64,000 bases of DNA, taken from contig NZ_LGEK01000017.1 of the NCBI RefSeq assembly GCF_001636615.1, positions 1-64,000 of the forward strand, given 5' to 3'. The stretch's first letter is position 1. Every line of letters starts with the position of its first letter. Shown in pieces: positions 1-64,000 of the stretch. The stretch is from Mucilaginibacter sp. L294 (lineage in GTDB: Bacteria; Bacteroidota; Bacteroidia; Sphingobacteriales; Sphingobacteriaceae). Below the pieces are notes generated by a model. That model ran no database searches and was not told where the DNA came from. It saw nothing but the letters and a program-made list of their open reading frames with translations. A program made the position numbers and the translations under genes.

Positions 1-19
1 AGATGTGTATAAGAGACAG
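1..19 (+). other. Tn5/Nextera mosaic-end adapter (library artefact)
   Basis: The first 19 bases, AGATGTGTATAAGAGACAG, are identical to the Tn5 transposase mosaic end used in Nextera tagmentation libraries. This is almost certainly untrimmed adapter at the edge of an assembled contig and not genomic DNA. Genomic sequence probably begins at base 20. Confidence 0.95.
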
Positions 20-68
20 GTTTATAAAGGATATCATTATATTTAACCTGATCATAAACCAATTATAA

Positions 69-1067
69 ATGAAGAAAATTTTACCTGTTCTATTCTGTTT
101 CTTATTGTTTTCTACAGTATCATGCGTGAAAAGCGTAGAAGAAGGCCCCGATTCGATAACGCTTAACTATACCGACCTGCAATTACAGGTAGGCAGCGGC
201 AAACAATTATTGGCAAGAAGGTACGATGCCTCGCAAATAACCTGGTCATCGTCTGACAGTACCGTAGCATCCATAAATGATAAAGGTATAATTGTAGCCC
301 TAAAAGAAGGCCAAACCACCATGACTGCCAAAAGCAAGCAGTATAATATCTCGGCTATTTGCCATGTTGTTGTATCGGCAATGGTTATAGAGGGTAAGGA
401 TATTGGCATTGGTGCCGATGGCTCTGTATTTATTATTGGTGCTGATAGTACATCAGCAAGCAGCGGTTACAGTATATCAAAATTGGTAGACAATACATTA
501 ACCAAACTGCCTGATTGCGGCGCGGTGCGTGTTGCAGTATCGCCAACAGGTACACCATGGGTAGTAACCAAAGCGCATAAAATATTAAAATATAACGGCA
601 CCGGTTGGGATGAAATGCCCGGTTTGGGAACAGACATTGCCATAGGCGCTAATGGTGCTGTATTTGCCATCGGTAATATTGAAACTTCACCATCGGGGGG
701 GAATAATATTATGAAATGGACGGAGACAGGATGGGTAGATATGCTTGATTGCGCCGCTATCCGTATAGCTGTTACACCAGATGGCACCCCTTGGGTTGTT
801 AATAAATCAGGCCTTGTTTATGTATTCGGCGGCGATTATTTATGGGTTGCTTTTAATAATATCACGGCATCAGATATTGGCATAGGTGCTGATGGCAGCG
901 TATTTGTAACCGGTAGAAATACGGGGGATGCTGATCCGGATATTTTTAAATACGATGGTTCCTATAATTGGAATAATTTAAATATTACCGGTGGTACTAA
1001 CATATCGGTTACGCCCGATGGTAAAGCGTGGTGGATAGATAAGGCCAACGTGGTACATCATCAATAA
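69..1067 (+). CDS. Lipoprotein with Ig-like (BIG2) domain and tectonin-type repeats
   Basis: The protein has 332 residues. A type II signal peptide ends in a lipobox with Cys19 (STVSC), so export and lipid anchoring are expected. Residues about 30-100 resemble a bacterial Ig-like group 2 domain (TWSSSDSTVASIND, then GQTTMTAK). From about residue 105 to the end the sequence alternates two related repeat units, D-I-G-I-G-A-D-G-S-V-F and R-V-A-V-S-P-T-G-T-P-W-V-V, as in tectonin beta-propeller proteins that often bind glycans. Function is unknown; a surface adhesin or glycan-binding role is an inference. A strong terminator follows, so it appears to be transcribed alone. The start is the ATG that gives the signal peptide. 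Confidence 0.8.
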   Translation: MKKILPVLFCFLLFSTVSCVKSVEEGPDSITLNYTDLQLQVGSGKQLLARRYDASQITWSSSDSTVASINDKGIIVALKEGQTTMTAKSKQYNISAICHVVVSAMVIEGKDIGIGADGSVFIIGADSTSASSGYSISKLVDNTLTKLPDCGAVRVAVSPTGTPWVVTKAHKILKYNGTGWDEMPGLGTDIAIGANGAVFAIGNIETSPSGGNNIMKWTETGWVDMLDCAAIRIAVTPDGTPWVVNKSGLVYVFGGDYLWVAFNNITASDIGIGADGSVFVTGRNTGDADPDIFKYDGSYNWNNLNITGGTNISVTPDGKAWWIDKANVVHHQ

Positions 1068-1090
1068 CCATAAAACAAATAATACTTATT

Positions 1091-1128
1091 AAGCTAAGCC
1101 CGGTAAACAATCGGGCTTAGCTTTTTTT
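1091..1128 (+). terminator. Intrinsic terminator after the tectonin lipoprotein
   Basis: A perfect 12-bp stem (AAGCTAAGCCCG at 1091-1102 with CGGGCTTAGCTT at 1112-1123) with a 9-nt loop is followed by a T run. The T run leads directly into the -7 box of the next gene. Confidence 0.9.
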
Positions 1129-1129
1129 A

Positions 1130-1137
1130 TACCTTTG
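1130..1137 (+). promoter_or_regulatory. Bacteroidota -7 box for the flippase gene
   Basis: TACCTTTG matches the TAnnTTTG -7 consensus of Bacteroidota sigma-ABfr promoters. It lies 10 nt before the ATG at 1148 and starts within the tail of the preceding terminator. The predicted leader is only a few bases long. Confidence 0.65.
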
Positions 1138-1147
1138 CAGTATAAAT

Positions 1148-2464
1148 ATGCGCATACCCAGCATCCCCGGATTTGATAAAGAAGCTTTAGATAAGTATTT
1201 TAAAAATACAGGGATGGCTTTTGTTGGCAAAGTTGGCAGCCTGTTTGTAAAAATGCTGGTAAGCATTGCCGTTGCTGGTTATTTAAGCAAAGCCAATTTG
1301 GGTATCATTACCGGGGGCATAACTTATATCTACCTGTTCTCGGCACTTGCCACCCTCGGGCTGGATCAGTTTATTGTTAAAGAGCTTCACCAGTTCCCCC
1401 AAAACCGCGACCGCATTTTAGGTACATCTTTTTGGATGAAGGTTTTTGCCGGCATGGGCTGCATCCCGTTGATATGGCTGGCCTACCAGGTATACCCTGC
1501 GCATGGCACACCTTATAGTTATGTGCTTATATTTTCTATCATAGGCATTGTACAGGCTTTTAACGTAATAGACTCATACTTTCAGTCGGAAGTAAAGTCG
1601 AAATATATTATGCAGGTGCAGGTTGCGGGTACGTTGTTATCGGCAGCAATAAAGCTGATATTAATTTATTTGAAAATGCCGCTCATCGCTTTTGTATATG
1701 CGTACGCGTTAGATTTTGTACTGTTGGCGGCCGGTTACTTCATTACTTATAACCGCAAAGGGCGCAATATATTTAACTGGGCTTATAACAGCGAGCTGGC
1801 TAAAAAGCTGTTGCATTACTCATGGCCGTTAATTATATCGGGTATAATGGTTTCGTTATATATGAAGATAGATCAGTTAATGGTTCAGAATATCTCGGGT
1901 GTAAAAGAGGCCGGCGCATATGCCACGGTAGCAACCCTTAGCGAGGCATGGAACTTTATACCAACCGTTATTATCACAACGCTGTTCCCGGCCATATTGA
2001 ATGCGCGCCGTGATGATATTAACAGGTATAAAAAACGCATCCAGAACCTGTACGACCTGATGATATACCTGAGCCTGCCGGCTGCTATCATTATCACCTT
2101 TGCATCACATCTGATATATAAAGTTTACACGCCCGAATACGCTTATGCCGCACCGGTATTGTCGGTTCATATATGGTCGGGCGTTTTTGTGTTTTTGGGG
2201 GCGGCCAGCAGCCAATATTTAATAGCCGAGGGCTATGTAAAACTTACCTTTTGGCGCACCGGGTTTGGTGCAATTGTAAATATATTGCTTAACCTTATCC
2301 TTATCCCTAAAATGGGGATGATGGGAGCCGCTATTGCTACGCTGATAGCCTACGCCAGTTCGGCGTTTTTTTTATTACTTATTCCAAAAGTTAGTAACCA
2401 GGGTGTGATGATGTTAAGATCATTATTCTTAATTTCACTTTTTCAAAAAATTATAAAGCGTTGA
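1148..2464 (+). CDS. Oligosaccharide flippase family (Wzx-like) membrane protein
   Basis: The 438-residue protein is hydrophobic throughout, with roughly 12-14 predicted membrane segments and the N-terminal pattern of polysaccharide transport proteins (GMAFVGKVGSLFVKMLVSI, then GYLSKANLGIITGGITYIYLFSALATLG). This MOP-superfamily group flips undecaprenyl-linked glycans across the inner membrane. It overlaps the following methyltransferase gene by 4 bases and leads a group with methyltransferases and a glycosyltransferase, which fits export of a surface polysaccharide. The precise substrate cannot be read from the sequence. Confidence 0.88.
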   Translation: MRIPSIPGFDKEALDKYFKNTGMAFVGKVGSLFVKMLVSIAVAGYLSKANLGIITGGITYIYLFSALATLGLDQFIVKELHQFPQNRDRILGTSFWMKVFAGMGCIPLIWLAYQVYPAHGTPYSYVLIFSIIGIVQAFNVIDSYFQSEVKSKYIMQVQVAGTLLSAAIKLILIYLKMPLIAFVYAYALDFVLLAAGYFITYNRKGRNIFNWAYNSELAKKLLHYSWPLIISGIMVSLYMKIDQLMVQNISGVKEAGAYATVATLSEAWNFIPTVIITTLFPAILNARRDDINRYKKRIQNLYDLMIYLSLPAAIIITFASHLIYKVYTPEYAYAAPVLSVHIWSGVFVFLGAASSQYLIAEGYVKLTFWRTGFGAIVNILLNLILIPKMGMMGAAIATLIAYASSAFFLLLIPKVSNQGVMMLRSLFLISLFQKIIKR

Positions 2465-3114
2465 GTACATTTTCATCACTAATAAAAGTATTAACAAATC
2501 CGTCGCATTTGCGTGCGTTGCTTTCTTTCGATAAAAAAGGCTACCTGGCAGATGTGGGCTGGTTTAAGGCGTTTGATACCCGATCGCCGGTTGACGAAGA
2601 CGGTAACCCTATACCCTGGGTAACGTACTCTTTTATTGATTTTATAAAAACCAGGCTTAGCAAAGAACATACTGTGTTTGAATTTGGATCGGGCAATTCC
2701 ACTTATTTTTATGCCAAATACGCAGGCGTAGTGGTTTCTGTAGAGCACGATAAGGAGTGGTTTGATAAGATAGAGAAATCGCCTGCCAAGCCAGATAACT
2801 CTGAACTGATCTATTGCGAACTGGTACGCGATGGCGACTACTGCCGTATGCCTGTAAAGCTGGGCGAAAAGTTTGATATTATTATAGTTGACGGCCGCGA
2901 CAGGGTGAACTGCTGCAAGCAGGGTATTGAAGCCTTATCGCCAAATGGCGTAATGGTGCTTGATGATTCTGAACGGGAGGTATATCAAGAAGGGGTTGAT
3001 TTTTTGTTGAACAAAGGCTTTAAACATCTGCTGCTTAGCGGCATCTCGCCGGGATTGTTTTATCGTAAATCAACCTCGGTGTTTTACAAAACCGGGAACT
3101 GTTTAGATATCTAA
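2461..3114 (+). CDS. Class I SAM-dependent methyltransferase-like protein
   Basis: The 217-residue protein has a Rossmann methyltransferase core. Motif I is FEFGSGNST at residues 73-81, the acidic end of strand 2 is SVEHD at about 93-97, and IIIVDGRDR follows at about 140-148. The start is a TTG that overlaps the flippase stop in a TTGA arrangement, implying translational coupling. Family members in glycan loci often modify sugars, but the acceptor is unknown. The segment before the core (residues 1-60) has no recognised domain. Confidence 0.75.
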   Translation: MSTFSSLIKVLTNPSHLRALLSFDKKGYLADVGWFKAFDTRSPVDEDGNPIPWVTYSFIDFIKTRLSKEHTVFEFGSGNSTYFYAKYAGVVVSVEHDKEWFDKIEKSPAKPDNSELIYCELVRDGDYCRMPVKLGEKFDIIIVDGRDRVNCCKQGIEALSPNGVMVLDDSEREVYQEGVDFLLNKGFKHLLLSGISPGLFYRKSTSVFYKTGNCLDI

Positions 3115-3249
3115 ATATTACGGTAAAAACTGAGATGCAACCTACAATGGTAAAAATTGCCGGCCGCCGTTTATTATTATATTATCTGTTTAAATGATAT
3201 TAGCGTAATAAAAAAGGGTTGGGTAATGGTTATTTATTAATATTGTAAA

Positions 3250-4011
3250 ATGCAAACCAGCAACAACGTAAAAACGGCGTACGATGAGTTTTACAAAACT
3301 CATGATGAAGCCTGGCGCATGCTTGGGGCCAAATATAAAGCGCACCACATTAGTGACGTTTGTAAAGGGCAATCTTTCAAAAAAGTGCTGGAGGTTGGTG
3401 CCGGCGATGGCAGTATTTTACAAAAATTATCCGACTATAATTTTGCGCCCGAATACCATGCTGTAGAGATCTCGAAAAGCGGGGTAGCACACATCCAATC
3501 GCGTAATATTAAAAATCTGGTATCGGTACAGGAGTTTGATGGTTATAAGCTGCCGTTTGAGGATGATAGCTTTGATCTGATCATCCTGTCGCATGTGTTG
3601 GAGCATGTAGAGCATGAGCGCATGCTGCTGCGCGAAATTAAGCGCGTAGCCAGTAGTTTTGTGATAGAAGTCCCCATCGACTATAAAACCAACGTAGATA
3701 GGCGTATAAAGCATTTTTTGGCTTACGGGCATATTAATATGTATACACCAACGTCGCTTAGGTATTTATTACAAACAGAAGGGTTTGAGATCAAGAAAGG
3801 TCTTACGTCCATCATAGGGCCCGAGGTTACCCGTTTCAATACCTTTATCAATCAAAAAAAGCCAAAAACCTTTATCAATAGGTTTAAGATACTTGCGGCG
3901 TTTGCGGTAAAGAATACCCTGATTGAACTAAGCGATAAGTTTAAAGAGAAGCTTGCCAATGCATATACAGTATTATGCACCAGAACAGATAAGCAGGCCG
4001 ATATATTTTAA
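3250..4011 (+). CDS. Class I SAM-dependent methyltransferase (Methyltransf_11/25 type)
   Basis: The 253-residue protein carries motif [11 protein letters not shown] (residues 46-55) for SAM binding. An acidic strand-2 end and the post-motif [13 protein letters not shown], typical of methyltransferases acting on small molecules or lipid-linked sugars, follow. A C-terminal extension (about residue 190 onward) is rich in basic and hydrophobic residues. It stands 135 bp after the previous methyltransferase and before a glycosyltransferase, so a role in glycan modification is inferred. The acceptor is not identifiable. Confidence 0.8.
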
Positions 4012-4040
4012 TTAACTAACAATTACGCAATATTCATTAA

Positions 4041-4958
4041 TTGACCTCTCCCGCACCTATAGCACTGTTTGTTTATAACCGGCCCTATCATACCGGCCAA
4101 ACGCTAAGCTATTTGCAAAATAATTTGCTGGCGAAGGAAACGGACCTGTTTATTTTTAGCGACGGCCCCAAAACCGACGCCGATAAAGCCAGTGTAGATG
4201 CTGTACGAAAATTAGCTGCCGAAACAACCGGCTTTAAAACAGTTCAGGTTATAGCGCGTGAAAGCAATATGGGGCTGGCCAATTCCATCATCAGTGGGGT
4301 TACGCAACTGGTTAATGAATATGGCAAGGTGATTGTATTTGAAGACGACCTGGTATCATCACCCTATACACTGCAATATTTTAATAATGCCTTAACCCAT
4401 TATGCCGATGCAGAGCAGGTAATGCACATCAGCGCTTATATGTTCCCGTTACAGGATAACACGTTGCCCCAAACTTTCTTTTTTAGGGCTGCCTTTAGCT
4501 GGGGCTGGGCTACCTGGGCACGCGCCTGGCAAAATTTCAACCCGGATATTGATGGGCTGATGGCGCAGTTTGATGCCGCGAAAACACACCAGTTCTCTAT
4601 TGAAGGTAGCATGAACTTCTGGAAACAGATGCAGGATTTTAAGGCCCGTAAAAATAATTCGTGGGCTATACGCTGGTATGCATCTGTATTTTTAAAAAAT
4701 GGGTTAACCCTAAACCCGGCGCAATCGCTCATTCACAACATTGGGCATGATGGCACCGGGGTGCATTCAAACATCGAAGATACCTATGGCGTGCAGGTAG
4801 CACAGCAGCCTGTTTCATATTTTCCGGATGTATTACATGAAAATATACCTGCCTATAATGCCATAAAATATTTCCTGAAAAATCGTAAAGGCAGCCTTTT
4901 ACAGCGCGGCCTGCGCTTTGCTAAACAGTTGACGCTGAAATATCTGCCTGGTAAATAA
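4041..4958 (+). CDS. Glycosyltransferase family 2-like / GNT-I-like sugar transferase
   Basis: The 305-residue protein begins with a GT-A nucleotide-binding strand (IALFVYNRPYHTGQTL), followed by LFIFSDGPK and an acidic EDD at residues 101-103 that is the likely metal/nucleotide-sugar site. The SWGWATWARAW motif at about 153-163 is characteristic of this Bacteroidota glycosyltransferase group. The start is a TTG 29 bp after the preceding methyltransferase, and no ATG gives a better N-terminus. It probably transfers a sugar in the surface-glycan pathway with the flippase upstream. Donor and acceptor are unknown. Confidence 0.8.
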   Translation: MTSPAPIALFVYNRPYHTGQTLSYLQNNLLAKETDLFIFSDGPKTDADKASVDAVRKLAAETTGFKTVQVIARESNMGLANSIISGVTQLVNEYGKVIVFEDDLVSSPYTLQYFNNALTHYADAEQVMHISAYMFPLQDNTLPQTFFFRAAFSWGWATWARAWQNFNPDIDGLMAQFDAAKTHQFSIEGSMNFWKQMQDFKARKNNSWAIRWYASVFLKNGLTLNPAQSLIHNIGHDGTGVHSNIEDTYGVQVAQQPVSYFPDVLHENIPAYNAIKYFLKNRKGSLLQRGLRFAKQLTLKYLPGK

Positions 4959-5116
4959 GTACTTATTAACATTTAAACCAAATTTTATAGTGTTGTTGAA
5001 AATTATTTATTATAAAATATTGTCTACTTAGTATATAGATATTATATTTGGTCAATTATTATATATCCTACCCAACCAATTGTTCTTTATGATATAATGA
5101 GGTCAGTAAAAACATA

Positions 5117-5147
5117 AAAAGAGGAAACCGCTGGTTTTCTCTTTTTT
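5117..5147 (+). terminator. Intrinsic terminator ending the glycan gene group
   Basis: The stem AAAAGAGGAAACC (5117-5129) pairs with GGTTTTCTCTTTT (5133-5145) with one wobble and a 3-nt loop, followed by T residues. Confidence 0.85.
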
Positions 5148-5202
5148 GCTTTATGAAACATTGGTGCGTTCTTTGGTGTTATACCTAAAAAAGAGCTAAA
5201 CC

Positions 5203-5445
5203 ATGATAGACGAGAAAGACACCTCCCCAGCTGCCAAAGATGGCAAATACGAATTCGAGATTCATTATTCGGGCCGCGAAGTACCTTGTACCGTGGTTAA
5301 AGAACAAGACAAAATTACCGTTTGCATTGAAGATAATATAAAAGCCGAGCTTACCGTTCAGGCCGACGGCAACGTGATACAAACCGGCGGTACCGACATG
5401 CCCGATTCGGCTGTTGACTATATCAAGAAACGCATATTTGGATGA
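5203..5445 (+). CDS. Small acidic hypothetical protein
   Basis: The 80-residue soluble protein has no signal peptide, membrane segment or recognised motif. It is rich in Asp, Glu and Lys and has alternating beta-strand-like stretches (KYEFEIHYSGREVPCTVV, KITVCIEDNIKAELTV), suggesting a small all-beta fold with a C-terminal helix (SAVDYIKKRIFG). It lies between a strong terminator and a structured intergenic region, so it is probably its own transcription unit. Codon use matches its neighbours. Function is unknown. Confidence 0.65.
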   Translation: MIDEKDTSPAAKDGKYEFEIHYSGREVPCTVVKEQDKITVCIEDNIKAELTVQADGNVIQTGGTDMPDSAVDYIKKRIFG

Positions 5446-5449
5446 TAAG

Positions 5450-5469
5450 AAGTTTTTGAATAAAAACTT
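5450..5469. repeat. Short hairpin after the 80-residue gene
   Basis: AAGTTTTT and AAAAACTT form an 8-bp perfect stem with a 4-nt loop directly after the stop codon. No T tract follows, so termination is uncertain. Confidence 0.4.
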
Positions 5470-5478
5470 TAAAGATCT

Positions 5479-5569
5479 GCACAAGGTGCGCTCCGTTTAA
5501 AAACTACCAGGCTAATATCTGTTAATGTTAAGCCAGTAGCTAAAAGCATGGTGCACCTTGTGCTTTTTT
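5479..5569 (+). ncRNA. Structured intergenic RNA / leader with terminator-like closing stem
   Basis: An 11-bp perfect inverted repeat, GCACAAGGTGC (5479-5489) and GCACCTTGTGC (5553-5563), is followed by seven T residues. The 63-nt interior contains a second nested stem (CTACcaGGCT pairing with AGCCaGTAG). Each outer arm is itself a GCAC-N3-GTGC mini-hairpin with complementary loops (AAG and CTT), so alternative folds are possible. It could be a terminator for the upstream gene, an attenuator for the AI-2E family transporter 26 bp downstream, or an independent small RNA. No known Rfam family was recognised. Confidence 0.45.
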
Positions 5570-5594
5570 ACGTTTACCAGTAACCACCATTTGA

Positions 5595-6689
5595 ATGAAC
5601 AACATATATCTTAACCAAACCCTGCGCATCCTGCTGCTGTTCGTGCTGGTTTTTGGCATCCTGTACCTGGCTTCGGCAGTACTGATACCGCTTACGTTTG
5701 GGGTAGTGCTATCTATGCTGCTTTTGCCTATATGCCACTGGTTACAAAGTAAAGGCATGAGTAATGGGTTTGCATCTGTTTTAAGTGTGATGGCTTTATT
5801 GGTTGTTATTGGCGGGTTAATAACCTTGCTGCAATACCAGTTAAGCGACCTGGTGGAAGACCTCTCTAAAATTGAGGATCGGGTAAATAATATAGTCAAC
5901 AGCGTAAAGGACTATGTGAAGCAACATTTCGGCATCTCGCATCGCGAACAGCAAAAAATAATCAAAGAACAGCAGGGTAGCACCATGGGCAAAGCTGCCG
6001 GCATGGTTACCATGCTGATAGGATCATTTGCCGGTATTTTGATAGATGCCATACTGGTGCTGGTTTACACATTCCTGTTTATTTATTACAGGGCGCATTT
6101 CAAGAAATTTATCCTTCGGTTGTTTAAGCCCGATAGCCGTAAGGAAACTGAAGTGGTTTTGAACAATGCGGGTAAAGTAACCCAAAATTACTTAGGTGGC
6201 CTGGGCCTTATGATAGTAATGCTTTGGATAATGTATGGCATTGGCTTTACTATTGTCGGCGTAAATAATGCGCTGTTCTTCGCGGTACTGTGCGGTATAC
6301 TTGAACTGGTACCATTTGCAGGCAATATTACAGGTACATCCATAACTGTTTTAATGGCCCTGGCGCAAAGCGGCGATACCCGGGTGGTAATAGGCGTATT
6401 GATTACCTACGGGTTGGTACAACTCATCCAAACCTACCTGTTGGAGCCGCTGGTAGTGGGCGACAGGCTCAACATCAACCCGCTGTTCACCATCCTTATC
6501 ATCGTAATAGGCGAAGCGGTATGGGGCATCCCGGGGATGGTGCTGGCCGTGCCGCTGCTGGGTATGTTCAAAATTGTTTGCGACCACTTCGAACCTCTGC
6601 ACGACTACGCCTTTTTAATAGGCCCGCCAAAAGAGAAGAAAGGCGAAGAGGGTAATTTTATTACCAGACTGTTTAAGAAGAATAAATAA
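5595..6689 (+). CDS. AI-2E family transporter (UPF0118/PerM type)
   Basis: The 364-residue inner-membrane protein has about seven to eight hydrophobic segments. The N-terminal pair (ILLLFVLVFGILYLASAVLIPL), the soluble central region (about residues 85-140, rich in Lys/Glu), and the conserved C-terminal block with GILELVPFAGN and LVQLIQTYLLEPLVVGDRL are typical of the family. Members have been linked to autoinducer-2 export or Na+/H+ antiport, and the substrate here is not determined. The C-terminus is short and basic. A structured RNA lies immediately upstream. Confidence 0.88.
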   Translation: MNNIYLNQTLRILLLFVLVFGILYLASAVLIPLTFGVVLSMLLLPICHWLQSKGMSNGFASVLSVMALLVVIGGLITLLQYQLSDLVEDLSKIEDRVNNIVNSVKDYVKQHFGISHREQQKIIKEQQGSTMGKAAGMVTMLIGSFAGILIDAILVLVYTFLFIYYRAHFKKFILRLFKPDSRKETEVVLNNAGKVTQNYLGGLGLMIVMLWIMYGIGFTIVGVNNALFFAVLCGILELVPFAGNITGTSITVLMALAQSGDTRVVIGVLITYGLVQLIQTYLLEPLVVGDRLNINPLFTILIIVIGEAVWGIPGMVLAVPLLGMFKIVCDHFEPLHDYAFLIGPPKEKKGEEGNFITRLFKKNK

Positions 6690-6727
6690 GCAATCTCCTT
6701 TTAAAAGAGCCTCCTATCCAATAACTG

Positions 6728-7663
6728 CTACTTCGCCGCTACAATGCCACGCACGTTTAATGAGATGGTGCTGGCGTGTTTCATGCCTAAAGTTTGGCCG
6801 GGTACGGTAGTTAAAAACAGCTTTAAATACGTATTCATAATGCCTGTTGATACTTTAGTATAATTCTTTTCGGCTGCTTCATCGCCCATGAAACCTACCA
6901 ATGGTTTGTTGTAATGCCAAACGCCTGCAGTATCTACCGTAGCCTCGAACGAGTAGTTAAAATCCTGATAGGCTTTATGGATAACGATGTTGTAAACAGG
7001 GTTTAAATAATCATCGTCGGTGCTGTATTTATTATCCAAAAGGCTGGGCTTTGCCTTTACTTTATCAACCGCAACATTCGGGTTTTTACTGATGAGTTGT
7101 ACCGGCTGCCAGGCCGCGAATGCTTTTTTGAAATCGGCATTGGCCTTGTTTACCAAACCGCGTACAAAAGCGGTATCCTGCTTACTGGGGCGTTGCAAAA
7201 CCGAAGCATCTGTATGAAGCTTGTTTTTTATAAAGTCTTCAGAATAAAGCCGCATGGTTACACGCGATTTATTAAGATTAACAGAATCGCCTTCGGTTTC
7301 AAGTAATGAAAAAACGAGGCTATCCTTACTCATTACCTTCATTTTTAAAAATGCATGAGCGATGTTAAAAACCGAATCGGTACCCAAAGCCAATGGAAAG
7401 TTGAAAAACCGATCTTTAACCGGGCTGTACAGCGCTGCCGAATCTGCCGATACAAAACGGAGCCTCCAATCGGGCACCAGCCGAAACCCATATTCATTAA
7501 AGGTAAGCCCGTTATTTTGCTTGCGCGAGACCTCTAAAAAGGTAATGCCCTCCACGCTTTTGAACGATATTTTTGGTTTGTCCTCTTTTCTGCGGCCACA
7601 GCCCGCAAGTATAACAGGTACAAAAAGGATAGTTATAAGTTTTAATGTCAGATGCTTATTCAC
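6728..7663 (-). CDS. Hypothetical lipoprotein
   Basis: The 311-residue protein starts with a type II signal peptide and a lipobox at Cys22 (VILAGC), so it is expected to be a membrane-anchored periplasmic or surface lipoprotein. The rest is a mix of beta strands and charged helices without a motif I recognise. It lies 29 bp downstream of recO on the same strand and may share its transcript. Function is unknown. Confidence 0.75.
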   Translation of the reverse strand: MNKHLTLKLITILFVPVILAGCGRRKEDKPKISFKSVEGITFLEVSRKQNNGLTFNEYGFRLVPDWRLRFVSADSAALYSPVKDRFFNFPLALGTDSVFNIAHAFLKMKVMSKDSLVFSLLETEGDSVNLNKSRVTMRLYSEDFIKNKLHTDASVLQRPSKQDTAFVRGLVNKANADFKKAFAAWQPVQLISKNPNVAVDKVKAKPSLLDNKYSTDDDYLNPVYNIVIHKAYQDFNYSFEATVDTAGVWHYNKPLVGFMGDEAAEKNYTKVSTGIMNTYLKLFLTTVPGQTLGMKHASTISLNVRGIVAAK

Positions 7664-7692
7664 GCGGTCAAGTTACTAATTATTGTTAAAAT

Positions 7693-8418
7693 CTACCCCA
7701 AAACCTCTTCCAATACCTCGTGCGAGCGGATATTGCCGAAGCCCTCAATATGCATGGCGTAGTATTCCAGTAGTTTGTTGATCAGGTAACGGCGTTCATC
7801 GTTACTTAGTTTTACCTCATCTATATTGCCAAAACTGCTTTGCAGTAAAGTGTAAAAGTTTTTGATGTGCGGCGGCGAGAGGTAACTCACACTATCCGGC
7901 TTATACTTGCTAAACACACCGTTCTTCATATCAAAAAAGTCGGCCTCGGCCATTAAGCCCCCATGCGGGTAAAAGCCCAGGTATCGCGTTAGCTGAACCA
8001 AAAAAAGCAGGTGGAAGTTAGCCAGCCCGCGGGTTTTATGGTCAAGCAGTTCAACGGCGTTAAATATAAAATCAAAGATGGCCTCGTCGGGCGTTTGCTG
8101 CTTTACGGCTTTGTACAAAACCTCGTTCAGGAACATGGCTATGCAGCTTTTTATCACATCATAAGGGATGCTTTGCAGCGTGGGGTTGTTCTTTAACTCG
8201 GAGATGCGCTGTACGTTGCCATTGCTTTTATGGTAAACCACCATATCAACCAAATGCAGCGGCTGCAGCATGTTGCGGCTTATTTTGGCCTTTGGTTTTT
8301 TTGCCCCGTTAATGATGTACGATTGCAGGCCGAATTTTTCGGTAAAGATTTGCACCACCACGCTGCTCTCGCTGTAGTCGGTAGTTTTAAATACAATGCC
8401 ACGGGTTTTATGCAGCAT
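7693..8418 (-). CDS. recO: DNA repair protein RecO
   Basis: The 241-residue protein matches RecO: an N-terminal OB-fold opening with MLHKTRGIVFKTTDYSESS and VQIFTEKFGLQSYIINGAK, then an alpha-helical C-terminal domain. RecO loads RecA onto SSB-coated gaps in the RecFOR pathway; recF is also in this window at 42.6 kb. Many RecO proteins bind zinc through four cysteines in the C-terminal domain. Those cysteines are not evident here, as is common in Bacteroidota. The start ATG overlaps the end of the dgkA-like gene by 11 bases, suggesting an operon. Confidence 0.92.
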   Translation of the reverse strand: MLHKTRGIVFKTTDYSESSVVVQIFTEKFGLQSYIINGAKKPKAKISRNMLQPLHLVDMVVYHKSNGNVQRISELKNNPTLQSIPYDVIKSCIAMFLNEVLYKAVKQQTPDEAIFDFIFNAVELLDHKTRGLANFHLLFLVQLTRYLGFYPHGGLMAEADFFDMKNGVFSKYKPDSVSYLSPPHIKNFYTLLQSSFGNIDEVKLSNDERRYLINKLLEYYAMHIEGFGNIRSHEVLEEVLG

Positions 8419-8773
8419 GGAACAGCAGTAGTATTTTTGGTAAAAAAATAATGGCGCCGGTTACCAGCGTAAATATGGCCATGAGTAACACAGCCGCCGC
8501 GCTTATGTCTTTTATATGCCCGGCCAGTTTATTATAATCGGGCGATACCAGGTCTACCAGTGTCTCAATGCCTGTGTTAAACAACTCCATTACCAGTACA
8601 AGGGCAATGCACAGGCTTATCCAGTGCCACTCGGCAGTGCTGATGTTGAGGTAAAAACCTAATGCCACTGCCAGCACCGCAACGCTTACCTGTATCCTGA
8701 AATTTTGCTGCGTTGTAAAGGCAAATCGAAGGCCTTTAACCGCATAACCAACACTCAGGATGAACTTTTTCAT
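8408..8773 (-). CDS. dgkA: Diacylglycerol kinase family (DgkA-type) membrane protein
   Basis: The 121-residue protein has three predicted membrane segments and the family signature ELFNTGIETLVDLVSPDYN, including the catalytic Glu and the NTxxE motif. DgkA-type enzymes phosphorylate diacylglycerol or, in many Gram-positive and other bacteria, undecaprenol at the inner membrane. An undecaprenol kinase role is an alternative that sequence alone does not exclude. The gene overlaps recO by 11 bases and follows a 61-residue membrane protein after a 7-bp gap. Confidence 0.88.
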   Translation of the reverse strand: MKKFILSVGYAVKGLRFAFTTQQNFRIQVSVAVLAVALGFYLNISTAEWHWISLCIALVLVMELFNTGIETLVDLVSPDYNKLAGHIKDISAAAVLLMAIFTLVTGAIIFLPKILLLFHAA

Positions 8774-8780
8774 ATCGTAT

Positions 8781-8966
8781 TTAGCGTTTTTTGAAGTTAT
8801 CTACCAGTAACATAATAAAGCTGATGCAACCTGCCAGGGCAAAACCTGCCGACCCACCGTTACAGATATCCTGGTAAGTGCCCGGTGGTACAAACAACTT
8901 GGCCGATGCAAATAATATAAGTGCTATGCCCAGCAGGAAATATGTACGGGCAACCTGATTTTTCAT
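8781..8966 (-). CDS. Small two-helix membrane protein
   Basis: The 61-residue protein has two hydrophobic segments (TYFLLGIALILFASAKLFV and GSAGFALAGCISFIMLLV) separated by a short loop, and a basic C-terminus. No family was recognised. Its tight spacing to dgkA and recO suggests the first gene of a three- or four-gene minus-strand operon. Confidence 0.65.
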   Translation of the reverse strand: MKNQVARTYFLLGIALILFASAKLFVPPGTYQDICNGGSAGFALAGCISFIMLLVDNFKKR

Positions 8967-9069
8967 ATAGGTATTGTAATTTTAAATAAAGGGGTAAGCC
9001 GCTTTGCTTAGTACAAATATATTTTATTTATGTTAGCAATGATATGTCACAATCAAACCCTCAATAAAA

Positions 9070-9846
9070 ATGGATCTGAAACTAACAAACAAAGTAGCCA
9101 TTGTACTGGCAGCAAGCAAAGGATTAGGCAAAGCCATTGCTATGGCATTATCTGCCGAAGGCGCGAAGGTTATTATAGGATCGCGCGATGAGGATGCCTT
9201 AAACCAAACCGCCGCCGAAATAAAGCAGCTTACCGGTAACGATGTAATAGCCCTGCCGGTTGATGTGGCAGATGCCGCGCAGGTAACCGAATTTATAAAC
9301 AAGGCCGCCAGCACCTTTGGCCGGATAGATATATTGCTGAACAATGCAGGCGGCCCGCCCTTTGATAAGTTTGAGAATTTTGATGATGAGCAGTGGCAAA
9401 AGGCTTTTGAGCTGAACCTGCTAAGCATGGCGCGTACCAGCCGTTTGGTATTGCCGCACCTGCAAAAAACGGGCAGCGGTCGCATTATCAATATCATCAG
9501 CGGGTCGGTAAAATCGGTGCTGGCAGGTTCGGTATTATCAACCGCTATGCGGATGGGCGTGGTAGGGATGGCTAAATTAATGGCCGATGAATTTGGCCCT
9601 TATAACATCACGGTGAACAACGTAGCACCCGGCTTAATCCTAACCGGCCGCATTAAACATACCCTGCCGGCAGATATTGATTATGACGAGGCCATTAAAC
9701 AAAAGGCTAAAACTATCCCGCTGGGCCGTATTGGCAAACCCGAAGAACTGGCCGCGCTGGTTGCCTTCCTGGCATCAGAACAGGCTGCATACATCAGCGG
9801 GCAAACCATACAGGTTGATGGCGGCGCCGGGCGTAATATTTATTAA
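9070..9846 (+). CDS. SDR family oxidoreductase lacking the canonical Tyr-Lys pair
   Basis: The 258-residue protein has the Rossmann fold of classical short-chain dehydrogenases: a glycine-rich cofactor loop (AASKGLGKAIA, about residues 14-24), the NNAG motif at about residues 91-94, and the Ser of NIISGSV. At the usual YxxxK position it reads STAMRMGVVGMAK, so the catalytic tyrosine is missing and the Lys position holds Met/Arg. A recognised SDR subgroup annotated as 3-oxoacyl-ACP reductase-like shares this feature. NAD(P) binding is likely, and standard SDR catalysis is doubtful. Its stop codon overlaps the stop of the convergent gene. Confidence 0.85.
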   Translation: MDLKLTNKVAIVLAASKGLGKAIAMALSAEGAKVIIGSRDEDALNQTAAEIKQLTGNDVIALPVDVADAAQVTEFINKAASTFGRIDILLNNAGGPPFDKFENFDDEQWQKAFELNLLSMARTSRLVLPHLQKTGSGRIINIISGSVKSVLAGSVLSTAMRMGVVGMAKLMADEFGPYNITVNNVAPGLILTGRIKHTLPADIDYDEAIKQKAKTIPLGRIGKPEELAALVAFLASEQAAYISGQTIQVDGGAGRNIY

Positions 9847-10034
9847 GGCTTTTTGTTGGCCAGCCTTTTCTTTTTCATCACACGGAAACCAATGGCCAAT
9901 GCGCAGCCAATGGCAGCGCCAATTAATACCTTGCCCCATTCCTGGCTTTGTGAACCAACCGCAAACAGGCTAAATACAGCAAACAGTATAATAAGCACGC
10001 CGGCAAATATCACCACGTAAATTTTCCAATTCAT
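9843..10034 (-). CDS. Small two-helix membrane protein
   Basis: The 63-residue protein has two hydrophobic segments (IYVVIFAGVLIILFAVFSLFAV and VLIGAAIGCALAIGFRVM) and a basic Lys/Arg-rich C-terminus, predicted to stay cytoplasmic. It lies 9 bp downstream of the CotH-family gene on the same strand, so co-transcription is likely. No family was recognised. Confidence 0.65.
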   Translation of the reverse strand: MNWKIYVVIFAGVLIILFAVFSLFAVGSQSQEWGKVLIGAAIGCALAIGFRVMKKKRLANKKP

Positions 10035-10043
10035 ACGGCAAAC

Positions 10044-11591
10044 TTACAAATTACTATCCAGCCATGCCACACGCTGGGTAAGCCATTGTTTTAGCTGCGC
10101 TACTTCTTTTGGATAGGTGCCCAATACCACCGGGTTTGGCCAAACATACTGGTTTAAAATATTCCACTTGGTGAAATTCTCTTTAGCGGGCAGGGTTAAA
10201 TAAGCCTGGGTATCATCAATGCTTTTATACATGGCAGGGATGCCGTTTGCCTTTAAAAATTGCCAGCGTGTTTTAACCTTGGCAGCAAAAACAGGGTCCT
10301 GAAACAGGCGGTTAAACCATGGCCCTGTACGCACCCACCAGCCGGTTGGCTGGGTAGCGTCGCTGTAATCTACATTCCCTGCACCCAGGTCAAAGTCCCA
10401 GGCTGGCCCCATACCCAGCTTGCTGTTACGGTCTTTATAATAATACATACTGCTAAAGTTGGCAGCATCCTGGTTTTTAAACAGCTCATTTACCAAAAAC
10501 CAGTTAATGAACGAATCACTGTTGATGTATTTGGCGTAACCGTTCACCGGGTCGGCAAAGTTTGCCGCAAAAATGGCGTTCTCGGTATCCTGTATATAGG
10601 TTTGTATATAAGCCGTTTGCTGGGGACTTGGAACATCAGGAGATTTGATAGTGAACGGAAGGTTGCCCAATGTTTTAAACCTATAAGGGTCTTCCTGGCG
10701 CTGGTCAAGCTCCAATAAATAGCCGCCGGTAAGTGCTGCCCCGCCATCATCGCCGGCTTTCATTTCGGTAATATTTACCCGGTCGGCGTTCACTTCCACT
10801 TGTTCGGTAAGCAGGTAGGTGCCTACATACCCGCCGTTCATAACTACTTCTACAAATATGCCGTGGGGGGTAAAATCACCGTTTAAGCTTTGGGCTACAC
10901 CATCGGCAATATAATTACGCATCAGGGTTTTATCAGAGTAATTGGCAAGCAGCACCCAATTTTTCGCCGATGCCAAACCCAATAGTTTAGCTTTTGAATT
11001 AAATTTTAAACGATATGGCTTTTTGTCCATCCCCCAGGTAGAGTTACCGCGCCCTTTTATCTGCATGGCAATATCGTTGGTGGTTTGGTCAAACAGCCCG
11101 TTGGTGTTTACCTTTAAACTGCCGGTAACATAATCGTCTTTTGAAACAACCGGGGCCGATGTGGTAATGTTAAATATAGGCAGGCCTGTAAAGTTGTAAA
11201 TGCTTACAATATAATCCTTACTTACACCTTTACTATCGGTTACGGTGTAGGTTGCAGGTTTAGTAAAGTCATTAGCGGTAACGCCGCTAACCTGGGTTAC
11301 ATCGCCAATTTTTACTGTTGATGCCGCATCCTTTGTTTTAAATGTAAGCACAAAGCTATGGCCTTCGGTTGTGCCGGGGGTATAACCTTTCAGGTTGGTG
11401 CCATCAGCGGTTAACACAATATCCGCAGTTACTTTGCCTGTATTATTTTTTGCTTCTATTTTGATCTCGGTAATTTCGGGGCCGGTTACTACAACAACCG
11501 GTGGTGTAACGGGTGGTGGTGTTACGCTTTTATCCTTTTTACAGGCAAATAATAATAGTAATAAACACAGGCAGGTAAAGGTTCTTTTCAT
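10044..11591 (-). CDS. CotH kinase family lipoprotein
   Basis: The gene encodes 515 residues from the ATG that gives a signal peptide with lipobox LLLLLFAC; an upstream in-frame start would bury it. A Pro/Thr/Val-rich linker follows, then an Ig-like or DUF5018-like domain (about residues 40-135). The CotH domain spans about residue 150 to the end, with the motifs KGRGNSTWGMDKKPYRLKF, NYSDKTLMRNYIA, YLLTEQVEVNADRVNI and an acidic GPAWDFDLGAGN. CotH proteins are atypical protein kinases first known from Bacillus spore coats. Bacteroidota lipoprotein versions are extracytoplasmic and of unknown substrate. Confidence 0.87.
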   Translation of the reverse strand: MKRTFTCLCLLLLLFACKKDKSVTPPPVTPPVVVVTGPEITEIKIEAKNNTGKVTADIVLTADGTNLKGYTPGTTEGHSFVLTFKTKDAASTVKIGDVTQVSGVTANDFTKPATYTVTDSKGVSKDYIVSIYNFTGLPIFNITTSAPVVSKDDYVTGSLKVNTNGLFDQTTNDIAMQIKGRGNSTWGMDKKPYRLKFNSKAKLLGLASAKNWVLLANYSDKTLMRNYIADGVAQSLNGDFTPHGIFVEVVMNGGYVGTYLLTEQVEVNADRVNITEMKAGDDGGAALTGGYLLELDQRQEDPYRFKTLGNLPFTIKSPDVPSPQQTAYIQTYIQDTENAIFAANFADPVNGYAKYINSDSFINWFLVNELFKNQDAANFSSMYYYKDRNSKLGMGPAWDFDLGAGNVDYSDATQPTGWWVRTGPWFNRLFQDPVFAAKVKTRWQFLKANGIPAMYKSIDDTQAYLTLPAKENFTKWNILNQYVWPNPVVLGTYPKEVAQLKQWLTQRVAWLDSNL

Positions 11592-11705
11592 GCAGGGATA
11601 CAATTGGTTACGCAAGATATTAAAAAATGGTTAACATAGCGTTAACAACCTGTTGACTTCCCTGTTACAAAAATGTTAGCCCGTTTATTTATACTTGCAG
11701 CCATA

Positions 11706-12320
11706 ATGGATCAGGAAACAACTCAAAAATACAAGGCTTTAACCAAGCTTTCTACCGGCGATTTTAAAGCATTTTTATATGATTGCGATGGCACCCTTGC
11801 CGATAATATGGGGGCACATAAACAAAGTTACATCCGCGTAGCTGCCGATGATGGCATAAGTATAGAAGGCGATATTATTGATGAATTTGCCGGCCTGCCT
11901 ATCCTGAATGTTGTAGGCGAAATAAACAAACGCTATAATACTGCTTTTGAACCTGTTGATTTTGCAGCCCGCAAACACAAGATATTTTTTAGCGAATACA
12001 TTGAGCAAACCCAGCCTATTGATTATGTGGTAAACCACTTAAAGAACCACGCGGGCAAAGTGCGTATTGGTGTGGTATCTGGCGGTAGCCGTACCTCGGT
12101 TGAGAAGACCCTGCAGGTTTTAGGCATCCTTGACCTGGTGGAGGTGCTGATATGCGCCGGCGAAACCACCCATGGTAAACCCTACGCCGATCCCTTCCTG
12201 GCTGCTGCCAAACAGCTTGGTGTAGACCCGCGCCAGTGCCTGGTTTTTGAAGATGGCGACCCGGGCGTACAAGCCGCCGAAGCTGCCGGTATGCAATGGG
12301 TGCGGATAGATAAGGTATAA
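11706..12320 (+). CDS. HAD-superfamily hydrolase (beta-phosphoglucomutase-like)
   Basis: About 204 residues from the ATG at 11706. An in-frame TTG upstream at 11673 is rejected because a promoter-like TATACTTGC lies between. Motif I is FLYDCDGTLADN, with the nucleophile and acid Asp residues; motif II is VVSGGSRTSV; the motif III/IV region is KPYADPF followed by VFEDGDPGVQAAEAAG. These fit subclass I HAD phosphatases or phosphomutases with a helical cap. Candidate activities are a sugar-phosphate phosphatase or beta-phosphoglucomutase-like enzyme. The substrate is unknown. Confidence 0.85.
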   Translation: MDQETTQKYKALTKLSTGDFKAFLYDCDGTLADNMGAHKQSYIRVAADDGISIEGDIIDEFAGLPILNVVGEINKRYNTAFEPVDFAARKHKIFFSEYIEQTQPIDYVVNHLKNHAGKVRIGVVSGGSRTSVEKTLQVLGILDLVEVLICAGETTHGKPYADPFLAAAKQLGVDPRQCLVFEDGDPGVQAAEAAGMQWVRIDKV

Positions 12321-12355
12321 TGTTGTAAGTTTATCCCTTACAATCATCACCTGCT

Positions 12356-13147
12356 TTGCGATACTTTTTTCATTTAGGATATTTAGGCACTAACTACAGC
12401 GGATGGCAAAAGCACCCCGACGGCCTAAGCGTGCAGCAGGTTTTGGAGGAGGCCCTGAGCCAGATCTTTAAAACACCTATGTACATTACCGGCTGCGGCC
12501 GTACCGATGCGCAGGTGAATGCCAGCCAGTTCTTCTTCCACATGGATGTGGATAAGCCCTGGGATTATGACCTGCTTTTCCGGCTGAATAAGCTGCTGCC
12601 CGATGATATTGCCGTGTTTGATATCATCCCGATGGAGGGCCAGCCCCATGCCCGCTTCGATGCCGTTGAACGGAGCTACGATTACTTTATCCATACCTAT
12701 AAGGACCCTTTTTTGGGCGGATTAAGTGCGTTTTATGCCATTAAAAAGTGGGATATAGACCAGATGCAGCGGGCTGCAAACCTGCTTTTAAAATACAACG
12801 ATTACCACGCCTTTTGCAAAATGCCCGACCGGAATGAGCACACCATTTGCAATATCACTTCGGCGAAGGTTTATAGCAATGCCAAAGGGGACAGGCTCCG
12901 TTTCAGCATTTCGGCTAATCGCTTTTTGGGTAGGATGGTACGCATTATTACCGGTAAGCTAATTGACATTGGCACAGGTACTTTAAGTGTGGATGAATTT
13001 GAACATTACCTCATCCATCCGCAGGAAACGCAGCTGATAAAACCGGCTTACCCGCAAGGATTATACCTCAGCAAGATCAGATACCCATACCTGGATATGC
13101 CGTCCCGCAGTGATCTTGTGCCGATGTTGGCGGAGGGATTAGGGTAA
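12356..13147 (+). CDS. truA: tRNA pseudouridine synthase A
   Basis: The 263-residue protein matches TruA, which makes pseudouridine at positions 38-40 of the tRNA anticodon arm. The N-terminus RYFFHLGYLGTNYSGWQ and the catalytic block TGCGRTDAQVNASQFFFH, holding the catalytic Asp of the GRTD motif, are visible. The usual family motif reads GRTDAGVHA; here Gln and Asn replace Gly and His. The C-terminal FLGRMVRIITGKLIDIGTG block is typical. The start is a TTG, with no upstream alternative that keeps the family N-terminus. It lies 35 bp after the HAD gene. Confidence 0.9.
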   Translation: MRYFFHLGYLGTNYSGWQKHPDGLSVQQVLEEALSQIFKTPMYITGCGRTDAQVNASQFFFHMDVDKPWDYDLLFRLNKLLPDDIAVFDIIPMEGQPHARFDAVERSYDYFIHTYKDPFLGGLSAFYAIKKWDIDQMQRAANLLLKYNDYHAFCKMPDRNEHTICNITSAKVYSNAKGDRLRFSISANRFLGRMVRIITGKLIDIGTGTLSVDEFEHYLIHPQETQLIKPAYPQGLYLSKIRYPYLDMPSRSDLVPMLAEGLG

Positions 13148-13404
13148 AATATCACCGCTTTGTATCGTCCCCAAACGCCTTAAAACGATCTGAAACGGCC
13201 ATGATATCCCCGAGTGTTCACGTTCACTGCCGTGAACGCCCGTGAACGCCTGTATCTAACTTGTAACCAGCGATTTGTATTTTATACGCATTGTATTTTG
13301 CTTATAATCAGCGTTTTATATCTATTGTCGCCAATTTGCAAACTGCGGCGAGACGCCGCTGAATAGTTGTCACTCGGCTGGAGCCGAGCGACTGCGTGAA
13401 CAGT
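13148..13404. other. Intergenic stretch with short hairpins
   Basis: No gene is supported here. The stretch contains three short palindromes: CGTTCAC/GTGAACG around 13221-13237 with a repeated GTGAACGCC downstream, GCGGCG-aga-CGCCGC at 13345-13359, and CTCGGCT-gg-AGCCGAG at 13373-13388. It leads into the family B repeat. No T tracts accompany these hairpins. Confidence 0.5.
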
Positions 13405-13501
13405 TTGTCATCCTGAGCGATAGCGAAGGATCTATTAGCGAACTGTGCATATCGAAATAGCATGTCGGCTAATAGATGCTTCACTATGTTCAGCATGACA
13501 A
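13405..13501. repeat. Family B inverted-repeat element, copy 1
   Basis: This 97-bp imperfect palindrome begins TTGTCATCCTGAGCGATAGC and ends with the near-complementary GTTCAGCATGACAA. Related copies lie at 33121-33185 and 40268-40376. It sits downstream of the M28 peptidase gene. It is non-coding; an ORF across it is a translation of the repeat. Confidence 0.8.
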
Positions 13502-13515
13502 GAGAGAAATGGCTT

Positions 13516-15162
13516 TTATTTAGCCATCGCTTTATCCCTTATCGCCTTAAACTCCGAACCTTTTTTCCAGCCCGGGAAGGTGGTTTCGTTACTTAGTTTA
13601 ACACCAAGCTGGTACATCAGGTTAGCGGTTTGTGCCATCCCTTTAGTATCCATCGCGTCGCTGTATTGGTCGGATGGCTGGTGGTAGCGCTGGTCGTTGT
13701 ATTCTTTTAGTTGTTGTTTACCAAACTCCTCGCCACGCTGAATGCTTTTTGCCCCGTTATGCAGGTCTAACGCAGGTACGCCTACCTTAGCAAAGTTAAA
13801 GTGGTCAGAGCGGTAATAACTGCCAGAGCCCGGGGTTTCATCGCCCACAACATCCCATCCTTTTGGTTTGGTTAGGGCTATTACGTAATCATCCAGATCG
13901 TTCTGCCCTTTACCGGTGATAGAGAAGTTACTGGTTTCGCCAAAGTCAGATAAAGCATCCAGGTTAAGGTCGGCAACTGTTTTATTAAGCGGGTAAATGG
14001 GGTGGGTAGCGTAATATTCCGAACCTAAAAGTCCCTGCTCCTCAGCTGTAACCGCCAGGAATACAATGGTACGTTTTGGCTTATCTTTTTGCACCGCGAA
14101 TTTTTTGGCAACAGCTAAAATTGAGGCTACGCCGCTGGCGTTATCAACGGCCCCGTTGTAAATGCTATCGCCTTTGGCATCGGGCTTACCTACACCAAAA
14201 TGGTCCCAATGGGCGGTGTATAAAATGGTTTCATCGGGCCTTTCGGTACCTTTTATAATACCGATCACATTATGTGATTTAGAGTACTTAAGCGCGTTTT
14301 TTATGTTTAATGATACGGTGCTGTTAAGCGCCACAGCCTTAAAATCTTTTTTACGGGCATACTCGCGGATATCGCCATTAATGCCTGCTGTGGCTAATAA
14401 TTTGGTGGCGGCTTCCTCACTCATCCAGCCCTCTACCTTGCAGCGGTTCATGTGTTTATCGGCTTGTTGCAGGTAAAGTTTAGCGCCACTAAAGCTGTTT
14501 TGGATTACCTGCCAGCCGTAGCTTGCCGGCTCGGTTTGGTGAACAATGATCACACCCGCGGCACCCTGGCGGGCAGCCTCCTCGTATTTGTAAGTCCAGC
14601 GGCCATAGTAGCTCATGGTATCGCCTTTAAAAAGTTTTTCTTTTGCTTTAAAGCCCGGGTCGTTCACCAAAACAACAACGGTTTTGCCTTTTACATCAAG
14701 GCCTTTGTAATCGTTCCAGCCAAACTCGGGTGCAACCACCCCAAAACCCGCGAAAACCAGCGGGGAGTTTTTCAGGCTTACCGTATCTACCTCGCGGCGG
14801 GTAGCGGCCACAAAATCAACACCCGGTTTTAGCACCGCGCTGCCCGCGCCGCTAATTTGCAGGTTTTGCGATGCGGAGGTGATCTCCACCATCGGCACTT
14901 CCTGGTAATAGCTGCCGTTATTGCCCGGCTCTAAACCAAGCTTTTTAAACTTATCGGCTATGTAGGTAATGGTTTTATCCTCACCTTTGGTAAACGGTTT
15001 GCGGCCAAGCAGGCTGTCGTTAGCTAAAACGGCAATGTGCTGTTTAATGTCTGCTGCCATGCCGGTATCGGCAGCTGTATCGGCGGTTTGTTTTTTATCG
15101 TTACCGGCGCATCCGGCTAAAAGGGCGGAGAGGGCTAAAAAGCCGATGAAGTTTAATTTCAT
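13516..15162 (-). CDS. M28 family metallopeptidase lipoprotein
   Basis: The protein has 548 residues from the ATG at 15162, which yields a signal peptide and lipobox LLAGC. A start 19 codons upstream is rejected. A PA-like insert region (about residues 130-260) precedes the catalytic M28 domain. Zinc-ligand motifs are TAHWDHFG, YNGAVDNASG, the general-base region VTAEEQGLLGSEYY, and YRSDHFNFAKVGVPALDLH. It is expected to be an aminopeptidase anchored in the periplasm or outer membrane, trimming peptides for uptake. It appears monocistronic, with repeats on both sides. Confidence 0.9.
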   Translation of the reverse strand: MKLNFIGFLALSALLAGCAGNDKKQTADTAADTGMAADIKQHIAVLANDSLLGRKPFTKGEDKTITYIADKFKKLGLEPGNNGSYYQEVPMVEITSASQNLQISGAGSAVLKPGVDFVAATRREVDTVSLKNSPLVFAGFGVVAPEFGWNDYKGLDVKGKTVVVLVNDPGFKAKEKLFKGDTMSYYGRWTYKYEEAARQGAAGVIIVHQTEPASYGWQVIQNSFSGAKLYLQQADKHMNRCKVEGWMSEEAATKLLATAGINGDIREYARKKDFKAVALNSTVSLNIKNALKYSKSHNVIGIIKGTERPDETILYTAHWDHFGVGKPDAKGDSIYNGAVDNASGVASILAVAKKFAVQKDKPKRTIVFLAVTAEEQGLLGSEYYATHPIYPLNKTVADLNLDALSDFGETSNFSITGKGQNDLDDYVIALTKPKGWDVVGDETPGSGSYYRSDHFNFAKVGVPALDLHNGAKSIQRGEEFGKQQLKEYNDQRYHQPSDQYSDAMDTKGMAQTANLMYQLGVKLSNETTFPGWKKGSEFKAIRDKAMAK

Positions 15163-15204
15163 GATCGGTGTGTTTTGTAAATCAAATATATAAAGGTTTT
15201 TTCT

Positions 15205-15415
15205 AACCACAGAGTGCACAGAGATTGTAATGATTATTATACACAGAGAACACGGAGGTGTTTTGATTGGATGAAATTTAGCCCATTATCAGGTTGTTTA
15301 ATTACCACAAAGGACACAGAGAATAGCATATTTATTATCCGCAGAGAGCACAGAGATTTACAGCATCAAATTCTCTGTGCCTCTTTGTGATTCCCTCTCT
15401 GTGCCCTCTGTGGTT
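15205..15415. repeat. Family C composite inverted-repeat region
   Basis: The 211-bp stretch starts AACCACAGAGTGCACAGAG and ends CCCTCTGTGGTT. At least three further copies of the CACAGAG-type half-site occur inside (for example near 15303-15320 and 15341-15359), with matching CTCTGTG segments at 15372-15410. It resembles a nested or multiply inserted short inverted-repeat family common in Bacteroidota intergenic DNA. No gene is supported in this gap of about 375 bp. Confidence 0.75.
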
Positions 15416-15499
15416 AAAATCGCAGATATCTAATGTTAACTTAACAAAATCTCTCGGTCATAATTACCCATTTTACTATCATTTAATAATAAAATTCCG

Positions 15500-15507
15500 T
15501 ATTTTTG
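15500..15507 (+). promoter_or_regulatory. Bacteroidota -7 box for ileS
   Basis: TATTTTTG matches TAnnTTTG and lies 30 nt before the ATG at 15538. This supports that ATG over an in-frame TTG at 15505 that falls inside the box. Confidence 0.65.
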
Positions 15508-15537
15508 CAACCTTTAAAATTCGACGCGAACATATTG

Positions 15538-18500
15538 ATGTACAAGGAATATAAGCAGTTAAATCTATCCCAGACAGGTAAAGATGTGCTGGATTTCTGG
15601 AAACAGAACGGCATATTCGAAAAAAGTATCAGCAGCAGGCCGGCAAGCAAGCCGTACACCTTTTATGAAGGCCCGCCCAGCGCTAATGGTATGCCCGGTA
15701 TTCACCACGTTATGGGCCGGAGCATTAAGGATATTTTTTGCCGTTATAAAACCCTTAAAGGTTTCCAGGTAAAGCGTAAAGGCGGCTGGGATACCCATGG
15801 TTTGCCCATTGAGCTGGCGGTCGAAAAATCGTTAGGCATCACTAAGGATGACATTGGTAAAAAAATAACTGTAAAAGAGTATAACGATGCCTGCCGCAAG
15901 GAGGTAATGCGTTATACCGATGTTTGGAACGACCTTACCCTTAAAATGGGTTACTGGGTTGATCTGGACAACCCGTACGTTACTTACGAGAACGAATACA
16001 TTGAAAGCCTTTGGTGGATACTGAAGCAGCTTTACAATAAAGACCTGCTGTACAAGGGTTATACCGTACAACCCTACTCGCCAAAATCGGGTACCGGCCT
16101 TAGCTCGCACGAACTGAACCAGCCGGGTACCTACAAAATGGTGAAGGATACCACCATTGTTGCCCAGTTTAAAGTAAAGAACGATAAAGATTCGGCCTTT
16201 TTATTCGACAGCGTAAGCAGCGATGTATTTATCCTGGCCTGGACGACCACCCCGTGGACGCTTCCGTCAAACTGTGCTTTAGCCGTTGGCGAAGGCATCA
16301 ATTACGTACAAATAAGCACTTTCAATCCTTATACATACGAGCCTGTTAGTGTTGTACTGGCTAAGGACCTGGTGAAAAAATATTTTAAGGCCGAGGGCGA
16401 GAACGCATCTTTTGAAGATTACAAAGGCGGCGATAAAATTATCCCCTGGACTTTAACCCGCGAGTTTAAAGGTACCGACCTGCTTGGCATTCACTACGAG
16501 CAACTGATGCCGTATGTAACCAATGCCGACCTGGAGAAAAACGCTTTCCGTGTTATCCCGGCTGATTTTGTGACCACCGAAGACGGTACAGGCATTGTAC
16601 ACACCGCGTCTGTTTTTGGTGCGGATGACTTTAGGGCATGTAAGGAAAACAACGTGCCATCGGTAATGGTGAAGGACGAGAACGGTAAGGAAGTGCCTTT
16701 GGTTGATAAACAGGGCCGCTTTGTAGAAGAGGTTACCGATTTTGCCGGCCGTTACGTTAAAGAAGAATATTATACCGATGCAGACCGCGCGGCAGAAGGG
16801 TTTAAACCTACTGATGTACTCATCTCCATCAAACTAAAAACCGAGAACAAAGCGTTCGACGTTAAAAAATATGAGCACAGCTACCCGCACTCGTGGCGCT
16901 CTGATGAACCGATTTTATACTATCCGTTAGATAGCTGGTTTATCCGTACTACCGCGGTGAAGGATAAAATGGTTGCGCTAAACAAAACCATCAACTGGAA
17001 ACCCGAAAGTACCGGTACAGGCCGTTTTGGTAACTGGCTGGAAAATTTGGTAGACTGGAACCTGTCGCGCTCGCGCTACTGGGGTACCCCGCTGCCTATC
17101 TGGCGCGAGGAAGATGGAAAAGAAGAAAAATGTATCGGTTCGATAGAAGAACTGAATGCCGAGATAGAGAAATCAATAGCAGCCGGTTTAATGCCTGCGG
17201 GCTTTAAGCTGGAGGATATGCACCGCCCGTATGTTGATGATGTGATATTAACCTCATCAACCGGCAAACGCATGCTGCGCGAGCCCGACCTGATTGACGT
17301 TTGGTTTGATAGTGGCGCTATGCCATACGCGCAATGGCACTTCCCGTTCGAGAATAAAGACGCGTTTGCTGCTGCCTACCCGGCAGATTTTATTGCCGAA
17401 GGTGTTGACCAAACCCGTGGCTGGTTCTTTACCCTGCACGCCATTGCGGTGATGCTGAGCGAAGCCAGCGACGAGGTGAAAGCCGTAAATGAGTTGGTTG
17501 GCAACAAAGGCGTAGCGTTTAAAAACGTGGTATCAAACGGATTGGTATTGGACAAGAACGGCAACAAAATGTCTAAACGTTTAGGCAATGGGGTTGATCC
17601 GTTCGAGACCATCGAAAAATTTGGTGCTGATGCCGCCCGTTGGTACATGATCAGCAACGCATCGCCGTGGGATAACCTTAAATTTAATATTGAAGGATTA
17701 GACGAGGTTAGGCGCAAATTCTTTGGTACGCTGTACAATACTTACTCGTTCTTTGTGCTTTATGCCAATATCGATAAGTTTAAATACGAAGAGGCCGAGA
17801 TAGCTTTGGATAAACGCCCCGAGCTTGACCGCTGGATCATATCGTTACTAAACACCCTGAGCAAAGAGGTTGACGGCTTTTACGCCGATTTTGAACCAAC
17901 CAAAGCTGCCCGCGCCATACAGGAATTTGTTGACGCGCACTTTAGCAACTGGTACATCAGGTTAAGTCGCCGCCGTTTCTGGCGCTCGGATAATTCTGAA
18001 GATAAGCTATCGGCTTACCAAACGCTTTATACCTGTTTAATAACCATCAGTAAGTTAATGTCGCCCATAGCGCCGTTCTTTGCCGAGCGTTTATATACCG
18101 ACCTGAACAGCGTTACCGGTAAAGAAGAGTTTGAATCGGTCCACCTGGCTTACTATCCCGAGTATCATAACGATTTGGTTGATGCCGACTTAGAAGACAG
18201 CATGCAATTGGCACAGGATATATCATCACTGGTATTATCTATACGTAAAAAAATAGAAGTGCCGGTTCGTCGCCCATTAATGAAAATTCTTTTGCCAATA
18301 TTGGATAAGAACTTCAAAGAGAAGGTAGAGCGGGTAAAAGAACTCATATTATCCGAAACCAATGTCAAGAGTATTGAGTATATTACCGATGCAGCCGGTT
18401 TCATCAAAAAGAAGATAAAACCAAACTTTAAAGCCCTTGGCGCTAAGGTTGGTAAGGATATGAAAGATGTAGCCGCAGCTATCAATGCTTTCGGCCAGGA

Positions 18501-18921
18501 AGATATTTCTAAACTGGAGAGCGATGGTTCTATCCCGGTGCTTGATGGTAAATATGAGATCCTGTTATCTGACGTTGAAATTATCGCCGAGGATGTTCCG
18601 GGATGGCAGGTTGCAAATTTAGGAAAACTAACCGTGGCTTTAGATGTTACGATAACCGACGAGCTGAAAGAGGAAGGTATTGCCCGCGAATTAATAAACC
18701 GCATACAAAACTTACGTAAGGCTAAAGAATTTGAAGTTACCGATAAGATAACCGTGGCTGTGAATTGCGGTGCGGAGATCTGGAAGGCGACGAAGAATAA
18801 TTTATCCTATATTTGCGCCGAAATTTTAGCTGATAGCCTTGTGCTTGATAATCAGCTTACTGAAGGCGAAAAGGCCGTTATTGACGAGTACGAAATTTTG
18901 ATTGCTATAAGTAAAAGTTAA
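15538..18921 (+). CDS. ileS: Isoleucyl-tRNA synthetase
   Basis: The protein has 1127 residues from the ATG at 15538. It is a class Ia synthetase that charges tRNA-Ile. The HIGH motif appears as GIHH at residues 54-57 within GPPSANGMPGIHHVMGR, and KMSKR at about residues 677-681. The CP1 editing domain lies between them, with a TTPWTLPSN motif. The anticodon-binding domain follows, with an extra C-terminal region. The length fits the longer, eukaryote-like IleS type 2. The next gene begins at the base after the stop codon, forming an operon with the DksA-like gene and lspA. Confidence 0.96.
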   Translation: MYKEYKQLNLSQTGKDVLDFWKQNGIFEKSISSRPASKPYTFYEGPPSANGMPGIHHVMGRSIKDIFCRYKTLKGFQVKRKGGWDTHGLPIELAVEKSLGITKDDIGKKITVKEYNDACRKEVMRYTDVWNDLTLKMGYWVDLDNPYVTYENEYIESLWWILKQLYNKDLLYKGYTVQPYSPKSGTGLSSHELNQPGTYKMVKDTTIVAQFKVKNDKDSAFLFDSVSSDVFILAWTTTPWTLPSNCALAVGEGINYVQISTFNPYTYEPVSVVLAKDLVKKYFKAEGENASFEDYKGGDKIIPWTLTREFKGTDLLGIHYEQLMPYVTNADLEKNAFRVIPADFVTTEDGTGIVHTASVFGADDFRACKENNVPSVMVKDENGKEVPLVDKQGRFVEEVTDFAGRYVKEEYYTDADRAAEGFKPTDVLISIKLKTENKAFDVKKYEHSYPHSWRSDEPILYYPLDSWFIRTTAVKDKMVALNKTINWKPESTGTGRFGNWLENLVDWNLSRSRYWGTPLPIWREEDGKEEKCIGSIEELNAEIEKSIAAGLMPAGFKLEDMHRPYVDDVILTSSTGKRMLREPDLIDVWFDSGAMPYAQWHFPFENKDAFAAAYPADFIAEGVDQTRGWFFTLHAIAVMLSEASDEVKAVNELVGNKGVAFKNVVSNGLVLDKNGNKMSKRLGNGVDPFETIEKFGADAARWYMISNASPWDNLKFNIEGLDEVRRKFFGTLYNTYSFFVLYANIDKFKYEEAEIALDKRPELDRWIISLLNTLSKEVDGFYADFEPTKAARAIQEFVDAHFSNWYIRLSRRRFWRSDNSEDKLSAYQTLYTCLITISKLMSPIAPFFAERLYTDLNSVTGKEEFESVHLAYYPEYHNDLVDADLEDSMQLAQDISSLVLSIRKKIEVPVRRPLMKILLPILDKNFKEKVERVKELILSETNVKSIEYITDAAGFIKKKIKPNFKALGAKVGKDMKDVAAAINAFGQEDISKLESDGSIPVLDGKYEILLSDVEIIAEDVPGWQVANLGKLTVALDVTITDELKEEGIARELINRIQNLRKAKEFEVTDKITVAVNCGAEIWKATKNNLSYICAEILADSLVLDNQLTEGEKAVIDEYEILIAISKS

Positions 18922-19299
18922 ATGGAAAACGAAAAAACAAGGTATTCTGATTCAGAATTAAAAGAATTTAAGGACCTATTATTAGAAAAATTACGCAGCT
19001 CAAAAGAAGAGCTTAACGCCCTGGCTACTTCATTAAGTTCGCCAAACGCGAACGGTACTGATGATACTGCCGGTACTTATAAAACACTGGAGGATGGATC
19101 TGCGACGTTGGAGAAAGAACAAATTAACCAGTTAGCTGCCCGCCAAAAGAAATTTATTGAGCAGTTAGAAGCCGCTTTGGTACGTATCGAAAACAAAACC
19201 TACGGTATTTGCCGCGAAACGGGTAAGCTTATCCCTAAAGAACGCCTGCGTGCAGTTCCGCACACAACGCTAACAATGGAAGCAAAACTGAAGCAATAA
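18922..19299 (+). CDS. TraR/DksA-family protein with degenerate zinc finger
   Basis: The 125-residue protein has an N-terminal coiled-coil region (residues about 8-90) and the DksA-type C-terminal block YGICRETGKLIPKERLRAVPHTT. DksA proteins bind the RNA polymerase secondary channel. In the canonical C4 finger four cysteines bind zinc; here only one remains (YGIC), with Thr and His at the other positions, so zinc binding is unlikely in the usual way. The ATG immediately follows the ileS stop codon. The coupling to ileS and lspA is recurrent in Bacteroidota. Confidence 0.88.
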   Translation: MENEKTRYSDSELKEFKDLLLEKLRSSKEELNALATSLSSPNANGTDDTAGTYKTLEDGSATLEKEQINQLAARQKKFIEQLEAALVRIENKTYGICRETGKLIPKERLRAVPHTTLTMEAKLKQ

Positions 19300-19905
19300 A
19301 TGAAGGCCGCTTATACAAAACCTTTTTTAACTGCTGCAATTATTATCCTTATCGACCAGATCATCAAGATCTGGGTAAGGGGCCACATGCAACTTCAGGA
19401 TGAAATCCCGTTGTTGGGTAACCGTGGTATGCTCCATTACACCGAAAACAACGGTATGGCCTTTGGTATGGAGCTTGGCGGCGAGCTGGGTAAACTTGCC
19501 TTAACGCTGTTCCGGATTGTTGCGGTATGTGGTATAGGGTATGCGCTGGTGCACCTGATCAAACACAAGTACCATCGCGGGTTGATCATGATGGTGGCTT
19601 TGATACTGGCCGGTGCGCTGGGTAATATCATCGATTCTACTTTTTATGGGATCATCTATAAATACGCGGGCTTGTTTCATGGCCGCGTGGTTGATATGTT
19701 TTACTTCCCGTTGTTAAAAGGTCATTTTCCAATATGGTTACCTATTTGGGGAGGCGAAGAGTTTATCTTTTTCCGCCCGGTATTTAACCTGGCCGATGCC
19801 TCTATATCAGTAGGTGTTATTATGATACTGTTTAACCAAAAACGGTACTTTAAACACGAAGAGCCCGAGGTGAGCAGCCCTAACAGCGAAATGGTAGAAG
19901 AATAA
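19300..19905 (+). CDS. lspA: Lipoprotein signal peptidase (signal peptidase II)
   Basis: The 201-residue membrane protein has four predicted membrane helices. The LspA signature blocks are ILIDQIIKIWV, LHYTENNGMAFGM, GALGNIIDS with the first catalytic Asp, and FNLADASISVG with the second. It cleaves the signal peptide of prolipoproteins after lipidation; many predicted lipoproteins in this window are its likely substrates. It starts directly after the DksA-like stop codon and ends with an intrinsic terminator. A charged tail of about 20 residues follows the last helix. Confidence 0.95.
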   Translation: MKAAYTKPFLTAAIIILIDQIIKIWVRGHMQLQDEIPLLGNRGMLHYTENNGMAFGMELGGELGKLALTLFRIVAVCGIGYALVHLIKHKYHRGLIMMVALILAGALGNIIDSTFYGIIYKYAGLFHGRVVDMFYFPLLKGHFPIWLPIWGGEEFIFFRPVFNLADASISVGVIMILFNQKRYFKHEEPEVSSPNSEMVEE

Positions 19906-19927
19906 AAACTTCTTACATAATATTTAA

Positions 19928-19957
19928 AGCCTCCTGATTTATCGGGAGGCTTTTTTT
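19928..19957 (+). terminator. Intrinsic terminator after lspA
   Basis: AGCCTCC and GGAGGCT form a stem closed inward by GAT/ATC, followed by seven T residues. Confidence 0.9.
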
Positions 19958-19971
19958 GTTTCTAACCAACA

Positions 19972-20067
19972 CGTCATTGCGAGGAACGAAGCAATCTCAG
20001 AACTATACCTAAACGCTTTGCATGCGCCCTTGCCAATCGGGAGATTGCTTCGTTCCTCGTAATGACG
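19972..20067. repeat. Family A inverted-repeat element, copy 1
   Basis: The 96-bp element has ends of about 27 bp. The left begins CGTCATTGCGAGGAACGAAG and the right end is its reverse complement with one difference (CTCGTAATGACG). The asymmetric interior (ACTATACCTAAACGC, GCATGCGCCC, AATCGGG) is shared with the copies at 25093-25188 and 37336-37432. It is non-coding. No clear target-site duplication is visible. Confidence 0.88.
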
Positions 20068-20196
20068 CGCGGGATGGTTGGGTGGCAGGTTTCATTAAAC
20101 CAATCTCTTTCCCGCTCGTCTCACACATTATTAATAAGTACTGCCATCTTTTTTAATGATTTTATTAACTTGCACTTGTAAACCAATACATTCCTG

Positions 20197-21330
20197 ATGA
20201 AAAAAATCCTGATATTGATCTCCATGCTTTCGCCCGTACTGGGTATCGCACAAAAAAAGCCGGTATTGCCCAAAACACTTGACCTGGTTGTTGGCGCTTA
20301 TACCAGCGGCAGCAGCAAAGGCATAGCCGTTTACCGCTTTTATACCGAAACCGGCAGGCTGGCCTTTTTAAATCAGATAGATAACGTAAGTAACCCATCG
20401 TACTTAACGGTATCAAAAAATAACAAGTTTGTTTACGCCGTTAATGAGAATACTGCGGGGGAAGTAAGTTCATTTGGTTTTGAGCCAAAAACAGGTAAAC
20501 TAACCTTCATTAATAAAGTATCCACTTTAGGGGCAGACCCATGCTTCATCTCGGTTGATAAAAATCAGAAGAACCTGTTTGTAGCTAATTACTCGGGCGG
20601 TAATATTGCCGTGTTGCCTTTAAACGATGATGGTTCTATTGGTGCGGCTGTACAAACTATAAAGGACGACGGCCGCGGCCCTAATAAAGAGCGCCAGGAA
20701 AAAGCACACGTACACACCGCTGTGCTATCACCCGATGAAAAGTATGTATTATACACTGATCTGGGTACCGATAAAATAAATATTACCAAATACAAAGGCG
20801 GTAAAAATAACCCTATTGTACCGGCAAACCCTGCGTTTGTAAGTGTAACCCCGGGTTACGGCCCGCGCCACCTGGCTTTCTCAAACGATAAGAAAACCAT
20901 GTACCTGATAACCGAGATGGGGAGTTCTGTACTTGTGTTTGATTATAACAACGGCAAGCCAAAACAAAGGCAGGATATTACCCTGCTGCCTGATGGCTTT
21001 AAAGGTGCTACCGGTGCGGCAGATATGCACATATCACCAAACGGGAAGTTCCTTTATGCTACCAATCGTGGCGATGCCAATGATATTTCGGTATTCAGCA
21101 TCAACCAGGAGAATGGCGAGCTTACCTTTATAGAACGCAGGCCATCTGGCGGTAAAGGCCCCCGTAATTTTATTATAGACCCAACAGGCAAATACCTGCT
21201 GGTAGCGCACCAAAACAGCGATAATATTATGGTTTGGCGATTAGATGAAACTACAGGCAGGATCATGCAGGCTGTTAGCCGGATTGAGGTTGGTAACCCG
21301 GTATGCCTGCAACTTGCGCCGGCCCTTTAA
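20197..21330 (+). CDS. Lactonase family protein (6-phosphogluconolactonase-like beta-propeller)
   Basis: The 377-residue protein starts with a probable signal peptide (MKKILILISMLSPVLGIAQ) and continues as a seven-bladed propeller of the YbhE/Pgl lactonase family. Typical blocks are VGAYTSGSSKGIAVYRF, NPSYLTVSKNNKFVYAVNE, GADPCFISVDKNQKNLFVANYSGG, AHVHTAVLSPDEKYV, and GPRHLAFSNDKKTMYLITE. Family members hydrolyse 6-phosphogluconolactone or other lactones. The export signal argues for a periplasmic substrate and against the cytosolic pentose phosphate step. Terminators and a family A repeat flank it. Confidence 0.88.
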   Translation: MKKILILISMLSPVLGIAQKKPVLPKTLDLVVGAYTSGSSKGIAVYRFYTETGRLAFLNQIDNVSNPSYLTVSKNNKFVYAVNENTAGEVSSFGFEPKTGKLTFINKVSTLGADPCFISVDKNQKNLFVANYSGGNIAVLPLNDDGSIGAAVQTIKDDGRGPNKERQEKAHVHTAVLSPDEKYVLYTDLGTDKINITKYKGGKNNPIVPANPAFVSVTPGYGPRHLAFSNDKKTMYLITEMGSSVLVFDYNNGKPKQRQDITLLPDGFKGATGAADMHISPNGKFLYATNRGDANDISVFSINQENGELTFIERRPSGGKGPRNFIIDPTGKYLLVAHQNSDNIMVWRLDETTGRIMQAVSRIEVGNPVCLQLAPAL

Positions 21331-21360
21331 GTAAGAAGTAAAACCCTAAGGGATAAAAAT

Positions 21361-21395
21361 AAGAAGCCGAAAGTGAGTATCACTTTCGGCTTCTT
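21361..21395. terminator. Intrinsic terminator after the lactonase gene
   Basis: A 16-bp perfect stem AAGAAGCCGAAAGTGA / TCACTTTCGGCTTCTT with a 3-nt loop lies between convergent genes. It could serve both strands; the T tract is within the stem. Confidence 0.85.
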
Positions 21396-21424
21396 TGTAT
21401 TTAAGACTTTTACTTCGGGCTTTA

Positions 21425-21922
21425 TTATTGCGCTTTGGTAAATGAATATACAATATAACCGTTGCCATTACCTATAGCGATAGGCGAGCGCAGGCTCATG
21501 TTAGCATTGTCAATACTGCCGATATCTAAACGGTAACCTTCCTGTACGTTTTTGGCCTTATCGCCTTCGTATAGTTTTTTAAACTGGAACTGGGTGCCGG
21601 TGCTGCCACCGTTAAACACCGACCAGAAAATAGTTTGCGAAGTGCCATTCTGTAAGGTGTAAATACCATTGCCGCTGTTGGTGAATTTCCAGGTGCTACC
21701 TACAAAATCATTTGGTGCTGCCTGGTCAAATACGTTATGTACAGCTCCTGGCAAAAGCCCGTCGTAGCTTACGTTGGTTAACGTCCAGGTGCCTACAAAT
21801 TTACCGCGCGATATGCTGCTGCCGGATGTTGTAGAGGCCGTTGTGTTTTGCGGTGTTGAACAAGCCGAAAAAATAAAGGTTAAGGCTAAAATAGCAAGGG
21901 ATGTTTGAAATATCTTTTTCAT
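21425..21922 (-). CDS. Lipocalin-like small lipoprotein
   Basis: The protein has 165 residues from the ATG at 21922, which gives a signal peptide with lipobox (TFIFSAC). An earlier in-frame start is rejected. After a Ser/Thr linker the sequence has the lipocalin-like opening GKFVGTWTLTNVSYDG, followed by regularly spaced beta strands. This family is common and mostly uncharacterised in Bacteroidota. The ligand is unknown. It lies just downstream of bshA on the same strand with a 74-bp gap. Confidence 0.72.
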   Translation of the reverse strand: MKKIFQTSLAILALTFIFSACSTPQNTTASTTSGSSISRGKFVGTWTLTNVSYDGLLPGAVHNVFDQAAPNDFVGSTWKFTNSGNGIYTLQNGTSQTIFWSVFNGGSTGTQFQFKKLYEGDKAKNVQEGYRLDIGSIDNANMSLRSPIAIGNGNGYIVYSFTKAQ

Positions 21923-21996
21923 GTTCTGTCTTATAAAATAATATGTGTTATTTGGTGTAGTAACACAAATCAAGCCAAAAGGTTATAATAATATTA

Positions 21997-23148
21997 CTAT
22001 TTACACTTTGATATTTCTTTTTTGTTCAGTTCTATTACCTCTTTATAATAGTTTTCATATAAAGGCATAATATTAGCAAGCTCCAGTTCTTTAGCGCGCT
22101 TCAGGGCGTTCTCTTTAAATTGGTTCAGCCTGGTCTCATTTTCCAGTATATAAATAGCTTTTTCGGCCATACCATCTACATCGCCAACATCAAGTAAAAA
22201 GCCGGTAACACCTTCAATATTCAGTTCGGGCAAACCACCGGCGTTACTGCTGATAACAGGCACTTTACAAGCCATAGCCTCTAAGGCAGCCAAACCAAAA
22301 CTCTCTGACTGTGACGGCATCAGGAAAAGATCAGAAACCGAAAGGATCTCTTCAATAGCATCTTGTTTGCCTAAAAAGCGTACATGCTCGGCAATGCCCA
22401 GGTCGCGACTTAACTGCTCACAGCCCGAACGTTCGCCACCATCACCTACCATCAATAATTTCGAGGGGATCTTTTCTATCACTTTGGCAAACATCTTTAT
22501 CACATCTTCTGTGCGTTTTACCTTACGGAAGTTGGAGGTGTGTACCAAAACCTTTTCGCCATTTGGGGCGATGGCTTTTTTAAAGTGATCTTTAGGTTTA
22601 AGGCTAAAACGGGTAAGATCTATAAAGTTGGGGATCACCTTAATATCTTTTTCAATATCGAAGTATTTGTAGGTGTCGTTTTTTAGATGCTCCGATACCG
22701 CTGTTACGCCATCACTTTGGTTGATAGAGAAGGTTACCACAGGCTTGTAGGTGCTATCCTGCCCAACCAGGGTAATATCGGTGCCGTGCAGTGTAGTAAT
22801 AAATGGGATAGAGATGCCATATGTAGCCAATATTTGTTTGGCCATAAACGCAGCCGAAGCGTGCGGGATGGCGTAATGCACGTGCAGCAGGTCCAGCTTT
22901 TCAAACCTTACCACGTCAACCAGGCGGCTGGCCAGGGCCAGTTCATAAGGCGGGTAATCAAACAAAGGGTATTGTGATACCGATACCTCGTGGTAAAAAA
23001 GGTTTTCCGAGAAAAAATCGAGCCGGGCAGGCTGGTTATACGTAACAAAGTGAATTTGGTGCCCGCGGTCTGCAAGGGCTTTGCCTAATTCTGTTGCAAC
23101 AACCCCGCTTCCGCCAAAGGTGGGATAACAAACTATTCCTATTTTCAT
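21997..23148 (-). CDS. bshA: N-acetyl-alpha-D-glucosaminyl L-malate synthase BshA
   Basis: The 383-residue GT-B glycosyltransferase catalyses the first step of bacillithiol synthesis, joining GlcNAc from UDP-GlcNAc to L-malate. The family N-terminus MKIGIVCYPTFGGSGVVATELG is clear. The substrate-site region HVHYAIPHASAAFMAKQIL, the donor site (FLMPSQSESFGLAALEAMA) and SSNAGGLPELN follow. It links to the YtxJ-type bacilliredoxin at 40.5 kb, which uses the product thiol. Confidence 0.94.
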   Translation of the reverse strand: MKIGIVCYPTFGGSGVVATELGKALADRGHQIHFVTYNQPARLDFFSENLFYHEVSVSQYPLFDYPPYELALASRLVDVVRFEKLDLLHVHYAIPHASAAFMAKQILATYGISIPFITTLHGTDITLVGQDSTYKPVVTFSINQSDGVTAVSEHLKNDTYKYFDIEKDIKVIPNFIDLTRFSLKPKDHFKKAIAPNGEKVLVHTSNFRKVKRTEDVIKMFAKVIEKIPSKLLMVGDGGERSGCEQLSRDLGIAEHVRFLGKQDAIEEILSVSDLFLMPSQSESFGLAALEAMACKVPVISSNAGGLPELNIEGVTGFLLDVGDVDGMAEKAIYILENETRLNQFKENALKRAKELELANIMPLYENYYKEVIELNKKEISKCK

Positions 23149-23366
23149 TGTTGTATGATACGCTTTAAGCCCTAACCAATGTTAAGTTATTTAACGCTGA
23201 TAATGAGCATGCAAGTTTAACAGCAATTTATTGTAAAAGTGTTACCCCTATGTAAAATGATTGATGCGGAAAAGTTGGAAAGTCCGTAAGTCGGAGATAC
23301 GAAAGACAGAAACACCTGTTAATACAATGACTTAATGACAGCGAAGCGTAATGACTCAATGACTAA

Positions 23367-23777
23367 TTAGGCTACTCCCGCTACCCATTTTACCAGGGAG
23401 GCATTTACCAGGTTGTTAATGGCGGTAAGGGCGGCATTGCTTTTTGATGTTTTTTGCAGATCGGCGTGGTATATCATGTGGTGTACGCCTAAAACCTTCA
23501 GTGTTGCATCGGCAGTAACGCTTTCTGTGTGTTTATAGCAGCAAATTTTAATGTGCTTGTAAAAAGGGTTTGTTTGCAGGCGGCGAAGGATGCGTTCCAT
23601 ATTGCCAATCATATGTGCATGGTCAAACAATATAACGTCTGGCTTTAGCTCGTGTATAGACGGGAATATAGTGGTGATAGCCGAAATGTGTTTCACGTTA
23701 TCGTACTCGTCCAGTAACTGGTCGGGAAAAGCGTGCGGAGCTACCAGAAGTACTCTCTTAGAACGGGTACGTATCAT
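23367..23777 (-). CDS. Response-regulator receiver-like protein
   Basis: The protein has 136 residues from the ATG at 23777; a TTG two codons earlier is possible. Secondary structure follows an alternating receiver-domain pattern (KRVLLVAPH, then KPDVILFDHAHMIGNMERILRRLQ, then HIKICCYKHTE). The Asp of VILFDHAH sits where a phosphoacceptor Asp would. The acidic pair after strand 1 is replaced by Pro-His, so phosphorylation is uncertain. No output domain is present and the ORF appears single. Confidence in the receiver fold is moderate. Confidence 0.6.
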   Translation of the reverse strand: MIRTRSKRVLLVAPHAFPDQLLDEYDNVKHISAITTIFPSIHELKPDVILFDHAHMIGNMERILRRLQTNPFYKHIKICCYKHTESVTADATLKVLGVHHMIYHADLQKTSKSNAALTAINNLVNASLVKWVAGVA

Positions 23778-23863
23778 GCTCAATCCATTTGGGGGACGTA
23801 AATATAAAATCTATATTTTATATTATCAACCCATTTGAGCAAAAATTAATATTTAATTGCCTG

Positions 23864-24103
23864 TTAATGAACCGGTCGCGCGTCTGCGGTGTCAATAGCA
23901 TTGCGCCCGGTTGGGTCGGCGTTGCCTTTGTTCAGGCTGTCTTTTTTAGTGGTGTCGGCCACCTGCGTATTATTCGGATCGCCGGTTCCCGCTTTGGCGA
24001 CAGTATCTTTTGTGCCGCCGAGGGTAGCTTTACTGCGGTCGCCGCAAGCAGTAATAGTTACTGCTAAAAGTGCAATAGCTGCTATATAATGTGTGGTTTT
24101 CAT
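23864..24103 (-). CDS. Small hydrophilic lipoprotein
   Basis: The 79-residue protein has a signal peptide with lipobox LLAVTITAC (Cys20). The mature part is short, disordered-looking, and rich in Thr, Asp, Gly and Lys (TKDTVAKAGTGDPNNTQ). No domain was recognised. It lies downstream of the SIMPL gene on the same strand but beyond a terminator. Confidence 0.65.
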   Translation of the reverse strand: MKTTHYIAAIALLAVTITACGDRSKATLGGTKDTVAKAGTGDPNNTQVADTTKKDSLNKGNADPTGRNAIDTADARPVH

Positions 24104-24172
24104 AATTGTGAGTGTGTTTGTATATCAAATAACAGGTCTTTAAAACATTTGTTTTTATAGGCCCTAAACAAA

Positions 24173-24206
24173 AAAAGCCCTCCTAACTATTGTCGAGAGG
24201 GCTTTT
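24173..24206 (-). terminator. Intrinsic terminator after the SIMPL gene
   Basis: AAAAGCCCTC (24173-24182) pairs with GAGGGCTTTT (24197-24206). Read on the minus strand, the stem is followed by a T tract (A run at 24168-24176). Confidence 0.8.
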
Positions 24207-24222
24207 GTATATAGCAGGTTAA

Positions 24223-24915
24223 TTATTTTATCTCGAAGATGGCGTTGATCTGGAAGCTCAGTTTGATTTTTTTAACATCAATATCCGACTCCGGAGTTGC
24301 AGAATCTGCTGCTGCCCCTTTAAATTGTACAGCGTACATTCTTGGTTGCGGGAAACTGCTGTTATCATTTTCGGTGATGTTTAGCACGCTACCCAGTTTA
24401 TCGCCAAGGCCATTCACCAAAAAAGCGGCTTTATCACGGGCACCTATCAGCGCTTTTAGTTTCAACTCATTTTTTATATCGTTGATCTTTGAGTAATCGT
24501 AGCTATCAATATTGGTGCTTTGGATGCCTTTTGCATCAAGCTTGCTTAATATCTGGTCAAATCTGTTCAGATCGTGAAATTTGATATTATACTGTTTGCT
24601 GGCCAAAAAATCGGGGTTTTTCTTTTTCTCGGTCTGGTAGTTCCATGATGATAAGCTATTGATAGTGAAATCCTCTTTAGCTATACCGGCTTCGGCAACA
24701 GCTTTCTCCAGTTGTTTCTCTAACTGGCTAATGGTAACAGCTTTTTTCTTTCCATCTAAATATTCCTTTAAAGAGATAGAAACGTTTATAATATCGGGAG
24801 TAACCTCCTGCTCGGCAATGCCGGTAACTTCAATTTTACGGCGCAGATCTGCGTTTTGTGCGAATGCCCCAAATGTGGTGGCAATTAATGCGGCTATTAA
24901 GAATAATTTTTTCAT
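24223..24915 (-). CDS. SIMPL (DUF541) domain periplasmic protein
   Basis: The protein has 230 residues from the ATG at 24915, where MKKLFLIAALIATTFGAFAQ forms a signal peptide with an SPase I site. A longer in-frame reading starting 54 codons earlier is rejected. The mature protein matches the SIMPL family: IEVTGIAEQEVTPDIINVSISL at the start, then ITQ-type strand repeats, and a C-terminal VSFQINAIFEI-like strand. The family is periplasmic or surface-located; reported roles include oxidative-stress defence, but the mechanism is unclear. It has its own terminator. Confidence 0.85.
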   Translation of the reverse strand: MKKLFLIAALIATTFGAFAQNADLRRKIEVTGIAEQEVTPDIINVSISLKEYLDGKKKAVTISQLEKQLEKAVAEAGIAKEDFTINSLSSWNYQTEKKKNPDFLASKQYNIKFHDLNRFDQILSKLDAKGIQSTNIDSYDYSKINDIKNELKLKALIGARDKAAFLVNGLGDKLGSVLNITENDNSSFPQPRMYAVQFKGAAADSATPESDIDVKKIKLSFQINAIFEIK

Positions 24916-25092
24916 AAGTATTAAATATATATAGTGTGTAGAGTTAATTACGTGCAAAAAGTTTAATCTGCAACACGCATAAATAATAAAGGTGTAACCC
25001 AAAACAGAGTTTGGTGTTTTAATATGGTGATAATAAAGAGGGTAGGGGTGAAAAATATTTAATAATATTTTATTCATCTACCCTTCACCGCG

Positions 25093-25188
25093 CGTCATTG
25101 CGAGGTACGAAGCAATCTCCCGATAGGGCAAGCCGAATGCAGAGCGGTTATGTATAGTCCGGAGATTGCTTCGTACCTCGCAATGACG
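25093..25188. repeat. Family A inverted-repeat element, copy 2
   Basis: The 96-bp element has perfect 27-bp ends that begin CGTCATTGCGAGGTACGAAG. Its interior is the reverse complement of the interior of copy 1 at about 80 percent identity by eye, so the two copies are inserted in opposite orientation. It lies in a 368-bp gap that otherwise holds only the terminator of the pseudouridine synthase gene. Confidence 0.9.
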
Positions 25189-25224
25189 CGGAGATAAAAG
25201 CCCGGCTGCAAGCAACGCCATAAA

Positions 25225-25253
25225 ACAAAAAAAGGCGCCTTTACGACGCCTTT
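25225..25253 (-). terminator. Intrinsic terminator after the pseudouridine synthase gene
   Basis: AAAGGCG and CGCCTTT form the stem; on the minus strand it is followed by a T tract (A run at 25224-25233). Confidence 0.8.
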
Positions 25254-25283
25254 ATATATTCTGAAAGTTTCTTAATTCTGATA

Positions 25284-26759
25284 TTATATCAAATGTTTCA
25301 ATTGTATCACTTCCTTTTCGTCAAGGTATCTCCAACGGCCGCGAGGAAGGTCTTTCTTGGTAAGGTTGGCGTAAACCGAACGGTCAAGCTTCACCACATC
25401 ATAACCTAATGATTCGAAGATACGGCGTACAATACGGTTTTTACCGCTGTGTATCTGAATGCCGATCTCCTTTTTAGTACCACCTGTTACGTACGATATA
25501 CTATCCGGTTTTATCAAACCATCCTCAAGCTCTAAACCGAACCCGATTTTATTAAGGTCGCCTTGTGTAAGGGCTTTGTTTAGCTCAACCAAGTATAATT
25601 TAGTAACGCTGTTACGTGGGTGCGATAATTTATCGGCCAGGTCGCCATCGTTGGTCATTAATAATAAACCGGTTGTGTTACGGTCAAGGCGGCCAACAGG
25701 GTAAATGCGTTCTTTGCTGGCTTTATCAACCAGGTGCATTACGGTACGGCGCTCTTGCGGGTCATCCGTAGTGGTGATGTAGTCTTTTGGCTTATTTAAA
25801 AGCACATAGATCATTTTCTCGCGTTTCAAAGCCTCGCCGTTGTAGCGTACCAGGTCTTTAAGCGGGTCAACCTTATGGCCAAGCTCAGATATTACTTCGC
25901 CGTTTACCGATACCACACCTGCTGCAATCAGTTCATCAGCCTTACGGCGGCTACAGATGCCCGCATTGGCAATATAACGGTTAAGGCGAATCAGGCCATC
26001 GTCTTTAGCTTTAACAACCGGGTTTTTACGGCCGCGCATGGTTGGCTTAGCCGGGCCATCGTTTGTACGTGTCCTGTCATCGCCTTCGCGTTTTTTGTAA
26101 CCCGTGCTTGTGCTCGGGAAATCTTTATTGCCACCACGGGTGTTGCCAAAGCTTTTCTTTGGTCCGCCTTCGCGGGTGCCGTATGGGCGTTTTTCGCCGC
26201 CTTCGGTATCAAAGCTTTTCTTTGGTCCGTCGGTACCGGCAGGTCGCCTGTTAAAAGGTTTATCGCCGGCAACCGGGTTTTTGCGCGCACCATATGATGC
26301 AGGGCCTAAACTTGGTTTACGGTAAGTGCTGCCCTCGCCATCTGATGATTGCGGGCGGCCACTGTATGGTTTATCTCTTGGGGTAAAGTTTTTGCGTTCG
26401 CCGGATGGTGCATCGCCGAAGCTTCTTTTTGGGCGGTCGGCATCAGCAGGGCGGCCGCTGTATGGCCTGCCTTTTGGTACAAATGCCTTTTTATCGCCAA
26501 ATGATGACGGGCCTGCACCATAGCTTTTCTTTGGCCTTTCGCTGCCTTCGCTATCTGGTTTACCTGAATCTGGTTTTGAATAGGTGGATCCCCTTTTATC
26601 TACCGAGAAGTTTTTTTTGCCATCTGTACGGCCTGCGCCGAAGGGTTTTCCTGTTGAGGAAGATGATGGTCTTTTTGCGTTTTCGCTACCACTTTTTGAG
26701 CGGCCCGATGATTTGTTGGGCCTGTCGTCGCGACTACCGGCTGGTCTTTTAAATACCAT
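25284..26759 (-). CDS. RsuA/RluB-type rRNA pseudouridine synthase with long low-complexity N-terminus
   Basis: The 491-residue protein has two parts. Residues 1 to about 250 are low complexity, rich in Lys, Arg, Gly, Ser and Pro, with imperfect repeats such as KPYSGRP and PKKSFG, likely disordered and RNA-binding. The rest is the enzyme: an S4 RNA-binding domain (RLNRYIANAGICSRRKADELI), then the catalytic domain with the Asp-containing motif YPVGRLDRNTTGLLL and the C-terminal motif GKNRIVRRIFESLGYDV. RluB in E. coli modifies 23S rRNA U2605; assignment to RluB over RsuA is not certain. The extension is typical for Bacteroidota homologues. Confidence 0.9.
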   Translation of the reverse strand: MVFKRPAGSRDDRPNKSSGRSKSGSENAKRPSSSSTGKPFGAGRTDGKKNFSVDKRGSTYSKPDSGKPDSEGSERPKKSYGAGPSSFGDKKAFVPKGRPYSGRPADADRPKRSFGDAPSGERKNFTPRDKPYSGRPQSSDGEGSTYRKPSLGPASYGARKNPVAGDKPFNRRPAGTDGPKKSFDTEGGEKRPYGTREGGPKKSFGNTRGGNKDFPSTSTGYKKREGDDRTRTNDGPAKPTMRGRKNPVVKAKDDGLIRLNRYIANAGICSRRKADELIAAGVVSVNGEVISELGHKVDPLKDLVRYNGEALKREKMIYVLLNKPKDYITTTDDPQERRTVMHLVDKASKERIYPVGRLDRNTTGLLLMTNDGDLADKLSHPRNSVTKLYLVELNKALTQGDLNKIGFGLELEDGLIKPDSISYVTGGTKKEIGIQIHSGKNRIVRRIFESLGYDVVKLDRSVYANLTKKDLPRGRWRYLDEKEVIQLKHLI

Positions 26760-26793
26760 AATTTTTTGTTTTGCGCTTTCGCAGCGTGAGGGT

Positions 26794-26824
26794 CAAAAGT
26801 ACAACATTTTAACCAAAAAAACAA
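26794..26824 (-). promoter_or_regulatory. Bacteroidota promoter for the pseudouridine synthase gene
   Basis: On the minus strand TTG (26824-26822) is followed after 20 bases by TACTTTTG (26801-26794), matching the TTG-N19/20-TAnnTTTG consensus. Confidence 0.65.
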
Positions 26825-26920
26825 CTTTTTAATAGGGTTCAAAATGTAGGTTTAAACCACTTTAAACGCTGATTTTTAGCCCTTTTTAAAATCCTCAAAA
26901 CACTAAGGCAATTGCAAGTG

Positions 26921-26952
26921 TTTGATAATCTGCTTTATATAACGTACCTTTG
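26921..26952 (+). promoter_or_regulatory. Bacteroidota promoter for the lytic transglycosylase gene
   Basis: TTTG at 26921-26924 and TACCTTTG at 26945-26952 are separated by 20 bases, matching the -33/-7 consensus. The ATG follows 28 bases later. Confidence 0.75.
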
Positions 26953-26980
26953 CAGCACATCATACCAAAAAGTATAATTA

Positions 26981-27772
26981 ATGAGTAAAATTGAAATGAC
27001 TAAAAAACACTTAATTACGTGCTCCGTAATCTTGGTGCTGGTTATCATTTCCAGGCTTAACATTTTCAGTACCGACCCGGTTTATCCTGTAAAATACATC
27101 GCCCACACACCTTCAAAATTGCTCTTCAGCCTACCTGCTGAAGTAGCCGAAGAGGCGTTTAGTTTTGCAGATGAGGCCCTGCCGGTAAACGACAAAAAAG
27201 TAGATTTTAAATTAAAAAAATCAATAGCGAAACACGGGTACAAAAACATTCAATCGAACATTTTGCACTCAAAAGCTGATAAGCTTTTCCCTATCATCGA
27301 GCCTATCTTAAAAGCCTACGGTATCCCCGAAGATTTTAAGTACATCCCCTTGGTAGAGTCGGGCTTAAAAGAAGGTACATCGCCTAAAGGCGCACGTGGC
27401 GTTTGGCAGTTTATGCCAGGTACCGCACGCACCTACGGCTTAAAGGTTAACAAGGCCAAAGATGAGCGCTTAAATTTGCGCAAATCAACCATTGCGGCCT
27501 GCAAGTACATTAAAGAACTGTACGGTGAGTTTAACAGCTGGACACTGGCCGCTGCCGCTTACAATAACGGTTCAATTAAACTGGAACGCGCCATTAACAA
27601 GCAAAATGAGGATAATTATTTCCGCATGACGCTTAACCGCGAAACCGGTTCTTACATCTACAAGATTATTGCCATGAAAGAGATCATCAGTAATCCTGCA
27701 AAATATGGCTATAAAAATTTTTATAGTTATATGCAAAAACCAACTCCCTTTTTAGGGCTGTATAACAATTAA
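26981..27772 (+). CDS. Lytic transglycosylase (SLT/MltD-like)
   Basis: The 263-residue protein has an N-terminal hydrophobic segment (residues about 9-25) acting as signal anchor, and an SLT catalytic domain from about residue 95. The sequence IPLVESGL carries the catalytic Glu, followed by SPKGARGVWQFMPGTARTYGLKV and LAAAAYNNG, which are classic SLT motifs. It cleaves the MurNAc-GlcNAc bond of peptidoglycan in the periplasm, forming anhydroMurNAc. No LysM domain is present. An alternative ATG five codons downstream is possible. It has its own promoter and terminator. Confidence 0.9.
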   Translation: MSKIEMTKKHLITCSVILVLVIISRLNIFSTDPVYPVKYIAHTPSKLLFSLPAEVAEEAFSFADEALPVNDKKVDFKLKKSIAKHGYKNIQSNILHSKADKLFPIIEPILKAYGIPEDFKYIPLVESGLKEGTSPKGARGVWQFMPGTARTYGLKVNKAKDERLNLRKSTIAACKYIKELYGEFNSWTLAAAAYNNGSIKLERAINKQNEDNYFRMTLNRETGSYIYKIIAMKEIISNPAKYGYKNFYSYMQKPTPFLGLYNN

Positions 27773-27800
27773 AGCAATTTAATTATTACGGAGCACATTT

Positions 27801-27832
27801 AAAAAGCCATCCCAGTCGGGGTGGCTTTTTTT
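27801..27832 (+). terminator. Intrinsic terminator after the lytic transglycosylase gene
   Basis: AAAAGCCATCCC pairs with GGGGTGGCTTTT through one wobble position, and T residues follow. Confidence 0.85.
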
Positions 27833-28089
27833 ATAGACTCTCCCCGGCATTTTCAAAGGAGATGGAGCGGACCCGGCACATTATCTAAAGATGATAGCCG
27901 GTGAAAAGTATCCGCAGGCGTGCGTTAAATCATCAAATTAAAGTATAAATACAATTTATAAAACTTAATACGAGTATAATACGTAATTACCACAGAGTGT
28001 AACCCGTATTAACACCACCCCCCTTAAGAAGCAGCTGATCGCGCTGCCCCGGAAACTCCATTTTTTACCGATGCTAATTTATATTCGCT
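27833..28089. other. Intergenic stretch with a possible structured RNA segment
   Basis: No gene is supported. At 27867-27915 nested complementary segments occur (GCGGA with TCCGC, and CCGGC with GCCGG), enclosing an AT-rich loop. This could be a structured leader or chance pairing. The remainder is AT-rich. A conserved upstream block of the first twin gene lies at about 28050-28089. Confidence 0.35.
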
Positions 28090-28287
28090 ATGAGTAACAT
28101 GGATCATGCCCTGCGGTATTTACATGCCGTTGAGAAAAAAAATAAACAATATTTTATGGATAATAGCCTGAAGATAGCCGACTGTGTATCGCTTACGGCT
28201 TCCGGCAAAATGGTTATTGTAAATATTACAAACACCAACCTGCCAAAGGAAATTAAAGATGATATCGACGATATGTTTTGGATATAA
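28090..28287 (+). CDS. Orphan 65-residue protein, twin copy 1
   Basis: The soluble 65-residue protein has no signal peptide or known motif. It is about 66 percent identical (43 of 65 residues by eye) to the next gene. The shared core includes HALRYLHAVEKK, an invariant DCV, and the C-terminal DMFWI. The secondary structure looks like helix, two strands, helix. The 35-40 bp upstream of both genes are also similar (a CATTTTTT run, then ATGCTAA and GCTATGA), so promoter and gene duplicated together. Function is unknown. Confidence 0.7.
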   Translation: MSNMDHALRYLHAVEKKNKQYFMDNSLKIADCVSLTASGKMVIVNITNTNLPKEIKDDIDDMFWI

Positions 28288-28441
28288 AATAATTAAAAAA
28301 ATTATTTACCCGAAAACCAAGGCCGTACCAATATCCGTATTTAGGGTAAGACCTTGCCGATACTACCTTCCCCTATTTAAAAAGCAACCTACCAAGCTTG
28401 CCTTTAAACGACATTTTTTTATCATGCTAAACTGATATGCT

Positions 28442-28639
28442 ATGAATAATTTAGAGCATGCCTTAAGGTATTTACATGCCGTAGAAAAAAAGTATAAGGA
28501 GTATTTCTCATCACATCACCTTAAAATAACCGACTGTGTGGCCCTCACTAATTCGGGCAATACGGTTAATGTGGACATCATAAATAATGCCCTGCCAGCC
28601 CATATCAAAGATGATATTAAGGATATGTTTTGGATATAA
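28442..28639 (+). CDS. Orphan 65-residue protein, twin copy 2
   Basis: This is the second of two tandem paralogues, the same length as copy 1 and without gaps in the alignment. Differences cluster in the middle (SSHHLKITDCVAL) while both ends are conserved (HALRYLHAVEKK and DIKDMFWI). Conservation between the copies and the intact reading frames argue that both are real genes. The 154-bp spacer contains a weak hairpin at about 28329-28356 and the duplicated promoter region. Function is unknown. Confidence 0.7.
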   Translation: MNNLEHALRYLHAVEKKYKEYFSSHHLKITDCVALTNSGNTVNVDIINNALPAHIKDDIKDMFWI

Positions 28640-28647
28640 CATCTTTC

Positions 28648-28681
28648 AAAAAAAAGCCCCCTCTGTGCAAAGAGGGGGCTT
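28648..28681 (-). terminator. Intrinsic terminator for the phytase-like gene
   Basis: AAGCCCCCTCT and AGAGGGGGCTT form an 11-bp stem with a 6-nt loop. The T tract is on the minus strand (A run at 28648-28655), so it ends the convergent minus-strand gene. Confidence 0.85.
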
Positions 28682-28713
28682 GAATAAACTCAGGCAGGGG
28701 TAATATAACGTTA

Positions 28714-30018
28714 TTATAATTTCAGCTTCACAAAATATAACCTGTTATGGTCTATGGTATTGGTAGCAGGGAGCATTTTTTGGGCAAAACCACTTGCGCC
28801 GTTATCAACCACACCAAAATCATCATCGTTTGATATCACCAGGATGTTGCCTTTTAGCAAAGTGATGCCTTCGGCCTTATCATGCGGGTAAACGGTTGGC
28901 AGGTCCTTCAGCAGGTCGAGCGCTAAGGTTTTGGTAACAGGTACTATACCGGCACCTTGCAAACCTGCGGCATCCACTAATTCCTCTACGGTTTTACCAC
29001 CGTAAAGTTTACCTTTAACGCTGTTAGCGGCATCAGAAATATCAGTAGCGTTGCTGATATCTATCTTGAAGATCTTTTTGAACGTTGCAGGGTTTGTTGG
29101 TGCGCCACCATAAAGGCCATCACGCTCAATGGTTAAAAAAGTAGTGGCGTTAACGGCTGTAATCTCGCTGCAACCGGTAAGCGTTGGGTTTTCCATTAAA
29201 TACGCGTATTGTTTGGTTGCGCCGGTAGCAATATCAAAAGTTAATATCCTTAAAACAACCGAGTTGCCAATAGCCGTTTTTGAAGGGTTATACATGGGCG
29301 ATTGCATTAAGCCAACCAATGTTTTACCATCTGGTGTAATAGTTAAGCCTTCCATGCCGCGGTTAGCCCTGCGATTTTTGAAAACCAAAGGTATTTTACG
29401 ACCGCCGGTGCCGGTGCCAAATGGGTTAATGCGCTCAATGGTTTTGCCGGTTGCATCAAAATGTACAATATGCGGGCCGTATTCGTCACTTATCCAAAAC
29501 GAACCATCGGCAGCTAATACCATGCCTTCCGAATCGATACCATCGGCGCTGGTTGGTAGTAATTTACCATCAAGGTCATAAGGTATCTCGCCGGTATTGC
29601 CCTGGTCAATAGGGTTGGGCAAGCCATTTAAATGAGCCCCTGCAGCATTCTTAAGGTTAATGGTTTGTTCTAAATAAAGTTTACCGTCCTTCAGTCTGAA
29701 TTTGCCTATAGCAGGTGTAAAATCAGACTTGCCCAAAATAATTGAACCGGGAACAGTAGTGCCGGCTACATTTGGGCCGCGGTCTGTAAGCATATAAAAC
29801 ACGGCAGGGTCGTTAGGGTCGGCAGCAACAGATGAGCCAAAGCCACCGTTATAAACCTTAACACCGGCAGCGGTAGTAAATAATAAAGCAGGATCGGCGG
29901 CTTCTGCCATATCCGGGTAGGTAACAGCGGGCGGTGTTACCGTATCGTTATGATTTTTTTGGCAGGCTGTTAAACTTACTGCCGCAATAGCAAACATACT
30001 CAGTAAAGCTTTTTTCAT
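28714..30018 (-). CDS. Esterase-like activity of phytase family lipoprotein
   Basis: The 434-residue protein has a signal peptide and lipobox SLTAC (Cys19). The mature part matches the phytase-like esterase beta-propeller family: YMLTDRGPNVAG, IDSEGMVLAADGSFWISDEYGPHIVHFDATG, and NRGMEGLTITPDGKTLVGLMQSP are characteristic. Metal-coordinating acidic residues in SDEYGP and GMEG are retained. It may hydrolyse phosphate or other esters outside the cytoplasm. The substrate is not known. It appears monocistronic. Confidence 0.87.
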   Translation of the reverse strand: MKKALLSMFAIAAVSLTACQKNHNDTVTPPAVTYPDMAEAADPALLFTTAAGVKVYNGGFGSSVAADPNDPAVFYMLTDRGPNVAGTTVPGSIILGKSDFTPAIGKFRLKDGKLYLEQTINLKNAAGAHLNGLPNPIDQGNTGEIPYDLDGKLLPTSADGIDSEGMVLAADGSFWISDEYGPHIVHFDATGKTIERINPFGTGTGGRKIPLVFKNRRANRGMEGLTITPDGKTLVGLMQSPMYNPSKTAIGNSVVLRILTFDIATGATKQYAYLMENPTLTGCSEITAVNATTFLTIERDGLYGGAPTNPATFKKIFKIDISNATDISDAANSVKGKLYGGKTVEELVDAAGLQGAGIVPVTKTLALDLLKDLPTVYPHDKAEGITLLKGNILVISNDDDFGVVDNGASGFAQKMLPATNTIDHNRLYFVKLKL

Positions 30019-30193
30019 TTTAGTAGATTATAGCTATTCGCTTTTGCAAAGCAAGCCCTGTTGTGTAAACCCATGGTTAACTTTAAAAAAAATGTTTTAC
30101 AGCGCGGGCAACATGTTGACGATGAGGATAAAATTTTACATTAAACAGTACATGTTGCCAAGGCTATCGCTTTAAATCACCGACGTTTTTGTG

Positions 30194-30201
30194 TATATTT
30201 G
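30194..30201 (+). promoter_or_regulatory. Bacteroidota -7 box for uvrA
   Basis: TATATTTG matches TAnnTTTG and lies 67 nt upstream of the ATG at 30269. It supports transcription starting before the full-length UvrA start. Confidence 0.55.
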
Positions 30202-30268
30202 CGAAAATTTTTAGTAATTAGCCAGCATAAAAACCTATACGGCATTTATGCTGTTTCCATAAAAATAT

Positions 30269-33115
30269 ATGAGCGAAAAAACGTTAGATCTGGGCGAGCA
30301 AAGTGAAGTTGAGGTTTATGGTGCCCGGGTACATAATTTATAAAATATAGATGTTTCTTTTCCGCGTAATAAGCTGGTTGTAATAACCGGTTTAAGTGGC
30401 AGCGGTAAATCGTCGTTAGCGTTCGATACCATTTATGCCGAAGGGCAGCGCCGTTATATGGAAACGTTTTCGGCCTATTCGCGGCAGTTTATGGGCGGTA
30501 TGGAGCGCCCGGATGTCGACAAAGTATCAGGCTTAAGCCCGGTAATTGCCATTGAGCAAAAAACCACCAGCAAAAACCCCCGCAGTACCGTTGGTACCAT
30601 TACCGAGATCTATGATTTTATGCGCCTGCTTTTTGCCCGCGCGGGTGATGCCTACAGCTACACCACCGGCGAGAAAATGGAGCGCATGAGCGAGGAGCAG
30701 ATCCTGAAAACTATTTTTGAAAAGTTCGACGGGCAGCCCGTAAACATATTAGCGCCAGTAGTAAAAGCCCGTAAAGGCCATTACCGCGAACTATTTGAGC
30801 AGATACGCAAACAAGGTTATCTGAAAGTTTATATTGATGGTGTTATTGCTGATGTAGAACCCAAAATGCAGGTAGACCGTTACAAAATTCATGATATTGA
30901 TATTGTGGTTGACCGCCTGGTGGTAAGCGAAGCCGATAGCAAGCGACTATACACCTCGGTACAAGCAGCCCTTAAGATAGCCAAAGGTATTATCCGTATT
31001 GCAGATAAGGACAATAATGTAGCCTACTTTAGTAAGTATTTAATGGACCCGGTATCGGGTATATCATATGATGAGCCGCAGCCAAATACATTCTCGTTTA
31101 ACTCGCCTTATGGCGCCTGCGAGAAGTGTAACGGATTGGGCTACATCTTTGAGGTGGATGAAGCCTCGGTTATACCAAACCCAAAACTGAGCATCCTTAA
31201 CGGCGGCCTTGCCCCGATAGGCGAGTACCGCGAAACCTGGATATTCCAGGTGCTGAAGGCGCTGGCCAAAAAATATGAGTTCTCGCTATCAACCCCGATA
31301 GAAAAACTTACCCGCGAGCATTTGGATATTATCCTGAATGGTTCGCCGGATATGATAAGCGTAGCGGTTGAGTACAATAAGTGGAACGTACAAAACTATC
31401 AGATCTCGTTTGATGGCATCATCCGTATGCTGGAAGAGCAGCAGGAGCGCCGTAACGACGAAGGAATGGACGATATGGAAAATTATCGTGTATTACGTAT
31501 CTGCCCTACCTGCGAAGGCGCCCGTTTGAAAAAAGAATCGCTGCACTTTAAGGTTGACGAGAAGAATATCTTTGAACTGGCCTGTATGGATATTACCACG
31601 CTTAATAGCTGGTACACAGGCTTAGAGGACAGGTTAACCGAGCGCCAGAACGTTATAGCTAAAGAGATACTGAAAGAGATCCGTGCACGCATCGGCTTTT
31701 TGCTGGATGTGGGGCTGAGCTATCTAACGCTCGACCGCACCGCCAAAACCCTTTCGGGTGGCGAGGCGCAGCGTATCAGGCTGGCCACACAGATTGGCTC
31801 GCAGCTGATGAACGTAATGTACATTCTGGATGAGCCAAGCATCGGCCTGCATCAGCGCGATAACGAACGTTTAATAAATGCCCTTAAAAACCTGCGCGAC
31901 CTGGGTAACACCGTTTTGGTTGTAGAGCATGATAAGGATATGATACTGGAAGCCGACCATGTGATAGACATGGGCCCGGCAGCAGGCGTACATGGCGGCC
32001 AGATAGTGGCACAGGGCACACCTGCCGAGCTGATGAGCCATCATACACTTACCACATCATACATTAACGGCGAGCGGGAAATTGCTATCCCTAAAGAGCG
32101 CCGCCCGGGGAATGGTAACACTTTGTCGCTTAAAAAGGCAACCGGGCATAACCTAAAGAAGGTTTCTGTCGATTTTCCGTTAGGGAAACTGATAGGGGTA
32201 ACCGGCGTATCGGGCAGTGGTAAATCCAGTTTAATAACCGAAACACTGTACCCTATATTGAACCACCACTTTTTCCGCGCCAAAAAACACCCCCTGCCTT
32301 ACGAAAAGATTGAGGGTTTGGAGCATATTGATAAAGTTATTGAGATAGACCAAACGCCTATAGGCCGTACGCCGCGCTCAAACCCGGCTACGTATACAGG
32401 TGTGTTCTCGGATATCCGTAACTTGTTTGTGGCATTGCCCGAGTCGAGGATCCGTGGGTACAAACCGGGCCGTTTCTCATTCAACGTAAAAGGTGGCCGT
32501 TGCGAAACCTGCCAGGGCGCAGGCCAAAAGGTGATAGAAATGAACTTTTTGCCCGATGTACAGGTGCCATGCGAAGAATGCGGTGGTCGCCGTTACAACC
32601 GCGAAACACTGGAGGTACGCTACCGTGGTAAATCTATCAGTGATGTACTGGATATGAGTATTGAGGATGCAACACCATTCTTCGAGCATATACCGTCTAT
32701 CTACCGCAAGGTGAAAACCTTATTTGATGTTGGTTTGGGATACATTACGCTTGGCCAGTCGTCAACCACGCTATCCGGTGGCGAGGCACAACGCGTAAAA
32801 CTGGCTACCGAGTTAAGTAAAAAAGATACAGGCAACACCTTCTACATTTTAGATGAGCCTACCACAGGTCTGCATTTCGAGGATATTAACGTATTGCTTG
32901 GTGTAATTAATCAATTAGTTGATAAAGGGAATACCGTATTGGTAATAGAACATAACCTGGATGTGATTAAAGTGGTTGACCATGTGATTGACTTAGGCCC
33001 GGAAGGTGGCTCGGGCGGTGGTAAAATACTATTTAGCGGGACACCAGAGGGTTTGTGCAAGGTTAAAGAAAGCTTTACCGGCCAGTTCCTGAAGAAAGAG
33101 ATGGGGGTGAAATAA
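30269..33115 (+). pseudogene. uvrA: UvrA (excinuclease ABC subunit A) with in-frame stop at codon 25
   Basis: Read from the ATG at 30269 the frame encodes a 948-codon UvrA, normal length, except that codon 25 (30341-30343) is TAA. The context VHNL-stop-NIDVSFPRNKL suggests an original Lys codon AAA changed at one base. Everything after is intact: Walker A GLSGSGKSS at residues 41-49, zinc-binding cysteine pairs (CEKC, CPTC, CETC, CEEC), two LSGGEAQR signatures and the second Walker A GVSGSGKSS. The next ATG, at 30458, gives 885 residues but lacks the first Walker A. UvrA binds damaged DNA in nucleotide excision repair. The stop is either a true mutation, an assembly error, or bypassed by a rare start codon. 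Confidence 0.78.
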
Positions 33116-33120
33116 AAGGT

Positions 33121-33185
33121 TTGTCATGCTGAACGTAGTGAAGTATCTATTCGCGAATTAGATCCTTCATTCCTCAGGATGACAA
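33121..33185. repeat. Family B inverted-repeat element, copy 2
   Basis: This shorter 65-bp copy begins TTGTCATGCTGAACGTAGTG and ends TCCTCAGGATGACAA, in the opposite orientation to the copy at 13405-13501. The interior is reduced to CGCGAATTAGATC-like sequence. Confidence 0.78.
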
Positions 33186-33233
33186 ATGTTTTTACACACA
33201 AAACAAAAAGCATAAATCCTATCTTTAGGGTAT

Positions 33234-34739
33234 ATGTTGCCTTTACTCGTATCGAAGCAAATTCGCGAAGCTGATGCTTATACCATAGCTCATGAGCCCA
33301 TAAGTTCTATCGATTTGATGGAGCGGGCCAGTAAAGCTTTTGTGGGCTGGTTCATCAATCACTTTCAGGATAAAAAACAAACCATCGCGGTTTACTGCGG
33401 AACAGGCAACAACGGCGGAGACGGTTTGGCCATTGCCCGCATACTTTGCGACCATGGTTACTGCAATATCGATGTGAAGATCTGCCGCTTTAGCGATAAG
33501 GCCAGCGATGATTTTAATGCGAATTTTAAGCGACTAAAAACGGCAAAAATCGCCTTTCAAACGCTAAAAAACGGCTCTGAAACGCCCCAGGAAACCGCGG
33601 ATGTAATTATTGACGCGATATTAGGCAGCGGCCTTAATAAACCCCTTGCCGGCGATTACAAAAAGCTGGTTGAGCACTTAAACAGTCTGCAGAAAACGGT
33701 AGTTGCCGTGGATGTCCCCACGGGCTTCTTCACTGATGGCGAGCTCCCCAAAAATGCCACCGTCCTGAATGCCGACCTGGTGATCACCTTTCAGCAACCA
33801 AAGATCAACTTCCTGCTGCCGGAATCTGGGCCATATATAAACTGTTGCGAGGTAGTTAAAATAGGCCTTAACGAGGCGTTTATAAACACGGCTGATACAC
33901 CATATTTTTTAGTAGAAGAGCGTGATGCGTACCAATTACTTAAACCGCGTAAACGCTTTAGCAATAAAGGCACCTATGGGCATGCGCTTATCATTGCCGG
34001 TAAGGACGAAACGATGGGCGCGGCACTACTGGCCTCATCAGCGTGCGCGCATGCCGGGGCGGGGCTAACAACGGCCTGTATCCCGCAAAGCGGATTGATC
34101 GCGCTGAACAGTTCCATGCCCGAGGTTATGGCCCTGCTGCGGGATGATAATAAGCTGCCGAATATTAAATGGGATAAATTTAGCGCCATAGGCATTGGCC
34201 CGGGCCTGGGCAAAGAGCCGGGTACGTTAAAACTGCTGAAAGCTATTTGTAAAAATTACAGCAAACCTGTTGTTGTGGATGCGGACGCGCTGAATGTACT
34301 GGCAGAAAATCAATCTTTATTGAAAAAACTGCCCGCAGGGAGCATTATTACGCCCCACATGAAAGAGTTTGACCGCTTGTTTGGCGAACATACCAGCTGG
34401 TGGCAGCGCCTGCAAACGGCTAAAGCGAAGGCTAAAGAACTCCATATTTATATCATCTTGAAAAACGATTACACTCTTACGGCCACGCCTGATGAGCGGT
34501 TGTACTTTAATTCAACCGGTAACCCGGCTATGGCAAGTGGTGGTATGGGGGATGTGCTTACAGGTATTTTAACCTCGTTATTAGCACAGCAGTATTCTGC
34601 GCAGGATGCCTGTTTATTAGGTGTTTATATACACGGCAAGGCCGGGGATGAACTGGCGTTGCCAAACAGGCTGAATGTGGTATTACCTACAAGGGTTATT
34701 GCCCAATTGCCGGTAACCATGGCAAAATTAAAGGCATAA
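33234..34739 (+). CDS. nnr: Bifunctional NAD(P)H-hydrate epimerase / ADP-dependent dehydratase
   Basis: The 501-residue protein joins two metabolite-repair activities for hydrated NAD(P)H. The N-terminal YjeF_N epimerase domain (residues 1 to about 210) has VYCGTGNNGGDGLAIAR and VDVPTGF. The C-terminal carbohydrate-kinase-like dehydratase domain has GHALIIAGKDETMGAALLAS, IGIGPGLGKEP, VVDADALNVLA, ITPHMKEFDRL, and GNPAMASGGMGDVLTGIL, which holds the nucleotide-binding and catalytic residues. The start ATG follows a family B repeat. A terminator follows the stop codon. Confidence 0.94.
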   Translation: MLPLLVSKQIREADAYTIAHEPISSIDLMERASKAFVGWFINHFQDKKQTIAVYCGTGNNGGDGLAIARILCDHGYCNIDVKICRFSDKASDDFNANFKRLKTAKIAFQTLKNGSETPQETADVIIDAILGSGLNKPLAGDYKKLVEHLNSLQKTVVAVDVPTGFFTDGELPKNATVLNADLVITFQQPKINFLLPESGPYINCCEVVKIGLNEAFINTADTPYFLVEERDAYQLLKPRKRFSNKGTYGHALIIAGKDETMGAALLASSACAHAGAGLTTACIPQSGLIALNSSMPEVMALLRDDNKLPNIKWDKFSAIGIGPGLGKEPGTLKLLKAICKNYSKPVVVDADALNVLAENQSLLKKLPAGSIITPHMKEFDRLFGEHTSWWQRLQTAKAKAKELHIYIILKNDYTLTATPDERLYFNSTGNPAMASGGMGDVLTGILTSLLAQQYSAQDACLLGVYIHGKAGDELALPNRLNVVLPTRVIAQLPVTMAKLKA

Positions 34740-34741
34740 AA

Positions 34742-34774
34742 AAAGCGAATGTCAGTATCAAACATTCGCTTTTC
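34742..34774 (+). terminator. Intrinsic terminator after nnr
   Basis: AAAAGCGAATGT pairs with ACATTCGCTTTT in a perfect 12-bp stem with a 9-nt loop. Confidence 0.85.
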
Positions 34775-34913
34775 AAACTATTAACTGATCTTATAAAGAA
34801 CTAAATACTTCTAACTAAGTACATATATGACGTACAACGCATATATTAGTTACAGTAACAACGCTAAATATTTTTTTGTTTTATAGTTTTTTGCTTTTTT
34901 AACAAAAATTTAA

Positions 34914-34946
34914 CAAAAAAGCCGCCCTGCGTTAGCAAAGCGGCTT
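34914..34946 (-). terminator. Intrinsic terminator for the anti-sigma gene
   Basis: AAGCCGC (34919-34925) pairs with GCGGCTT (34940-34946), and on the minus strand a T tract follows (A run from 34914). Confidence 0.78.
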
Positions 34947-34967
34947 CTAAATGTTGAAATATTTTTT

Positions 34968-35795
34968 TTAAAACTGACCAATTACCACCATCTGGTCCAT
35001 TGTTGGGTTAATGCTGCCGCCGGTTGGTTCTAAGGTTACAGCAAAGCCCTGTGCCGATGCTATTGCTTTCATTTCTTTTATACCGGCGGTATCAGCTTCG
35101 GGTGCGTCAAATACACCCATATCTACCGGTTTGCCATTAACAAGCGCCCATAACTGGTATTGGTGTTGCTTATCATTTTTAGGCAGTTTTACGCTTTGTA
35201 CATCAACCATTACCTTTTTACTTACCGAGTTCCAGGCCAGTATCATGGCGGCTGATGGTGTTTTTGGCAGGCCTTTTAACCTCAATACTTTGTAGGTGGT
35301 ATCGCGGTACATATCCAGCTGGCTATCCATCAGGTTAACCTGGTTGGCAATGCGGATCTTATCGGTTTGCATTGCCGTTAGCTGCGTGTTTGAATCCTGC
35401 AGTTTGCTGTAAATATTTACTAAACCGTAAACGCTTATCAGCAATAAAGTTAAGCAAGCGGCAAAAGCATATTTGTAAAAGTTGTTTACACGGGTACCCG
35501 GCAATCTTTTAATATGATCATCATCCTGATGGGTAACGGCTTTTGTAAAGGTATTATCATCACCTAAATTTACAAGCAGACTGCCCAAAACGCGCTGGCG
35601 CAGATCTGCGGGCGGTTCAATGGCATGTTCTTCAGCATAAAACTCCATCGATTTTTCAATCTCCGTAATTTCCGCCCTTATCTCAGGATATTTTTGGGCC
35701 ATATCTTCCACCTGCAACTTTTCTTCCGCGCTAATGTCGCCCAGAACGTAAAGTTCCAAAATGCCAGATTCGATATATGCCTTAACGTTTTCCAC
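34968..35795 (-). CDS. Anti-sigma factor with RskA-type C-terminal domain
   Basis: The 275-residue membrane protein has a cytoplasmic N-terminal region with a zinc-finger-free anti-sigma start (ESGILELYVLGDISAEEKLQVEDMA), one membrane helix at about residues 105-125, and a periplasmic RskA-type domain (LPKNDKQHQYQLWALVNGKPVDMGVFDA). RskA homologues hold an ECF sigma factor at the membrane until a signal triggers release. It overlaps the sigma gene by one base, so translational coupling and 1:1 expression are likely. Confidence 0.88.
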   Translation of the reverse strand: MENVKAYIESGILELYVLGDISAEEKLQVEDMAQKYPEIRAEITEIEKSMEFYAEEHAIEPPADLRQRVLGSLLVNLGDDNTFTKAVTHQDDDHIKRLPGTRVNNFYKYAFAACLTLLLISVYGLVNIYSKLQDSNTQLTAMQTDKIRIANQVNLMDSQLDMYRDTTYKVLRLKGLPKTPSAAMILAWNSVSKKVMVDVQSVKLPKNDKQHQYQLWALVNGKPVDMGVFDAPEADTAGIKEMKAIASAQGFAVTLEPTGGSINPTMDQMVVIGQF

Positions 35796-36349
35796 TATTC
35801 ATTAAAATGTTTTCTGAGTTGAAGTATGCCCATTCTTAACCGTGTTTTTATGGTTCCAAGCGGCACACCGAGTTCATCGGCAGCTTCCACATGGGTGTAA
35901 CCTTTAAAATACACGAGGTCGAGAATCGATCGTTGTTCAGGTTTTAAGGTAGATACCAAATCCCTGATGCCTAACAACTCAGGCTTGTAAACTGTATTTT
36001 TTTGTTCGTCAATGAAAGTTACGTTATTTTCAAGCTCATGGTTTTTGCTTTGGTTCTTAAAATCTTTCGATCGAACCTTATCTATAGCTAAATTGCGTGC
36101 GATATTTACCATCCAGGTAAATAAGCGGCCTTTTTCGCTGCTGTACCCGCTAAATGAATGCCATATTTTTACAAAAGTTTCCTGTAAAACATCTTCGGCA
36201 ATGGCTTCATCAGTAATAATGCGGGATATGACACCAAACAAAGATGCTGAGTACATGTTATATAACGCCTCCACCGCGATCTTTTCACGATTGCGCAGTG
36301 CAAGAACTAATTCTTCCTCGGATAGCGATATTTTGCGTTTGGGGGTCAA
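35795..36349 (-). CDS. ECF-family RNA polymerase sigma factor
   Basis: The 184-residue protein has sigma region 2 (residues about 25-95; ALYNMYSASLFGVISRII, EDVLQETFVKIWHSF, KGRLFTWMVNIARNLAIDKVR) and region 4 (about 125-180; LKPEQRSILDLVYFKGYTHVEAADELGVPLGTIKTRLRMG). It resembles SigK-type group ECF factors paired with RskA-like anti-sigma proteins, and its partner is the next gene. The start is a TTG (TTG ACC CCC); no ATG is available upstream in frame. It lies 24 bp downstream of lipA. Confidence 0.9.
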   Translation of the reverse strand: MTPKRKISLSEEELVLALRNREKIAVEALYNMYSASLFGVISRIITDEAIAEDVLQETFVKIWHSFSGYSSEKGRLFTWMVNIARNLAIDKVRSKDFKNQSKNHELENNVTFIDEQKNTVYKPELLGIRDLVSTLKPEQRSILDLVYFKGYTHVEAADELGVPLGTIKTRLRMGILQLRKHFNE

Positions 36350-36373
36350 CTCGATGAAGATAGAAAGGAATTA

Positions 36374-37252
36374 TCACATTTCAAACAAATGTTTTTCTGC
36401 GTGATATGATGAGCGCACCAACGGGCCGCTTTCTACATACCTAAAACCTTTTTTTAAACCCCATTCCTTGTAGCTTGCAAACTGGTCTGGATGGATCCAG
36501 TCAATAACCGGGTGATGGTTACGGGTCGGCTGCAGGTACTGGCCTAAAGTAAGGATATGTACGCCTGCTTCCAGCAAATCGTCCATCGCTTCTAATACAT
36601 CTTCTTCGCGTTCGCCCAGGCCAAGCATGATGCCCGATTTGGTGCGGAGGCCGGTAGCCGATGTACGTTTCAGCGCTTCCAGGCTGCGATCGTATTTGGC
36701 TTGTATGCGTACTTCGCGGGTTAGGCGGCGTACGGTTTCTAAATTATGCGATACTACTTCAGGGCGGGTTTCCAACACGCGGTCCAGGTTATCCCATACC
36801 CCGCGGAAATCGGGCAGTAAAGTTTCAAGGGTGGTATCCGGGCTTTCGCGGCGTATAGCGTTGATGGTTTCGGCCCAGATGATAGAACCGCCGTCTTTTA
36901 GGTCATCACGATCTACCGAGGTAATAACGCAATGTTTTACCTGCATCAATTTAACTGAGTTGGCTACGCGGTTTGGCTCGTCGGTATCAACAGCCAAAGG
37001 CCTGCCGGTTGCTACCGCGCAAAAAGAGCATGAACGGGTACAAATGTTGCCCAGTATCATAAACGTAGCGGTACCTGCTCCCCAGCACTCGCCCATATTG
37101 GGGCAATTGCCGCTTTCGCAAATGGTGTGCAGTTTATGCTCATCAACCAGGCCACGTACGTGGGCGTATTCCTTCCCTACCGGAAGCCTAACCCTTAACC
37201 AATCGGGCTTACGCTGCGGCTGGTTGGCGGGTACTACAGGCAAATCTATCAT
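36374..37252 (-). CDS. lipA: Lipoyl synthase
   Basis: The 292-residue radical SAM enzyme inserts two sulfur atoms into octanoyl groups on 2-oxoacid dehydrogenase and glycine cleavage proteins. Both iron-sulfur sites are visible: the auxiliary cluster cysteines [12 protein letters not shown] (C45, C50, C56) and the radical SAM CxxxCxxC, CTRSCSFC (C71, C75, C78). A C-terminal Ser for auxiliary-cluster binding lies in [12 protein letters not shown]. No lipB is nearby. The ECF sigma gene follows 24 bp later and may be co-transcribed. Confidence 0.96.
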
Positions 37253-37256
37253 GTTA

Positions 37257-37264
37257 CAAAATTA
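37257..37264 (-). promoter_or_regulatory. Bacteroidota -7 box for lipA
   Basis: On the minus strand TAATTTTG (37264-37257) ends 4 bases before the ATG at 37252. The predicted transcript is leaderless or nearly so. Confidence 0.6.
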
Positions 37265-37335
37265 GTTAAAAATAAAGTATGTGCATCCGCAGCGTAAACG
37301 AATATTACGCAGAAACGATAATAATGTTACGCTAT

Positions 37336-37432
37336 CATCATTGGGAGGTGCGAAGCAATCTTTTTGATTGTGCATAAACGTTTTGCATGCGCTCCTGTAT
37401 ATCGGGAGATTGCTTCGTACCTCGCAATGACG
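37336..37432. repeat. Family A inverted-repeat element, copy 3
   Basis: The 97-bp copy has a slightly decayed left end (CATCATTGGGAGGTGCGAAG) and an intact right end (CTTCGTACCTCGCAATGACG). The interior matches copy 1 (CATAAACGTTTTGCATGCGC, ATCGGG). It is the first member of a larger tandem duplication. Confidence 0.85.
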
Positions 37433-37461
37433 TGCGGATATAAACTTCCGCCTTTTCCGCC

Positions 37462-37550
37462 GTTGTTGGTGTTGTCACCAACAACTTTTAGGATAGTGGC
37501 GTATGCACAGTTTGGATGCATGGCGGCTTGTTGGTGACAACACCAACAAG
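37462..37550. repeat. Family E inverted-repeat element, copy 1
   Basis: Two 24-bp palindromes face each other: GTTGTTGGTG-ttgt-CACCAACAAC at 37462-37485 and CTTGTTGGTG-acaa-CACCAACAAG at 37527-37550. Each is a hairpin and together they form the ends of an element of about 89 bp. The interior contains GGATAGTGGCGTATGCACAG. Confidence 0.85.
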
Positions 37551-37627
37551 GGCTAAGAAACGATAATAATGTTAAGCTATCGTCATTGCTTCGTGCCTCG
37601 CGGATATAAACTTTCGCCTTGTCCGCC

Positions 37628-37716
37628 GTTGTTGGTGTTGTCACCAACAACCTTTAGGATAGTGGCGTATGCACAGCTTGGATGCATGGCGGCCTGTTGG
37701 TGACAACGCCAACAGG
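37628..37716. repeat. Family E inverted-repeat element, copy 2
   Basis: Palindromes at 37628-37651 (identical to the first copy) and 37693-37716 (CCTGTTGGTG-acaa-CGCCAACAGG) bound an interior nearly identical to that of copy 1. Confidence 0.85.
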
Positions 37717-37734
37717 GGCTAATGAATAGTTTAT

Positions 37735-40194
37735 TTATTGCGGGGCTATTTGATATGTTTTCCCTTTAACGGTTTGTATGGTTGTTAAATAGCCTATGGA
37801 AGACTTTACAGACCTTACGTTTTGCCCGGCTATTTTTATAGGTGCGGAGGTCCTGATCTTGCATGGCCCGCCTATTACCGATTTTATGGTAGCCAGGGTT
37901 AATTGATGTTTTGCCCAATTAATAGCTACTTCAAAATTACCTCTTGCTTTAAGCCCTTTGATAGAACCGGTATCCCATTCATCAGGCAATGCAGGTAACA
38001 GGTCGATCTCATTCATATGGCTTTGTAATAATAGCTCTGTCATGCCGGCTACACCACCGAAGTTGCCATCAATTTGGAACGGCGGGTGCGCGTCAAATAA
38101 GTTTGGATACGTTCCGGAACCGTTGCCCATTTTATTTTTCATGGCGCCATCGGTTTTAGATCCCGCAGCACGTAACAGGTCATGAAGCAGTAGGTAAGCA
38201 TGGTTGCCATCGCGCAAACGCCCCCAAAAATTGATCTTCCAGGCCAGGCTCCAGCCGGTGCCATCATCGCCGCGAAGCTGGAGTGTTTTTTTTGCGGCCG
38301 CAGCATATAAGGGTGTTGTTATGGGTGATATTTGCCTGCCCGGGTGCAGCCCGAATAAATGCGATACATGGCGGTGATGAGGGTCTTCGTCTTCCCAATC
38401 CTTATCCCACTCCTGCAGATTGCCTTTTTTGCCAATATGCAAGGGGAATAGTTTTGCCCTTTTTGCAATGATCAGATCGCGGAAGGTTTTATCAGTATTT
38501 AAGGCGTCGGCAGCTTCTATCACATTGGTAAACAGATCCCAGATGATAGACATATCCATAGTTGTAGCTACAGATACCGACCCCTTATTCCCTTTATCGT
38601 CAATAAACTCGTTCTCGGGCGACATGCCCGGCGCGGTTACCAGCAGGCCATTCTTATCTTTAACAAGCCAGCTTAAACAAAATTCGGCAGCGCCCTTCAT
38701 TATAGGGTAAGCCGTATTACGTAAAAAAACTTTATCGCCTGTAAATTGGTAATGTGCCCATAGATCCTGGCACAACCATGCCCCGCCCATTGGCCAGTTA
38801 GCCCAGGCGGGATCGCCGGTTTTAACGCCTACGGGGTTTGATAAAGCCCATATATCGCTGTTATGATGTGCAACCCAGCCATTGGCATGATAAAACTCGG
38901 TAGCTGTTACCTTACCTGTTTGGGCTATGTTTTTGATCAGATCAAACAAGGGCTTATGCATTTCGGGGAGGTTGGTCATCTCCGCCGGCCAGTAATTCAT
39001 CTGTGTATTGATATTGATGGTATAATTTGAGCTCCATGGGGGTAGCATCCTATCATTCCATATCCCCTGTAAATTGGCGGCTGTACCACCCGGCCTTGAA
39101 CAGGAGATAAGCAGGTAGCGGCCAAACTGATAATAAAGGGTTTCTAATTCAGTATCTTTTGCGCCATTGGTGTACCCAATTAACCGCTCATTGGTGGGCA
39201 GCGCTGCATTGCTGTTATTGGCAGGTTTACCCAAAGTAAACAATACCCGGTTAAAGTATTGGCGATAATCGGCCACGTGAGCGTTAAATATGGTTTGCCA
39301 GTTTTTTTTGGCCGCAGCATCCAGGTTTTGGGAAGCTATTTTAACTTCGTCTTTACCTTGTTTATCGGGGGCTTTATCAAAACCGTTAAAACTGGTGGCT
39401 GCCGATAGATATAAGGTAACATCCGTTCCGTTTTTTACTGTTATGCCCTCTGCGTCGGTAGTGGTTGTCCCGTCGCCAACTGCTTTTACAAACATGGCAT
39501 AACGCATGCCTTTATTCCCCTTTTCATCCTCGTAAGTAATGGTTTGTGTGTGCTGGTCGTCATGCAGGGGGGCGCTGCCTTTCATTGCTATCTCGCTATT
39601 ATTGATAACAACGTTATTGTACTTTAATAAGCTATTGGCCGATACCTTAAAATTTAACTGACCGGCTACACTGGCTTTAAGATGTACAATAAGAATATTA
39701 TCCGGTGCAGAAATAAACACCTGCCGGGTAAACTCGGTGCCATCAATTGTAAAACGAGTTGTGGTGATGGCATTATTAATATCCAGTTCGCGGTAATAGG
39801 CACTTGGCGCGGCCGATTTAAATGTTTGTTTGATCACTAAATTACCAAGGGGCTCAAATGCCTCCGAAAAATTGCCTTGCATTTTGCGGGTAAGCTCAAT
39901 GGCTTTGGGGTAGTTTTCTTCTTTGAGTAATGCCTGGCGGGTTTGCAGTAAATAATTATAGGCATCGGGGTTAACGTTATGCCCTATTGGCCCGCCAGAC
40001 CATAGTGTACATTCATTTAGCTGAATGCGTTCGGTATCTACACCGCCAAATACCATTGCCCCTAACCGCCCGTTGCCTAAGGGCAAGGCTTCTGTCCATG
40101 TTTTGGCGGGTTGTGTGTACCATAATTTATCGCTTTTTTGGGCCATTGCCGATAAAGACAACATCCCAACAGCCACAAGCAGTTTGTACTTCAT
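37735..40194 (-). CDS. Glycoside hydrolase family 95 protein (alpha-L-fucosidase type)
   Basis: The protein has 819 residues from the ATG at 40194, which gives a signal peptide (YKLLVAVGMLSLSAMAQ); an earlier in-frame ATG is rejected. GH95 hallmarks are WTEALPLGNGRLGAMVFGG at the start, SRPGGTAANLQGIWND, NTQMNYWPAEMTNL, and the catalytic-region motifs WVAHHNSDIWA and HRHVSHLFGLHPG. GH95 enzymes are inverting 1,2-alpha-L-fucosidases or alpha-L-galactosidases acting on plant and host glycans. It is periplasmic or exported. No SusC/SusD pair is in the window, so it is not part of a visible polysaccharide utilisation locus. Confidence 0.93.
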   Translation of the reverse strand: MKYKLLVAVGMLSLSAMAQKSDKLWYTQPAKTWTEALPLGNGRLGAMVFGGVDTERIQLNECTLWSGGPIGHNVNPDAYNYLLQTRQALLKEENYPKAIELTRKMQGNFSEAFEPLGNLVIKQTFKSAAPSAYYRELDINNAITTTRFTIDGTEFTRQVFISAPDNILIVHLKASVAGQLNFKVSANSLLKYNNVVINNSEIAMKGSAPLHDDQHTQTITYEDEKGNKGMRYAMFVKAVGDGTTTTDAEGITVKNGTDVTLYLSAATSFNGFDKAPDKQGKDEVKIASQNLDAAAKKNWQTIFNAHVADYRQYFNRVLFTLGKPANNSNAALPTNERLIGYTNGAKDTELETLYYQFGRYLLISCSRPGGTAANLQGIWNDRMLPPWSSNYTININTQMNYWPAEMTNLPEMHKPLFDLIKNIAQTGKVTATEFYHANGWVAHHNSDIWALSNPVGVKTGDPAWANWPMGGAWLCQDLWAHYQFTGDKVFLRNTAYPIMKGAAEFCLSWLVKDKNGLLVTAPGMSPENEFIDDKGNKGSVSVATTMDMSIIWDLFTNVIEAADALNTDKTFRDLIIAKRAKLFPLHIGKKGNLQEWDKDWEDEDPHHRHVSHLFGLHPGRQISPITTPLYAAAAKKTLQLRGDDGTGWSLAWKINFWGRLRDGNHAYLLLHDLLRAAGSKTDGAMKNKMGNGSGTYPNLFDAHPPFQIDGNFGGVAGMTELLLQSHMNEIDLLPALPDEWDTGSIKGLKARGNFEVAINWAKHQLTLATIKSVIGGPCKIRTSAPIKIAGQNVRSVKSSIGYLTTIQTVKGKTYQIAPQ

Positions 40195-40267
40195 GGCAGG
40201 TAATTTATAATTTATTAGCAAACACTCCAATAAATAACTTTTAATTAAACCGGGAAGGGCGGGATAT

Positions 40268-40376
40268 TTGTCATCCTGAGCGATAGCGAAGGATCTATTA
40301 ATGAACTGTGCTTAATGAAATTGCATATCGACTACGTGTCGGCGAATAGATGCTTCGCTATCGCTCGGCATGACAA
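40268..40376. repeat. Family B inverted-repeat element, copy 3
   Basis: The 109-bp copy starts TTGTCATCCTGAGCGATAGC like copy 1 and ends TCGCTCGGCATGACAA. A fragment of a family A right end (CGTCGCAATGACG) lies just beyond it at 40398-40410. The 307-bp gap otherwise contains only a terminator. Confidence 0.82.
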
Positions 40377-40419
40377 GCGTTATATTAATAAAAACCACGT
40401 CGCAATGACGGAAGAGCAT

Positions 40420-40452
40420 AAAAAATCCGCAGAAATTATTTTTCTGCGGATC
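40420..40452 (-). terminator. Intrinsic terminator for the bacilliredoxin gene
   Basis: ATCCGCAGAAA and TTTCTGCGGAT form an 11-bp stem; the minus strand has the T tract (A run at 40420-40425). Confidence 0.85.
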
Positions 40453-40501
40453 ATATATCATATGTCTTGATTCCTGATGCTAAAAAATCTTGCTGCTATA
40501 A

Positions 40502-40831
40502 TTACGCCAGCACGCTCATGGCCTCATCAACAGAGATGGCGCCATGCGATTGGTCGAGGATGCATTCGCCATCTTTTATCAATAGCATTTGCGGCGACTC
40601 GTGGTAAACCGAAAAATCAACCGCTATTTTGGTGGATAGGTCGCGGTGTTTGATCAGGTCTAAAAAGTAAAGGGGCATATCGGCAGGCAGGTTGTCCCAG
40701 TCAAGCTCAAAGCGCCTTTTAGCCATCATGCTGATAGAGCAGCGGGTGCTGTGTTTAAAAATTAAGCTATAACCTTGCTGTTGTTTAATATTATCCAGCT
40801 GATCAGCCGTTTCTAACGATATCCATTCCAT
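40502..40831 (-). CDS. ytxJ: Bacillithiol system redox-active protein YtxJ (bacilliredoxin-like)
   Basis: The 109-residue thioredoxin-fold protein has a single active-site Cys in FKHSTRCSISMMAKRRFE, the signature of the YtxJ/monothiol bacilliredoxin family. The cis-Pro equivalent is in HESPQMLLI. It is thought to remove bacillithiol from mixed disulfides. The presence of bshA at 22 kb supports a working bacillithiol system in this organism. Confidence 0.9.
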   Translation of the reverse strand: MEWISLETADQLDNIKQQQGYSLIFKHSTRCSISMMAKRRFELDWDNLPADMPLYFLDLIKHRDLSTKIAVDFSVYHESPQMLLIKDGECILDQSHGAISVDEAMSVLA

Positions 40832-40835
40832 AAAA

Positions 40836-40843
40836 CAAAAATA
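40836..40843 (-). promoter_or_regulatory. Bacteroidota -7 box for the bacilliredoxin gene
   Basis: On the minus strand TATTTTTG ends 4 bases before the ATG at 40831, implying a leaderless or near-leaderless transcript. Confidence 0.55.
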
Positions 40844-40926
40844 ATGTAAAGTGCCTGTTTAAACGTAAAAACAATGTAAAACCGAATTTAGTTTTAGGAT
40901 AAAGGCAAAAAAATGACAAATGGCTG

Positions 40927-41034
40927 TTAACGGTGGCTGGGGTATGAACCGTAGGCCGGGCATAATTTATTTGAGCATGAAGCCATGCTGCCCAGCGCCA
41001 ATGCTATAATTGCTATGTATAAGATCTTCTTCAT
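40927..41034 (-). CDS. Tiny 35-residue lipoprotein
   Basis: The minus strand from the ATG at 41034 encodes 35 residues: a signal peptide MKKILYIAIIALALGSMASC with a lipobox at Cys20, then a 15-residue mature tail (SNKLCPAYGSYPSHR) and TAA. Basic start, hydrophobic core and lipobox are all in place, which is unlikely by chance. It sits 31 bp downstream of ribH on the same strand. Such mini-lipoproteins with a Cys-Pro-Ala-Tyr tail are often missed by gene finders. Function is unknown. Confidence 0.68.
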   Translation of the reverse strand: MKKILYIAIIALALGSMASCSNKLCPAYGSYPSHR

Positions 41035-41065
41035 TATGTTTATTAAACTAAATATTTATACGATT

Positions 41066-41563
41066 TTACCCTATTAAAGTTTCGTTCAGTTTAGCCATTT
41101 TAATGGCTGTTACAGCGGCTTCATCGCCTTTGTTGCCATGTTTGCCGCCACTGCGGTCAATAGCCTGTTGCTGCTTCTCATAGTATAAGAGACGAAATAT
41201 AACAGGTTTTGAATATTTTATGGCAACATTTGTTACCCCATTTGCAACGGCAGCGCAAATAAAATCAAAATGGCGGGTTTCGCCCTGTATCACACAACCC
41301 AGGGTAATAACCGCGTCGAGCTTTTTGTTTTTCAGTAAAAGTTCGGCGCCGGCTGTTAGCTCAAAGCTGCCCGGTACCGGGTACGAGTGTATGTTTTGGG
41401 GCTTTGCACCATGTTTGATCAGGCTATCATAAGCGCCCTGGTATAAGGCATTTGTTATTTCGGCGTTCCACTCTGCCACCACAATGCCAAAGCTATAGCC
41501 TTCGGCCGATGGGATCTCGCTGGCGGTTGAAAAATCTGACAGGTTTTTTAATTGAGTAGCCAT
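41066..41563 (-). CDS. ribH: 6,7-dimethyl-8-ribityllumazine synthase
   Basis: The 165-residue protein matches lumazine synthase, which condenses 5-amino-6-ribitylamino-uracil with dihydroxybutanone phosphate in riboflavin synthesis. The motifs FGIVVAEWNAEIT, YPVPGSFELTAGAELLL, ITLGCVIQGETRHFDFICAAVANG (active-site His in RHFDF) and GNKGDEAAVTAIKM are typical. The active form is an icosahedral or pentameric assembly. No other rib genes are in the window. A family G repeat lies just upstream. Confidence 0.95.
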   Translation of the reverse strand: MATQLKNLSDFSTASEIPSAEGYSFGIVVAEWNAEITNALYQGAYDSLIKHGAKPQNIHSYPVPGSFELTAGAELLLKNKKLDAVITLGCVIQGETRHFDFICAAVANGVTNVAIKYSKPVIFRLLYYEKQQQAIDRSGGKHGNKGDEAAVTAIKMAKLNETLIG

Positions 41564-41572
41564 GTTGTTATT

Positions 41573-41700
41573 TCGGATTTCGAATTTTCAATTTCGGATT
41601 TGTGTGATATCGGGTGTAAACAAAAATGTTCGATTCCTGATCTATTTAGTGAATGTAATTATTCAACTTATAAATCCGAAATCGAACATTCGAAATTCGA
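41573..41700. repeat. Family G inverted-repeat element
   Basis: Two imperfect 29-bp inverted arms, at 41573-41601 (ending TCAATTTCGGATTT) and 41672-41700 (beginning AAATCCGAAATCGA), differ at three positions. The arms contain an internal repeated ATTTCG motif. Short ORFs across it in two frames are translations of the repeat. It fills the space between ribH and the TPR gene. Confidence 0.75.
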
Positions 41701-41712
41701 TATCAATATTAA

Positions 41713-42387
41713 TTACTTCGCATCTACGCGGGCAATGTACTCATCGATATTTTGTGCTTCGGCACTATCAAAATAATCAGATTTGATTTTTTTGTAGGTA
41801 TCCGCAGCGGCTTTGTTGTCTTTTTTAGCTTCGTAAACCAAGCCCAGTTTTTTTAAGTAAAACGGAGAAAGCAGTTTGTTGCTGGCTTTATCGGCCGCTT
41901 TTTTAAAGTAGGTTTCAGCTTTGTCGTAATCTTTCAATTCAACATAAGCATCGCCGGTGCTGCCTAAAGCTTCGGCGGCAACCATATTGTCATCACCACG
42001 ATAATTGGTTAAATTATCAATTGCCTGGCGGTATTCGCCTTTGTTTAAATAAGCAGTGCCTAAGTAAAAATAAGCAAGGTTAGCAACTTTAGTGTTACTG
42101 TAATCGGTAATAATTTTTTTGAAACCAGGGTAACCTGCATCGCCGTTAATGGCTTTGTCCCAATCTTTTTTAGCCCAAAAATCTTGTGCTACGTGCATTT
42201 GGTTTGCAGCGGTAACTTCCCTTGGTGCAAGGTATAATTTAAGGTATGCAATGTAAATAACAACCATAATAACAATGGCTGCTGCAATAAATAATAGGCT
42301 TTTTTGGTTCTCCTGAACAAAACTACCGCTCTTTACAACATTGTTTTTGTTTGCTGTAGATTTTGTATTCACCTCGGTTGCTGACAT
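41713..42387 (-). CDS. Tetratricopeptide-repeat membrane-anchored protein
   Basis: The 224-residue protein has an N-terminal cytoplasmic tail, one membrane helix (residues about 29-50, LLFIAAAIVIMVVIYIAYL) and a periplasmic TPR array. Repeats are visible as AYFYLGTAYLNKGEYRQAIDNL, ALGSTGDAYVELKDYDKAETYF and FYLKKLGLVYEAKKDNKAAADTY. The layout resembles YfgM/BamD-adjacent TPR proteins, but no exact orthologue is claimed. It probably acts as a scaffold in the envelope. A good promoter lies upstream. Confidence 0.83.
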   Translation of the reverse strand: MSATEVNTKSTANKNNVVKSGSFVQENQKSLLFIAAAIVIMVVIYIAYLKLYLAPREVTAANQMHVAQDFWAKKDWDKAINGDAGYPGFKKIITDYSNTKVANLAYFYLGTAYLNKGEYRQAIDNLTNYRGDDNMVAAEALGSTGDAYVELKDYDKAETYFKKAADKASNKLLSPFYLKKLGLVYEAKKDNKAAADTYKKIKSDYFDSAEAQNIDEYIARVDAK

Positions 42388-42409
42388 CTGTATTTAAAAA
42401 TTAAGTTTG

Positions 42410-42440
42410 CAAAAATACGGTTTTCAATCCTTTTAGCAAA
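42410..42440 (-). promoter_or_regulatory. Bacteroidota promoter for the TPR gene
   Basis: On the minus strand TTTG (42440-42437), 19 bases, then TATTTTTG (42417-42410) match the TTTG-N19-TAnnTTTG consensus exactly. Confidence 0.75.
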
Positions 42441-42494
42441 TTTAAATTTTGGATGTAGATTGATATATTATAATAGGTGTTAATTAGCATTGGT

Positions 42495-42562
42495 TTCACG
42501 CAAAGACGCTAAGCCGCAATTGATTGCCGAAGTGTATAGCGCCTCTGCGTCTTTGCGTGAAA
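42495..42562. repeat. Family D inverted-repeat element
   Basis: The 68-bp element has perfect 16-bp ends TTTCACGCAAAGACGC (42495-42510) and GCGTCTTTGCGTGAAA (42547-42562). It lies between the divergent TPR and recF genes. Confidence 0.85.
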
Positions 42563-42622
42563 TAAATCTCAATGAAAAATTTCCAATATGGAAACTTGGG
42601 AAATTTATTCGGACTAAAACAC

Positions 42623-42630
42623 TAAATTTG
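42623..42630 (+). promoter_or_regulatory. Bacteroidota -7 box for recF
   Basis: TAAATTTG matches TAnnTTTG and ends 11 bases before the ATG at 42642. Confidence 0.6.
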
Positions 42631-42641
42631 CTCTCCTCATT

Positions 42642-43742
42642 ATGTACCTGCAGCAACTCTCATTTATCAACTTTAAAAACTACGCCGAAGCCGAGATTTC
42701 GCTTGCCGAAGGGGTAAACGCGTTTGTTGGTAATAACGGCGCGGGCAAAACCAACCTGCTTGATGCGGTGCATTACCTGTCGCTTTGTAAAAGTTACTTT
42801 AACCCGATTGATAGCCAGCAGATAAAGCAGGGTGCCGACTTTTTCATGATAAACGGCGTATTTAAAAAGGGCGGCAATAAAGAAGTAGTTGCCTGCGGCG
42901 TAAAGCGCAACCAAAAGAAACAGTTTAAACGCAATAAAAAAGACTACCAGCGCCTTGCCGACCATATTGGCCTGTTGCCGCTGGTAATGATATCGCCGTA
43001 TGATATCAGTATTATTATAGAGGGGAGCGAGGAGAGGCGTAAATTCATAGATAACGTTATCTCGCAAACCGACCATCAATACCTGGACGAGCTGATAACC
43101 TATAATAAGGTGTTAGCTAATCGTAATTCGCTGTTAAAGCAAATTGCCGATACCGGCCGTTACGACCCGGAACTGCTGGCCGTGTTTGATGAACAACTGG
43201 TAGCATCCGGCGCCCGCATTTTTGAAAAGCGCCGTGCTTTTATGGATGCTTTCACCGTGATATTTAACCAGCATTATCAGTTTATAAGCGAAGATGCCGA
43301 ACAGGTAGAACTGGTTTATGAATCGCAACTGTTGCAGGATAGCTTTGCCGCCTTGTTAAAGAAAAGCATGGAGCGCGACAGGGTACTGGAGCGTACCACA
43401 ACCGGTATCCATAAGGACGATCTGCAGTTTAACATCCACGGTATGCCCATGAAAAAGTTTGGGTCGCAGGGGCAGCAAAAATCTTTCCTGATCGCTCTGA
43501 AATTGGCGCAGTACACCTTTCTTACCCAAAAAAAAGGGTTTAAACCCTTATTGCTGCTTGATGATATTTTTGATAAGCTTGATGATAACCGTGTTACCAA
43601 GCTGATGCAGATGGTATCCAACAATGATTTTGGCCAGGTGTTTATTACCGATACCAGTATGGCCCGTGTTCAGGGTATTTTTGAGAAGATAAACGTTGAT
43701 GTGAAACTATTTAAAGTATCGGAAGGGAATATAGATGCGTAA
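42642..43742 (+). CDS. recF: DNA replication and repair protein RecF
   Basis: The 366-residue SMC-like ATPase has Walker A FVGNNGAGKTNLLDAV at about residues 30-45, signature FGSQGQQKSFLIALKLAQ, and Walker B LLLLDDIFDKLDDNR. RecF acts with RecO and RecR to load RecA at gaps; recO is at 7.7 kb in this window. The start codon gives the canonical MYLQQLSFINFKNY beginning. It overlaps the following DUF721 gene by 8 bases, a pairing also seen in other bacteria near dnaN and gyrB. Confidence 0.95.
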   Translation: MYLQQLSFINFKNYAEAEISLAEGVNAFVGNNGAGKTNLLDAVHYLSLCKSYFNPIDSQQIKQGADFFMINGVFKKGGNKEVVACGVKRNQKKQFKRNKKDYQRLADHIGLLPLVMISPYDISIIIEGSEERRKFIDNVISQTDHQYLDELITYNKVLANRNSLLKQIADTGRYDPELLAVFDEQLVASGARIFEKRRAFMDAFTVIFNQHYQFISEDAEQVELVYESQLLQDSFAALLKKSMERDRVLERTTTGIHKDDLQFNIHGMPMKKFGSQGQQKSFLIALKLAQYTFLTQKKGFKPLLLLDDIFDKLDDNRVTKLMQMVSNNDFGQVFITDTSMARVQGIFEKINVDVKLFKVSEGNIDA

Positions 43743-44025
43743 AGCAAACGACAAATCGCTGAAGGAAGCCATTGAGCAAATGCTTAATGTGTATAAAATA
43801 AAGCGCCGGTTTGACGAGACCGCCATCGTATCTGCCTGGCCCGATCTGGTGGGCAAATCAGTAGCTAACCGTACTAAAGAATTATTTATAAAAGATAAGA
43901 GGTTGTTCCTGCGGATAGAATCGTCGGTAATAAAGAATGAGCTGGTGATGATGCGTAACCAGATAATTCAAAAAATAAATGATGATGCTAAAACCGAATT
44001 GGTGGTAGAGATCGTATTCCTGTAA
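43735..44025 (+). CDS. DUF721 domain protein
   Basis: The 96-residue soluble protein belongs to the DUF721 (DciA-related) family: the central WPDLVGKSVANRTKELFIKDKRLFLRIESSVIKNELVMMRNQIIQKIN block is characteristic. DciA relatives load the replicative helicase DnaB in bacteria lacking DnaC. A role in replication next to recF is plausible and inferred. Its start codon lies inside the end of recF, overlapping by 8 bases, so translational coupling is likely. Confidence 0.88.
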   Translation: MRKANDKSLKEAIEQMLNVYKIKRRFDETAIVSAWPDLVGKSVANRTKELFIKDKRLFLRIESSVIKNELVMMRNQIIQKINDDAKTELVVEIVFL

Positions 44026-44039
44026 TAAAGAAAGAAATA

Positions 44040-44240
44040 TTACCTGCCGCGTGAAAGGCGTAAACGGTGAGAAACCTTACGGAAGCTATCGTCCATTATT
44101 TGTGAGAAAGCAAGCAGGAAGATGCCCGGGAATATAAATGCGAATTGCGCCTCAGGGTGGTTCCTGAAAATATCCATCGAAACAATAATGATAGTCACTA
44201 TAATAACTGAATAGATAAGATATTTAAATAGCGACTTCAT
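44040..44240 (-). CDS. Small two-helix membrane protein
   Basis: The protein has 66 residues from the ATG at 44240; a longer frame from 44336 would begin inside the upstream terminator and is rejected. Two hydrophobic segments (FKYLIYSVIIVTIIIVSMDIF and FAFIFPGIFLLAFSQIM) and a very basic C-terminus (SHRLRLSRGR) are visible. No family was recognised. It is convergent with the DUF721 gene, 14 bp away. Confidence 0.55.
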   Translation of the reverse strand: MKSLFKYLIYSVIIVTIIIVSMDIFRNHPEAQFAFIFPGIFLLAFSQIMDDSFRKVSHRLRLSRGR

Positions 44241-44326
44241 GGCAATTGTGTTAATTGGTTGAGCGTTAAGCCGCCCAGTATGTAAAGATATATTATTAGT
44301 TTTTAATAAGCAATAAAAAAATATCA

Positions 44327-44365
44327 AAAAAGCCATTTGTAATTATTAGTTACAAATGGCTTTTT
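44327..44365 (-). terminator. Intrinsic terminator after ndk
   Basis: A 16-bp stem AAAAAGCCATTTGTAA / TTACAAATGGCTTTTT with a loop of about 7 nt has T tracts on both strands and follows ndk on the minus strand. Confidence 0.9.
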
Positions 44366-44382
44366 ATTTGAACGTTAGTAGC

Positions 44383-44802
44383 TTAGAATCTTTCGAAAGC
44401 CGAGAAAAAGAAGTTGCCTTCAATTGCTGCGTTCTCGTCAGAGTCTGAACCGTGTACCGCATTTGCATCAATTGATTTTGCAAAAAGGTTACGGATAGTG
44501 CCTTTATCTGCCTTAGCAGGGTCAGTAGCACCAATCAGTTTGCGGAAATCTTCAATAGCGTTATCTTTTTCAAGTATAACAGCTACTATAGGGCCTGATG
44601 ACATAAAGCTAACCAGGTCTTTAAAGAAACCGCGTTCGGCATGCACAGCGTAAAATTCGCCCGCTTTTGCTTCGCTAAGTGATGTATATTTAAGCGCTAT
44701 AATTTTAAAACCTGCTTTTGTTATCTGGTCTAAAATAGCACCGATATGGCCGTTTGCAACTGCATCGGGCTTTATCATTGTAAATGTTCTGTTATTTGCC
44801 AT
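44383..44802 (-). CDS. ndk: Nucleoside diphosphate kinase
   Basis: The 139-residue protein matches Ndk, which transfers gamma-phosphate between nucleoside di- and triphosphates through a phospho-histidine. The N-terminus [19 protein letters not shown], the [13 protein letters not shown] strand and the active-site motif [12 protein letters not shown] (catalytic His) are all present. The length is typical. The gene has its own promoter (TAnnTTTG, 33 bases upstream) and a strong terminator. Confidence 0.96.
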
Positions 44803-44834
44803 TATATTAATATGCTTTGTAATTAAAAGAGGCG

Positions 44835-44842
44835 CAAAAGTA
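44835..44842 (-). promoter_or_regulatory. Bacteroidota -7 box for ndk
   Basis: The minus strand reads TACTTTTG from 44842 to 44835, matching TAnnTTTG, 33 bases upstream of the start codon. Confidence 0.6.
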
Positions 44843-44906
44843 GCGTTTTATTACTGGATATTAAAGCATTTGCTATAAATAAGCTATACGTATTTAATTA
44901 ATTTAT

Positions 44907-44914
44907 TAGCTTTG
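44907..44914 (+). promoter_or_regulatory. Bacteroidota -7 box for the DHH phosphoesterase gene
   Basis: TAGCTTTG matches TAnnTTTG, 17 bases upstream of the ATG at 44932. It is divergent from the ndk promoter 65 bp away. Confidence 0.6.
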
Positions 44915-44931
44915 CAATTCTTTTAAAATTG

Positions 44932-45942
44932 ATGTTGGATTTAGCCTCGCTTACTGAACTTTTAGATCAGCCACGTAAAATAGTAATTACTACCCATCAT
45001 AAACCCGATGGTGATGCTATGGGCTCGTCCTTAGGGTTGTATAATTACCTTATACAACAGGGCCACCATGCCAAAGTAATTGCCCCTACAGATTATCCCG
45101 ATTTTTTAAGCTGGATGCCCGGTAACGAAGAGGTGATCATCTATACAGAGAACACCAAGCTTTCTGCCACGCTGATCGCTGATGCCGAGATCATCTTCTG
45201 CCTTGACTTTAACAGCCTTAGCCGCATCAACGAGATGGGGGTGCTGGTTGGCGAAAGCCCTGCCTATAAAGTGATGATAGACCATCACCTGGAGCCCGAA
45301 GATTTTGACGATTACCGCCACTGGGATATTAACGCCTGCGCCGCAGCACAATTGGTGTATACATTTATAGTAGACCAATTGCAGCATAAAGAATTGATCA
45401 ATAAAGACGTGGCCACCTGTTTATATACAGGTATCATGACAGATTCCGCGTCGTTCCGTTTGCCAAACACAACATCAACAGTGCACCGCATAGCTGCCGA
45501 CCTGATTGATGCCGGCGCCAACAACTCGCGCATTCACGAATTAATATACAGCAGTTCATCAGAGAACCGTTTACGCTTTTTAGGCCACTGCCTTGCCAAT
45601 TGTTTAGAGATACTGCCCGAATATAACACAGCTATTATAGCTGTAAGTAAAAAGGATATTGCCAGGTTTGATGTAAACACCGGCGATACCGAAGGAATTG
45701 TTAACTATGCATTATCAATTGGCAGTGTGCATTTAGCAGCATTTATTGTTGAGCGTAGCGATAGGGTTAAACTATCTTTGCGGTCAAAAGCGGAGTTCCC
45801 GGCTAATGAGATCTGTAAAAAATATTTTCAGGGTGGCGGCCACCGCAATGCGGCGGGCGGGCAGTCTGAAGATACGCTTGAAGCAACCGTAACTAAATTT
45901 AAACAAATATTATCCGAGTATAAAACACTATTAAACTATTAA
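44932..45942 (+). CDS. nrnA: DHH-family phosphoesterase (NrnA-type nanoRNase / pAp phosphatase)
   Basis: The protein has 336 residues from the ATG at 44932; the TTG one codon earlier is less likely. The DHH domain has VITTHHKPDGDAMGSSLGL, FCLDFNSLSRI, the DHH box MIDHHLEPEDF, and DSASFRLPNTT; the DHHA1 domain has GGGHRNAAGGQ. NrnA degrades short RNA oligomers (nanoRNA) to mononucleotides and dephosphorylates pAp from sulfate or CoA metabolism, using manganese. It precedes a FKBP lipoprotein gene by 24 bp, suggesting co-transcription. Confidence 0.9.
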   Translation: MLDLASLTELLDQPRKIVITTHHKPDGDAMGSSLGLYNYLIQQGHHAKVIAPTDYPDFLSWMPGNEEVIIYTENTKLSATLIADAEIIFCLDFNSLSRINEMGVLVGESPAYKVMIDHHLEPEDFDDYRHWDINACAAAQLVYTFIVDQLQHKELINKDVATCLYTGIMTDSASFRLPNTTSTVHRIAADLIDAGANNSRIHELIYSSSSENRLRFLGHCLANCLEILPEYNTAIIAVSKKDIARFDVNTGDTEGIVNYALSIGSVHLAAFIVERSDRVKLSLRSKAEFPANEICKKYFQGGGHRNAAGGQSEDTLEATVTKFKQILSEYKTLLNY

Positions 45943-45966
45943 TACAATAACGAACTAAAAGAAAAA

Positions 45967-46938
45967 ATGAGAAAAAATTTAATGATCATAGCAGCGGCAG
46001 CATTAGGGCTTGCAGGCTGTAAAGGTGGGTTTAAACAGGCCGACGGCGGGTTGTTATACAACATTCGTACAGATAAATCTGGACCTACCATTAAACCGGG
46101 CGATTTTGTAAGCCTTAACCTTATACTGAAAACAGAAGGCGACTCTGTATTAGGCAGTACTTATGAACTGGGACGCCCTGCGCCGCAGATCATGGAAAAA
46201 AGCCCGCGTAAGGGTGACGTAACATCGGCGTTTTTATTTTTAAGCGAAGGTGATAGCGCTACCGTTAAATTAGCGATTGATTCGATGTTTAAAAAGGGTG
46301 CACCAAGGCCTCCCGGCATCAAAGGCAAATACCTTATTTATGAAATTAAAGTAGAAAAAGTAATAGCCAGGGGCGATCAAACAGAGCCTGTTTTCAACGC
46401 TCATATTACCGATTACTTTAAAGCACAGGGCGATCTTGTAAAAAAACAAGAGCCTGCCAAGATCAAAAAGTTTGTTGAGGATAAAAAACTGAAAACAACA
46501 ACAACAGCATCTGGCCTGCAATATGAAATTACTAAACCTGGTGCCGGCGCTAACGCTGTAAACGGCGATACGGTTGAAGTTAACTACGCAGGCAGGTTAT
46601 TGAACGGTAAACTTTTTGATACCAGCATAAAAGAAATTGCCCAGAAAGAAAGCAAACAAGTTGACCCTCGCCGTACTTACGAGCCTATAAAGCTTGTTGT
46701 TGGTAAAGTTGGGCCGGGTGGCGTAATTAAAGGTTGGGACGAAGGTTTGCAACTTTTAAACAAAGGCGCTAAAGCAACTTTAGTTATCCCGTCTGAACTT
46801 GGATGGGGTGAGCAGGGCGCTCCGCCAATGATTGGCGCTTTCGCACCGGTTACCTTTGATATTGAAATGGTAAACATTATTAAACCAAACCCTAACGCTC
46901 CAAAGCCAGCAGTAGCACCGGCGCCGGCGGTTAGATAA
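45967..46938 (+). CDS. FKBP-type peptidyl-prolyl isomerase lipoprotein
   Basis: The 323-residue protein has a signal peptide with lipobox LGLAGC (Cys18). An N-terminal degenerate FKBP-like segment (about residues 40-130, GDFVSLNLILKTEGDSVLGSTYELG) and a canonical C-terminal FKBP domain (about 195-305, GDTVEVNYAGRLLNGKLFDTS, GGVIKGWDEGLQLLNKGAKATLVIPSELGWG) follow. It should act as a periplasmic or outer-membrane foldase. It is a paralogue of the next gene with the same two-part layout. The C-terminus is Ala/Pro-rich. Confidence 0.92.
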   Translation: MRKNLMIIAAAALGLAGCKGGFKQADGGLLYNIRTDKSGPTIKPGDFVSLNLILKTEGDSVLGSTYELGRPAPQIMEKSPRKGDVTSAFLFLSEGDSATVKLAIDSMFKKGAPRPPGIKGKYLIYEIKVEKVIARGDQTEPVFNAHITDYFKAQGDLVKKQEPAKIKKFVEDKKLKTTTTASGLQYEITKPGAGANAVNGDTVEVNYAGRLLNGKLFDTSIKEIAQKESKQVDPRRTYEPIKLVVGKVGPGGVIKGWDEGLQLLNKGAKATLVIPSELGWGEQGAPPMIGAFAPVTFDIEMVNIIKPNPNAPKPAVAPAPAVR

Positions 46939-46956
46939 TTTTTATAAAACTTATAC

Positions 46957-46985
46957 AGCCTCCCGGTATACCGGGAGGCTTTTTT
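46957..46985 (+). terminator. Intrinsic terminator between the FKBP genes
   Basis: The perfect palindrome AGCCTCCCGGTA / TACCGGGAGGCT is followed by five T residues, separating the two FKBP transcripts. Confidence 0.88.
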
Positions 46986-46988
46986 ATT

Positions 46989-47990
46989 ATGATGAAACAT
47001 ACTTTTTATTTAAGCCTGATACTTTGCCTGCTTGGGGCCAGCGCCAGCGCTCAGTTTAAACGTACTGCAAAAGGGGCACAGTACCAGGTAATAAGCACCA
47101 ACCCCGGGGCAAAAATTCAACCAACGGATGTTATCACTTTTAATGCGGTACAAAGCACCGAAAGCGATTCGGTTTTGTTCAGCACATACCAACTGGGCCA
47201 ACCTATAAAAACGCCGTTACGCCCATCAAACAACGTGGCCGATCTGATGGATATATTCCCGCTTTTATCGGTTAATGATAGTGTTATTGTAAAAGTACCT
47301 GTTGATAGCGTATTTAAAGGCCACGAAGCAGATATGCCGCCTATATTTAAAAAAGGCAGTAACCTTATTTTCCATGTAAAAATTTTACAAACACAAAGCA
47401 TGGAAGCTGCCATGGCCGAGCGTAATGCCGCTATGGAAAAAATAAAGGCCGAAGGAGAGAAACTAAAGGCTACAGAAAATACAACCATTGCTAACTATAT
47501 AAAAACCAATAATATCTTGGCAAAAAGCACCCCATCGGGTTTAAGGTATGTAGTGAAAACGGCGGGCTTAAAACCTAAGCCGCAAAATGGCGATACGGTA
47601 TATGTAAATTATACAGGCCGCACATTGGAAGGAAAAGTTTTCGACTCGAGCATTGAAGCTGATGCCAAAGCCGGCGGCTTACAGCAACCTGGTCGTACTT
47701 ACGAGCCAATTAGCTTTGCCGTAGGCACAAGCCGTGTAATACAAGGCTGGGATGAAGGCCTGCTGTTGTTGAACGAAGGCTCGAAAGCACGGTTTATCAT
47801 CCCATCGGCATTAGCTTATGGCGAACGTGGCGCCGGTGCTGATATCAAACCATACTCCACCCTGTTATTTGATGTGGAGCTGGTAAAGGTAGTACGTGTA
47901 AAACATGCTGCTGCAAAACCGGCTGCTAAAGCACCACTGAAGAAAAAAGCCCCGCTTAAAAAGCGGGTAGCTGCAAAAAAGAAAAATTAA
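46989..47990 (+). CDS. FKBP-type peptidyl-prolyl isomerase, exported
   Basis: The 333-residue protein has an SPase I signal peptide (YLSLILCLLGASASAQ), no lipobox, and the same two-domain layout as the upstream paralogue. The canonical domain (about residues 195-305) has GDTVYVNYTGRTLEGKVFDSS, VIQGWDEGLLLLNEGSKARFIIPSALAYGERG. The C-terminal tail is strongly basic with Lys/Ala repeats (APLKKKAPLKKRVAAKKK), suggesting interaction with negatively charged partners. The first Met lies immediately after the T run of the terminator; the second Met one codon later is an equally possible start. Confidence 0.9.
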   Translation: MMKHTFYLSLILCLLGASASAQFKRTAKGAQYQVISTNPGAKIQPTDVITFNAVQSTESDSVLFSTYQLGQPIKTPLRPSNNVADLMDIFPLLSVNDSVIVKVPVDSVFKGHEADMPPIFKKGSNLIFHVKILQTQSMEAAMAERNAAMEKIKAEGEKLKATENTTIANYIKTNNILAKSTPSGLRYVVKTAGLKPKPQNGDTVYVNYTGRTLEGKVFDSSIEADAKAGGLQQPGRTYEPISFAVGTSRVIQGWDEGLLLLNEGSKARFIIPSALAYGERGAGADIKPYSTLLFDVELVKVVRVKHAAAKPAAKAPLKKKAPLKKRVAAKKKN

Positions 47991-47998
47991 TTTAATGG

Positions 47999-48026
47999 AA
48001 AAGCCTTCTGCAAAGAAGGCTTTTTT
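47999..48026 (+). terminator. Intrinsic terminator after the second FKBP gene
   Basis: AAAAGCCTTCT pairs with AGAAGGCTTTT around a short loop, followed by T residues that run into the -7 box of tatD. Confidence 0.85.
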
Positions 48027-48033
48027 AATTTTG
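48026..48033 (+). promoter_or_regulatory. Bacteroidota -7 box for tatD
   Basis: TAATTTTG matches TAnnTTTG and ends 4 bases before the ATG at 48038, implying a leaderless transcript. It overlaps the tail of the upstream terminator. Confidence 0.62.
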
Positions 48034-48037
48034 TACC

Positions 48038-48805
48038 ATGGTATTAACAGACACGCATACCCATTTATACTATGAAACCGATGCGGTAAAACGCTCGGAG
48101 CTGATGCAGCGTTGTATCCAAAACGATATCAGCCGTTTGTTTTTACCAAACGTTGATGCGGCATCGGTACCATTGATGTTTGAATTGCTGGAAGCTTACC
48201 CGGGCAACTGTTACCCCATGCTGGGCCTGCACCCATGTTCGGTAAAAGATAACTGGGAAGAAGAACTGGCCGTGATACAACCCGCCCTGCATCAGCATAA
48301 AATATACGCCATAGGCGAAATTGGGATAGACCTGTACTGGGACAAAACATTTTTAACCGGGCAGATCCAGGCGTTTAAATTGCAGATAAAATGGGCCAAG
48401 GCACTAAAATTGCCCATCGTAATTCATTGCCGTGACGCGTTTGATGAGGTTTACCAGGTTTTGCTTGACGAACAGGACGAAAACCTACGTGGTATATTTC
48501 ATTGTTTTGCCGGCACGCTTGAACAGGCCGAAAAAATAATAGCTTTAGGCTTTTATTTGGGTATTGGGGGCGTTATTACCTATAAAAATGCGGGGCTTGA
48601 CAAAATCTTACCACAAATTGACTTGAAGCATGTGGTTTTAGAGACCGATTCTCCGTACCTTACGCCCGTTCCGTACCGTGGTAAACCTAACGAAAGCTCA
48701 TACCTGATCTACGTAGCCCAAAAGGTGGCGGACCTATACCAAATTTTTGTTGAAGAGGTGGCCGAGATAACCACAGAAAATTCAAAAAAGATATTTGGTG
48801 TATAA
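48038..48805 (+). CDS. tatD: TatD family metal-dependent hydrolase / DNase
   Basis: The 255-residue TIM-barrel protein has the TatD motifs TDTHTHLYYE (metal His pair), LGLHPCSV, AIGEIGIDLYWD, PIVIHCRDAF, GIFHCFAGTLEQAE and VLETDSPYLTPVPYRGK. TatD proteins act as 3'-5' exonucleases on DNA and may help repair oxidative damage. Although named for twin-arginine translocation, the family does not transport proteins. It lies 34 bp upstream of the asparaginase gene, with which it is probably co-transcribed. Confidence 0.94.
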   Translation: MVLTDTHTHLYYETDAVKRSELMQRCIQNDISRLFLPNVDAASVPLMFELLEAYPGNCYPMLGLHPCSVKDNWEEELAVIQPALHQHKIYAIGEIGIDLYWDKTFLTGQIQAFKLQIKWAKALKLPIVIHCRDAFDEVYQVLLDEQDENLRGIFHCFAGTLEQAEKIIALGFYLGIGGVITYKNAGLDKILPQIDLKHVVLETDSPYLTPVPYRGKPNESSYLIYVAQKVADLYQIFVEEVAEITTENSKKIFGV

Positions 48806-48839
48806 TTTAAAAAGTATTTACAGCATAAACCTGATCTGA

Positions 48840-49859
48840 ATGAGCCAAATATTGATCATCTATACCGGAGGGACAATCGGTATGATGAGCGACCCTGTTA
48901 CAAAAACGTTGGTACCAATCAACTTTGAACAGATAATGGATAATGTACCCGAACTTGAAAAACTTAATTGCAAAATTAAGGTACACTCGTTTGAGCATAT
49001 TATCGATTCCTCAAACATGAACCCCGTTATATGGGGCGAGCTTGCCGCGCTTATTGAAACCAATTACGATACGGTAGATGGTTTTGTAATACTGCATGGC
49101 TCAGATACCATGGCGTTTACGGCATCGGCATTAAGCTTTATGCTGCAAAACCTGAACAAGCCGGTAATTTTCACAGGGTCGCAGCTACCTATCAGCGCGG
49201 TACGTACCGATGCCAAGGAAAACCTGATGACCGCCATTGAAATTGCCAAGGCCAAAAAGAACGACAGATCGCGCGTGCCCGAGGTTTGTATCTATTTTGA
49301 TTACAAACTTTTCCGTGGTAACCGTGCCTTTAAATATAACTCTTCAAAATTCGAGGCGTTCCGTTCGCCAAACTACCCTATACTGGCAGAGTCTGGCGTG
49401 CACCTGCGTTTCAGCGCAAATGATATCCGCGAACCCGGCGAAGGCCCGTTAAAGATCCATAACAAATTGGTAAGCGATGTTGTGGTGTTAAAATTATACC
49501 CGGGTATTAGCCCCAAAGTGGTAGAAACCATTTTAGGCGCAGATGTACGCGGTATTGTGATGGAAACTTTTGGCGCGGGCAACACCACAACCGACCAATG
49601 GTTTATTGACCTGCTGAAGAACGCTATCGATAGCGGCAAAGTAGTACTGGATATTTCGCAATGTAAAGTAGGTACGGTTGAGCTTGGCCGCTACGAAACC
49701 AGCAAGCAGCTAAAGGATATTGGTGTAGCCAATGGTTACGATATGACCTACGAAGCCGCTGTTACCAAAATGATGTACCTGCTGGGCGAGATTGAAGACC
49801 CCAAAGAAGTAAAACGTTGCCTGGAGAAAGACCTAAGGGGTGAGCTAACGGAATCGTAG
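48840..49859 (+). CDS. ansA: Type I L-asparaginase
   Basis: The 339-residue protein has the two asparaginase signatures, ILIIYTGGTIGMM with the nucleophilic Thr near the N-terminus and FVILHGSDTMAFTASALSFML with the second Thr-Asp pair. The absence of a signal peptide fits the cytoplasmic low-affinity type I enzyme, which converts asparagine to aspartate and ammonia. The tatD-ansA order is common in Bacteroidota. The gene ends 8 bp before a family A repeat. Confidence 0.94.
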   Translation: MSQILIIYTGGTIGMMSDPVTKTLVPINFEQIMDNVPELEKLNCKIKVHSFEHIIDSSNMNPVIWGELAALIETNYDTVDGFVILHGSDTMAFTASALSFMLQNLNKPVIFTGSQLPISAVRTDAKENLMTAIEIAKAKKNDRSRVPEVCIYFDYKLFRGNRAFKYNSSKFEAFRSPNYPILAESGVHLRFSANDIREPGEGPLKIHNKLVSDVVVLKLYPGISPKVVETILGADVRGIVMETFGAGNTTTDQWFIDLLKNAIDSGKVVLDISQCKVGTVELGRYETSKQLKDIGVANGYDMTYEAAVTKMMYLLGEIEDPKEVKRCLEKDLRGELTES

Positions 49860-49867
49860 CCCCCATA

Positions 49868-49937
49868 CGTCATTGCGAGGTACGAAGCAATCTCTTTAGG
49901 ACAAATAGGCGATATGCAATTGCGTTAATCTCCCACG
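49868..49937. repeat. Family A partial copy (left end) next to the nuclease element
   Basis: A complete left end (CGTCATTGCGAGGTACGAAG...) followed by about 43 bp of interior lacks its own right end and abuts the left end of the nuclease-bearing element at 49938. The two left ends are direct repeats 70 bp apart. Confidence 0.8.
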
Positions 49938-50332
49938 CGTCATTGCGAGGTACGAAGCAATCTCCAGATAGAAAAGTAATGAGCAAGGTATTCCAAAGAG
50001 GCGGCTGTGTTTACATCATGGCCAATCTATATCATAACGTGCTATACACAGGTGTAACATCCGATATTATTGGGCGCGTATCCGATCATAAGAATTGTGT
50101 CTATCCAACCAGCTTTACCGCTAAATATAAATGTCATAAATTAGTATACTATTGCTTTTATTCTCACATTGAAGAAGCTATAGCGGAGGAAAAGCGCATA
50201 AAAGGGAGCAGCAAAGAACATAAAAGGCAATTGGTGAATTCTATAAATCCCGAATGGGTAGATTTGTATGCAAGCTTGTTAGAATAGTTGGCGATGCATA
50301 GTCGGGAGATTGCTTCGTACCTCGCAATGACG
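49938..50332 (+). mobile_element. Family A element carrying a GIY-YIG nuclease gene
   Basis: The 395-bp element is bounded by perfect 27-bp inverted repeats at 49938-49964 and 50306-50332, identical to the ends of the short family A copies. It contains only the GIY-YIG nuclease gene. The subterminal segments GATAGAAAAGT (left) and AGTTGGCG (right) also occur, joined together, in the copy at 53154-53247, which therefore looks like an internal-deletion derivative. No target-site duplication was found by eye. Mobility is an inference from the repeat structure. Confidence 0.7.
49979..50287 (+). CDS. GIY-YIG nuclease family protein within inverted repeats
   Basis: The protein has 102 residues from the ATG at 49979; an in-frame TTG at 49943 lies inside the inverted repeat and is unlikely, and an ATG at 50018 is a further option. 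The GIY-YIG fold is recognised from CVYIMAN, then VLYTGVTSDIIGRVSDHK with the catalytic Arg, TAKYKCHKLVYY, the metal-binding Glu of EEAIAEEKRIKG, and NSINPEWVDLY. It belongs to the small single-domain UvrC/URI-like group. The reading frame is intact. Its position between the terminal repeats suggests it acts on or mobilises them; this is inference. Confidence 0.85.
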   Translation: MSKVFQRGGCVYIMANLYHNVLYTGVTSDIIGRVSDHKNCVYPTSFTAKYKCHKLVYYCFYSHIEEAIAEEKRIKGSSKEHKRQLVNSINPEWVDLYASLLE

Positions 50333-50344
50333 GGCTGGCTTTTG

Positions 50345-51058
50345 TCAAAACATCCGCTGCTTAATCACTCCCATAAACACTTCCCTGAATTTATCACTAA
50401 CGGGTATCTGCTTATCGCCAATATAAATGTGGTTATCCTGTACCTTACTCAGCAATTTGGTGTTTACAATGTAGGAGTTATGCACACGTACAAACGGTGC
50501 CGAAAGCTGCTCTTCAATATCCTTTAAACGGCGGTATATCAACAATTCTTCGGTGCCGGTTACCAGTCGCACGTATTCTTTTTCGCCCTCAAAATACAGC
50601 ACCTCATCCAGCAATATCTTTCTCAATGTTTTGCCCGATTTTACAAAGAAGTAGCCCTCGTCGGCCTTGCCGTCTGTTTTTTCAACAACCGGAATTGTTT
50701 TTCCAAAAGCGGCTTCAATTTTTTGGGTGGCCGCCAAAAAGCGCTTTAGCGTAATGGGTTTCAGCAGGTAGTCGATAGTTTGGAAAGCGTAGCTATCGGC
50801 AGCATGCTCGGCATAGGCGGTAGTAAATACAATTTTGGTTTCCCTGGGCAGCAAACCCGCCAGTTCCATACCGGTAAGGTGGGGCATATTAATATCCAAA
50901 AAAATAAAATCGACGGTATGCTTTTTCAAAAAATCCATCGCCTCCAGCGCGTTGTAGCATTTGCCAAGAAGCTGCCATTGGGTAGTTTGGCCAATAAGCA
51001 CTTCCAGCAGGTTAACTGCGTTGGGTTCGTCGTCTATAATAATGCACCTTAAATTCAT
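50345..51058 (-). CDS. LytTR family response regulator
   Basis: The 237-residue protein has an N-terminal receiver domain (residues 1 to about 120; CIIIDDEPNA acidic pair, phosphoacceptor Asp in FIFLDINMPHLTGMELA, FTTAYAEHAADSYAFQTIDYLLKP) and a C-terminal LytTR DNA-binding domain (about 135-237; FVKSGKTLRKILLDEVLYFEGEKEYVRL, FVRVHNSYIVNTKLLSKV). It is the partner of the histidine kinase gene, which it overlaps by 4 bases. LytTR regulators bind direct repeats near promoters. The signal is unknown. Confidence 0.93.
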   Translation of the reverse strand: MNLRCIIIDDEPNAVNLLEVLIGQTTQWQLLGKCYNALEAMDFLKKHTVDFIFLDINMPHLTGMELAGLLPRETKIVFTTAYAEHAADSYAFQTIDYLLKPITLKRFLAATQKIEAAFGKTIPVVEKTDGKADEGYFFVKSGKTLRKILLDEVLYFEGEKEYVRLVTGTEELLIYRRLKDIEEQLSAPFVRVHNSYIVNTKLLSKVQDNHIYIGDKQIPVSDKFREVFMGVIKQRMF

Positions 51059-52077
51059 GCCAGCGGGATGTTTAGGTTAGCAACGTAAATATCGCCCTTA
51101 TTTTGTACCTGTAACTCAAAATCGGTTCCATAAAGCAATATCAACCGTTTACGCAGGTTCTCTATGCCAAACCCGGTAGATGGGCTGTTTACCGGTTTGC
51201 CCGGTACCGTATTGGTTGTGGTAAATATTAAACGCCCGTTTTGCTGCATCAGGTCGATATCTATTTTATTATGGCTGCTGCTTTTATCAACACCGTGCTT
51301 AAAAATATTCTCCACAAAGGTGATCAGCAGCATAGGCGGCAGGCTCATGGCCGTGTCGCAAAACTTGTTGAAGGTGATATCAACACCATATCGGATGCGG
51401 ATATTCTCCAGCGCGATGTAGTTTTCCAGGAAATGGATCTCGGTGGCCAGGCTTACTTCCTGTTTGGGGCTTTCGTCAACAAAATAGCGCATAATATCGC
51501 TCAGGCGTTCTATTAAGGATGCTGTGCGTGGCGCTTCCAGGTAAGCTTCGTAATAAATATTGTTGAGGGTATTGAACAGGAAATGCGGCTGCACCTGCGA
51601 TTTTAACAGGTTTAGCTCCGCCTGCGTTTTCTGCGCGATGATCTCTTCTGATTGCTGTTTTAAGGTGAAGTAAGCCAGCGCTATCCGGAAGATAAAACTA
51701 AGCATGAAAATTAATAACCCGGCAATTATAAAGCTAACTATCGGCCCGGATTTCATATCGGAAGGATGTCCCATGGCAAAAAAGGTATTGTATATAAACA
51801 TAGATATATACGCCCTTAACACCCCGGTTAAAAGCAATAAGGCAACTACCGCGATGATATAGATAACAATGCGCCCCTTTTGATATAACCGCGGGAAAAG
51901 CCATAATATGTTACCATATATAATTACAGCATAAAAAATGGTATTGATCAGCGCGAATACAGATGATTGGCCCGGCCCGTCCATGGGCCCTAGCGAAAAC
52001 AGCGCAATAAAAAACACAAACACCCAAACCAGCCATTGCAATTGTGTAGTGTTGGGTTTACGCGTAAAAAATAACAT
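51055..52077 (-). CDS. LytS/YehU-type sensor histidine kinase
   Basis: The 340-residue protein has four predicted membrane helices (residues about 12-135), a short coiled segment, and a His_kinase domain with the phosphoacceptor motif QVQPHFLFNTLNNIYYEA, then the ATPase domain with MLLITFVENIFKHGVDKS and GFGIENLRKRL. No extracellular sensor domain of note is present, so sensing may be within the membrane. The stop overlaps the start of the LytTR regulator, forming a two-component operon. Confidence 0.92.
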   Translation of the reverse strand: MLFFTRKPNTTQLQWLVWVFVFFIALFSLGPMDGPGQSSVFALINTIFYAVIIYGNILWLFPRLYQKGRIVIYIIAVVALLLLTGVLRAYISMFIYNTFFAMGHPSDMKSGPIVSFIIAGLLIFMLSFIFRIALAYFTLKQQSEEIIAQKTQAELNLLKSQVQPHFLFNTLNNIYYEAYLEAPRTASLIERLSDIMRYFVDESPKQEVSLATEIHFLENYIALENIRIRYGVDITFNKFCDTAMSLPPMLLITFVENIFKHGVDKSSSHNKIDIDLMQQNGRLIFTTTNTVPGKPVNSPSTGFGIENLRKRLILLYGTDFELQVQNKGDIYVANLNIPLA

Positions 52078-52322
52078 GCTTAAAAGTACAAAGCTTTTTT
52101 ATAGAAGCCTATCCATTTAAACAGGTTGGCGTTTTTATTAAATCAATTCCCGTTAATATTAAATGAAAAGGCATATTCATTAAATAATTGCTATGGCAGG
52201 TATGTATTGAAAAGAGCAGCTCATTAGCTAAATATATCCTGTATAAGGTTGAAAGGTTTTTACACGCAACGCTATAAGCAGCAGTTTTGAGGGAAACAAC
52301 GAAACTTAACCTCATACAAGCC

Positions 52323-53138
52323 ATGAAATTACAATCATCAATAACTGGTATAATAGTTACCTCACTTACTATTTTATTCTTATCTGCCCACCCCAAATAT
52401 GCAACGGCGCAGGTTGATACCATTCGTTTAAAAGATCACCGCCTTAACACCGCCACTTTAAAACCCGGCCTGCGCCAGTACCTGGTATACTTTCAGATGC
52501 CTAAAAGCCCCAAAACGTTAAGGTTTTGGTATTGGCTGCGCGATACAAAAATAGAAACCCGCAATGGCGAAAAAGTATTTGCCACTACCCAGCACTGGTA
52601 TGGCAGCGATACCATAAGCTATCGCACAGGCTACTCGGTGAACCGGGTGAAAGATTTTTCGCCCGTGTACCATACCGAAACCATTGGCGGTAAAGTTGGG
52701 GCCTACAACTGGGACAGCGCTCAAATAAAAGGGGCCGATACCGTTGCCCTAAACACAAAAAAGGATTTTATACTAAATTTCACTGAGCCCAATTTTAACT
52801 GGAACCAGGATATTGAAACCTTTGAAATGTTGCCCCTGGCTGCAGGTAAAACATTCGCCATTAACTTTTATGATGCAGGTTTTGACAAGCCCAAATACGT
52901 TATTTACAAAGTTAGCGGCAGCGAAGTGATCAGTACTTTGGATAACCAAAAAGTGGATTGCTGGAAACTGTTTATCGAAGCCGACAATAATGGCACCCAC
53001 TACACCCAAACGTTCTGGATCAGCAAAAAGGGGCACGAATTTTTAAAGGAAGAAGACAGCTTTGGCGGCGGATACCGTTACAAAGTTAAAATGCCCGGTA
53101 TGGCGGTTGATATACTGCCAAGGTTTGCCGGGAAGTAA
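52323..53138 (+). CDS. Exported hypothetical protein (DUF3108-like)
   Basis: The protein has 271 residues from the ATG at 52323, which starts a signal peptide (IVTSLTILFLSAHPKYATA) ending in an SPase I-like site. The mature protein is rich in aromatic residues and beta strands. The overall pattern (VDCWKLFIEADNNGTHYTQTFWISKKGHEFLKEE) recalls DUF3108-type periplasmic proteins, but similarity is weak by eye. It is not linked to either neighbour. Function is unknown. Confidence 0.6.
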   Translation: MKLQSSITGIIVTSLTILFLSAHPKYATAQVDTIRLKDHRLNTATLKPGLRQYLVYFQMPKSPKTLRFWYWLRDTKIETRNGEKVFATTQHWYGSDTISYRTGYSVNRVKDFSPVYHTETIGGKVGAYNWDSAQIKGADTVALNTKKDFILNFTEPNFNWNQDIETFEMLPLAAGKTFAINFYDAGFDKPKYVIYKVSGSEVISTLDNQKVDCWKLFIEADNNGTHYTQTFWISKKGHEFLKEEDSFGGGYRYKVKMPGMAVDILPRFAGK

Positions 53139-53153
53139 TTAGTTTATATCAAC

Positions 53154-53247
53154 CGTCATTGCGAGCGTAGCGTGGCAATCTTCGATAGAAAAGTTGGCGG
53201 CGAGCATGTAGAGGATTGCCACGTCGCTATCGCTCCTCGCAATGACG
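53154..53247. repeat. Family A inverted-repeat element, copy 5 (nuclease-element derivative)
   Basis: The 94-bp copy has the common outer ends (CGTCATTGCGAG, CTCGCAATGACG) but diverged inner arms (CGTAGCGTGGCAATC). Its interior GATAGAAAAGTTGGCG joins a left segment and a right segment that flank the nuclease gene in the 395-bp element, as expected after internal deletion. Confidence 0.82.
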
Positions 53248-53262
53248 TGGTGGTAAATCTAC

Positions 53263-54048
53263 TTACGCATGGTCCTTCAACTTCCCTTTAATAATAGCAT
53301 CTTTTACAAAACCCGGTAAAAAGCTGTTCAAAAAAACCAGCAGCTTATTTGCAGCACCGGGGATGATCTCTTTTTTGCCTTTGAACATACCATCAATGGC
53401 TATGCGAGCCACCTCGTCGGCTTCAAATATGGTGGCTTTGGCAATGCCTTTAAGCTTTTGGTTCATCAGGATAATTTCGGGCCGGGTGTTTATACCCCCC
53501 GGACTAAGCAAACTCATTTTTACGTTGGTGCCGGTAAGTTCCAGTTGCATGCACCGGGTAAAATAGCGCATAAATGATTTTGATGCACCGTAAACCTGCT
53601 TTTTAGGCACCACAAATAAACCGCCCAGGCTGCCAACGTTCAATATGTACGAAGTAACCGCCGTATCGGCCTGCCCCAAAAATAATCGCGTTAGCAAAAC
53701 AGGGGTGGTGATGTTCAGGTCTATCTGTTTTTTGTAAAAGGCGATGCTGTTATCGGTAAACCAGTCCCAGTTGCCTATGCCTGCGTTGTTGATAAGGATA
53801 TGCGCGGTGAGTTTTTGTTTTGATAAATACGTAAAGATCTGCTCAGCACTGCCGGCGGCGGTCAGGTCAAGTTCCAGGATATCTGCCTTAACGTCAAAAG
53901 TTTTTTGCAGATATGCCGCTAAGTTACCAAGCCCGGTGTTGGGCAACGATAACAGCACCAGGTTATGGCCCCGCTTGGCAAGCTCAATCGCAAAGGCTTT
54001 CCCCAAGCCCTCGCTGGCACCGGTTATTATGGCGGTTAGTTGCGGCAT
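53263..54048 (-). CDS. SDR family NAD(P)-dependent oxidoreductase
   Basis: The 261-residue classical short-chain dehydrogenase has TGASEGLGKAFA for cofactor binding, the NNAG motif in ILINNAGIGN, the catalytic Ser in LNVGSLGG, and the YxxxK catalytic motif in QVYGASKSF. A C-terminal hydrophobic stretch (LLVFLNSFLPGFV) may associate with membranes, as in the DltE/YqjQ-like group. The substrate is unknown. It lies 1 bp downstream of the epimerase gene and is very likely co-transcribed. Confidence 0.88.
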   Translation of the reverse strand: MPQLTAIITGASEGLGKAFAIELAKRGHNLVLLSLPNTGLGNLAAYLQKTFDVKADILELDLTAAGSAEQIFTYLSKQKLTAHILINNAGIGNWDWFTDNSIAFYKKQIDLNITTPVLLTRLFLGQADTAVTSYILNVGSLGGLFVVPKKQVYGASKSFMRYFTRCMQLELTGTNVKMSLLSPGGINTRPEIILMNQKLKGIAKATIFEADEVARIAIDGMFKGKKEIIPGAANKLLVFLNSFLPGFVKDAIIKGKLKDHA

Positions 54049-54049
54049 A

Positions 54050-55030
54050 TCAGTGTGCTTTTAAATAGGCTATCGTTTTACGCATAGCATCGGCAAAAGG
54101 TGTTATTTTATAATCGAGCTGCTTCGTAGCTTTCTGGCTGCTGTACTTTTGATTAAGTAAAAGGCGGTCGGCAAACTCGGGTAAAAAAACAGGGGCTAAG
54201 CCGGTCAGTTTGGTTTTTAACGCCTCAAAACGGCTATAAAACTTAATAACCTTTTGCGGTAGCCTTACCATTTTGTGATGCACGCCCGATAGCCCTTCCA
54301 GTGTTTCAAAAAACTCGTTAAAGCTCTTATCCTCGCCACCTAAAATATAGCGGTTGCCGGTAATGCCTTTTTCCATGGCGGCAATGTGCCCGTTAACCAC
54401 ATCATTAAGGTAAGCATAATTAGAGATCTGCCCGCCATCGCCGGGGATAATGCGCCATTTGCCTTTCAGGTAGCCGCTTATCATTTTACTTACGGTATTA
54501 CTATCGGTTATTGGCCCTTCGCCAAACACGCGCGATGGGTTAACCGTAACCACATCCATGCCCTGCTGTACAAATTTGTTCACCTCCAATTCGGCAAAAT
54601 ATTTGGTACGCTCGTATGCTATCTGGAAACCTACTACGCGCGGGTCGTCTTCAGTCATGGGGTGTTTAAGTGTAGGCCCCCAAACCCCACAGGTAGATGT
54701 GTAAACTATGCGTTTTACACCTGCCTGTTTCGCTGTTTCCAGCACGTTGCGGGTGCCGGTTACGTTGGTTTCTGTAAACTCATTCGGGTTGCGGCACCAC
54801 ATTTTGGCCATAGCAGCGGTGTGGTAAACCTGCTGGCATCCCTGCATTGCTTTAAGCAAGCTGTATGGATCGAGTATATCGCCTTTTACGGGTTCGATGT
54901 TGGGGTGGTCTGCCAGGTACGGGTGATTAACGTTACGGCAAAACGCCTTTACCTGATACCCTTTTTGTGCAAGCACAAGGCAAAGCTGCCGCCCAATAAA
55001 GCCAGTTGCGCCGGTAACTAAAATATTCAT
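54050..55030 (-). CDS. NAD-dependent epimerase/dehydratase (extended SDR)
   Basis: The 326-residue extended SDR has the NAD-binding motif VTGATGFIGRQL, the catalytic YxxxK in YERTKYFAE, and a Pro-rich substrate region VNPSRVFGEGP. The pattern resembles dihydroflavonol-4-reductase or 3-beta-hydroxysteroid dehydrogenase-like enzymes, which reduce small ketones. The exact reaction is unknown. It precedes the SDR gene by one base, suggesting the two act in one pathway. Confidence 0.87.
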   Translation of the reverse strand: MNILVTGATGFIGRQLCLVLAQKGYQVKAFCRNVNHPYLADHPNIEPVKGDILDPYSLLKAMQGCQQVYHTAAMAKMWCRNPNEFTETNVTGTRNVLETAKQAGVKRIVYTSTCGVWGPTLKHPMTEDDPRVVGFQIAYERTKYFAELEVNKFVQQGMDVVTVNPSRVFGEGPITDSNTVSKMISGYLKGKWRIIPGDGGQISNYAYLNDVVNGHIAAMEKGITGNRYILGGEDKSFNEFFETLEGLSGVHHKMVRLPQKVIKFYSRFEALKTKLTGLAPVFLPEFADRLLLNQKYSSQKATKQLDYKITPFADAMRKTIAYLKAH

Positions 55031-55203
55031 AGTAGATGTACCGTAAAGATGGAAATTATTTGTGAGTATAAGATTGTAGAACGTTTGTACCCCATAATAA
55101 ATTTTGAAAGCTTATTTATTAAGCGCATTTTTAAGTAACCCGTATCGCCCTCAATAATTATAAACCAATGGCTTTACAAATGGCCTAAAATGCGGGAACT
55201 ATC

Positions 55204-57447
55204 ATGAAAAATAAAAAAATATATGTGGTAATTGCTGCATTGATACCACTTGTTGCCGCGGCGATAATTTTTCATAACCGCAAATCATCCCATCAAAAAA
55301 TGGTAGTGCTGTTAAAACAGCTGGCCGATAGGAACTATACGCCCCAAAATTCTTTTTGCCCGGAGATAGGTTACCTGTATGCCGATTCGTTACTTACAAG
55401 TACAACCGACAGGCAGGAGCGCATGGAGGTAATGTATGCTAAAGCGGCGTTAGCCGTTAAAGTAGGAAAGGAGCAGGAGGCCGTAGACCTTTACGAGGAG
55501 TTGGTAAGCCGGGCAAACAGCGATAAGGAAATGGCCGCCCTGATGCCCGAACTGGGCCTTGCTTACATGCGCCTTGGCGAACGCACCAATTGTATGCTTA
55601 ACCACACCGGCTCATCGTGTATATTCCCGATAAAGGGTGAGGGGATCCATACCCTGCAAACAGGCTCAAAAAACGCGATAGACATTTACCAGGCCATTTT
55701 AAAAAGAAAGCCCGATGACATGGAATCGAGATGGCTGCTTAATATAGCTTATATGACACTGGGGCAATACCCTCAAAATGTTCCTAAAGCTGTGCTGATA
55801 CCGGGTTTAAATGCCGATACTGCAAACAACATAAAGCCATTTGTTGATATAGCCCCAAGTTTAGGGTTGAATTTTAGCAGCCGGTCTGGCGGGGCTATTG
55901 TTGACGATTTTAACAATGACGGGTATATGGATATCATAACATCCGGCTGGGACCTGACCGACCCGATGCATTATTTTCAGAATAACAAGAACGGTACATT
56001 TAGCGACGTTACCGAAAAAAGCGGCCTGACAGGTATAAAAGGTGGGCTGAACATACAGCAAACCGATTATAACAACGACGGCAACATGGATGTTTTTGTA
56101 GTGCGCGGCGCATGGCTTACCAACGGTTTTGGCAATCAGCCCGGCTCACTGTTACGCAACAATGGCGACGGCACCTTTACCGATGTTACCATGGATGCCG
56201 GTTTGCTTTATTTTGGCCCAACCCAAACAGCTACCTGGGCCGATTTTAACGGTGATGGCTGGATAGACCTATATGTTGGCATTGAAAGCCGCCCCGGGCA
56301 AATTGGCAAACACGCCTGCCTGTTATACCTTAATAACCACGATGGTACGTTTACCGATGTTAGCAAAAAATCGCACAGCAACATTAAGGGGTTTGTAAAA
56401 GAGGTTGTATCCGGCGATTATAACAACGATGGCAAGCCGGATATTTTTATATCGGGATGGGATGGCCAAAAGCATTTACTTAAAAACATAACCAAACCCG
56501 GTGGCGATATTGATTTTGTTGATGAAATTGAAGCATCGGGTATTGGCAATAACAAAGCCCGTACGTTCACTACCTGGTTTTATGATTATGACAACGATGG
56601 CTGGCAGGACATTTTGGTGAGCAACTCGTATTTTAGCAAAAGCCTTGCCTATTACGCGGGTGCAGAAGCGCTTGGCAAACCCGTACCACAAGCCGGTAAT
56701 GTATACCTGTACCATAATAACCACAATGGTACGTTTACAAATGTTACCGAACAGGTAGGGCTTAATAAGGTGGTATTTAGCATGGGCGGCAACTTTGGCG
56801 ATATTGATAACGATGGCTACCTGGATATGTATTTTGGTACAGGTAACCCGGACTACAAATCGCTGATACCAAATAAAATGTTCCATAACATTGGCGGCAA
56901 AAAGTTTGTTGACGTAACCACAACATCGCGCACGGGCAACCTTCAAAAAGGGCATGGTGTAGCATTTGCCGATATCAGGAACATTGGCACCCAGGATATT
57001 TTTGAACAGATTGGCGGCGCGTTTAGTGGCGATGCTTATACAAGCTCGCTTTACCTTAACCCCGGCCAAAACAACAATAACTGGATAAGCCTTAAACTTG
57101 TTGGTGTAAAGGCAAACAAAGCCGCTGTGGGCAGCCGCATTAAGATAACCTTTACCGAAAACGGCGCAAAGCGTACCGTATATAAAGTGGTAAGCTCGGG
57201 CGGTAGTCTGGGCTCGTCGCCTATGCAGCAGGAGGTTGGCATAGGCCAGGCCAAATCAATTGATGAATTGGAAATAACATGGGCAGGCAGCAGCACCATT
57301 CAAAAGTTTAGGAACGTTGCACCCCGCCAGTTTCTGCAGATTACAGAGGGCGATAATAAATTTAAAGTGAACCATCCAGCCAAACTCACCTTTAAAGATA
57401 AAAAGGGCGTAGCCGTATGTATGCCAATGGTAGCCAGTTTAAAATAA
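55204..57447 (+). CDS. CRTAC1-type FG-GAP repeat protein with ASPIC/UnbV domain
   Basis: The 747-residue protein has an N-terminal signal anchor (residues about 5-22), a TPR-like region (about 60-190), then FG-GAP/VCBS repeats with calcium-binding loops such as DFNNDGYMDI, DYNNDGNMDV, DFNGDGWIDL, DYNNDGKPDI, DYDNDGWQDI and DIDNDGYLDM. The C-terminal ASPIC/UnbV domain (about 640-720) has AVGSRIKITF and VGIGQAKSIDELEITWAGSS. Such proteins are surface or periplasmic and bind calcium; a role in adhesion or redox complexes has been proposed for relatives. The operator of the next operon follows directly. Confidence 0.92.
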   Translation: MKNKKIYVVIAALIPLVAAAIIFHNRKSSHQKMVVLLKQLADRNYTPQNSFCPEIGYLYADSLLTSTTDRQERMEVMYAKAALAVKVGKEQEAVDLYEELVSRANSDKEMAALMPELGLAYMRLGERTNCMLNHTGSSCIFPIKGEGIHTLQTGSKNAIDIYQAILKRKPDDMESRWLLNIAYMTLGQYPQNVPKAVLIPGLNADTANNIKPFVDIAPSLGLNFSSRSGGAIVDDFNNDGYMDIITSGWDLTDPMHYFQNNKNGTFSDVTEKSGLTGIKGGLNIQQTDYNNDGNMDVFVVRGAWLTNGFGNQPGSLLRNNGDGTFTDVTMDAGLLYFGPTQTATWADFNGDGWIDLYVGIESRPGQIGKHACLLYLNNHDGTFTDVSKKSHSNIKGFVKEVVSGDYNNDGKPDIFISGWDGQKHLLKNITKPGGDIDFVDEIEASGIGNNKARTFTTWFYDYDNDGWQDILVSNSYFSKSLAYYAGAEALGKPVPQAGNVYLYHNNHNGTFTNVTEQVGLNKVVFSMGGNFGDIDNDGYLDMYFGTGNPDYKSLIPNKMFHNIGGKKFVDVTTTSRTGNLQKGHGVAFADIRNIGTQDIFEQIGGAFSGDAYTSSLYLNPGQNNNNWISLKLVGVKANKAAVGSRIKITFTENGAKRTVYKVVSSGGSLGSSPMQQEVGIGQAKSIDELEITWAGSSTIQKFRNVAPRQFLQITEGDNKFKVNHPAKLTFKDKKGVAVCMPMVASLK

Positions 57448-57453
57448 TAAAAT

Positions 57454-57479
57454 AAACTTTCAATATATTTTGAAAGTTT
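57454..57479. promoter_or_regulatory. Operator candidate upstream of the GbsR/MarR operon
   Basis: The perfect inverted repeat AAACTTTCA-N8-TGAAAGTTT spans 57454-57479 and overlaps the expected -33 element (TTTG at 57469-57472, 18 bases from the -7 box). This is a plausible autorepressor site for the regulator encoded next. A second site with the same TTTCA-N8-TGAAA core lies at 58029-58046. Confidence 0.6.
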
Positions 57480-57490
57480 AAAAAGTTATT

Positions 57491-57498
57491 TATATTTG
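57491..57498 (+). promoter_or_regulatory. Bacteroidota -7 box for the GbsR/MarR operon
   Basis: TATATTTG matches TAnnTTTG and ends three bases before the ATG at 57502. The predicted mRNA is leaderless. Confidence 0.65.
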
Positions 57499-57501
57499 CA
57501 T

Positions 57502-58008
57502 ATGGAATTACCAGAGGCAAAGCAAAAATTTATTGAGGCATGGGGCAAGTTAGGTTCTGAATGGGGCATTAACCGTACCATGGCGCAAGTACATGCCCTA
57601 CTGCTGGTAACCCCGGATGCCTTAACCACCGAGGATATTATGGAGAGCCTGAGCATATCGCGCGGTAACGCCAATATGACCCTGCGCGACCTGATGAGCT
57701 GGGGCCTGGTAGAAAAGCAGCACAAGGCCGGCGAGCGCAAAGAATACTTTTTTGCCGATAAAAACACCTGGAACATTGCCCGCCAGGTTGCCAAAGAACG
57801 CCGCAAGCGCGAGCTTGAACCCGTGCTGAAAATATTAGATGAGTTAACAAAAGTGCAGGGGGATAGTAAAGACCCGGCGTACAAAACCTTTAATACATCG
57901 GTAACCGATATTAATAAGATGGCCAAGAATGTAGATAAAACTTTAGAGACCATGCTAAAGGCAGAAGAAAGCTGGTTTTGGGGCTCTATTTTTAAAATGT
58001 TCAAGTAG
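57502..58008 (+). CDS. GbsR/MarR family transcriptional regulator
   Basis: The protein has 168 residues from the ATG at 57502; a TTG two codons earlier lies in the -7 box. It has the winged-helix pattern of the GbsR group: EAWGKLGSEWGINRTMAQVHALLLVTPDALTTEDIMESLSISRGNANMTLRDLMSWGLVEKQHKAGERKEYFFAD. In Bacillus, GbsR represses choline/betaine genes; many homologues have other targets. The operator-like repeats before and after the gene suggest control of this operon, including itself. Confidence 0.9.
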   Translation: MELPEAKQKFIEAWGKLGSEWGINRTMAQVHALLLVTPDALTTEDIMESLSISRGNANMTLRDLMSWGLVEKQHKAGERKEYFFADKNTWNIARQVAKERRKRELEPVLKILDELTKVQGDSKDPAYKTFNTSVTDINKMAKNVDKTLETMLKAEESWFWGSIFKMFK

Positions 58009-58028
58009 CATTTTTTTTGCCTTATATA

Positions 58029-58046
58029 TTTCAATTTTTACTGAAA
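58029..58046. promoter_or_regulatory. Second operator candidate, TTTCA-N8-TGAAA
   Basis: TTTCA (58029-58033) and TGAAA (58042-58046) are spaced by the same 8 bases as in the site at 57458-57475. It lies in the 55-bp gap between the regulator and the DCC-family gene and could bind the same protein. Confidence 0.45.
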
Positions 58047-58063
58047 ATTCAAATAGTACGATA

Positions 58064-58879
58064 ATGACAACCCTAAAAGATCACACCATACTTTACGATG
58101 CCGAATGCCCCATGTGCAACCTGTATACCAAAGCATTTGTACAAACCGGGCTATTGGATAATAACGGCCGCGCCCCTTATCAGCAACTGCAACCCCAAAC
58201 CTGCCCAATGGTAAACAGGCAACGTGCTGTAAACGAGATAGCGCTGATTGATAATAAAACCGGCGAGGTTACTTACGGCATAAAAAGCCTTTTTAAAATA
58301 TTAGGTAACGCGATGCCGGTATTTAAACCACTTTTCGCATTTGCACCCTTTATTTGGCTGATGAGCAAAGTTTACGCGTTTATATCATACAACCGCAGGG
58401 TTATTATCCCCACTGCGGGCGATGGCTTTGCTTTGCAGCCAACCTTTAAATTAAGATACAGGTTAGCTTACTTGATCTTTACCTGGGCAATTACCTCATA
58501 CATACTCACCCATTATGCGGTATTGCTTGCCGGGATAATGCCTGTAGGCAGCCTGTACCGGGAATGCCTGATATGTGGGGGACAAATATTTTTCCAGGGC
58601 ATTATCATCAGCATAATTGCAGCGGATAAAAAATGGGATTACCTCGGTAACATGATGACCATCTCTTTCGCAGGTAGTTTGCTGCTGTTGCCGGTGGTAT
58701 TATTGGTAAATGTATTGGGCCAGCACCCAATTATTTATGCCGGATACTTTATGCTGGTGGCCGGGCTGATGTTTTTAGAACATATCCGCAGGAGCAAAAT
58801 ATTAAACCTCGGCTGGGTGATGACCATCACCTGGGCTATTTACCGTGCGGCTATCCTGGCTGCTATTTTATTCATCTAA
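58064..58879 (+). CDS. DCC-family (DUF393) thiol-disulfide oxidoreductase-like membrane protein
   Basis: The 271-residue protein begins with the DCC/DUF393 thioredoxin-like domain, TILYDAECPMCNLYTKAF with a CPMC pair, as in thiol-disulfide oxidoreductases. About five hydrophobic segments follow from residue 135, so the protein is a membrane-bound redox enzyme fusion. No substrate is known. It lies downstream of the GbsR-like gene with a 55-bp gap and upstream of a TIGR01777-family gene by 12 bp. Confidence 0.8.
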   Translation: MTTLKDHTILYDAECPMCNLYTKAFVQTGLLDNNGRAPYQQLQPQTCPMVNRQRAVNEIALIDNKTGEVTYGIKSLFKILGNAMPVFKPLFAFAPFIWLMSKVYAFISYNRRVIIPTAGDGFALQPTFKLRYRLAYLIFTWAITSYILTHYAVLLAGIMPVGSLYRECLICGGQIFFQGIIISIIAADKKWDYLGNMMTISFAGSLLLLPVVLLVNVLGQHPIIYAGYFMLVAGLMFLEHIRRSKILNLGWVMTITWAIYRAAILAAILFI

Positions 58880-58891
58880 ACATCAATCGTC

Positions 58892-59818
58892 ATGAAATAT
58901 AATAAGATCATATTGGCAGGCGGCAATGGGCAGTTAGGTAAAGCCCTTGCCGGTTATTATAAAGATATCGCCGATGAAGTCATCATCCTGAGCAGGAAAC
59001 ACGCCCCTGCAAAAGGTAATATTAAAACTTTGGCGTGGGACGGCTGTACCACAGGCGACTGGGTAAAAGAACTGGAAGGTGCCGACCTGCTGGTAAACCT
59101 TTGCGGCAAAAATGTGAATTGCCGCTACACAAAGGAAAACCGCGAAGAGATCATCCGTTCAAGGGTGGAGCCAACCAGGTTGCTGGGAAAGGTTGTCGAC
59201 GGGCTTATCAATCCGCCAAAGCTTTGGGTCAATGCGGCATCTGCTACCATATACCGCCACGCTGAAGACCGCCCGCAGGACGAAGCGACAGGAGAAATTG
59301 GCTATGGCTTTTCTATAGAGGTTTGTAAACAATGGGAGCAGGCCTTTTTTGAAGCAGAAACACCAAACACCCGCAAAGTTGCTTTACGCATCAGCATAGT
59401 GCTTGGCCATAACGAAGGCGCCCTGCCCCGTTTAATAAACCTGGTTAAAGCGGGCATGGGCGGCCACCAGGGCGATGGGCAGCAATACGTTTCATGGGTG
59501 CATGAGCAGGACGTTGTAAAATGTACCGAGTGGCTGCTACAACATCCGGAGATAAACGGGGTGCTCAACTGCACCGCCCCCAATCCCATAAAAAACACTG
59601 AACTAATGAAAGAACTGCGCCATGCCTGCGGCGTTCCGTTTGGTTTGCCCGCACCGGCATGGCTGCTGGAAATGGGTGCCGCTTTCATTAGTACCGAAAC
59701 CGAGCTGATCTTGAAAAGCCGCTGGGTATTGCCCAAACGCTTGCAGGATGCAGGCTTTCAGTTTCAGTTTGCAAAGGTAGAACATGCCATCAAAGATATT
59801 TTAAGCGTCAGGATCTAA
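58892..59818 (+). CDS. TIGR01777 family epimerase-like oxidoreductase
   Basis: The 308-residue protein has an NAD-binding start ILAGGNGQLGKALAGYY and the family blocks LVNLCGKNVNCRYTKENREEIIRSRVEPTRLLG, LRISIVLGHNEGALPRLINLVKAGMGG and VSWVHEQDVV. The C-terminal DUF1731 segment is GLPAPAWLLEMGAAFISTETELILKSRWVLPKRLQDAGFQF. The family includes YfcH and the plant division protein SulA/GC1; its reaction is unknown. Spacing of 12 bp on either side indicates an operon. Confidence 0.9.
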   Translation: MKYNKIILAGGNGQLGKALAGYYKDIADEVIILSRKHAPAKGNIKTLAWDGCTTGDWVKELEGADLLVNLCGKNVNCRYTKENREEIIRSRVEPTRLLGKVVDGLINPPKLWVNAASATIYRHAEDRPQDEATGEIGYGFSIEVCKQWEQAFFEAETPNTRKVALRISIVLGHNEGALPRLINLVKAGMGGHQGDGQQYVSWVHEQDVVKCTEWLLQHPEINGVLNCTAPNPIKNTELMKELRHACGVPFGLPAPAWLLEMGAAFISTETELILKSRWVLPKRLQDAGFQFQFAKVEHAIKDILSVRI

Positions 59819-59829
59819 AACCAAACACC

Positions 59830-60327
59830 ATGCACCCCACTCCAACACAACTAAAAAAGAAGATAAAACGCTGGCTCATTTTCCTGATGGCCGGCCTGGT
59901 ACTAAGCGGTATCACCGCCTTCCCTATAGAAAGCGAGCTGACCATTGCCATGAATAATCTGGACATATTTTCGCCAAAAATGCAGCATTGGCTAACTACC
60001 ATTTATACGGCTGTAAAAACAACTAATGCCCAATACCCATACCTCAGTTACGGCACCGACTGGCTGGCCTTTGCACACATCGTTATCGCCATAGCATTTA
60101 TTGGCCCGCTTCGCGACCCTGTGCGGAATATATGGGTGTTACAGTTTGGCATGATAGCCTGCGTATTGATATTCCCGCTGGCTTTTATAGCCGGGCCAAT
60201 AAGGCACATCCCCATGTTTTGGCAACTGGTAGATTGCTCTTTCGGGGTGATAGGTTTTATCCCCTTATATATTGCCTGCCGCTATACCTATCAGTTAGAA
60301 AATATCACAAATAATAATCACCTTTAA
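59830..60327 (+). CDS. Four-helix hypothetical membrane protein
   Basis: The 165-residue protein has four predicted membrane segments (residues about 14-34, 72-92, 103-123 and 132-152). Between helices 1 and 2 is a soluble stretch including MQHWLTTIYTAVKTTNAQYPYLSYGTDWLAFAH. A conserved-looking PLRDPVRNIWVLQFG loop lies before helix 3. No family was recognised. It lies 11 bp after the TIGR01777 gene and 12 bp before the SRPBCC gene. Confidence 0.7.
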   Translation: MHPTPTQLKKKIKRWLIFLMAGLVLSGITAFPIESELTIAMNNLDIFSPKMQHWLTTIYTAVKTTNAQYPYLSYGTDWLAFAHIVIAIAFIGPLRDPVRNIWVLQFGMIACVLIFPLAFIAGPIRHIPMFWQLVDCSFGVIGFIPLYIACRYTYQLENITNNNHL

Positions 60328-60339
60328 ATCAACCTTATC

Positions 60340-61251
60340 ATGATCAACTCAATATTCTCACCAAAAAATAACGGGTTTGTATTTTCAAACGCTTTCGGGA
60401 TGGCCGCAATAAGTATAAGCAAATTGCTTATGAACGATTTTAATGGGACACTGATATTTTCTGAATTCGTGATCGTGCCTTTTCTGATGGGGATAATCAG
60501 CGCCTGGTTTTGGAGGAATGTTAATTTTGGCAGCAGGCAATTAAGCGCATGGTCATGCTATAACACAGTTTTCGCTATTTTTTTAAGCGCACTTATACTT
60601 AAAGAAGGCGTAATATGCCTTGTTATAGTAGCGCCATTATTAATGTGTTTCATCATTTTGGGCGCTTTTACGGGGCGGAGGATGTTTAAGAAAAACAACC
60701 AAACCCTTAATGCAAGCATATTTGTTATGCTGTTCGGCATCTTTGTTTTCGATTCATTATCTGTTCATCATTACGAAAACAAAGTTGCGGATACCATAGT
60801 GATCAACGCCCCGCCTGCCGAGGTTTGGAAATATGTGGTGGCTTATAAACGGATAGAAAGCCCGAGCAAATACTGGTTTTTCCGCATAGGGATGCCAAGC
60901 CCGGTGCAGTCAACCGCCGATGGTTATTACCAGGGGGCAAAGCGTAAATGCATCTTTAGTAATGGTTATGTGTTTGACGAAAAGATAGTAACCTACGAGG
61001 AGAATAAAGACCTGACCTTCGATATCACCAAGCAGCCCCGCGACCCGGAGATAATGGGGCATATCGATATCCTGCGCGGGCAGTTTCTGCTGAAAGATAA
61101 CCACAACGGCACTACAACACTTACGGGCAATAGCTGGTACAGGCTGTATGTTTTCCCGGTTTGGTATTATGATATTTGGGCCGAAAGCGTTACCCGCAAT
61201 GTGCACCTGCGCGTAATGGAGCATATTAAACAATTGGCAGAAACTAAATAA
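60340..61251 (+). CDS. Membrane-anchored SRPBCC (START-like) domain protein
   Basis: The 303-residue protein has an N-terminal membrane region (four to five hydrophobic segments, residues about 15-140) and a C-terminal SRPBCC domain starting at DTIVINAPPAEVWKYVV, with the ligand-pocket strands PSPVQSTADGYYQGAKRKCIF and GQFLLKDNHNGTTTLTGNSWYRL. SRPBCC domains bind hydrophobic ligands such as lipids or polyketides. The combination fits a role in lipid or membrane chemistry together with its operon partners. Function is unknown. Confidence 0.82.
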   Translation: MINSIFSPKNNGFVFSNAFGMAAISISKLLMNDFNGTLIFSEFVIVPFLMGIISAWFWRNVNFGSRQLSAWSCYNTVFAIFLSALILKEGVICLVIVAPLLMCFIILGAFTGRRMFKKNNQTLNASIFVMLFGIFVFDSLSVHHYENKVADTIVINAPPAEVWKYVVAYKRIESPSKYWFFRIGMPSPVQSTADGYYQGAKRKCIFSNGYVFDEKIVTYEENKDLTFDITKQPRDPEIMGHIDILRGQFLLKDNHNGTTTLTGNSWYRLYVFPVWYYDIWAESVTRNVHLRVMEHIKQLAETK

Positions 61252-61252
61252 A

Positions 61253-61687
61253 ATGTTCGTTTTCATCATCAGGTATTTTGGGTTTTTGAAATTTATACCG
61301 GGTTTGGCGCTGTTATTTGATGCACAGTTAAAATTATGGACATTGATAGTAAACCCCAACCTGCTCGATTGGATAGACGATATTGAACACGAAGTTTTAA
61401 CCTGGCCGGGCACTACCGTAACCACCCATAAATACGGCGGGCTGCAATTTAACTATAATGGGAAAGAGTTAGGCCATATTCATAGTAACGGGCTGCTGGA
61501 TATGCTGCTGAACCGTAAAATAAAGCAACAGTTAATGCAGCAGGACAGGCGTGTGCAGGATCATCACAGTTTTAAAAACTCCGGGTGGATAAGTGTTTAC
61601 ATGAAACATCATGACGATAAACAACTTGCGCTCGCTTTACTTGAACGAGCCTACAACCTCCACGCTGATAAAGCGTTGAATAATTGA
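61253..61687 (+). CDS. Luciferase-domain (DUF5519) family protein
   Basis: The 144-residue protein has an N-terminal hydrophobic segment (residues about 2-25) and a domain typical of the DUF5519 luciferase-like family: VLTWPGTTVTTHKYGGLQFNYNGKELGHIHSNGLLDMLLNRKIKQQLM, DHHSFKNSGWISVYM. No catalysis is known for bacterial members. It starts one base after the SRPBCC gene stop, so the two are translationally coupled, and it ends the six-gene operon. Confidence 0.82.
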   Translation: MFVFIIRYFGFLKFIPGLALLFDAQLKLWTLIVNPNLLDWIDDIEHEVLTWPGTTVTTHKYGGLQFNYNGKELGHIHSNGLLDMLLNRKIKQQLMQQDRRVQDHHSFKNSGWISVYMKHHDDKQLALALLERAYNLHADKALNN

Positions 61688-61736
61688 AACATCATTAAGC
61701 ATGTGCTGTTCTACCTACTAATCAAATACACTAATT

Positions 61737-62135
61737 ATGAGCGTTACATTAGAGCAGGCAGAAAAATTATCAGAAGCTGCAAAAGAAAAAGCAAAGGCGA
61801 TAGGCGTGCCGATGAACATCGCCATTGTTGATGAAGGTGCCAACCTGGTATCATTTCACCGGATGGATAATGCGTGGCTGGGTTCGATAGATATCGCGAT
61901 AAAAAAGGCTAAAACCGCGCGGTTCTTTGATATGAACTCCGGCGAGATAGGTAAATTGTCGCAACCGGGCGGGCCGTTGTATAATATTGAACATTCAAAC
62001 GGTGGGTTAATTACCTTCCCGGGTGGCGTTGTTTTAAAAGATGGCAGTGGTAAAATAGTTGGCGCCATCGGTGTATCCGGCGGTTCGGTTGATCAAGATC
62101 ACGAAGTGGCCTCAGCAGGTGCAGCTGCGTTATAA
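61737..62135 (+). CDS. GlcG/HbpS-type heme-binding family protein
   Basis: The 132-residue protein matches the GlcG/HbpS (DUF336) family: [59 protein letters not shown], and [44 protein letters not shown]. HbpS binds heme and senses oxidative stress in Streptomyces; other members are carrier or glycolate-locus proteins of unknown function. It has no signal peptide. It lies 49 bp after the six-gene operon and may be a separate transcript. Confidence 0.9.
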
Positions 62136-62155
62136 TATTTAAAACATAAATTGAT

Positions 62156-62186
62156 AAAAATGCTGCCCGCAGGGGTGGCATTTTTT
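62156..62186. terminator. Bidirectional intrinsic terminator
   Basis: AAAAATGC...GCCC pairs with GGGG...GCATTTTT with two wobble pairs, between convergent genes. T tracts exist on both strands. Confidence 0.8.
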
Positions 62187-62535
62187 ATTTGGTATAGTAT
62201 TGAACAACCTCTTTCAAAATGCCATCTATCAATTCCATCGGCAGGTCTTTGTTTGGGTCGATGATAAGAATTTTCATCCTGGCCCTTTTTTCAATAATAA
62301 GATCTGGATGGCTGATATGTTTACCCTCAACAATGCCCAGGTAGGGTAGCAGCAGCTTTTTATGCACCCACAGGTAACACATCATTTTGCCTTTGTAACA
62401 GAAGAAAGGCATGCCGTACTTCCAGGCTTCGGTTATATGATCGTCGAGTTTTAAAATATGCCCGCGCATAAATTGCAGGCAACTTTTGGTTGGCTCAGGG
62501 TGCTGCAAAAAGTAATTGTCTATCGGGCGAAGCAT
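62185..62535 (-). CDS. DUF1801 (YdhG-like) family protein
   Basis: The 116-residue soluble protein has the DUF1801 pattern: HILKLDDHITEAWKYGMPFFCYKGKMMCYLWVHKKLLLPYLGIVEG, and a C-terminal helix ELIDGILKEVVQYY. Family structures show an iron-sulfur-like or YjbR-type fold with unknown function. No catalytic residues can be named. The gene overlaps the edge of the convergent terminator by one to two bases. Confidence 0.82.
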   Translation of the reverse strand: MLRPIDNYFLQHPEPTKSCLQFMRGHILKLDDHITEAWKYGMPFFCYKGKMMCYLWVHKKLLLPYLGIVEGKHISHPDLIIEKRARMKILIIDPNKDLPMELIDGILKEVVQYYTK

Positions 62536-62627
62536 AAATAAAAGTATTGATAATAATTAAGTTTAGCAGGGTTCCTTCCGGGAGATACTGCGGCGATATC
62601 GGCCTGCGAAACGTTAAGTTCACCAAT

Positions 62628-62774
62628 CGTTCCTATGGAACGAAACTACCGAATGTATTATTCCTACCAACCAGGCGTTCCGCTGGAACGAAAAAGAACT
62701 GCCGTTAGCGTGCCGTAGGTACGCGTCGTCGGTAGGTACAACACGAAAACATCCATTTACGTTCCGTAGGAACG
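62628..62774. repeat. Family F repeat: four short palindromes
   Basis: Four 15-bp palindromes of the form CGTnCC-N3-GGnACG lie at 62628-62642, 62676-62690, 62709-62723 and 62760-62774. They are spaced by 18 to 36 bp in a 343-bp gap that holds no gene. The block probably represents another dispersed repeat unit. Confidence 0.75.
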
Positions 62775-62822
62775 TTTGGTGCTATCCGCCCATTCAAGCG
62801 TCTACGTTTGATTGGGCACAAA

Positions 62823-62850
62823 AAAGCCCGCAATTTTCATTGCAGGCTTT
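62823..62850 (-). terminator. Intrinsic terminator for the S9 peptidase gene
   Basis: AAAGCCCGCAA pairs with TTGCAGGCTTT except for one C-A mismatch, and the minus strand has a T run (A run from 62818). Confidence 0.8.
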
Positions 62851-62878
62851 CTCAGAAATATAAACTTGTCGCGGTTTT

Positions 62879-64000
62879 TTAGCGTTGGCTTGTTTTGGGT
62901 TTTATCTCGTAATCGTGAGGCGGTTCGGCACCTAACAGGTTTTTTACAAAATAATCCCAGCGGCGGCGCATCATGTAATAGGTGTACTGGCCGTAACCAT
63001 GCGGGCTGTTAGGGAATATCACCAGGTCGAAGCTTTTGTTTGCTTTTTCAAGCGCTTCGGCTACCAGCAGGGTATTGTATGGCGGCACATTATTATCCAA
63101 CATGCCGTGGGCAAGCATCAGTTTACCCTTCAGGTTTTTGGCGAAGTTTTGATTGGCCTGCGCATCGTAGTTGGAGTTTTCAACCAAACCATTATAGCGT
63201 TCGCCCCAGTCATCCTCGTAGTTGCGGTTCTCGTGGTTGCCTGATTCGGAGATCCCTACCTTAAAGAAATCGGGGTAGCGGAACATAGCTGTTGCGGTTG
63301 CAAAGCCACCACCCGAGTGGCCCCAGATACCCACTTTGGTCGTATCGATAGGGTACTGTGCCGATAGCTGTTTGATGGCGGTTATTTGGTCGGGAAGGGT
63401 ATTATCGCCCATATTGCCATAGCTCATATCGTGGAAGCTTTTTGAACGCAGCGGGTTGCTGGTACCTTCTATTACCACCACAATAAAGCCTAATTCGGCC
63501 AACGCCTGGTGGTCGCCCCTTGATGCCGCGAACGACCAGTTGCCCACACTACCGCCTTGCGGGCCGGGGTAGATATAATCGATAACCGGGTATTTTTTGC
63601 CGGTCTCTATTTTTGTTGGTGTAAACACCAGGCCGTAAATATCAGTGGTTTTATCGGCCGCTTTTACTTTAACGGGGATGGGTGCTTTCCAACCGGTAGC
63701 TACCAATCTGGAAATATCTGTTTTTTCTAAAGTAGCAACCATTTTGCCCTTCATATCGCGCAGTACGGTAACGGGCGCAATGTTTGGTTGAGAGTAGCTA
63801 TCAACAAAGTAATTATCATCGGGCGATAGGCTGACTGTATGGTTGCCATCCTCGGGCGTAAGCAGGGTTAAGCCTTTACCATTAAAACCAATTTTGTAAA
63901 AATGCGAGAAGTATGGGTTCCCCGGCTCGCGGCCACCGGCAGCAAAGTAAAGCAAGCGGTTTTTCTCATCAACCTTAAGCAGTTTGGTTACTACAAAATC
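62879..64000 (-). CDS. S9 family (DPP4-like) prolyl peptidase, 5' end beyond the window
   Basis: The visible 373 codons are the C-terminal part of a dipeptidyl peptidase IV-like S9 enzyme; the frame stays open to base 64000, so the start lies outside. The first residues DFVVTKLLKVDEKNRLLYFAAGG are the end of the beta-propeller domain. The alpha/beta hydrolase domain has the catalytic Ser in GIWGHSGGGFATAT, the Asp in MLDNNVPPYN and the His in FPNSPHGYGQY. Such enzymes release dipeptides after Pro or Ala. A visible Met at 63955 is not a true start. Confidence 0.92.
   Translation of the reverse strand, partial: DFVVTKLLKVDEKNRLLYFAAGGREPGNPYFSHFYKIGFNGKGLTLLTPEDGNHTVSLSPDDNYFVDSYSQPNIAPVTVLRDMKGKMVATLEKTDISRLVATGWKAPIPVKVKAADKTTDIYGLVFTPTKIETGKKYPVIDYIYPGPQGGSVGNWSFAASRGDHQALAELGFIVVVIEGTSNPLRSKSFHDMSYGNMGDNTLPDQITAIKQLSAQYPIDTTKVGIWGHSGGGFATATAMFRYPDFFKVGISESGNHENRNYEDDWGERYNGLVENSNYDAQANQNFAKNLKGKLMLAHGMLDNNVPPYNTLLVAEALEKANKSFDLVIFPNSPHGYGQYTYYMMRRRWDYFVKNLLGAEPPHDYEIKPKTSQR

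Follow-up and report, generated by a model that had tools for sequence, protein, structure and literature searches.

We have found that the element at positions 49938–50332 of the window, that is, of the whole 64,000-nucleotide stretch of Mucilaginibacter sp. L294 analysed here (contig NZ_LGEK01000017.1), is one case of a pairing between stand-alone GIY-YIG nucleases and CGTC-type palindromes, a pairing well shown across many bacterial phyla. We conclude that the nuclease is a dedicated partner of its cognate REPs, and probably it is their mobilizer as well. What is new about this REP system is its own nuclease, which belongs to an enzyme class without a known role in moving REPs.

CGTC-tagged REPs were described in 2013 by Di Nocera et al. 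as a superfamily without a dedicated transposase, which occurs in many bacterial phyla, includes Neisseria dRS3 and Rickettsia RPE-4 and RPE-6, and whose mover was left open (PMC3733652). Wolbachia, Kosmotoga and Mesotoga, like Rickettsia and Neisseria, are among the hosts in which these REPs were originally recorded. In two later papers about REPs and the enzymes serving them, CGTC appears solely where that survey is cited, and GIY-YIG is absent. In the literature searched, which had subscription journals and preprints outside its scope, we found no paper linking GIY-YIG nucleases with REPs, nor any in which 'GIY-YIG' stands together with 'extragenic palindromic'. The pairing points to a candidate for the missing enzyme of this family.

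The gene-bearing element and its gene-free relatives

The features are collected in Table 1. The initial annotation had described perfect 27-bp inverted ends around one intact GIY-YIG gene, which is confirmed with one more base pair: the ends are 28 bp long without mismatch (CGTCATTGCGAGGTACGAAGCAATCTCC, read directly). The gene start was set at the ATG which matches the conserved N-terminus. Rather than terminal repeats private to the element, these ends are CGTC-type REP palindromes, in a pairing which spans many phyla and many repeat types. Each end is made up of CGTC, an AT-initial stem whose two arms enclose the loop, and a CTCC(A) tail, and this repeat type has an outer stem of 5 bp (ATTGC) and a loop of 10 nt.

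Table 1 Features of the gene-bearing element, the gene-free dimers and the paralogues in the same genome (positions in the window, except for the last two rows).
Feature	Position	Strand	Description
Gene-bearing element	49938..50332	+	two head-to-head CGTC-type REP ends around one GIY-YIG gene
Left REP end	49938..49965	+	GTC tag, ATTGC/GCAAT stem, CTCC tail
Inner core, left half	49966..49978	+	GATAGAAAAG; in part common to gene-free dimers
Stand-alone GIY-YIG nuclease gene, 102 aa	49979..50287	+	intact ORF
Inner core, right half	50288..50304	+	TTGGCGATGCATAGTCG; in part common to gene-free dimers
Right REP end	50305..50332	-	exact inverse of the left REP end
Solo REP end, same type	49868..49894	+	just upstream of the gene-bearing element
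E1, gene-free REP dimer	19972..20067		
E2, gene-free REP dimer	25093..25188		
E3, gene-free REP dimer	37336..37432		degenerate left end (4 mismatches); orthologous site in G060 lacks E3
E5, gene-free REP dimer, related subfamily	53154..53247		loop differs (CGTCATTGCGAGCGTAGCGTGGCAATC); core motif GATAGAAAAGTTGGCG as in the gene-bearing copy
Small GIY-YIG paralogue	C261:7282		within CGTCATTGCGAGCGATAGCGTGGCAATCTTCGA repeats
Small GIY-YIG paralogue	C1:96746		within TGTCATTTCGAA...GAGAAATCTTTTAC repeats

The four gene-free copies reported with the element do exist as dimers, but they are not uniform, since the left end of E3 is degenerate and E5, whose loop differs, comes from a related subfamily; the solo end just upstream of the element had been overlooked. 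The 26-bp repeat core is found in 8 copies in the window at no more than 3 mismatches, where 0 are expected by chance, and in 75 copies in the 5.25-Mb draft genome, where the reversed sequence, used as control, has 0. The gene-free dimers and the gene-bearing copy have their ends in common, while the inner core is common only in part. For example, the core reads GATAGAAAAGTA...GGCGATCATGCATAGTC in the gene-free dimer L027 and GATAGAAAAGTA[gene]GGCGATGCATAGTC in the gene-bearing copy. Two further small GIY-YIG genes are present in the same genome, each inside another repeat type. Adjoining E3, a second and unrelated palindromic repeat (GTTGTTGGTGTTGTCACCAACAAC...GGTGACAACACCAACAA) lies at 37454–37556 and just downstream; it recurs downstream and is present in several relatives.

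The encoded protein matches PF01541 GIY-YIG (E 1.2e-10) and has the conserved Tyr, Arg, Glu and Asn of the GIY-YIG superfamily; in alignment A1, which includes it, the Y, Y, R, E and N columns are invariant. The AlphaFold2 model has a mean pLDDT of 92.9, and its best structural matches, at modest Z values, are Slx1 (Z 7.2 over 98 of 102 residues) and the UPF0213 structure 1zg2 (Z 6.7), with UvrC and I-TevI at Z of about 5.5. Foldseek alone gave no match to the protein below E 0.001, and a profile search ranks 1zg2 first (E 1.3e-9). Judging from the model, with its modest Z values, the protein appears closest to the Slx1/UPF0213-like stand-alone nucleases, with a predicted fold nearest to that of Slx1, which is a branched-DNA nuclease. 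Searches against NCBIfam and PADLOC were negative, and those against PHROGs gave weak matches only. In the two pairs with measurable dS, dN/dS is 0.05 and 0.11, that is, the nuclease is under purifying selection in both, and dS is saturated in the remaining pairs. In some hosts the gene decays in place. Copies with an internal stop (L171, L190) and copies that are decayed, truncated or interrupted (L046, L050, L078, L092) were observed.

GIY-YIG nucleases and CGTC-type palindromes occur together in many phyla

A contig scan with the diverse alignment A1 gave a list of the 80 best-scoring loci, which come from a wide range of phyla and for the most part from metagenome-assembled genomes; 78 of them, selected by protein similarity and not at random, had enough flank for analysis. 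An enclosing inverted repeat with a score of at least 13 is found at 56% of these 78 listed loci, against 0.9% of 1714 random placements within the same loci. Outward GTC-tagged hairpins stand on both flanks at 35 of the 78 (0.07% in control placements) and on at least one flank at 62 (3.8% in controls), and the other 16 have a tagged hairpin on neither flank. Among outward flanking hairpins with a stem of at least 8 bp at the listed loci, 42% are preceded by GTC, compared with 12% of inward ones and 2% in controls. In addition, the first five stem bases are equal on both sides at 26 of the 38 listed loci that have both sides (7.1 when shuffled).

Such flanks are absent from a different GIY-YIG subfamily, about 118 aa long, which these genomes also encode and which served as a control (scores 7–12). 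Genes of Y1/RAYT type were found in all 15 genomes tested, and none of 28 such genes is bordered by CGTC-type repeats on the two sides; several are accompanied by their own inverted repeats, which are of an unrelated kind. The window's own genome also has Y1/RAYT-like genes (G000, contigs C67, C33 and C21; L339, L352), and in the two that were inspected the inverted repeats show no relation to the CGTC type and are possibly a separate REP system. On plasmid p1 of Planktothrix agardhii (L156), a GIY-YIG gene with tagged repeats has an MmeI-type restriction gene on one side and DISARM drmA on the other.

The repeats share most features of the CGTC-tagged REPs, namely the CGTC/TGTC tag, the AT-initial stem, the CCA-like tail, the head-to-head dimers, the intergenic location and the many copies. 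The terminal tag lies outside the stem, and the window ends start with CGTC. The stem begins with AT in 37 of 42 GTC-tagged hairpins, and the unpaired tails among 101 are CCA (31), CTC (28) and CTA (16), with CTCC(A) in the window type. Most repeats form head-to-head dimers in intergenic DNA. What differs is the shape, as the window type has a 5-bp stem and a 10-nt loop, while the classical stem is 8–9 bp with a loop of 4–5 nt. Because of this difference, we call the window repeats CGTC-type and do not assign them to the families CGTC-1 to -4. Classical shapes do occur around the same protein family: alphaproteobacterial ends have 9 bp/5 nt and 8 bp/4 nt, such as those of Azospirillum (CGTCATCCCCGCGAAGGCGGGGATCCA) and Sinorhizobium meliloti (CGTCATCCTCGGGCTTGACCCGAGGATCCA), and further ones were found in Shinella, Novosphingobium, Rhizobium and the gammaproteobacterium Aeromonas. 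Whole-genome searches extend the pairing of CGTC REPs with GIY-YIG genes to Rhizobium bangladeshense and Bradyrhizobium.

Cognate matching, copy number and site turnover

In 41 genomes of the genus and the class, the flank types ATTGC, ATTTC, ATGCCGAA, ATnCTGAGCG and nCTGAG...GTCGAA were observed. On a maximum-likelihood tree of 70 proteins, which is based on few columns, leaves 21 forks open and includes near-copies that add to the clustering, the repeat types require 12 changes against 41.3 when shuffled, and none of 200 shuffles was as low. Several repeat types coexist in one genome (e.g., G011 and G014), and a given type reappears in the matching nuclease clade of other genomes. In Kordia, five GIY-YIG paralogues have at least four different flanking motifs. 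That is, nuclease and repeat type are matched as cognates.

Copy number was compared in 22 genomes of the genus. The median for A-type repeats is 64 with the cognate gene and 17 without it (p=0.013), for C-type repeats 20.5 and 5 (p=0.008), and the B-type values are 25 and 6 (p=0.07); the p values are optimistic, since the compared genomes are related and not independent, and some gene assignments are based on decayed copies (G006, G019). Two genomes with no gene of the subfamily (G003, G007) have zero repeats of the three types. An exception is G017, with 460 A-type repeats and no cognate gene found; the gene may have been lost following expansion, or overlooked. This comparison between genomes supports the view that REP copy number may depend on the nuclease.

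The sites of the repeats have a high turnover, with clear presence and absence at orthologous positions but without a clean recent insertion. The window element lies in the intergenic space between asparaginase and LytTR genes. The same site holds a GIY-YIG element in G131 and a decayed one in G006, and measures merely 3–45 bp in G021, G004, G081 and G074. At another site, the gene is present in G013 and G108 and absent in G047, G090 and G017. When 400 kb of G013 and G108 were compared (94.6% identity where aligned), 15 of 41 gene-free dimers had the same element at the orthologous site, 16 had a different one, i.e., another CGTC element occupying the site, and 10 had none. No target-site duplication of at least 3 bp was found at the 41 dimers, nor any clean insertion junction at six element-free sites aligned in detail between the two genomes. 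In Rhizobium, R. johnstonii 3841 has no dimer at the pcaQ-pcaD site, where others have one or two, with breakpoints that are unreadable in such diverged sequences; an empty-site search for a Rhizobium GIY-YIG locus returned IS matches only.

The initial annotation had proposed an autonomous element with MITE-like, gene-free derivatives. The first part has gained support, as GIY-YIG genes bounded by these ends were found in other genomes and orthologous sites do vary, while a classical transposon/MITE picture did not emerge, given the lack of a duplication of at least 3 bp and the sister sites which often hold a different element.

Repeats are found in 34% of convergent intergenic spaces, compared with 4–9% of other spaces (G013, G108), and part of the re-occupation may thus reflect hot spots, because the repeats favour convergent gene pairs. 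At the dimer flanks, the inverted symmetry reaches about 2 bp further, and the DNA outside is T-rich, as in terminators. Lying between convergent genes with T-rich DNA outside, the dimers of G013 and G108 (L289–L328) may act as two-way terminators. The segment 20095–25048, bounded by E1 and E2, is inverted in G021, G083, G131 and G044 and not in G060 and G117, and the segment 25214–37553, bounded by E2 and the repeat next to E3, is inverted in G060. Recombination or cutting at the repeats may be the cause, and inversions ending at REP dimers suggest that the repeats shape gene order too.

Probable mobilization, its alternatives and known systems

We consider it fairly likely that we are dealing with a CGTC-REP system in its autonomous form, whose nuclease cuts the cognate REP while host repair spreads dimers with or without the gene. 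Under this proposal, the stand-alone Slx1-like nuclease would recognise the GTC-tagged hairpin of its cognate REP and would nick or cut near the hairpin foot, probably when the REP extrudes as a hairpin or cruciform. Host repair would then copy or paste the REP dimer, with or without the gene, into some other intergenic space or in place of a REP already there, and the gene-free dimers would be non-autonomous derivatives, like the REPINs of RAYT transposases but served by an unrelated enzyme. GIY-YIG enzymes are known for hydrolysing DNA and not for joining strands, and therefore the host must supply the remaining steps. Cleavage at the tag or the hairpin foot with repair as the spreading route is presumed here, and spread by cutting and repair is our best guess. 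Several observations favour the nuclease as mobilizer: tagged flanks far above control, with stems that agree left and right; classical CGTC REPs flanking this protein family; repeat types that track the nuclease tree; copy number that is higher with the cognate gene; site turnover; purifying selection; the Slx1-like fold; and Y1/RAYT genes without these flanks. Counted against it are the lack of a target-site duplication and of a clean fresh junction, the A-type repeats of G017 whose gene was not found, the 16 untagged loci of the 78 listed, the hydrolytic chemistry of GIY-YIG enzymes, and the relatedness of the genomes behind the copy-number p values. We are evenly divided about the wider statement that, in bacteria at large, CGTC-type REPs have stand-alone GIY-YIG nucleases as their dedicated mobilizers. 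In this view the nuclease would stand in for a transposase, and nuclease and hairpin would co-evolve into many specificities in parallel.

The main rival, which we hold to be improbable though worth serious attention, is that the gene is a homing parasite, so that REP dimers would be its target sites and not its products, and the gene would home into the cores of dimers moved by something else. Homing of the I-TevI kind is the classical use of the GIY-YIG fold. Two gene copies of the window's genome, moreover, occupy the identical core point, adjoining GAAAAG, but face opposite ways, as though each had been inserted on its own, and sites in sister genomes often hold a different CGTC element. 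We have set aside this re-occupation (16 of 41) as proof of homing, since 34% of convergent spaces hold repeats anyway. The increase of copy number with the cognate gene, seen for two of the three types, speaks against homing, as does the protein itself, which is without the added DNA-binding domain of known homing nucleases. Also, the repeats do not surround the gene of any other enzyme: none of the 28 Y1/RAYT genes is so placed, and none appears in the 2013 survey (PMC3733652).

The nuclease could instead serve the host by trimming or resolving REP hairpins or cruciforms in repair, in recombination control or at mRNA ends, while the REPs spread by other means; its position beside REPs would then be explained by regulation. 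Such a role would agree with the Slx1-like fold, with the earlier prediction that Slx1-like proteins of prokaryotes function in DNA repair (PMC1564403), and with the preference of dimers for convergent gene ends next to T-rich, terminator-like DNA. We nevertheless regard it as quite unlikely, for the gene is patchy among close genomes, decays in place in some and has several paralogues with different repeats in one genome, all of which is rather the behaviour of selfish elements. Even less probable is it that RAYT or other IS200-type transposases move the repeats and that the GIY-YIG association is a by-product. Although Y1-type genes are present in 15 of 15 genomes tested, CGTC-type repeats flank none of 28 on both sides, several have unrelated inverted repeats, and G003 and G007 possess Y1 genes yet no repeat of the three types. 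Finally, the repeats are abundant, one type having 75 copies in this genome, and small genes might by chance lie in repeat-rich intergenic DNA. The probability of this is close to nil: a tag on each flank is seen in 0.07% of the control placements within these loci, the other GIY-YIG subfamily of the same genomes is without flanks, and repeat type agrees with protein clade, so that chance is contradicted by the placement, subfamily and clade controls alike.

If the nuclease is indeed the mobilizer of its cognate REPs, a likely function can be given to many proteins annotated just as 'GIY-YIG nuclease family protein'. There would also be many natural pairs of nuclease and hairpin with differing specificities, in which hairpin reading by a 100-residue enzyme is directly testable.

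Compared with known systems, the element shares with DDE insertion sequences and their MITEs the inverted ends common to gene-bearing and gene-free copies, but it contains no DDE transposase and has no target-site duplication of at least 3 bp. With I-TevI-type homing endonucleases it has in common the catalytic fold and a gene within a repeated non-coding element, while it differs in having no added DNA-binding domain, intron or intein, and in having flanking palindromes with matching gene-free copies. The domain and the minimal architecture appear to be those of Slx1/UPF0213 (YhbQ-like) proteins, which also provide the nearest solved structures (1zg2, Slx1); those proteins, however, are housekeeping or uncharacterised, and the roughly 118-aa homologues in these genomes have no flanking repeats. 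From the CGTC-tagged REPs of the 2013 survey, for which no dedicated enzyme was given, the element is distinguished by the GIY-YIG gene between its ends.

A further close parallel is the REP/REPIN-RAYT system (TnpA-REP, HUH Y1). In both, tagged hairpins are paired in inverted orientation, copies exist with and without the gene, the cognate repeats enclose the gene of a dedicated nuclease, and there are several enzyme-repeat pairs per genome. We have rejected the window element as a REP-RAYT system itself, since its enzyme is a GIY-YIG and not an HUH Y1 nuclease and the Y1 genes of the same genomes lack these repeats. GIY-YIG is unrelated to HUH Y1 and has no known joining activity, and the tag is GTC instead of GTAG. 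If these nucleases move CGTC REPs, they would constitute a second, independently built counterpart of REP-RAYT, and thereby a class of mobile element with a hydrolytic, Slx1-like structure-specific nuclease in the place of the transposase.
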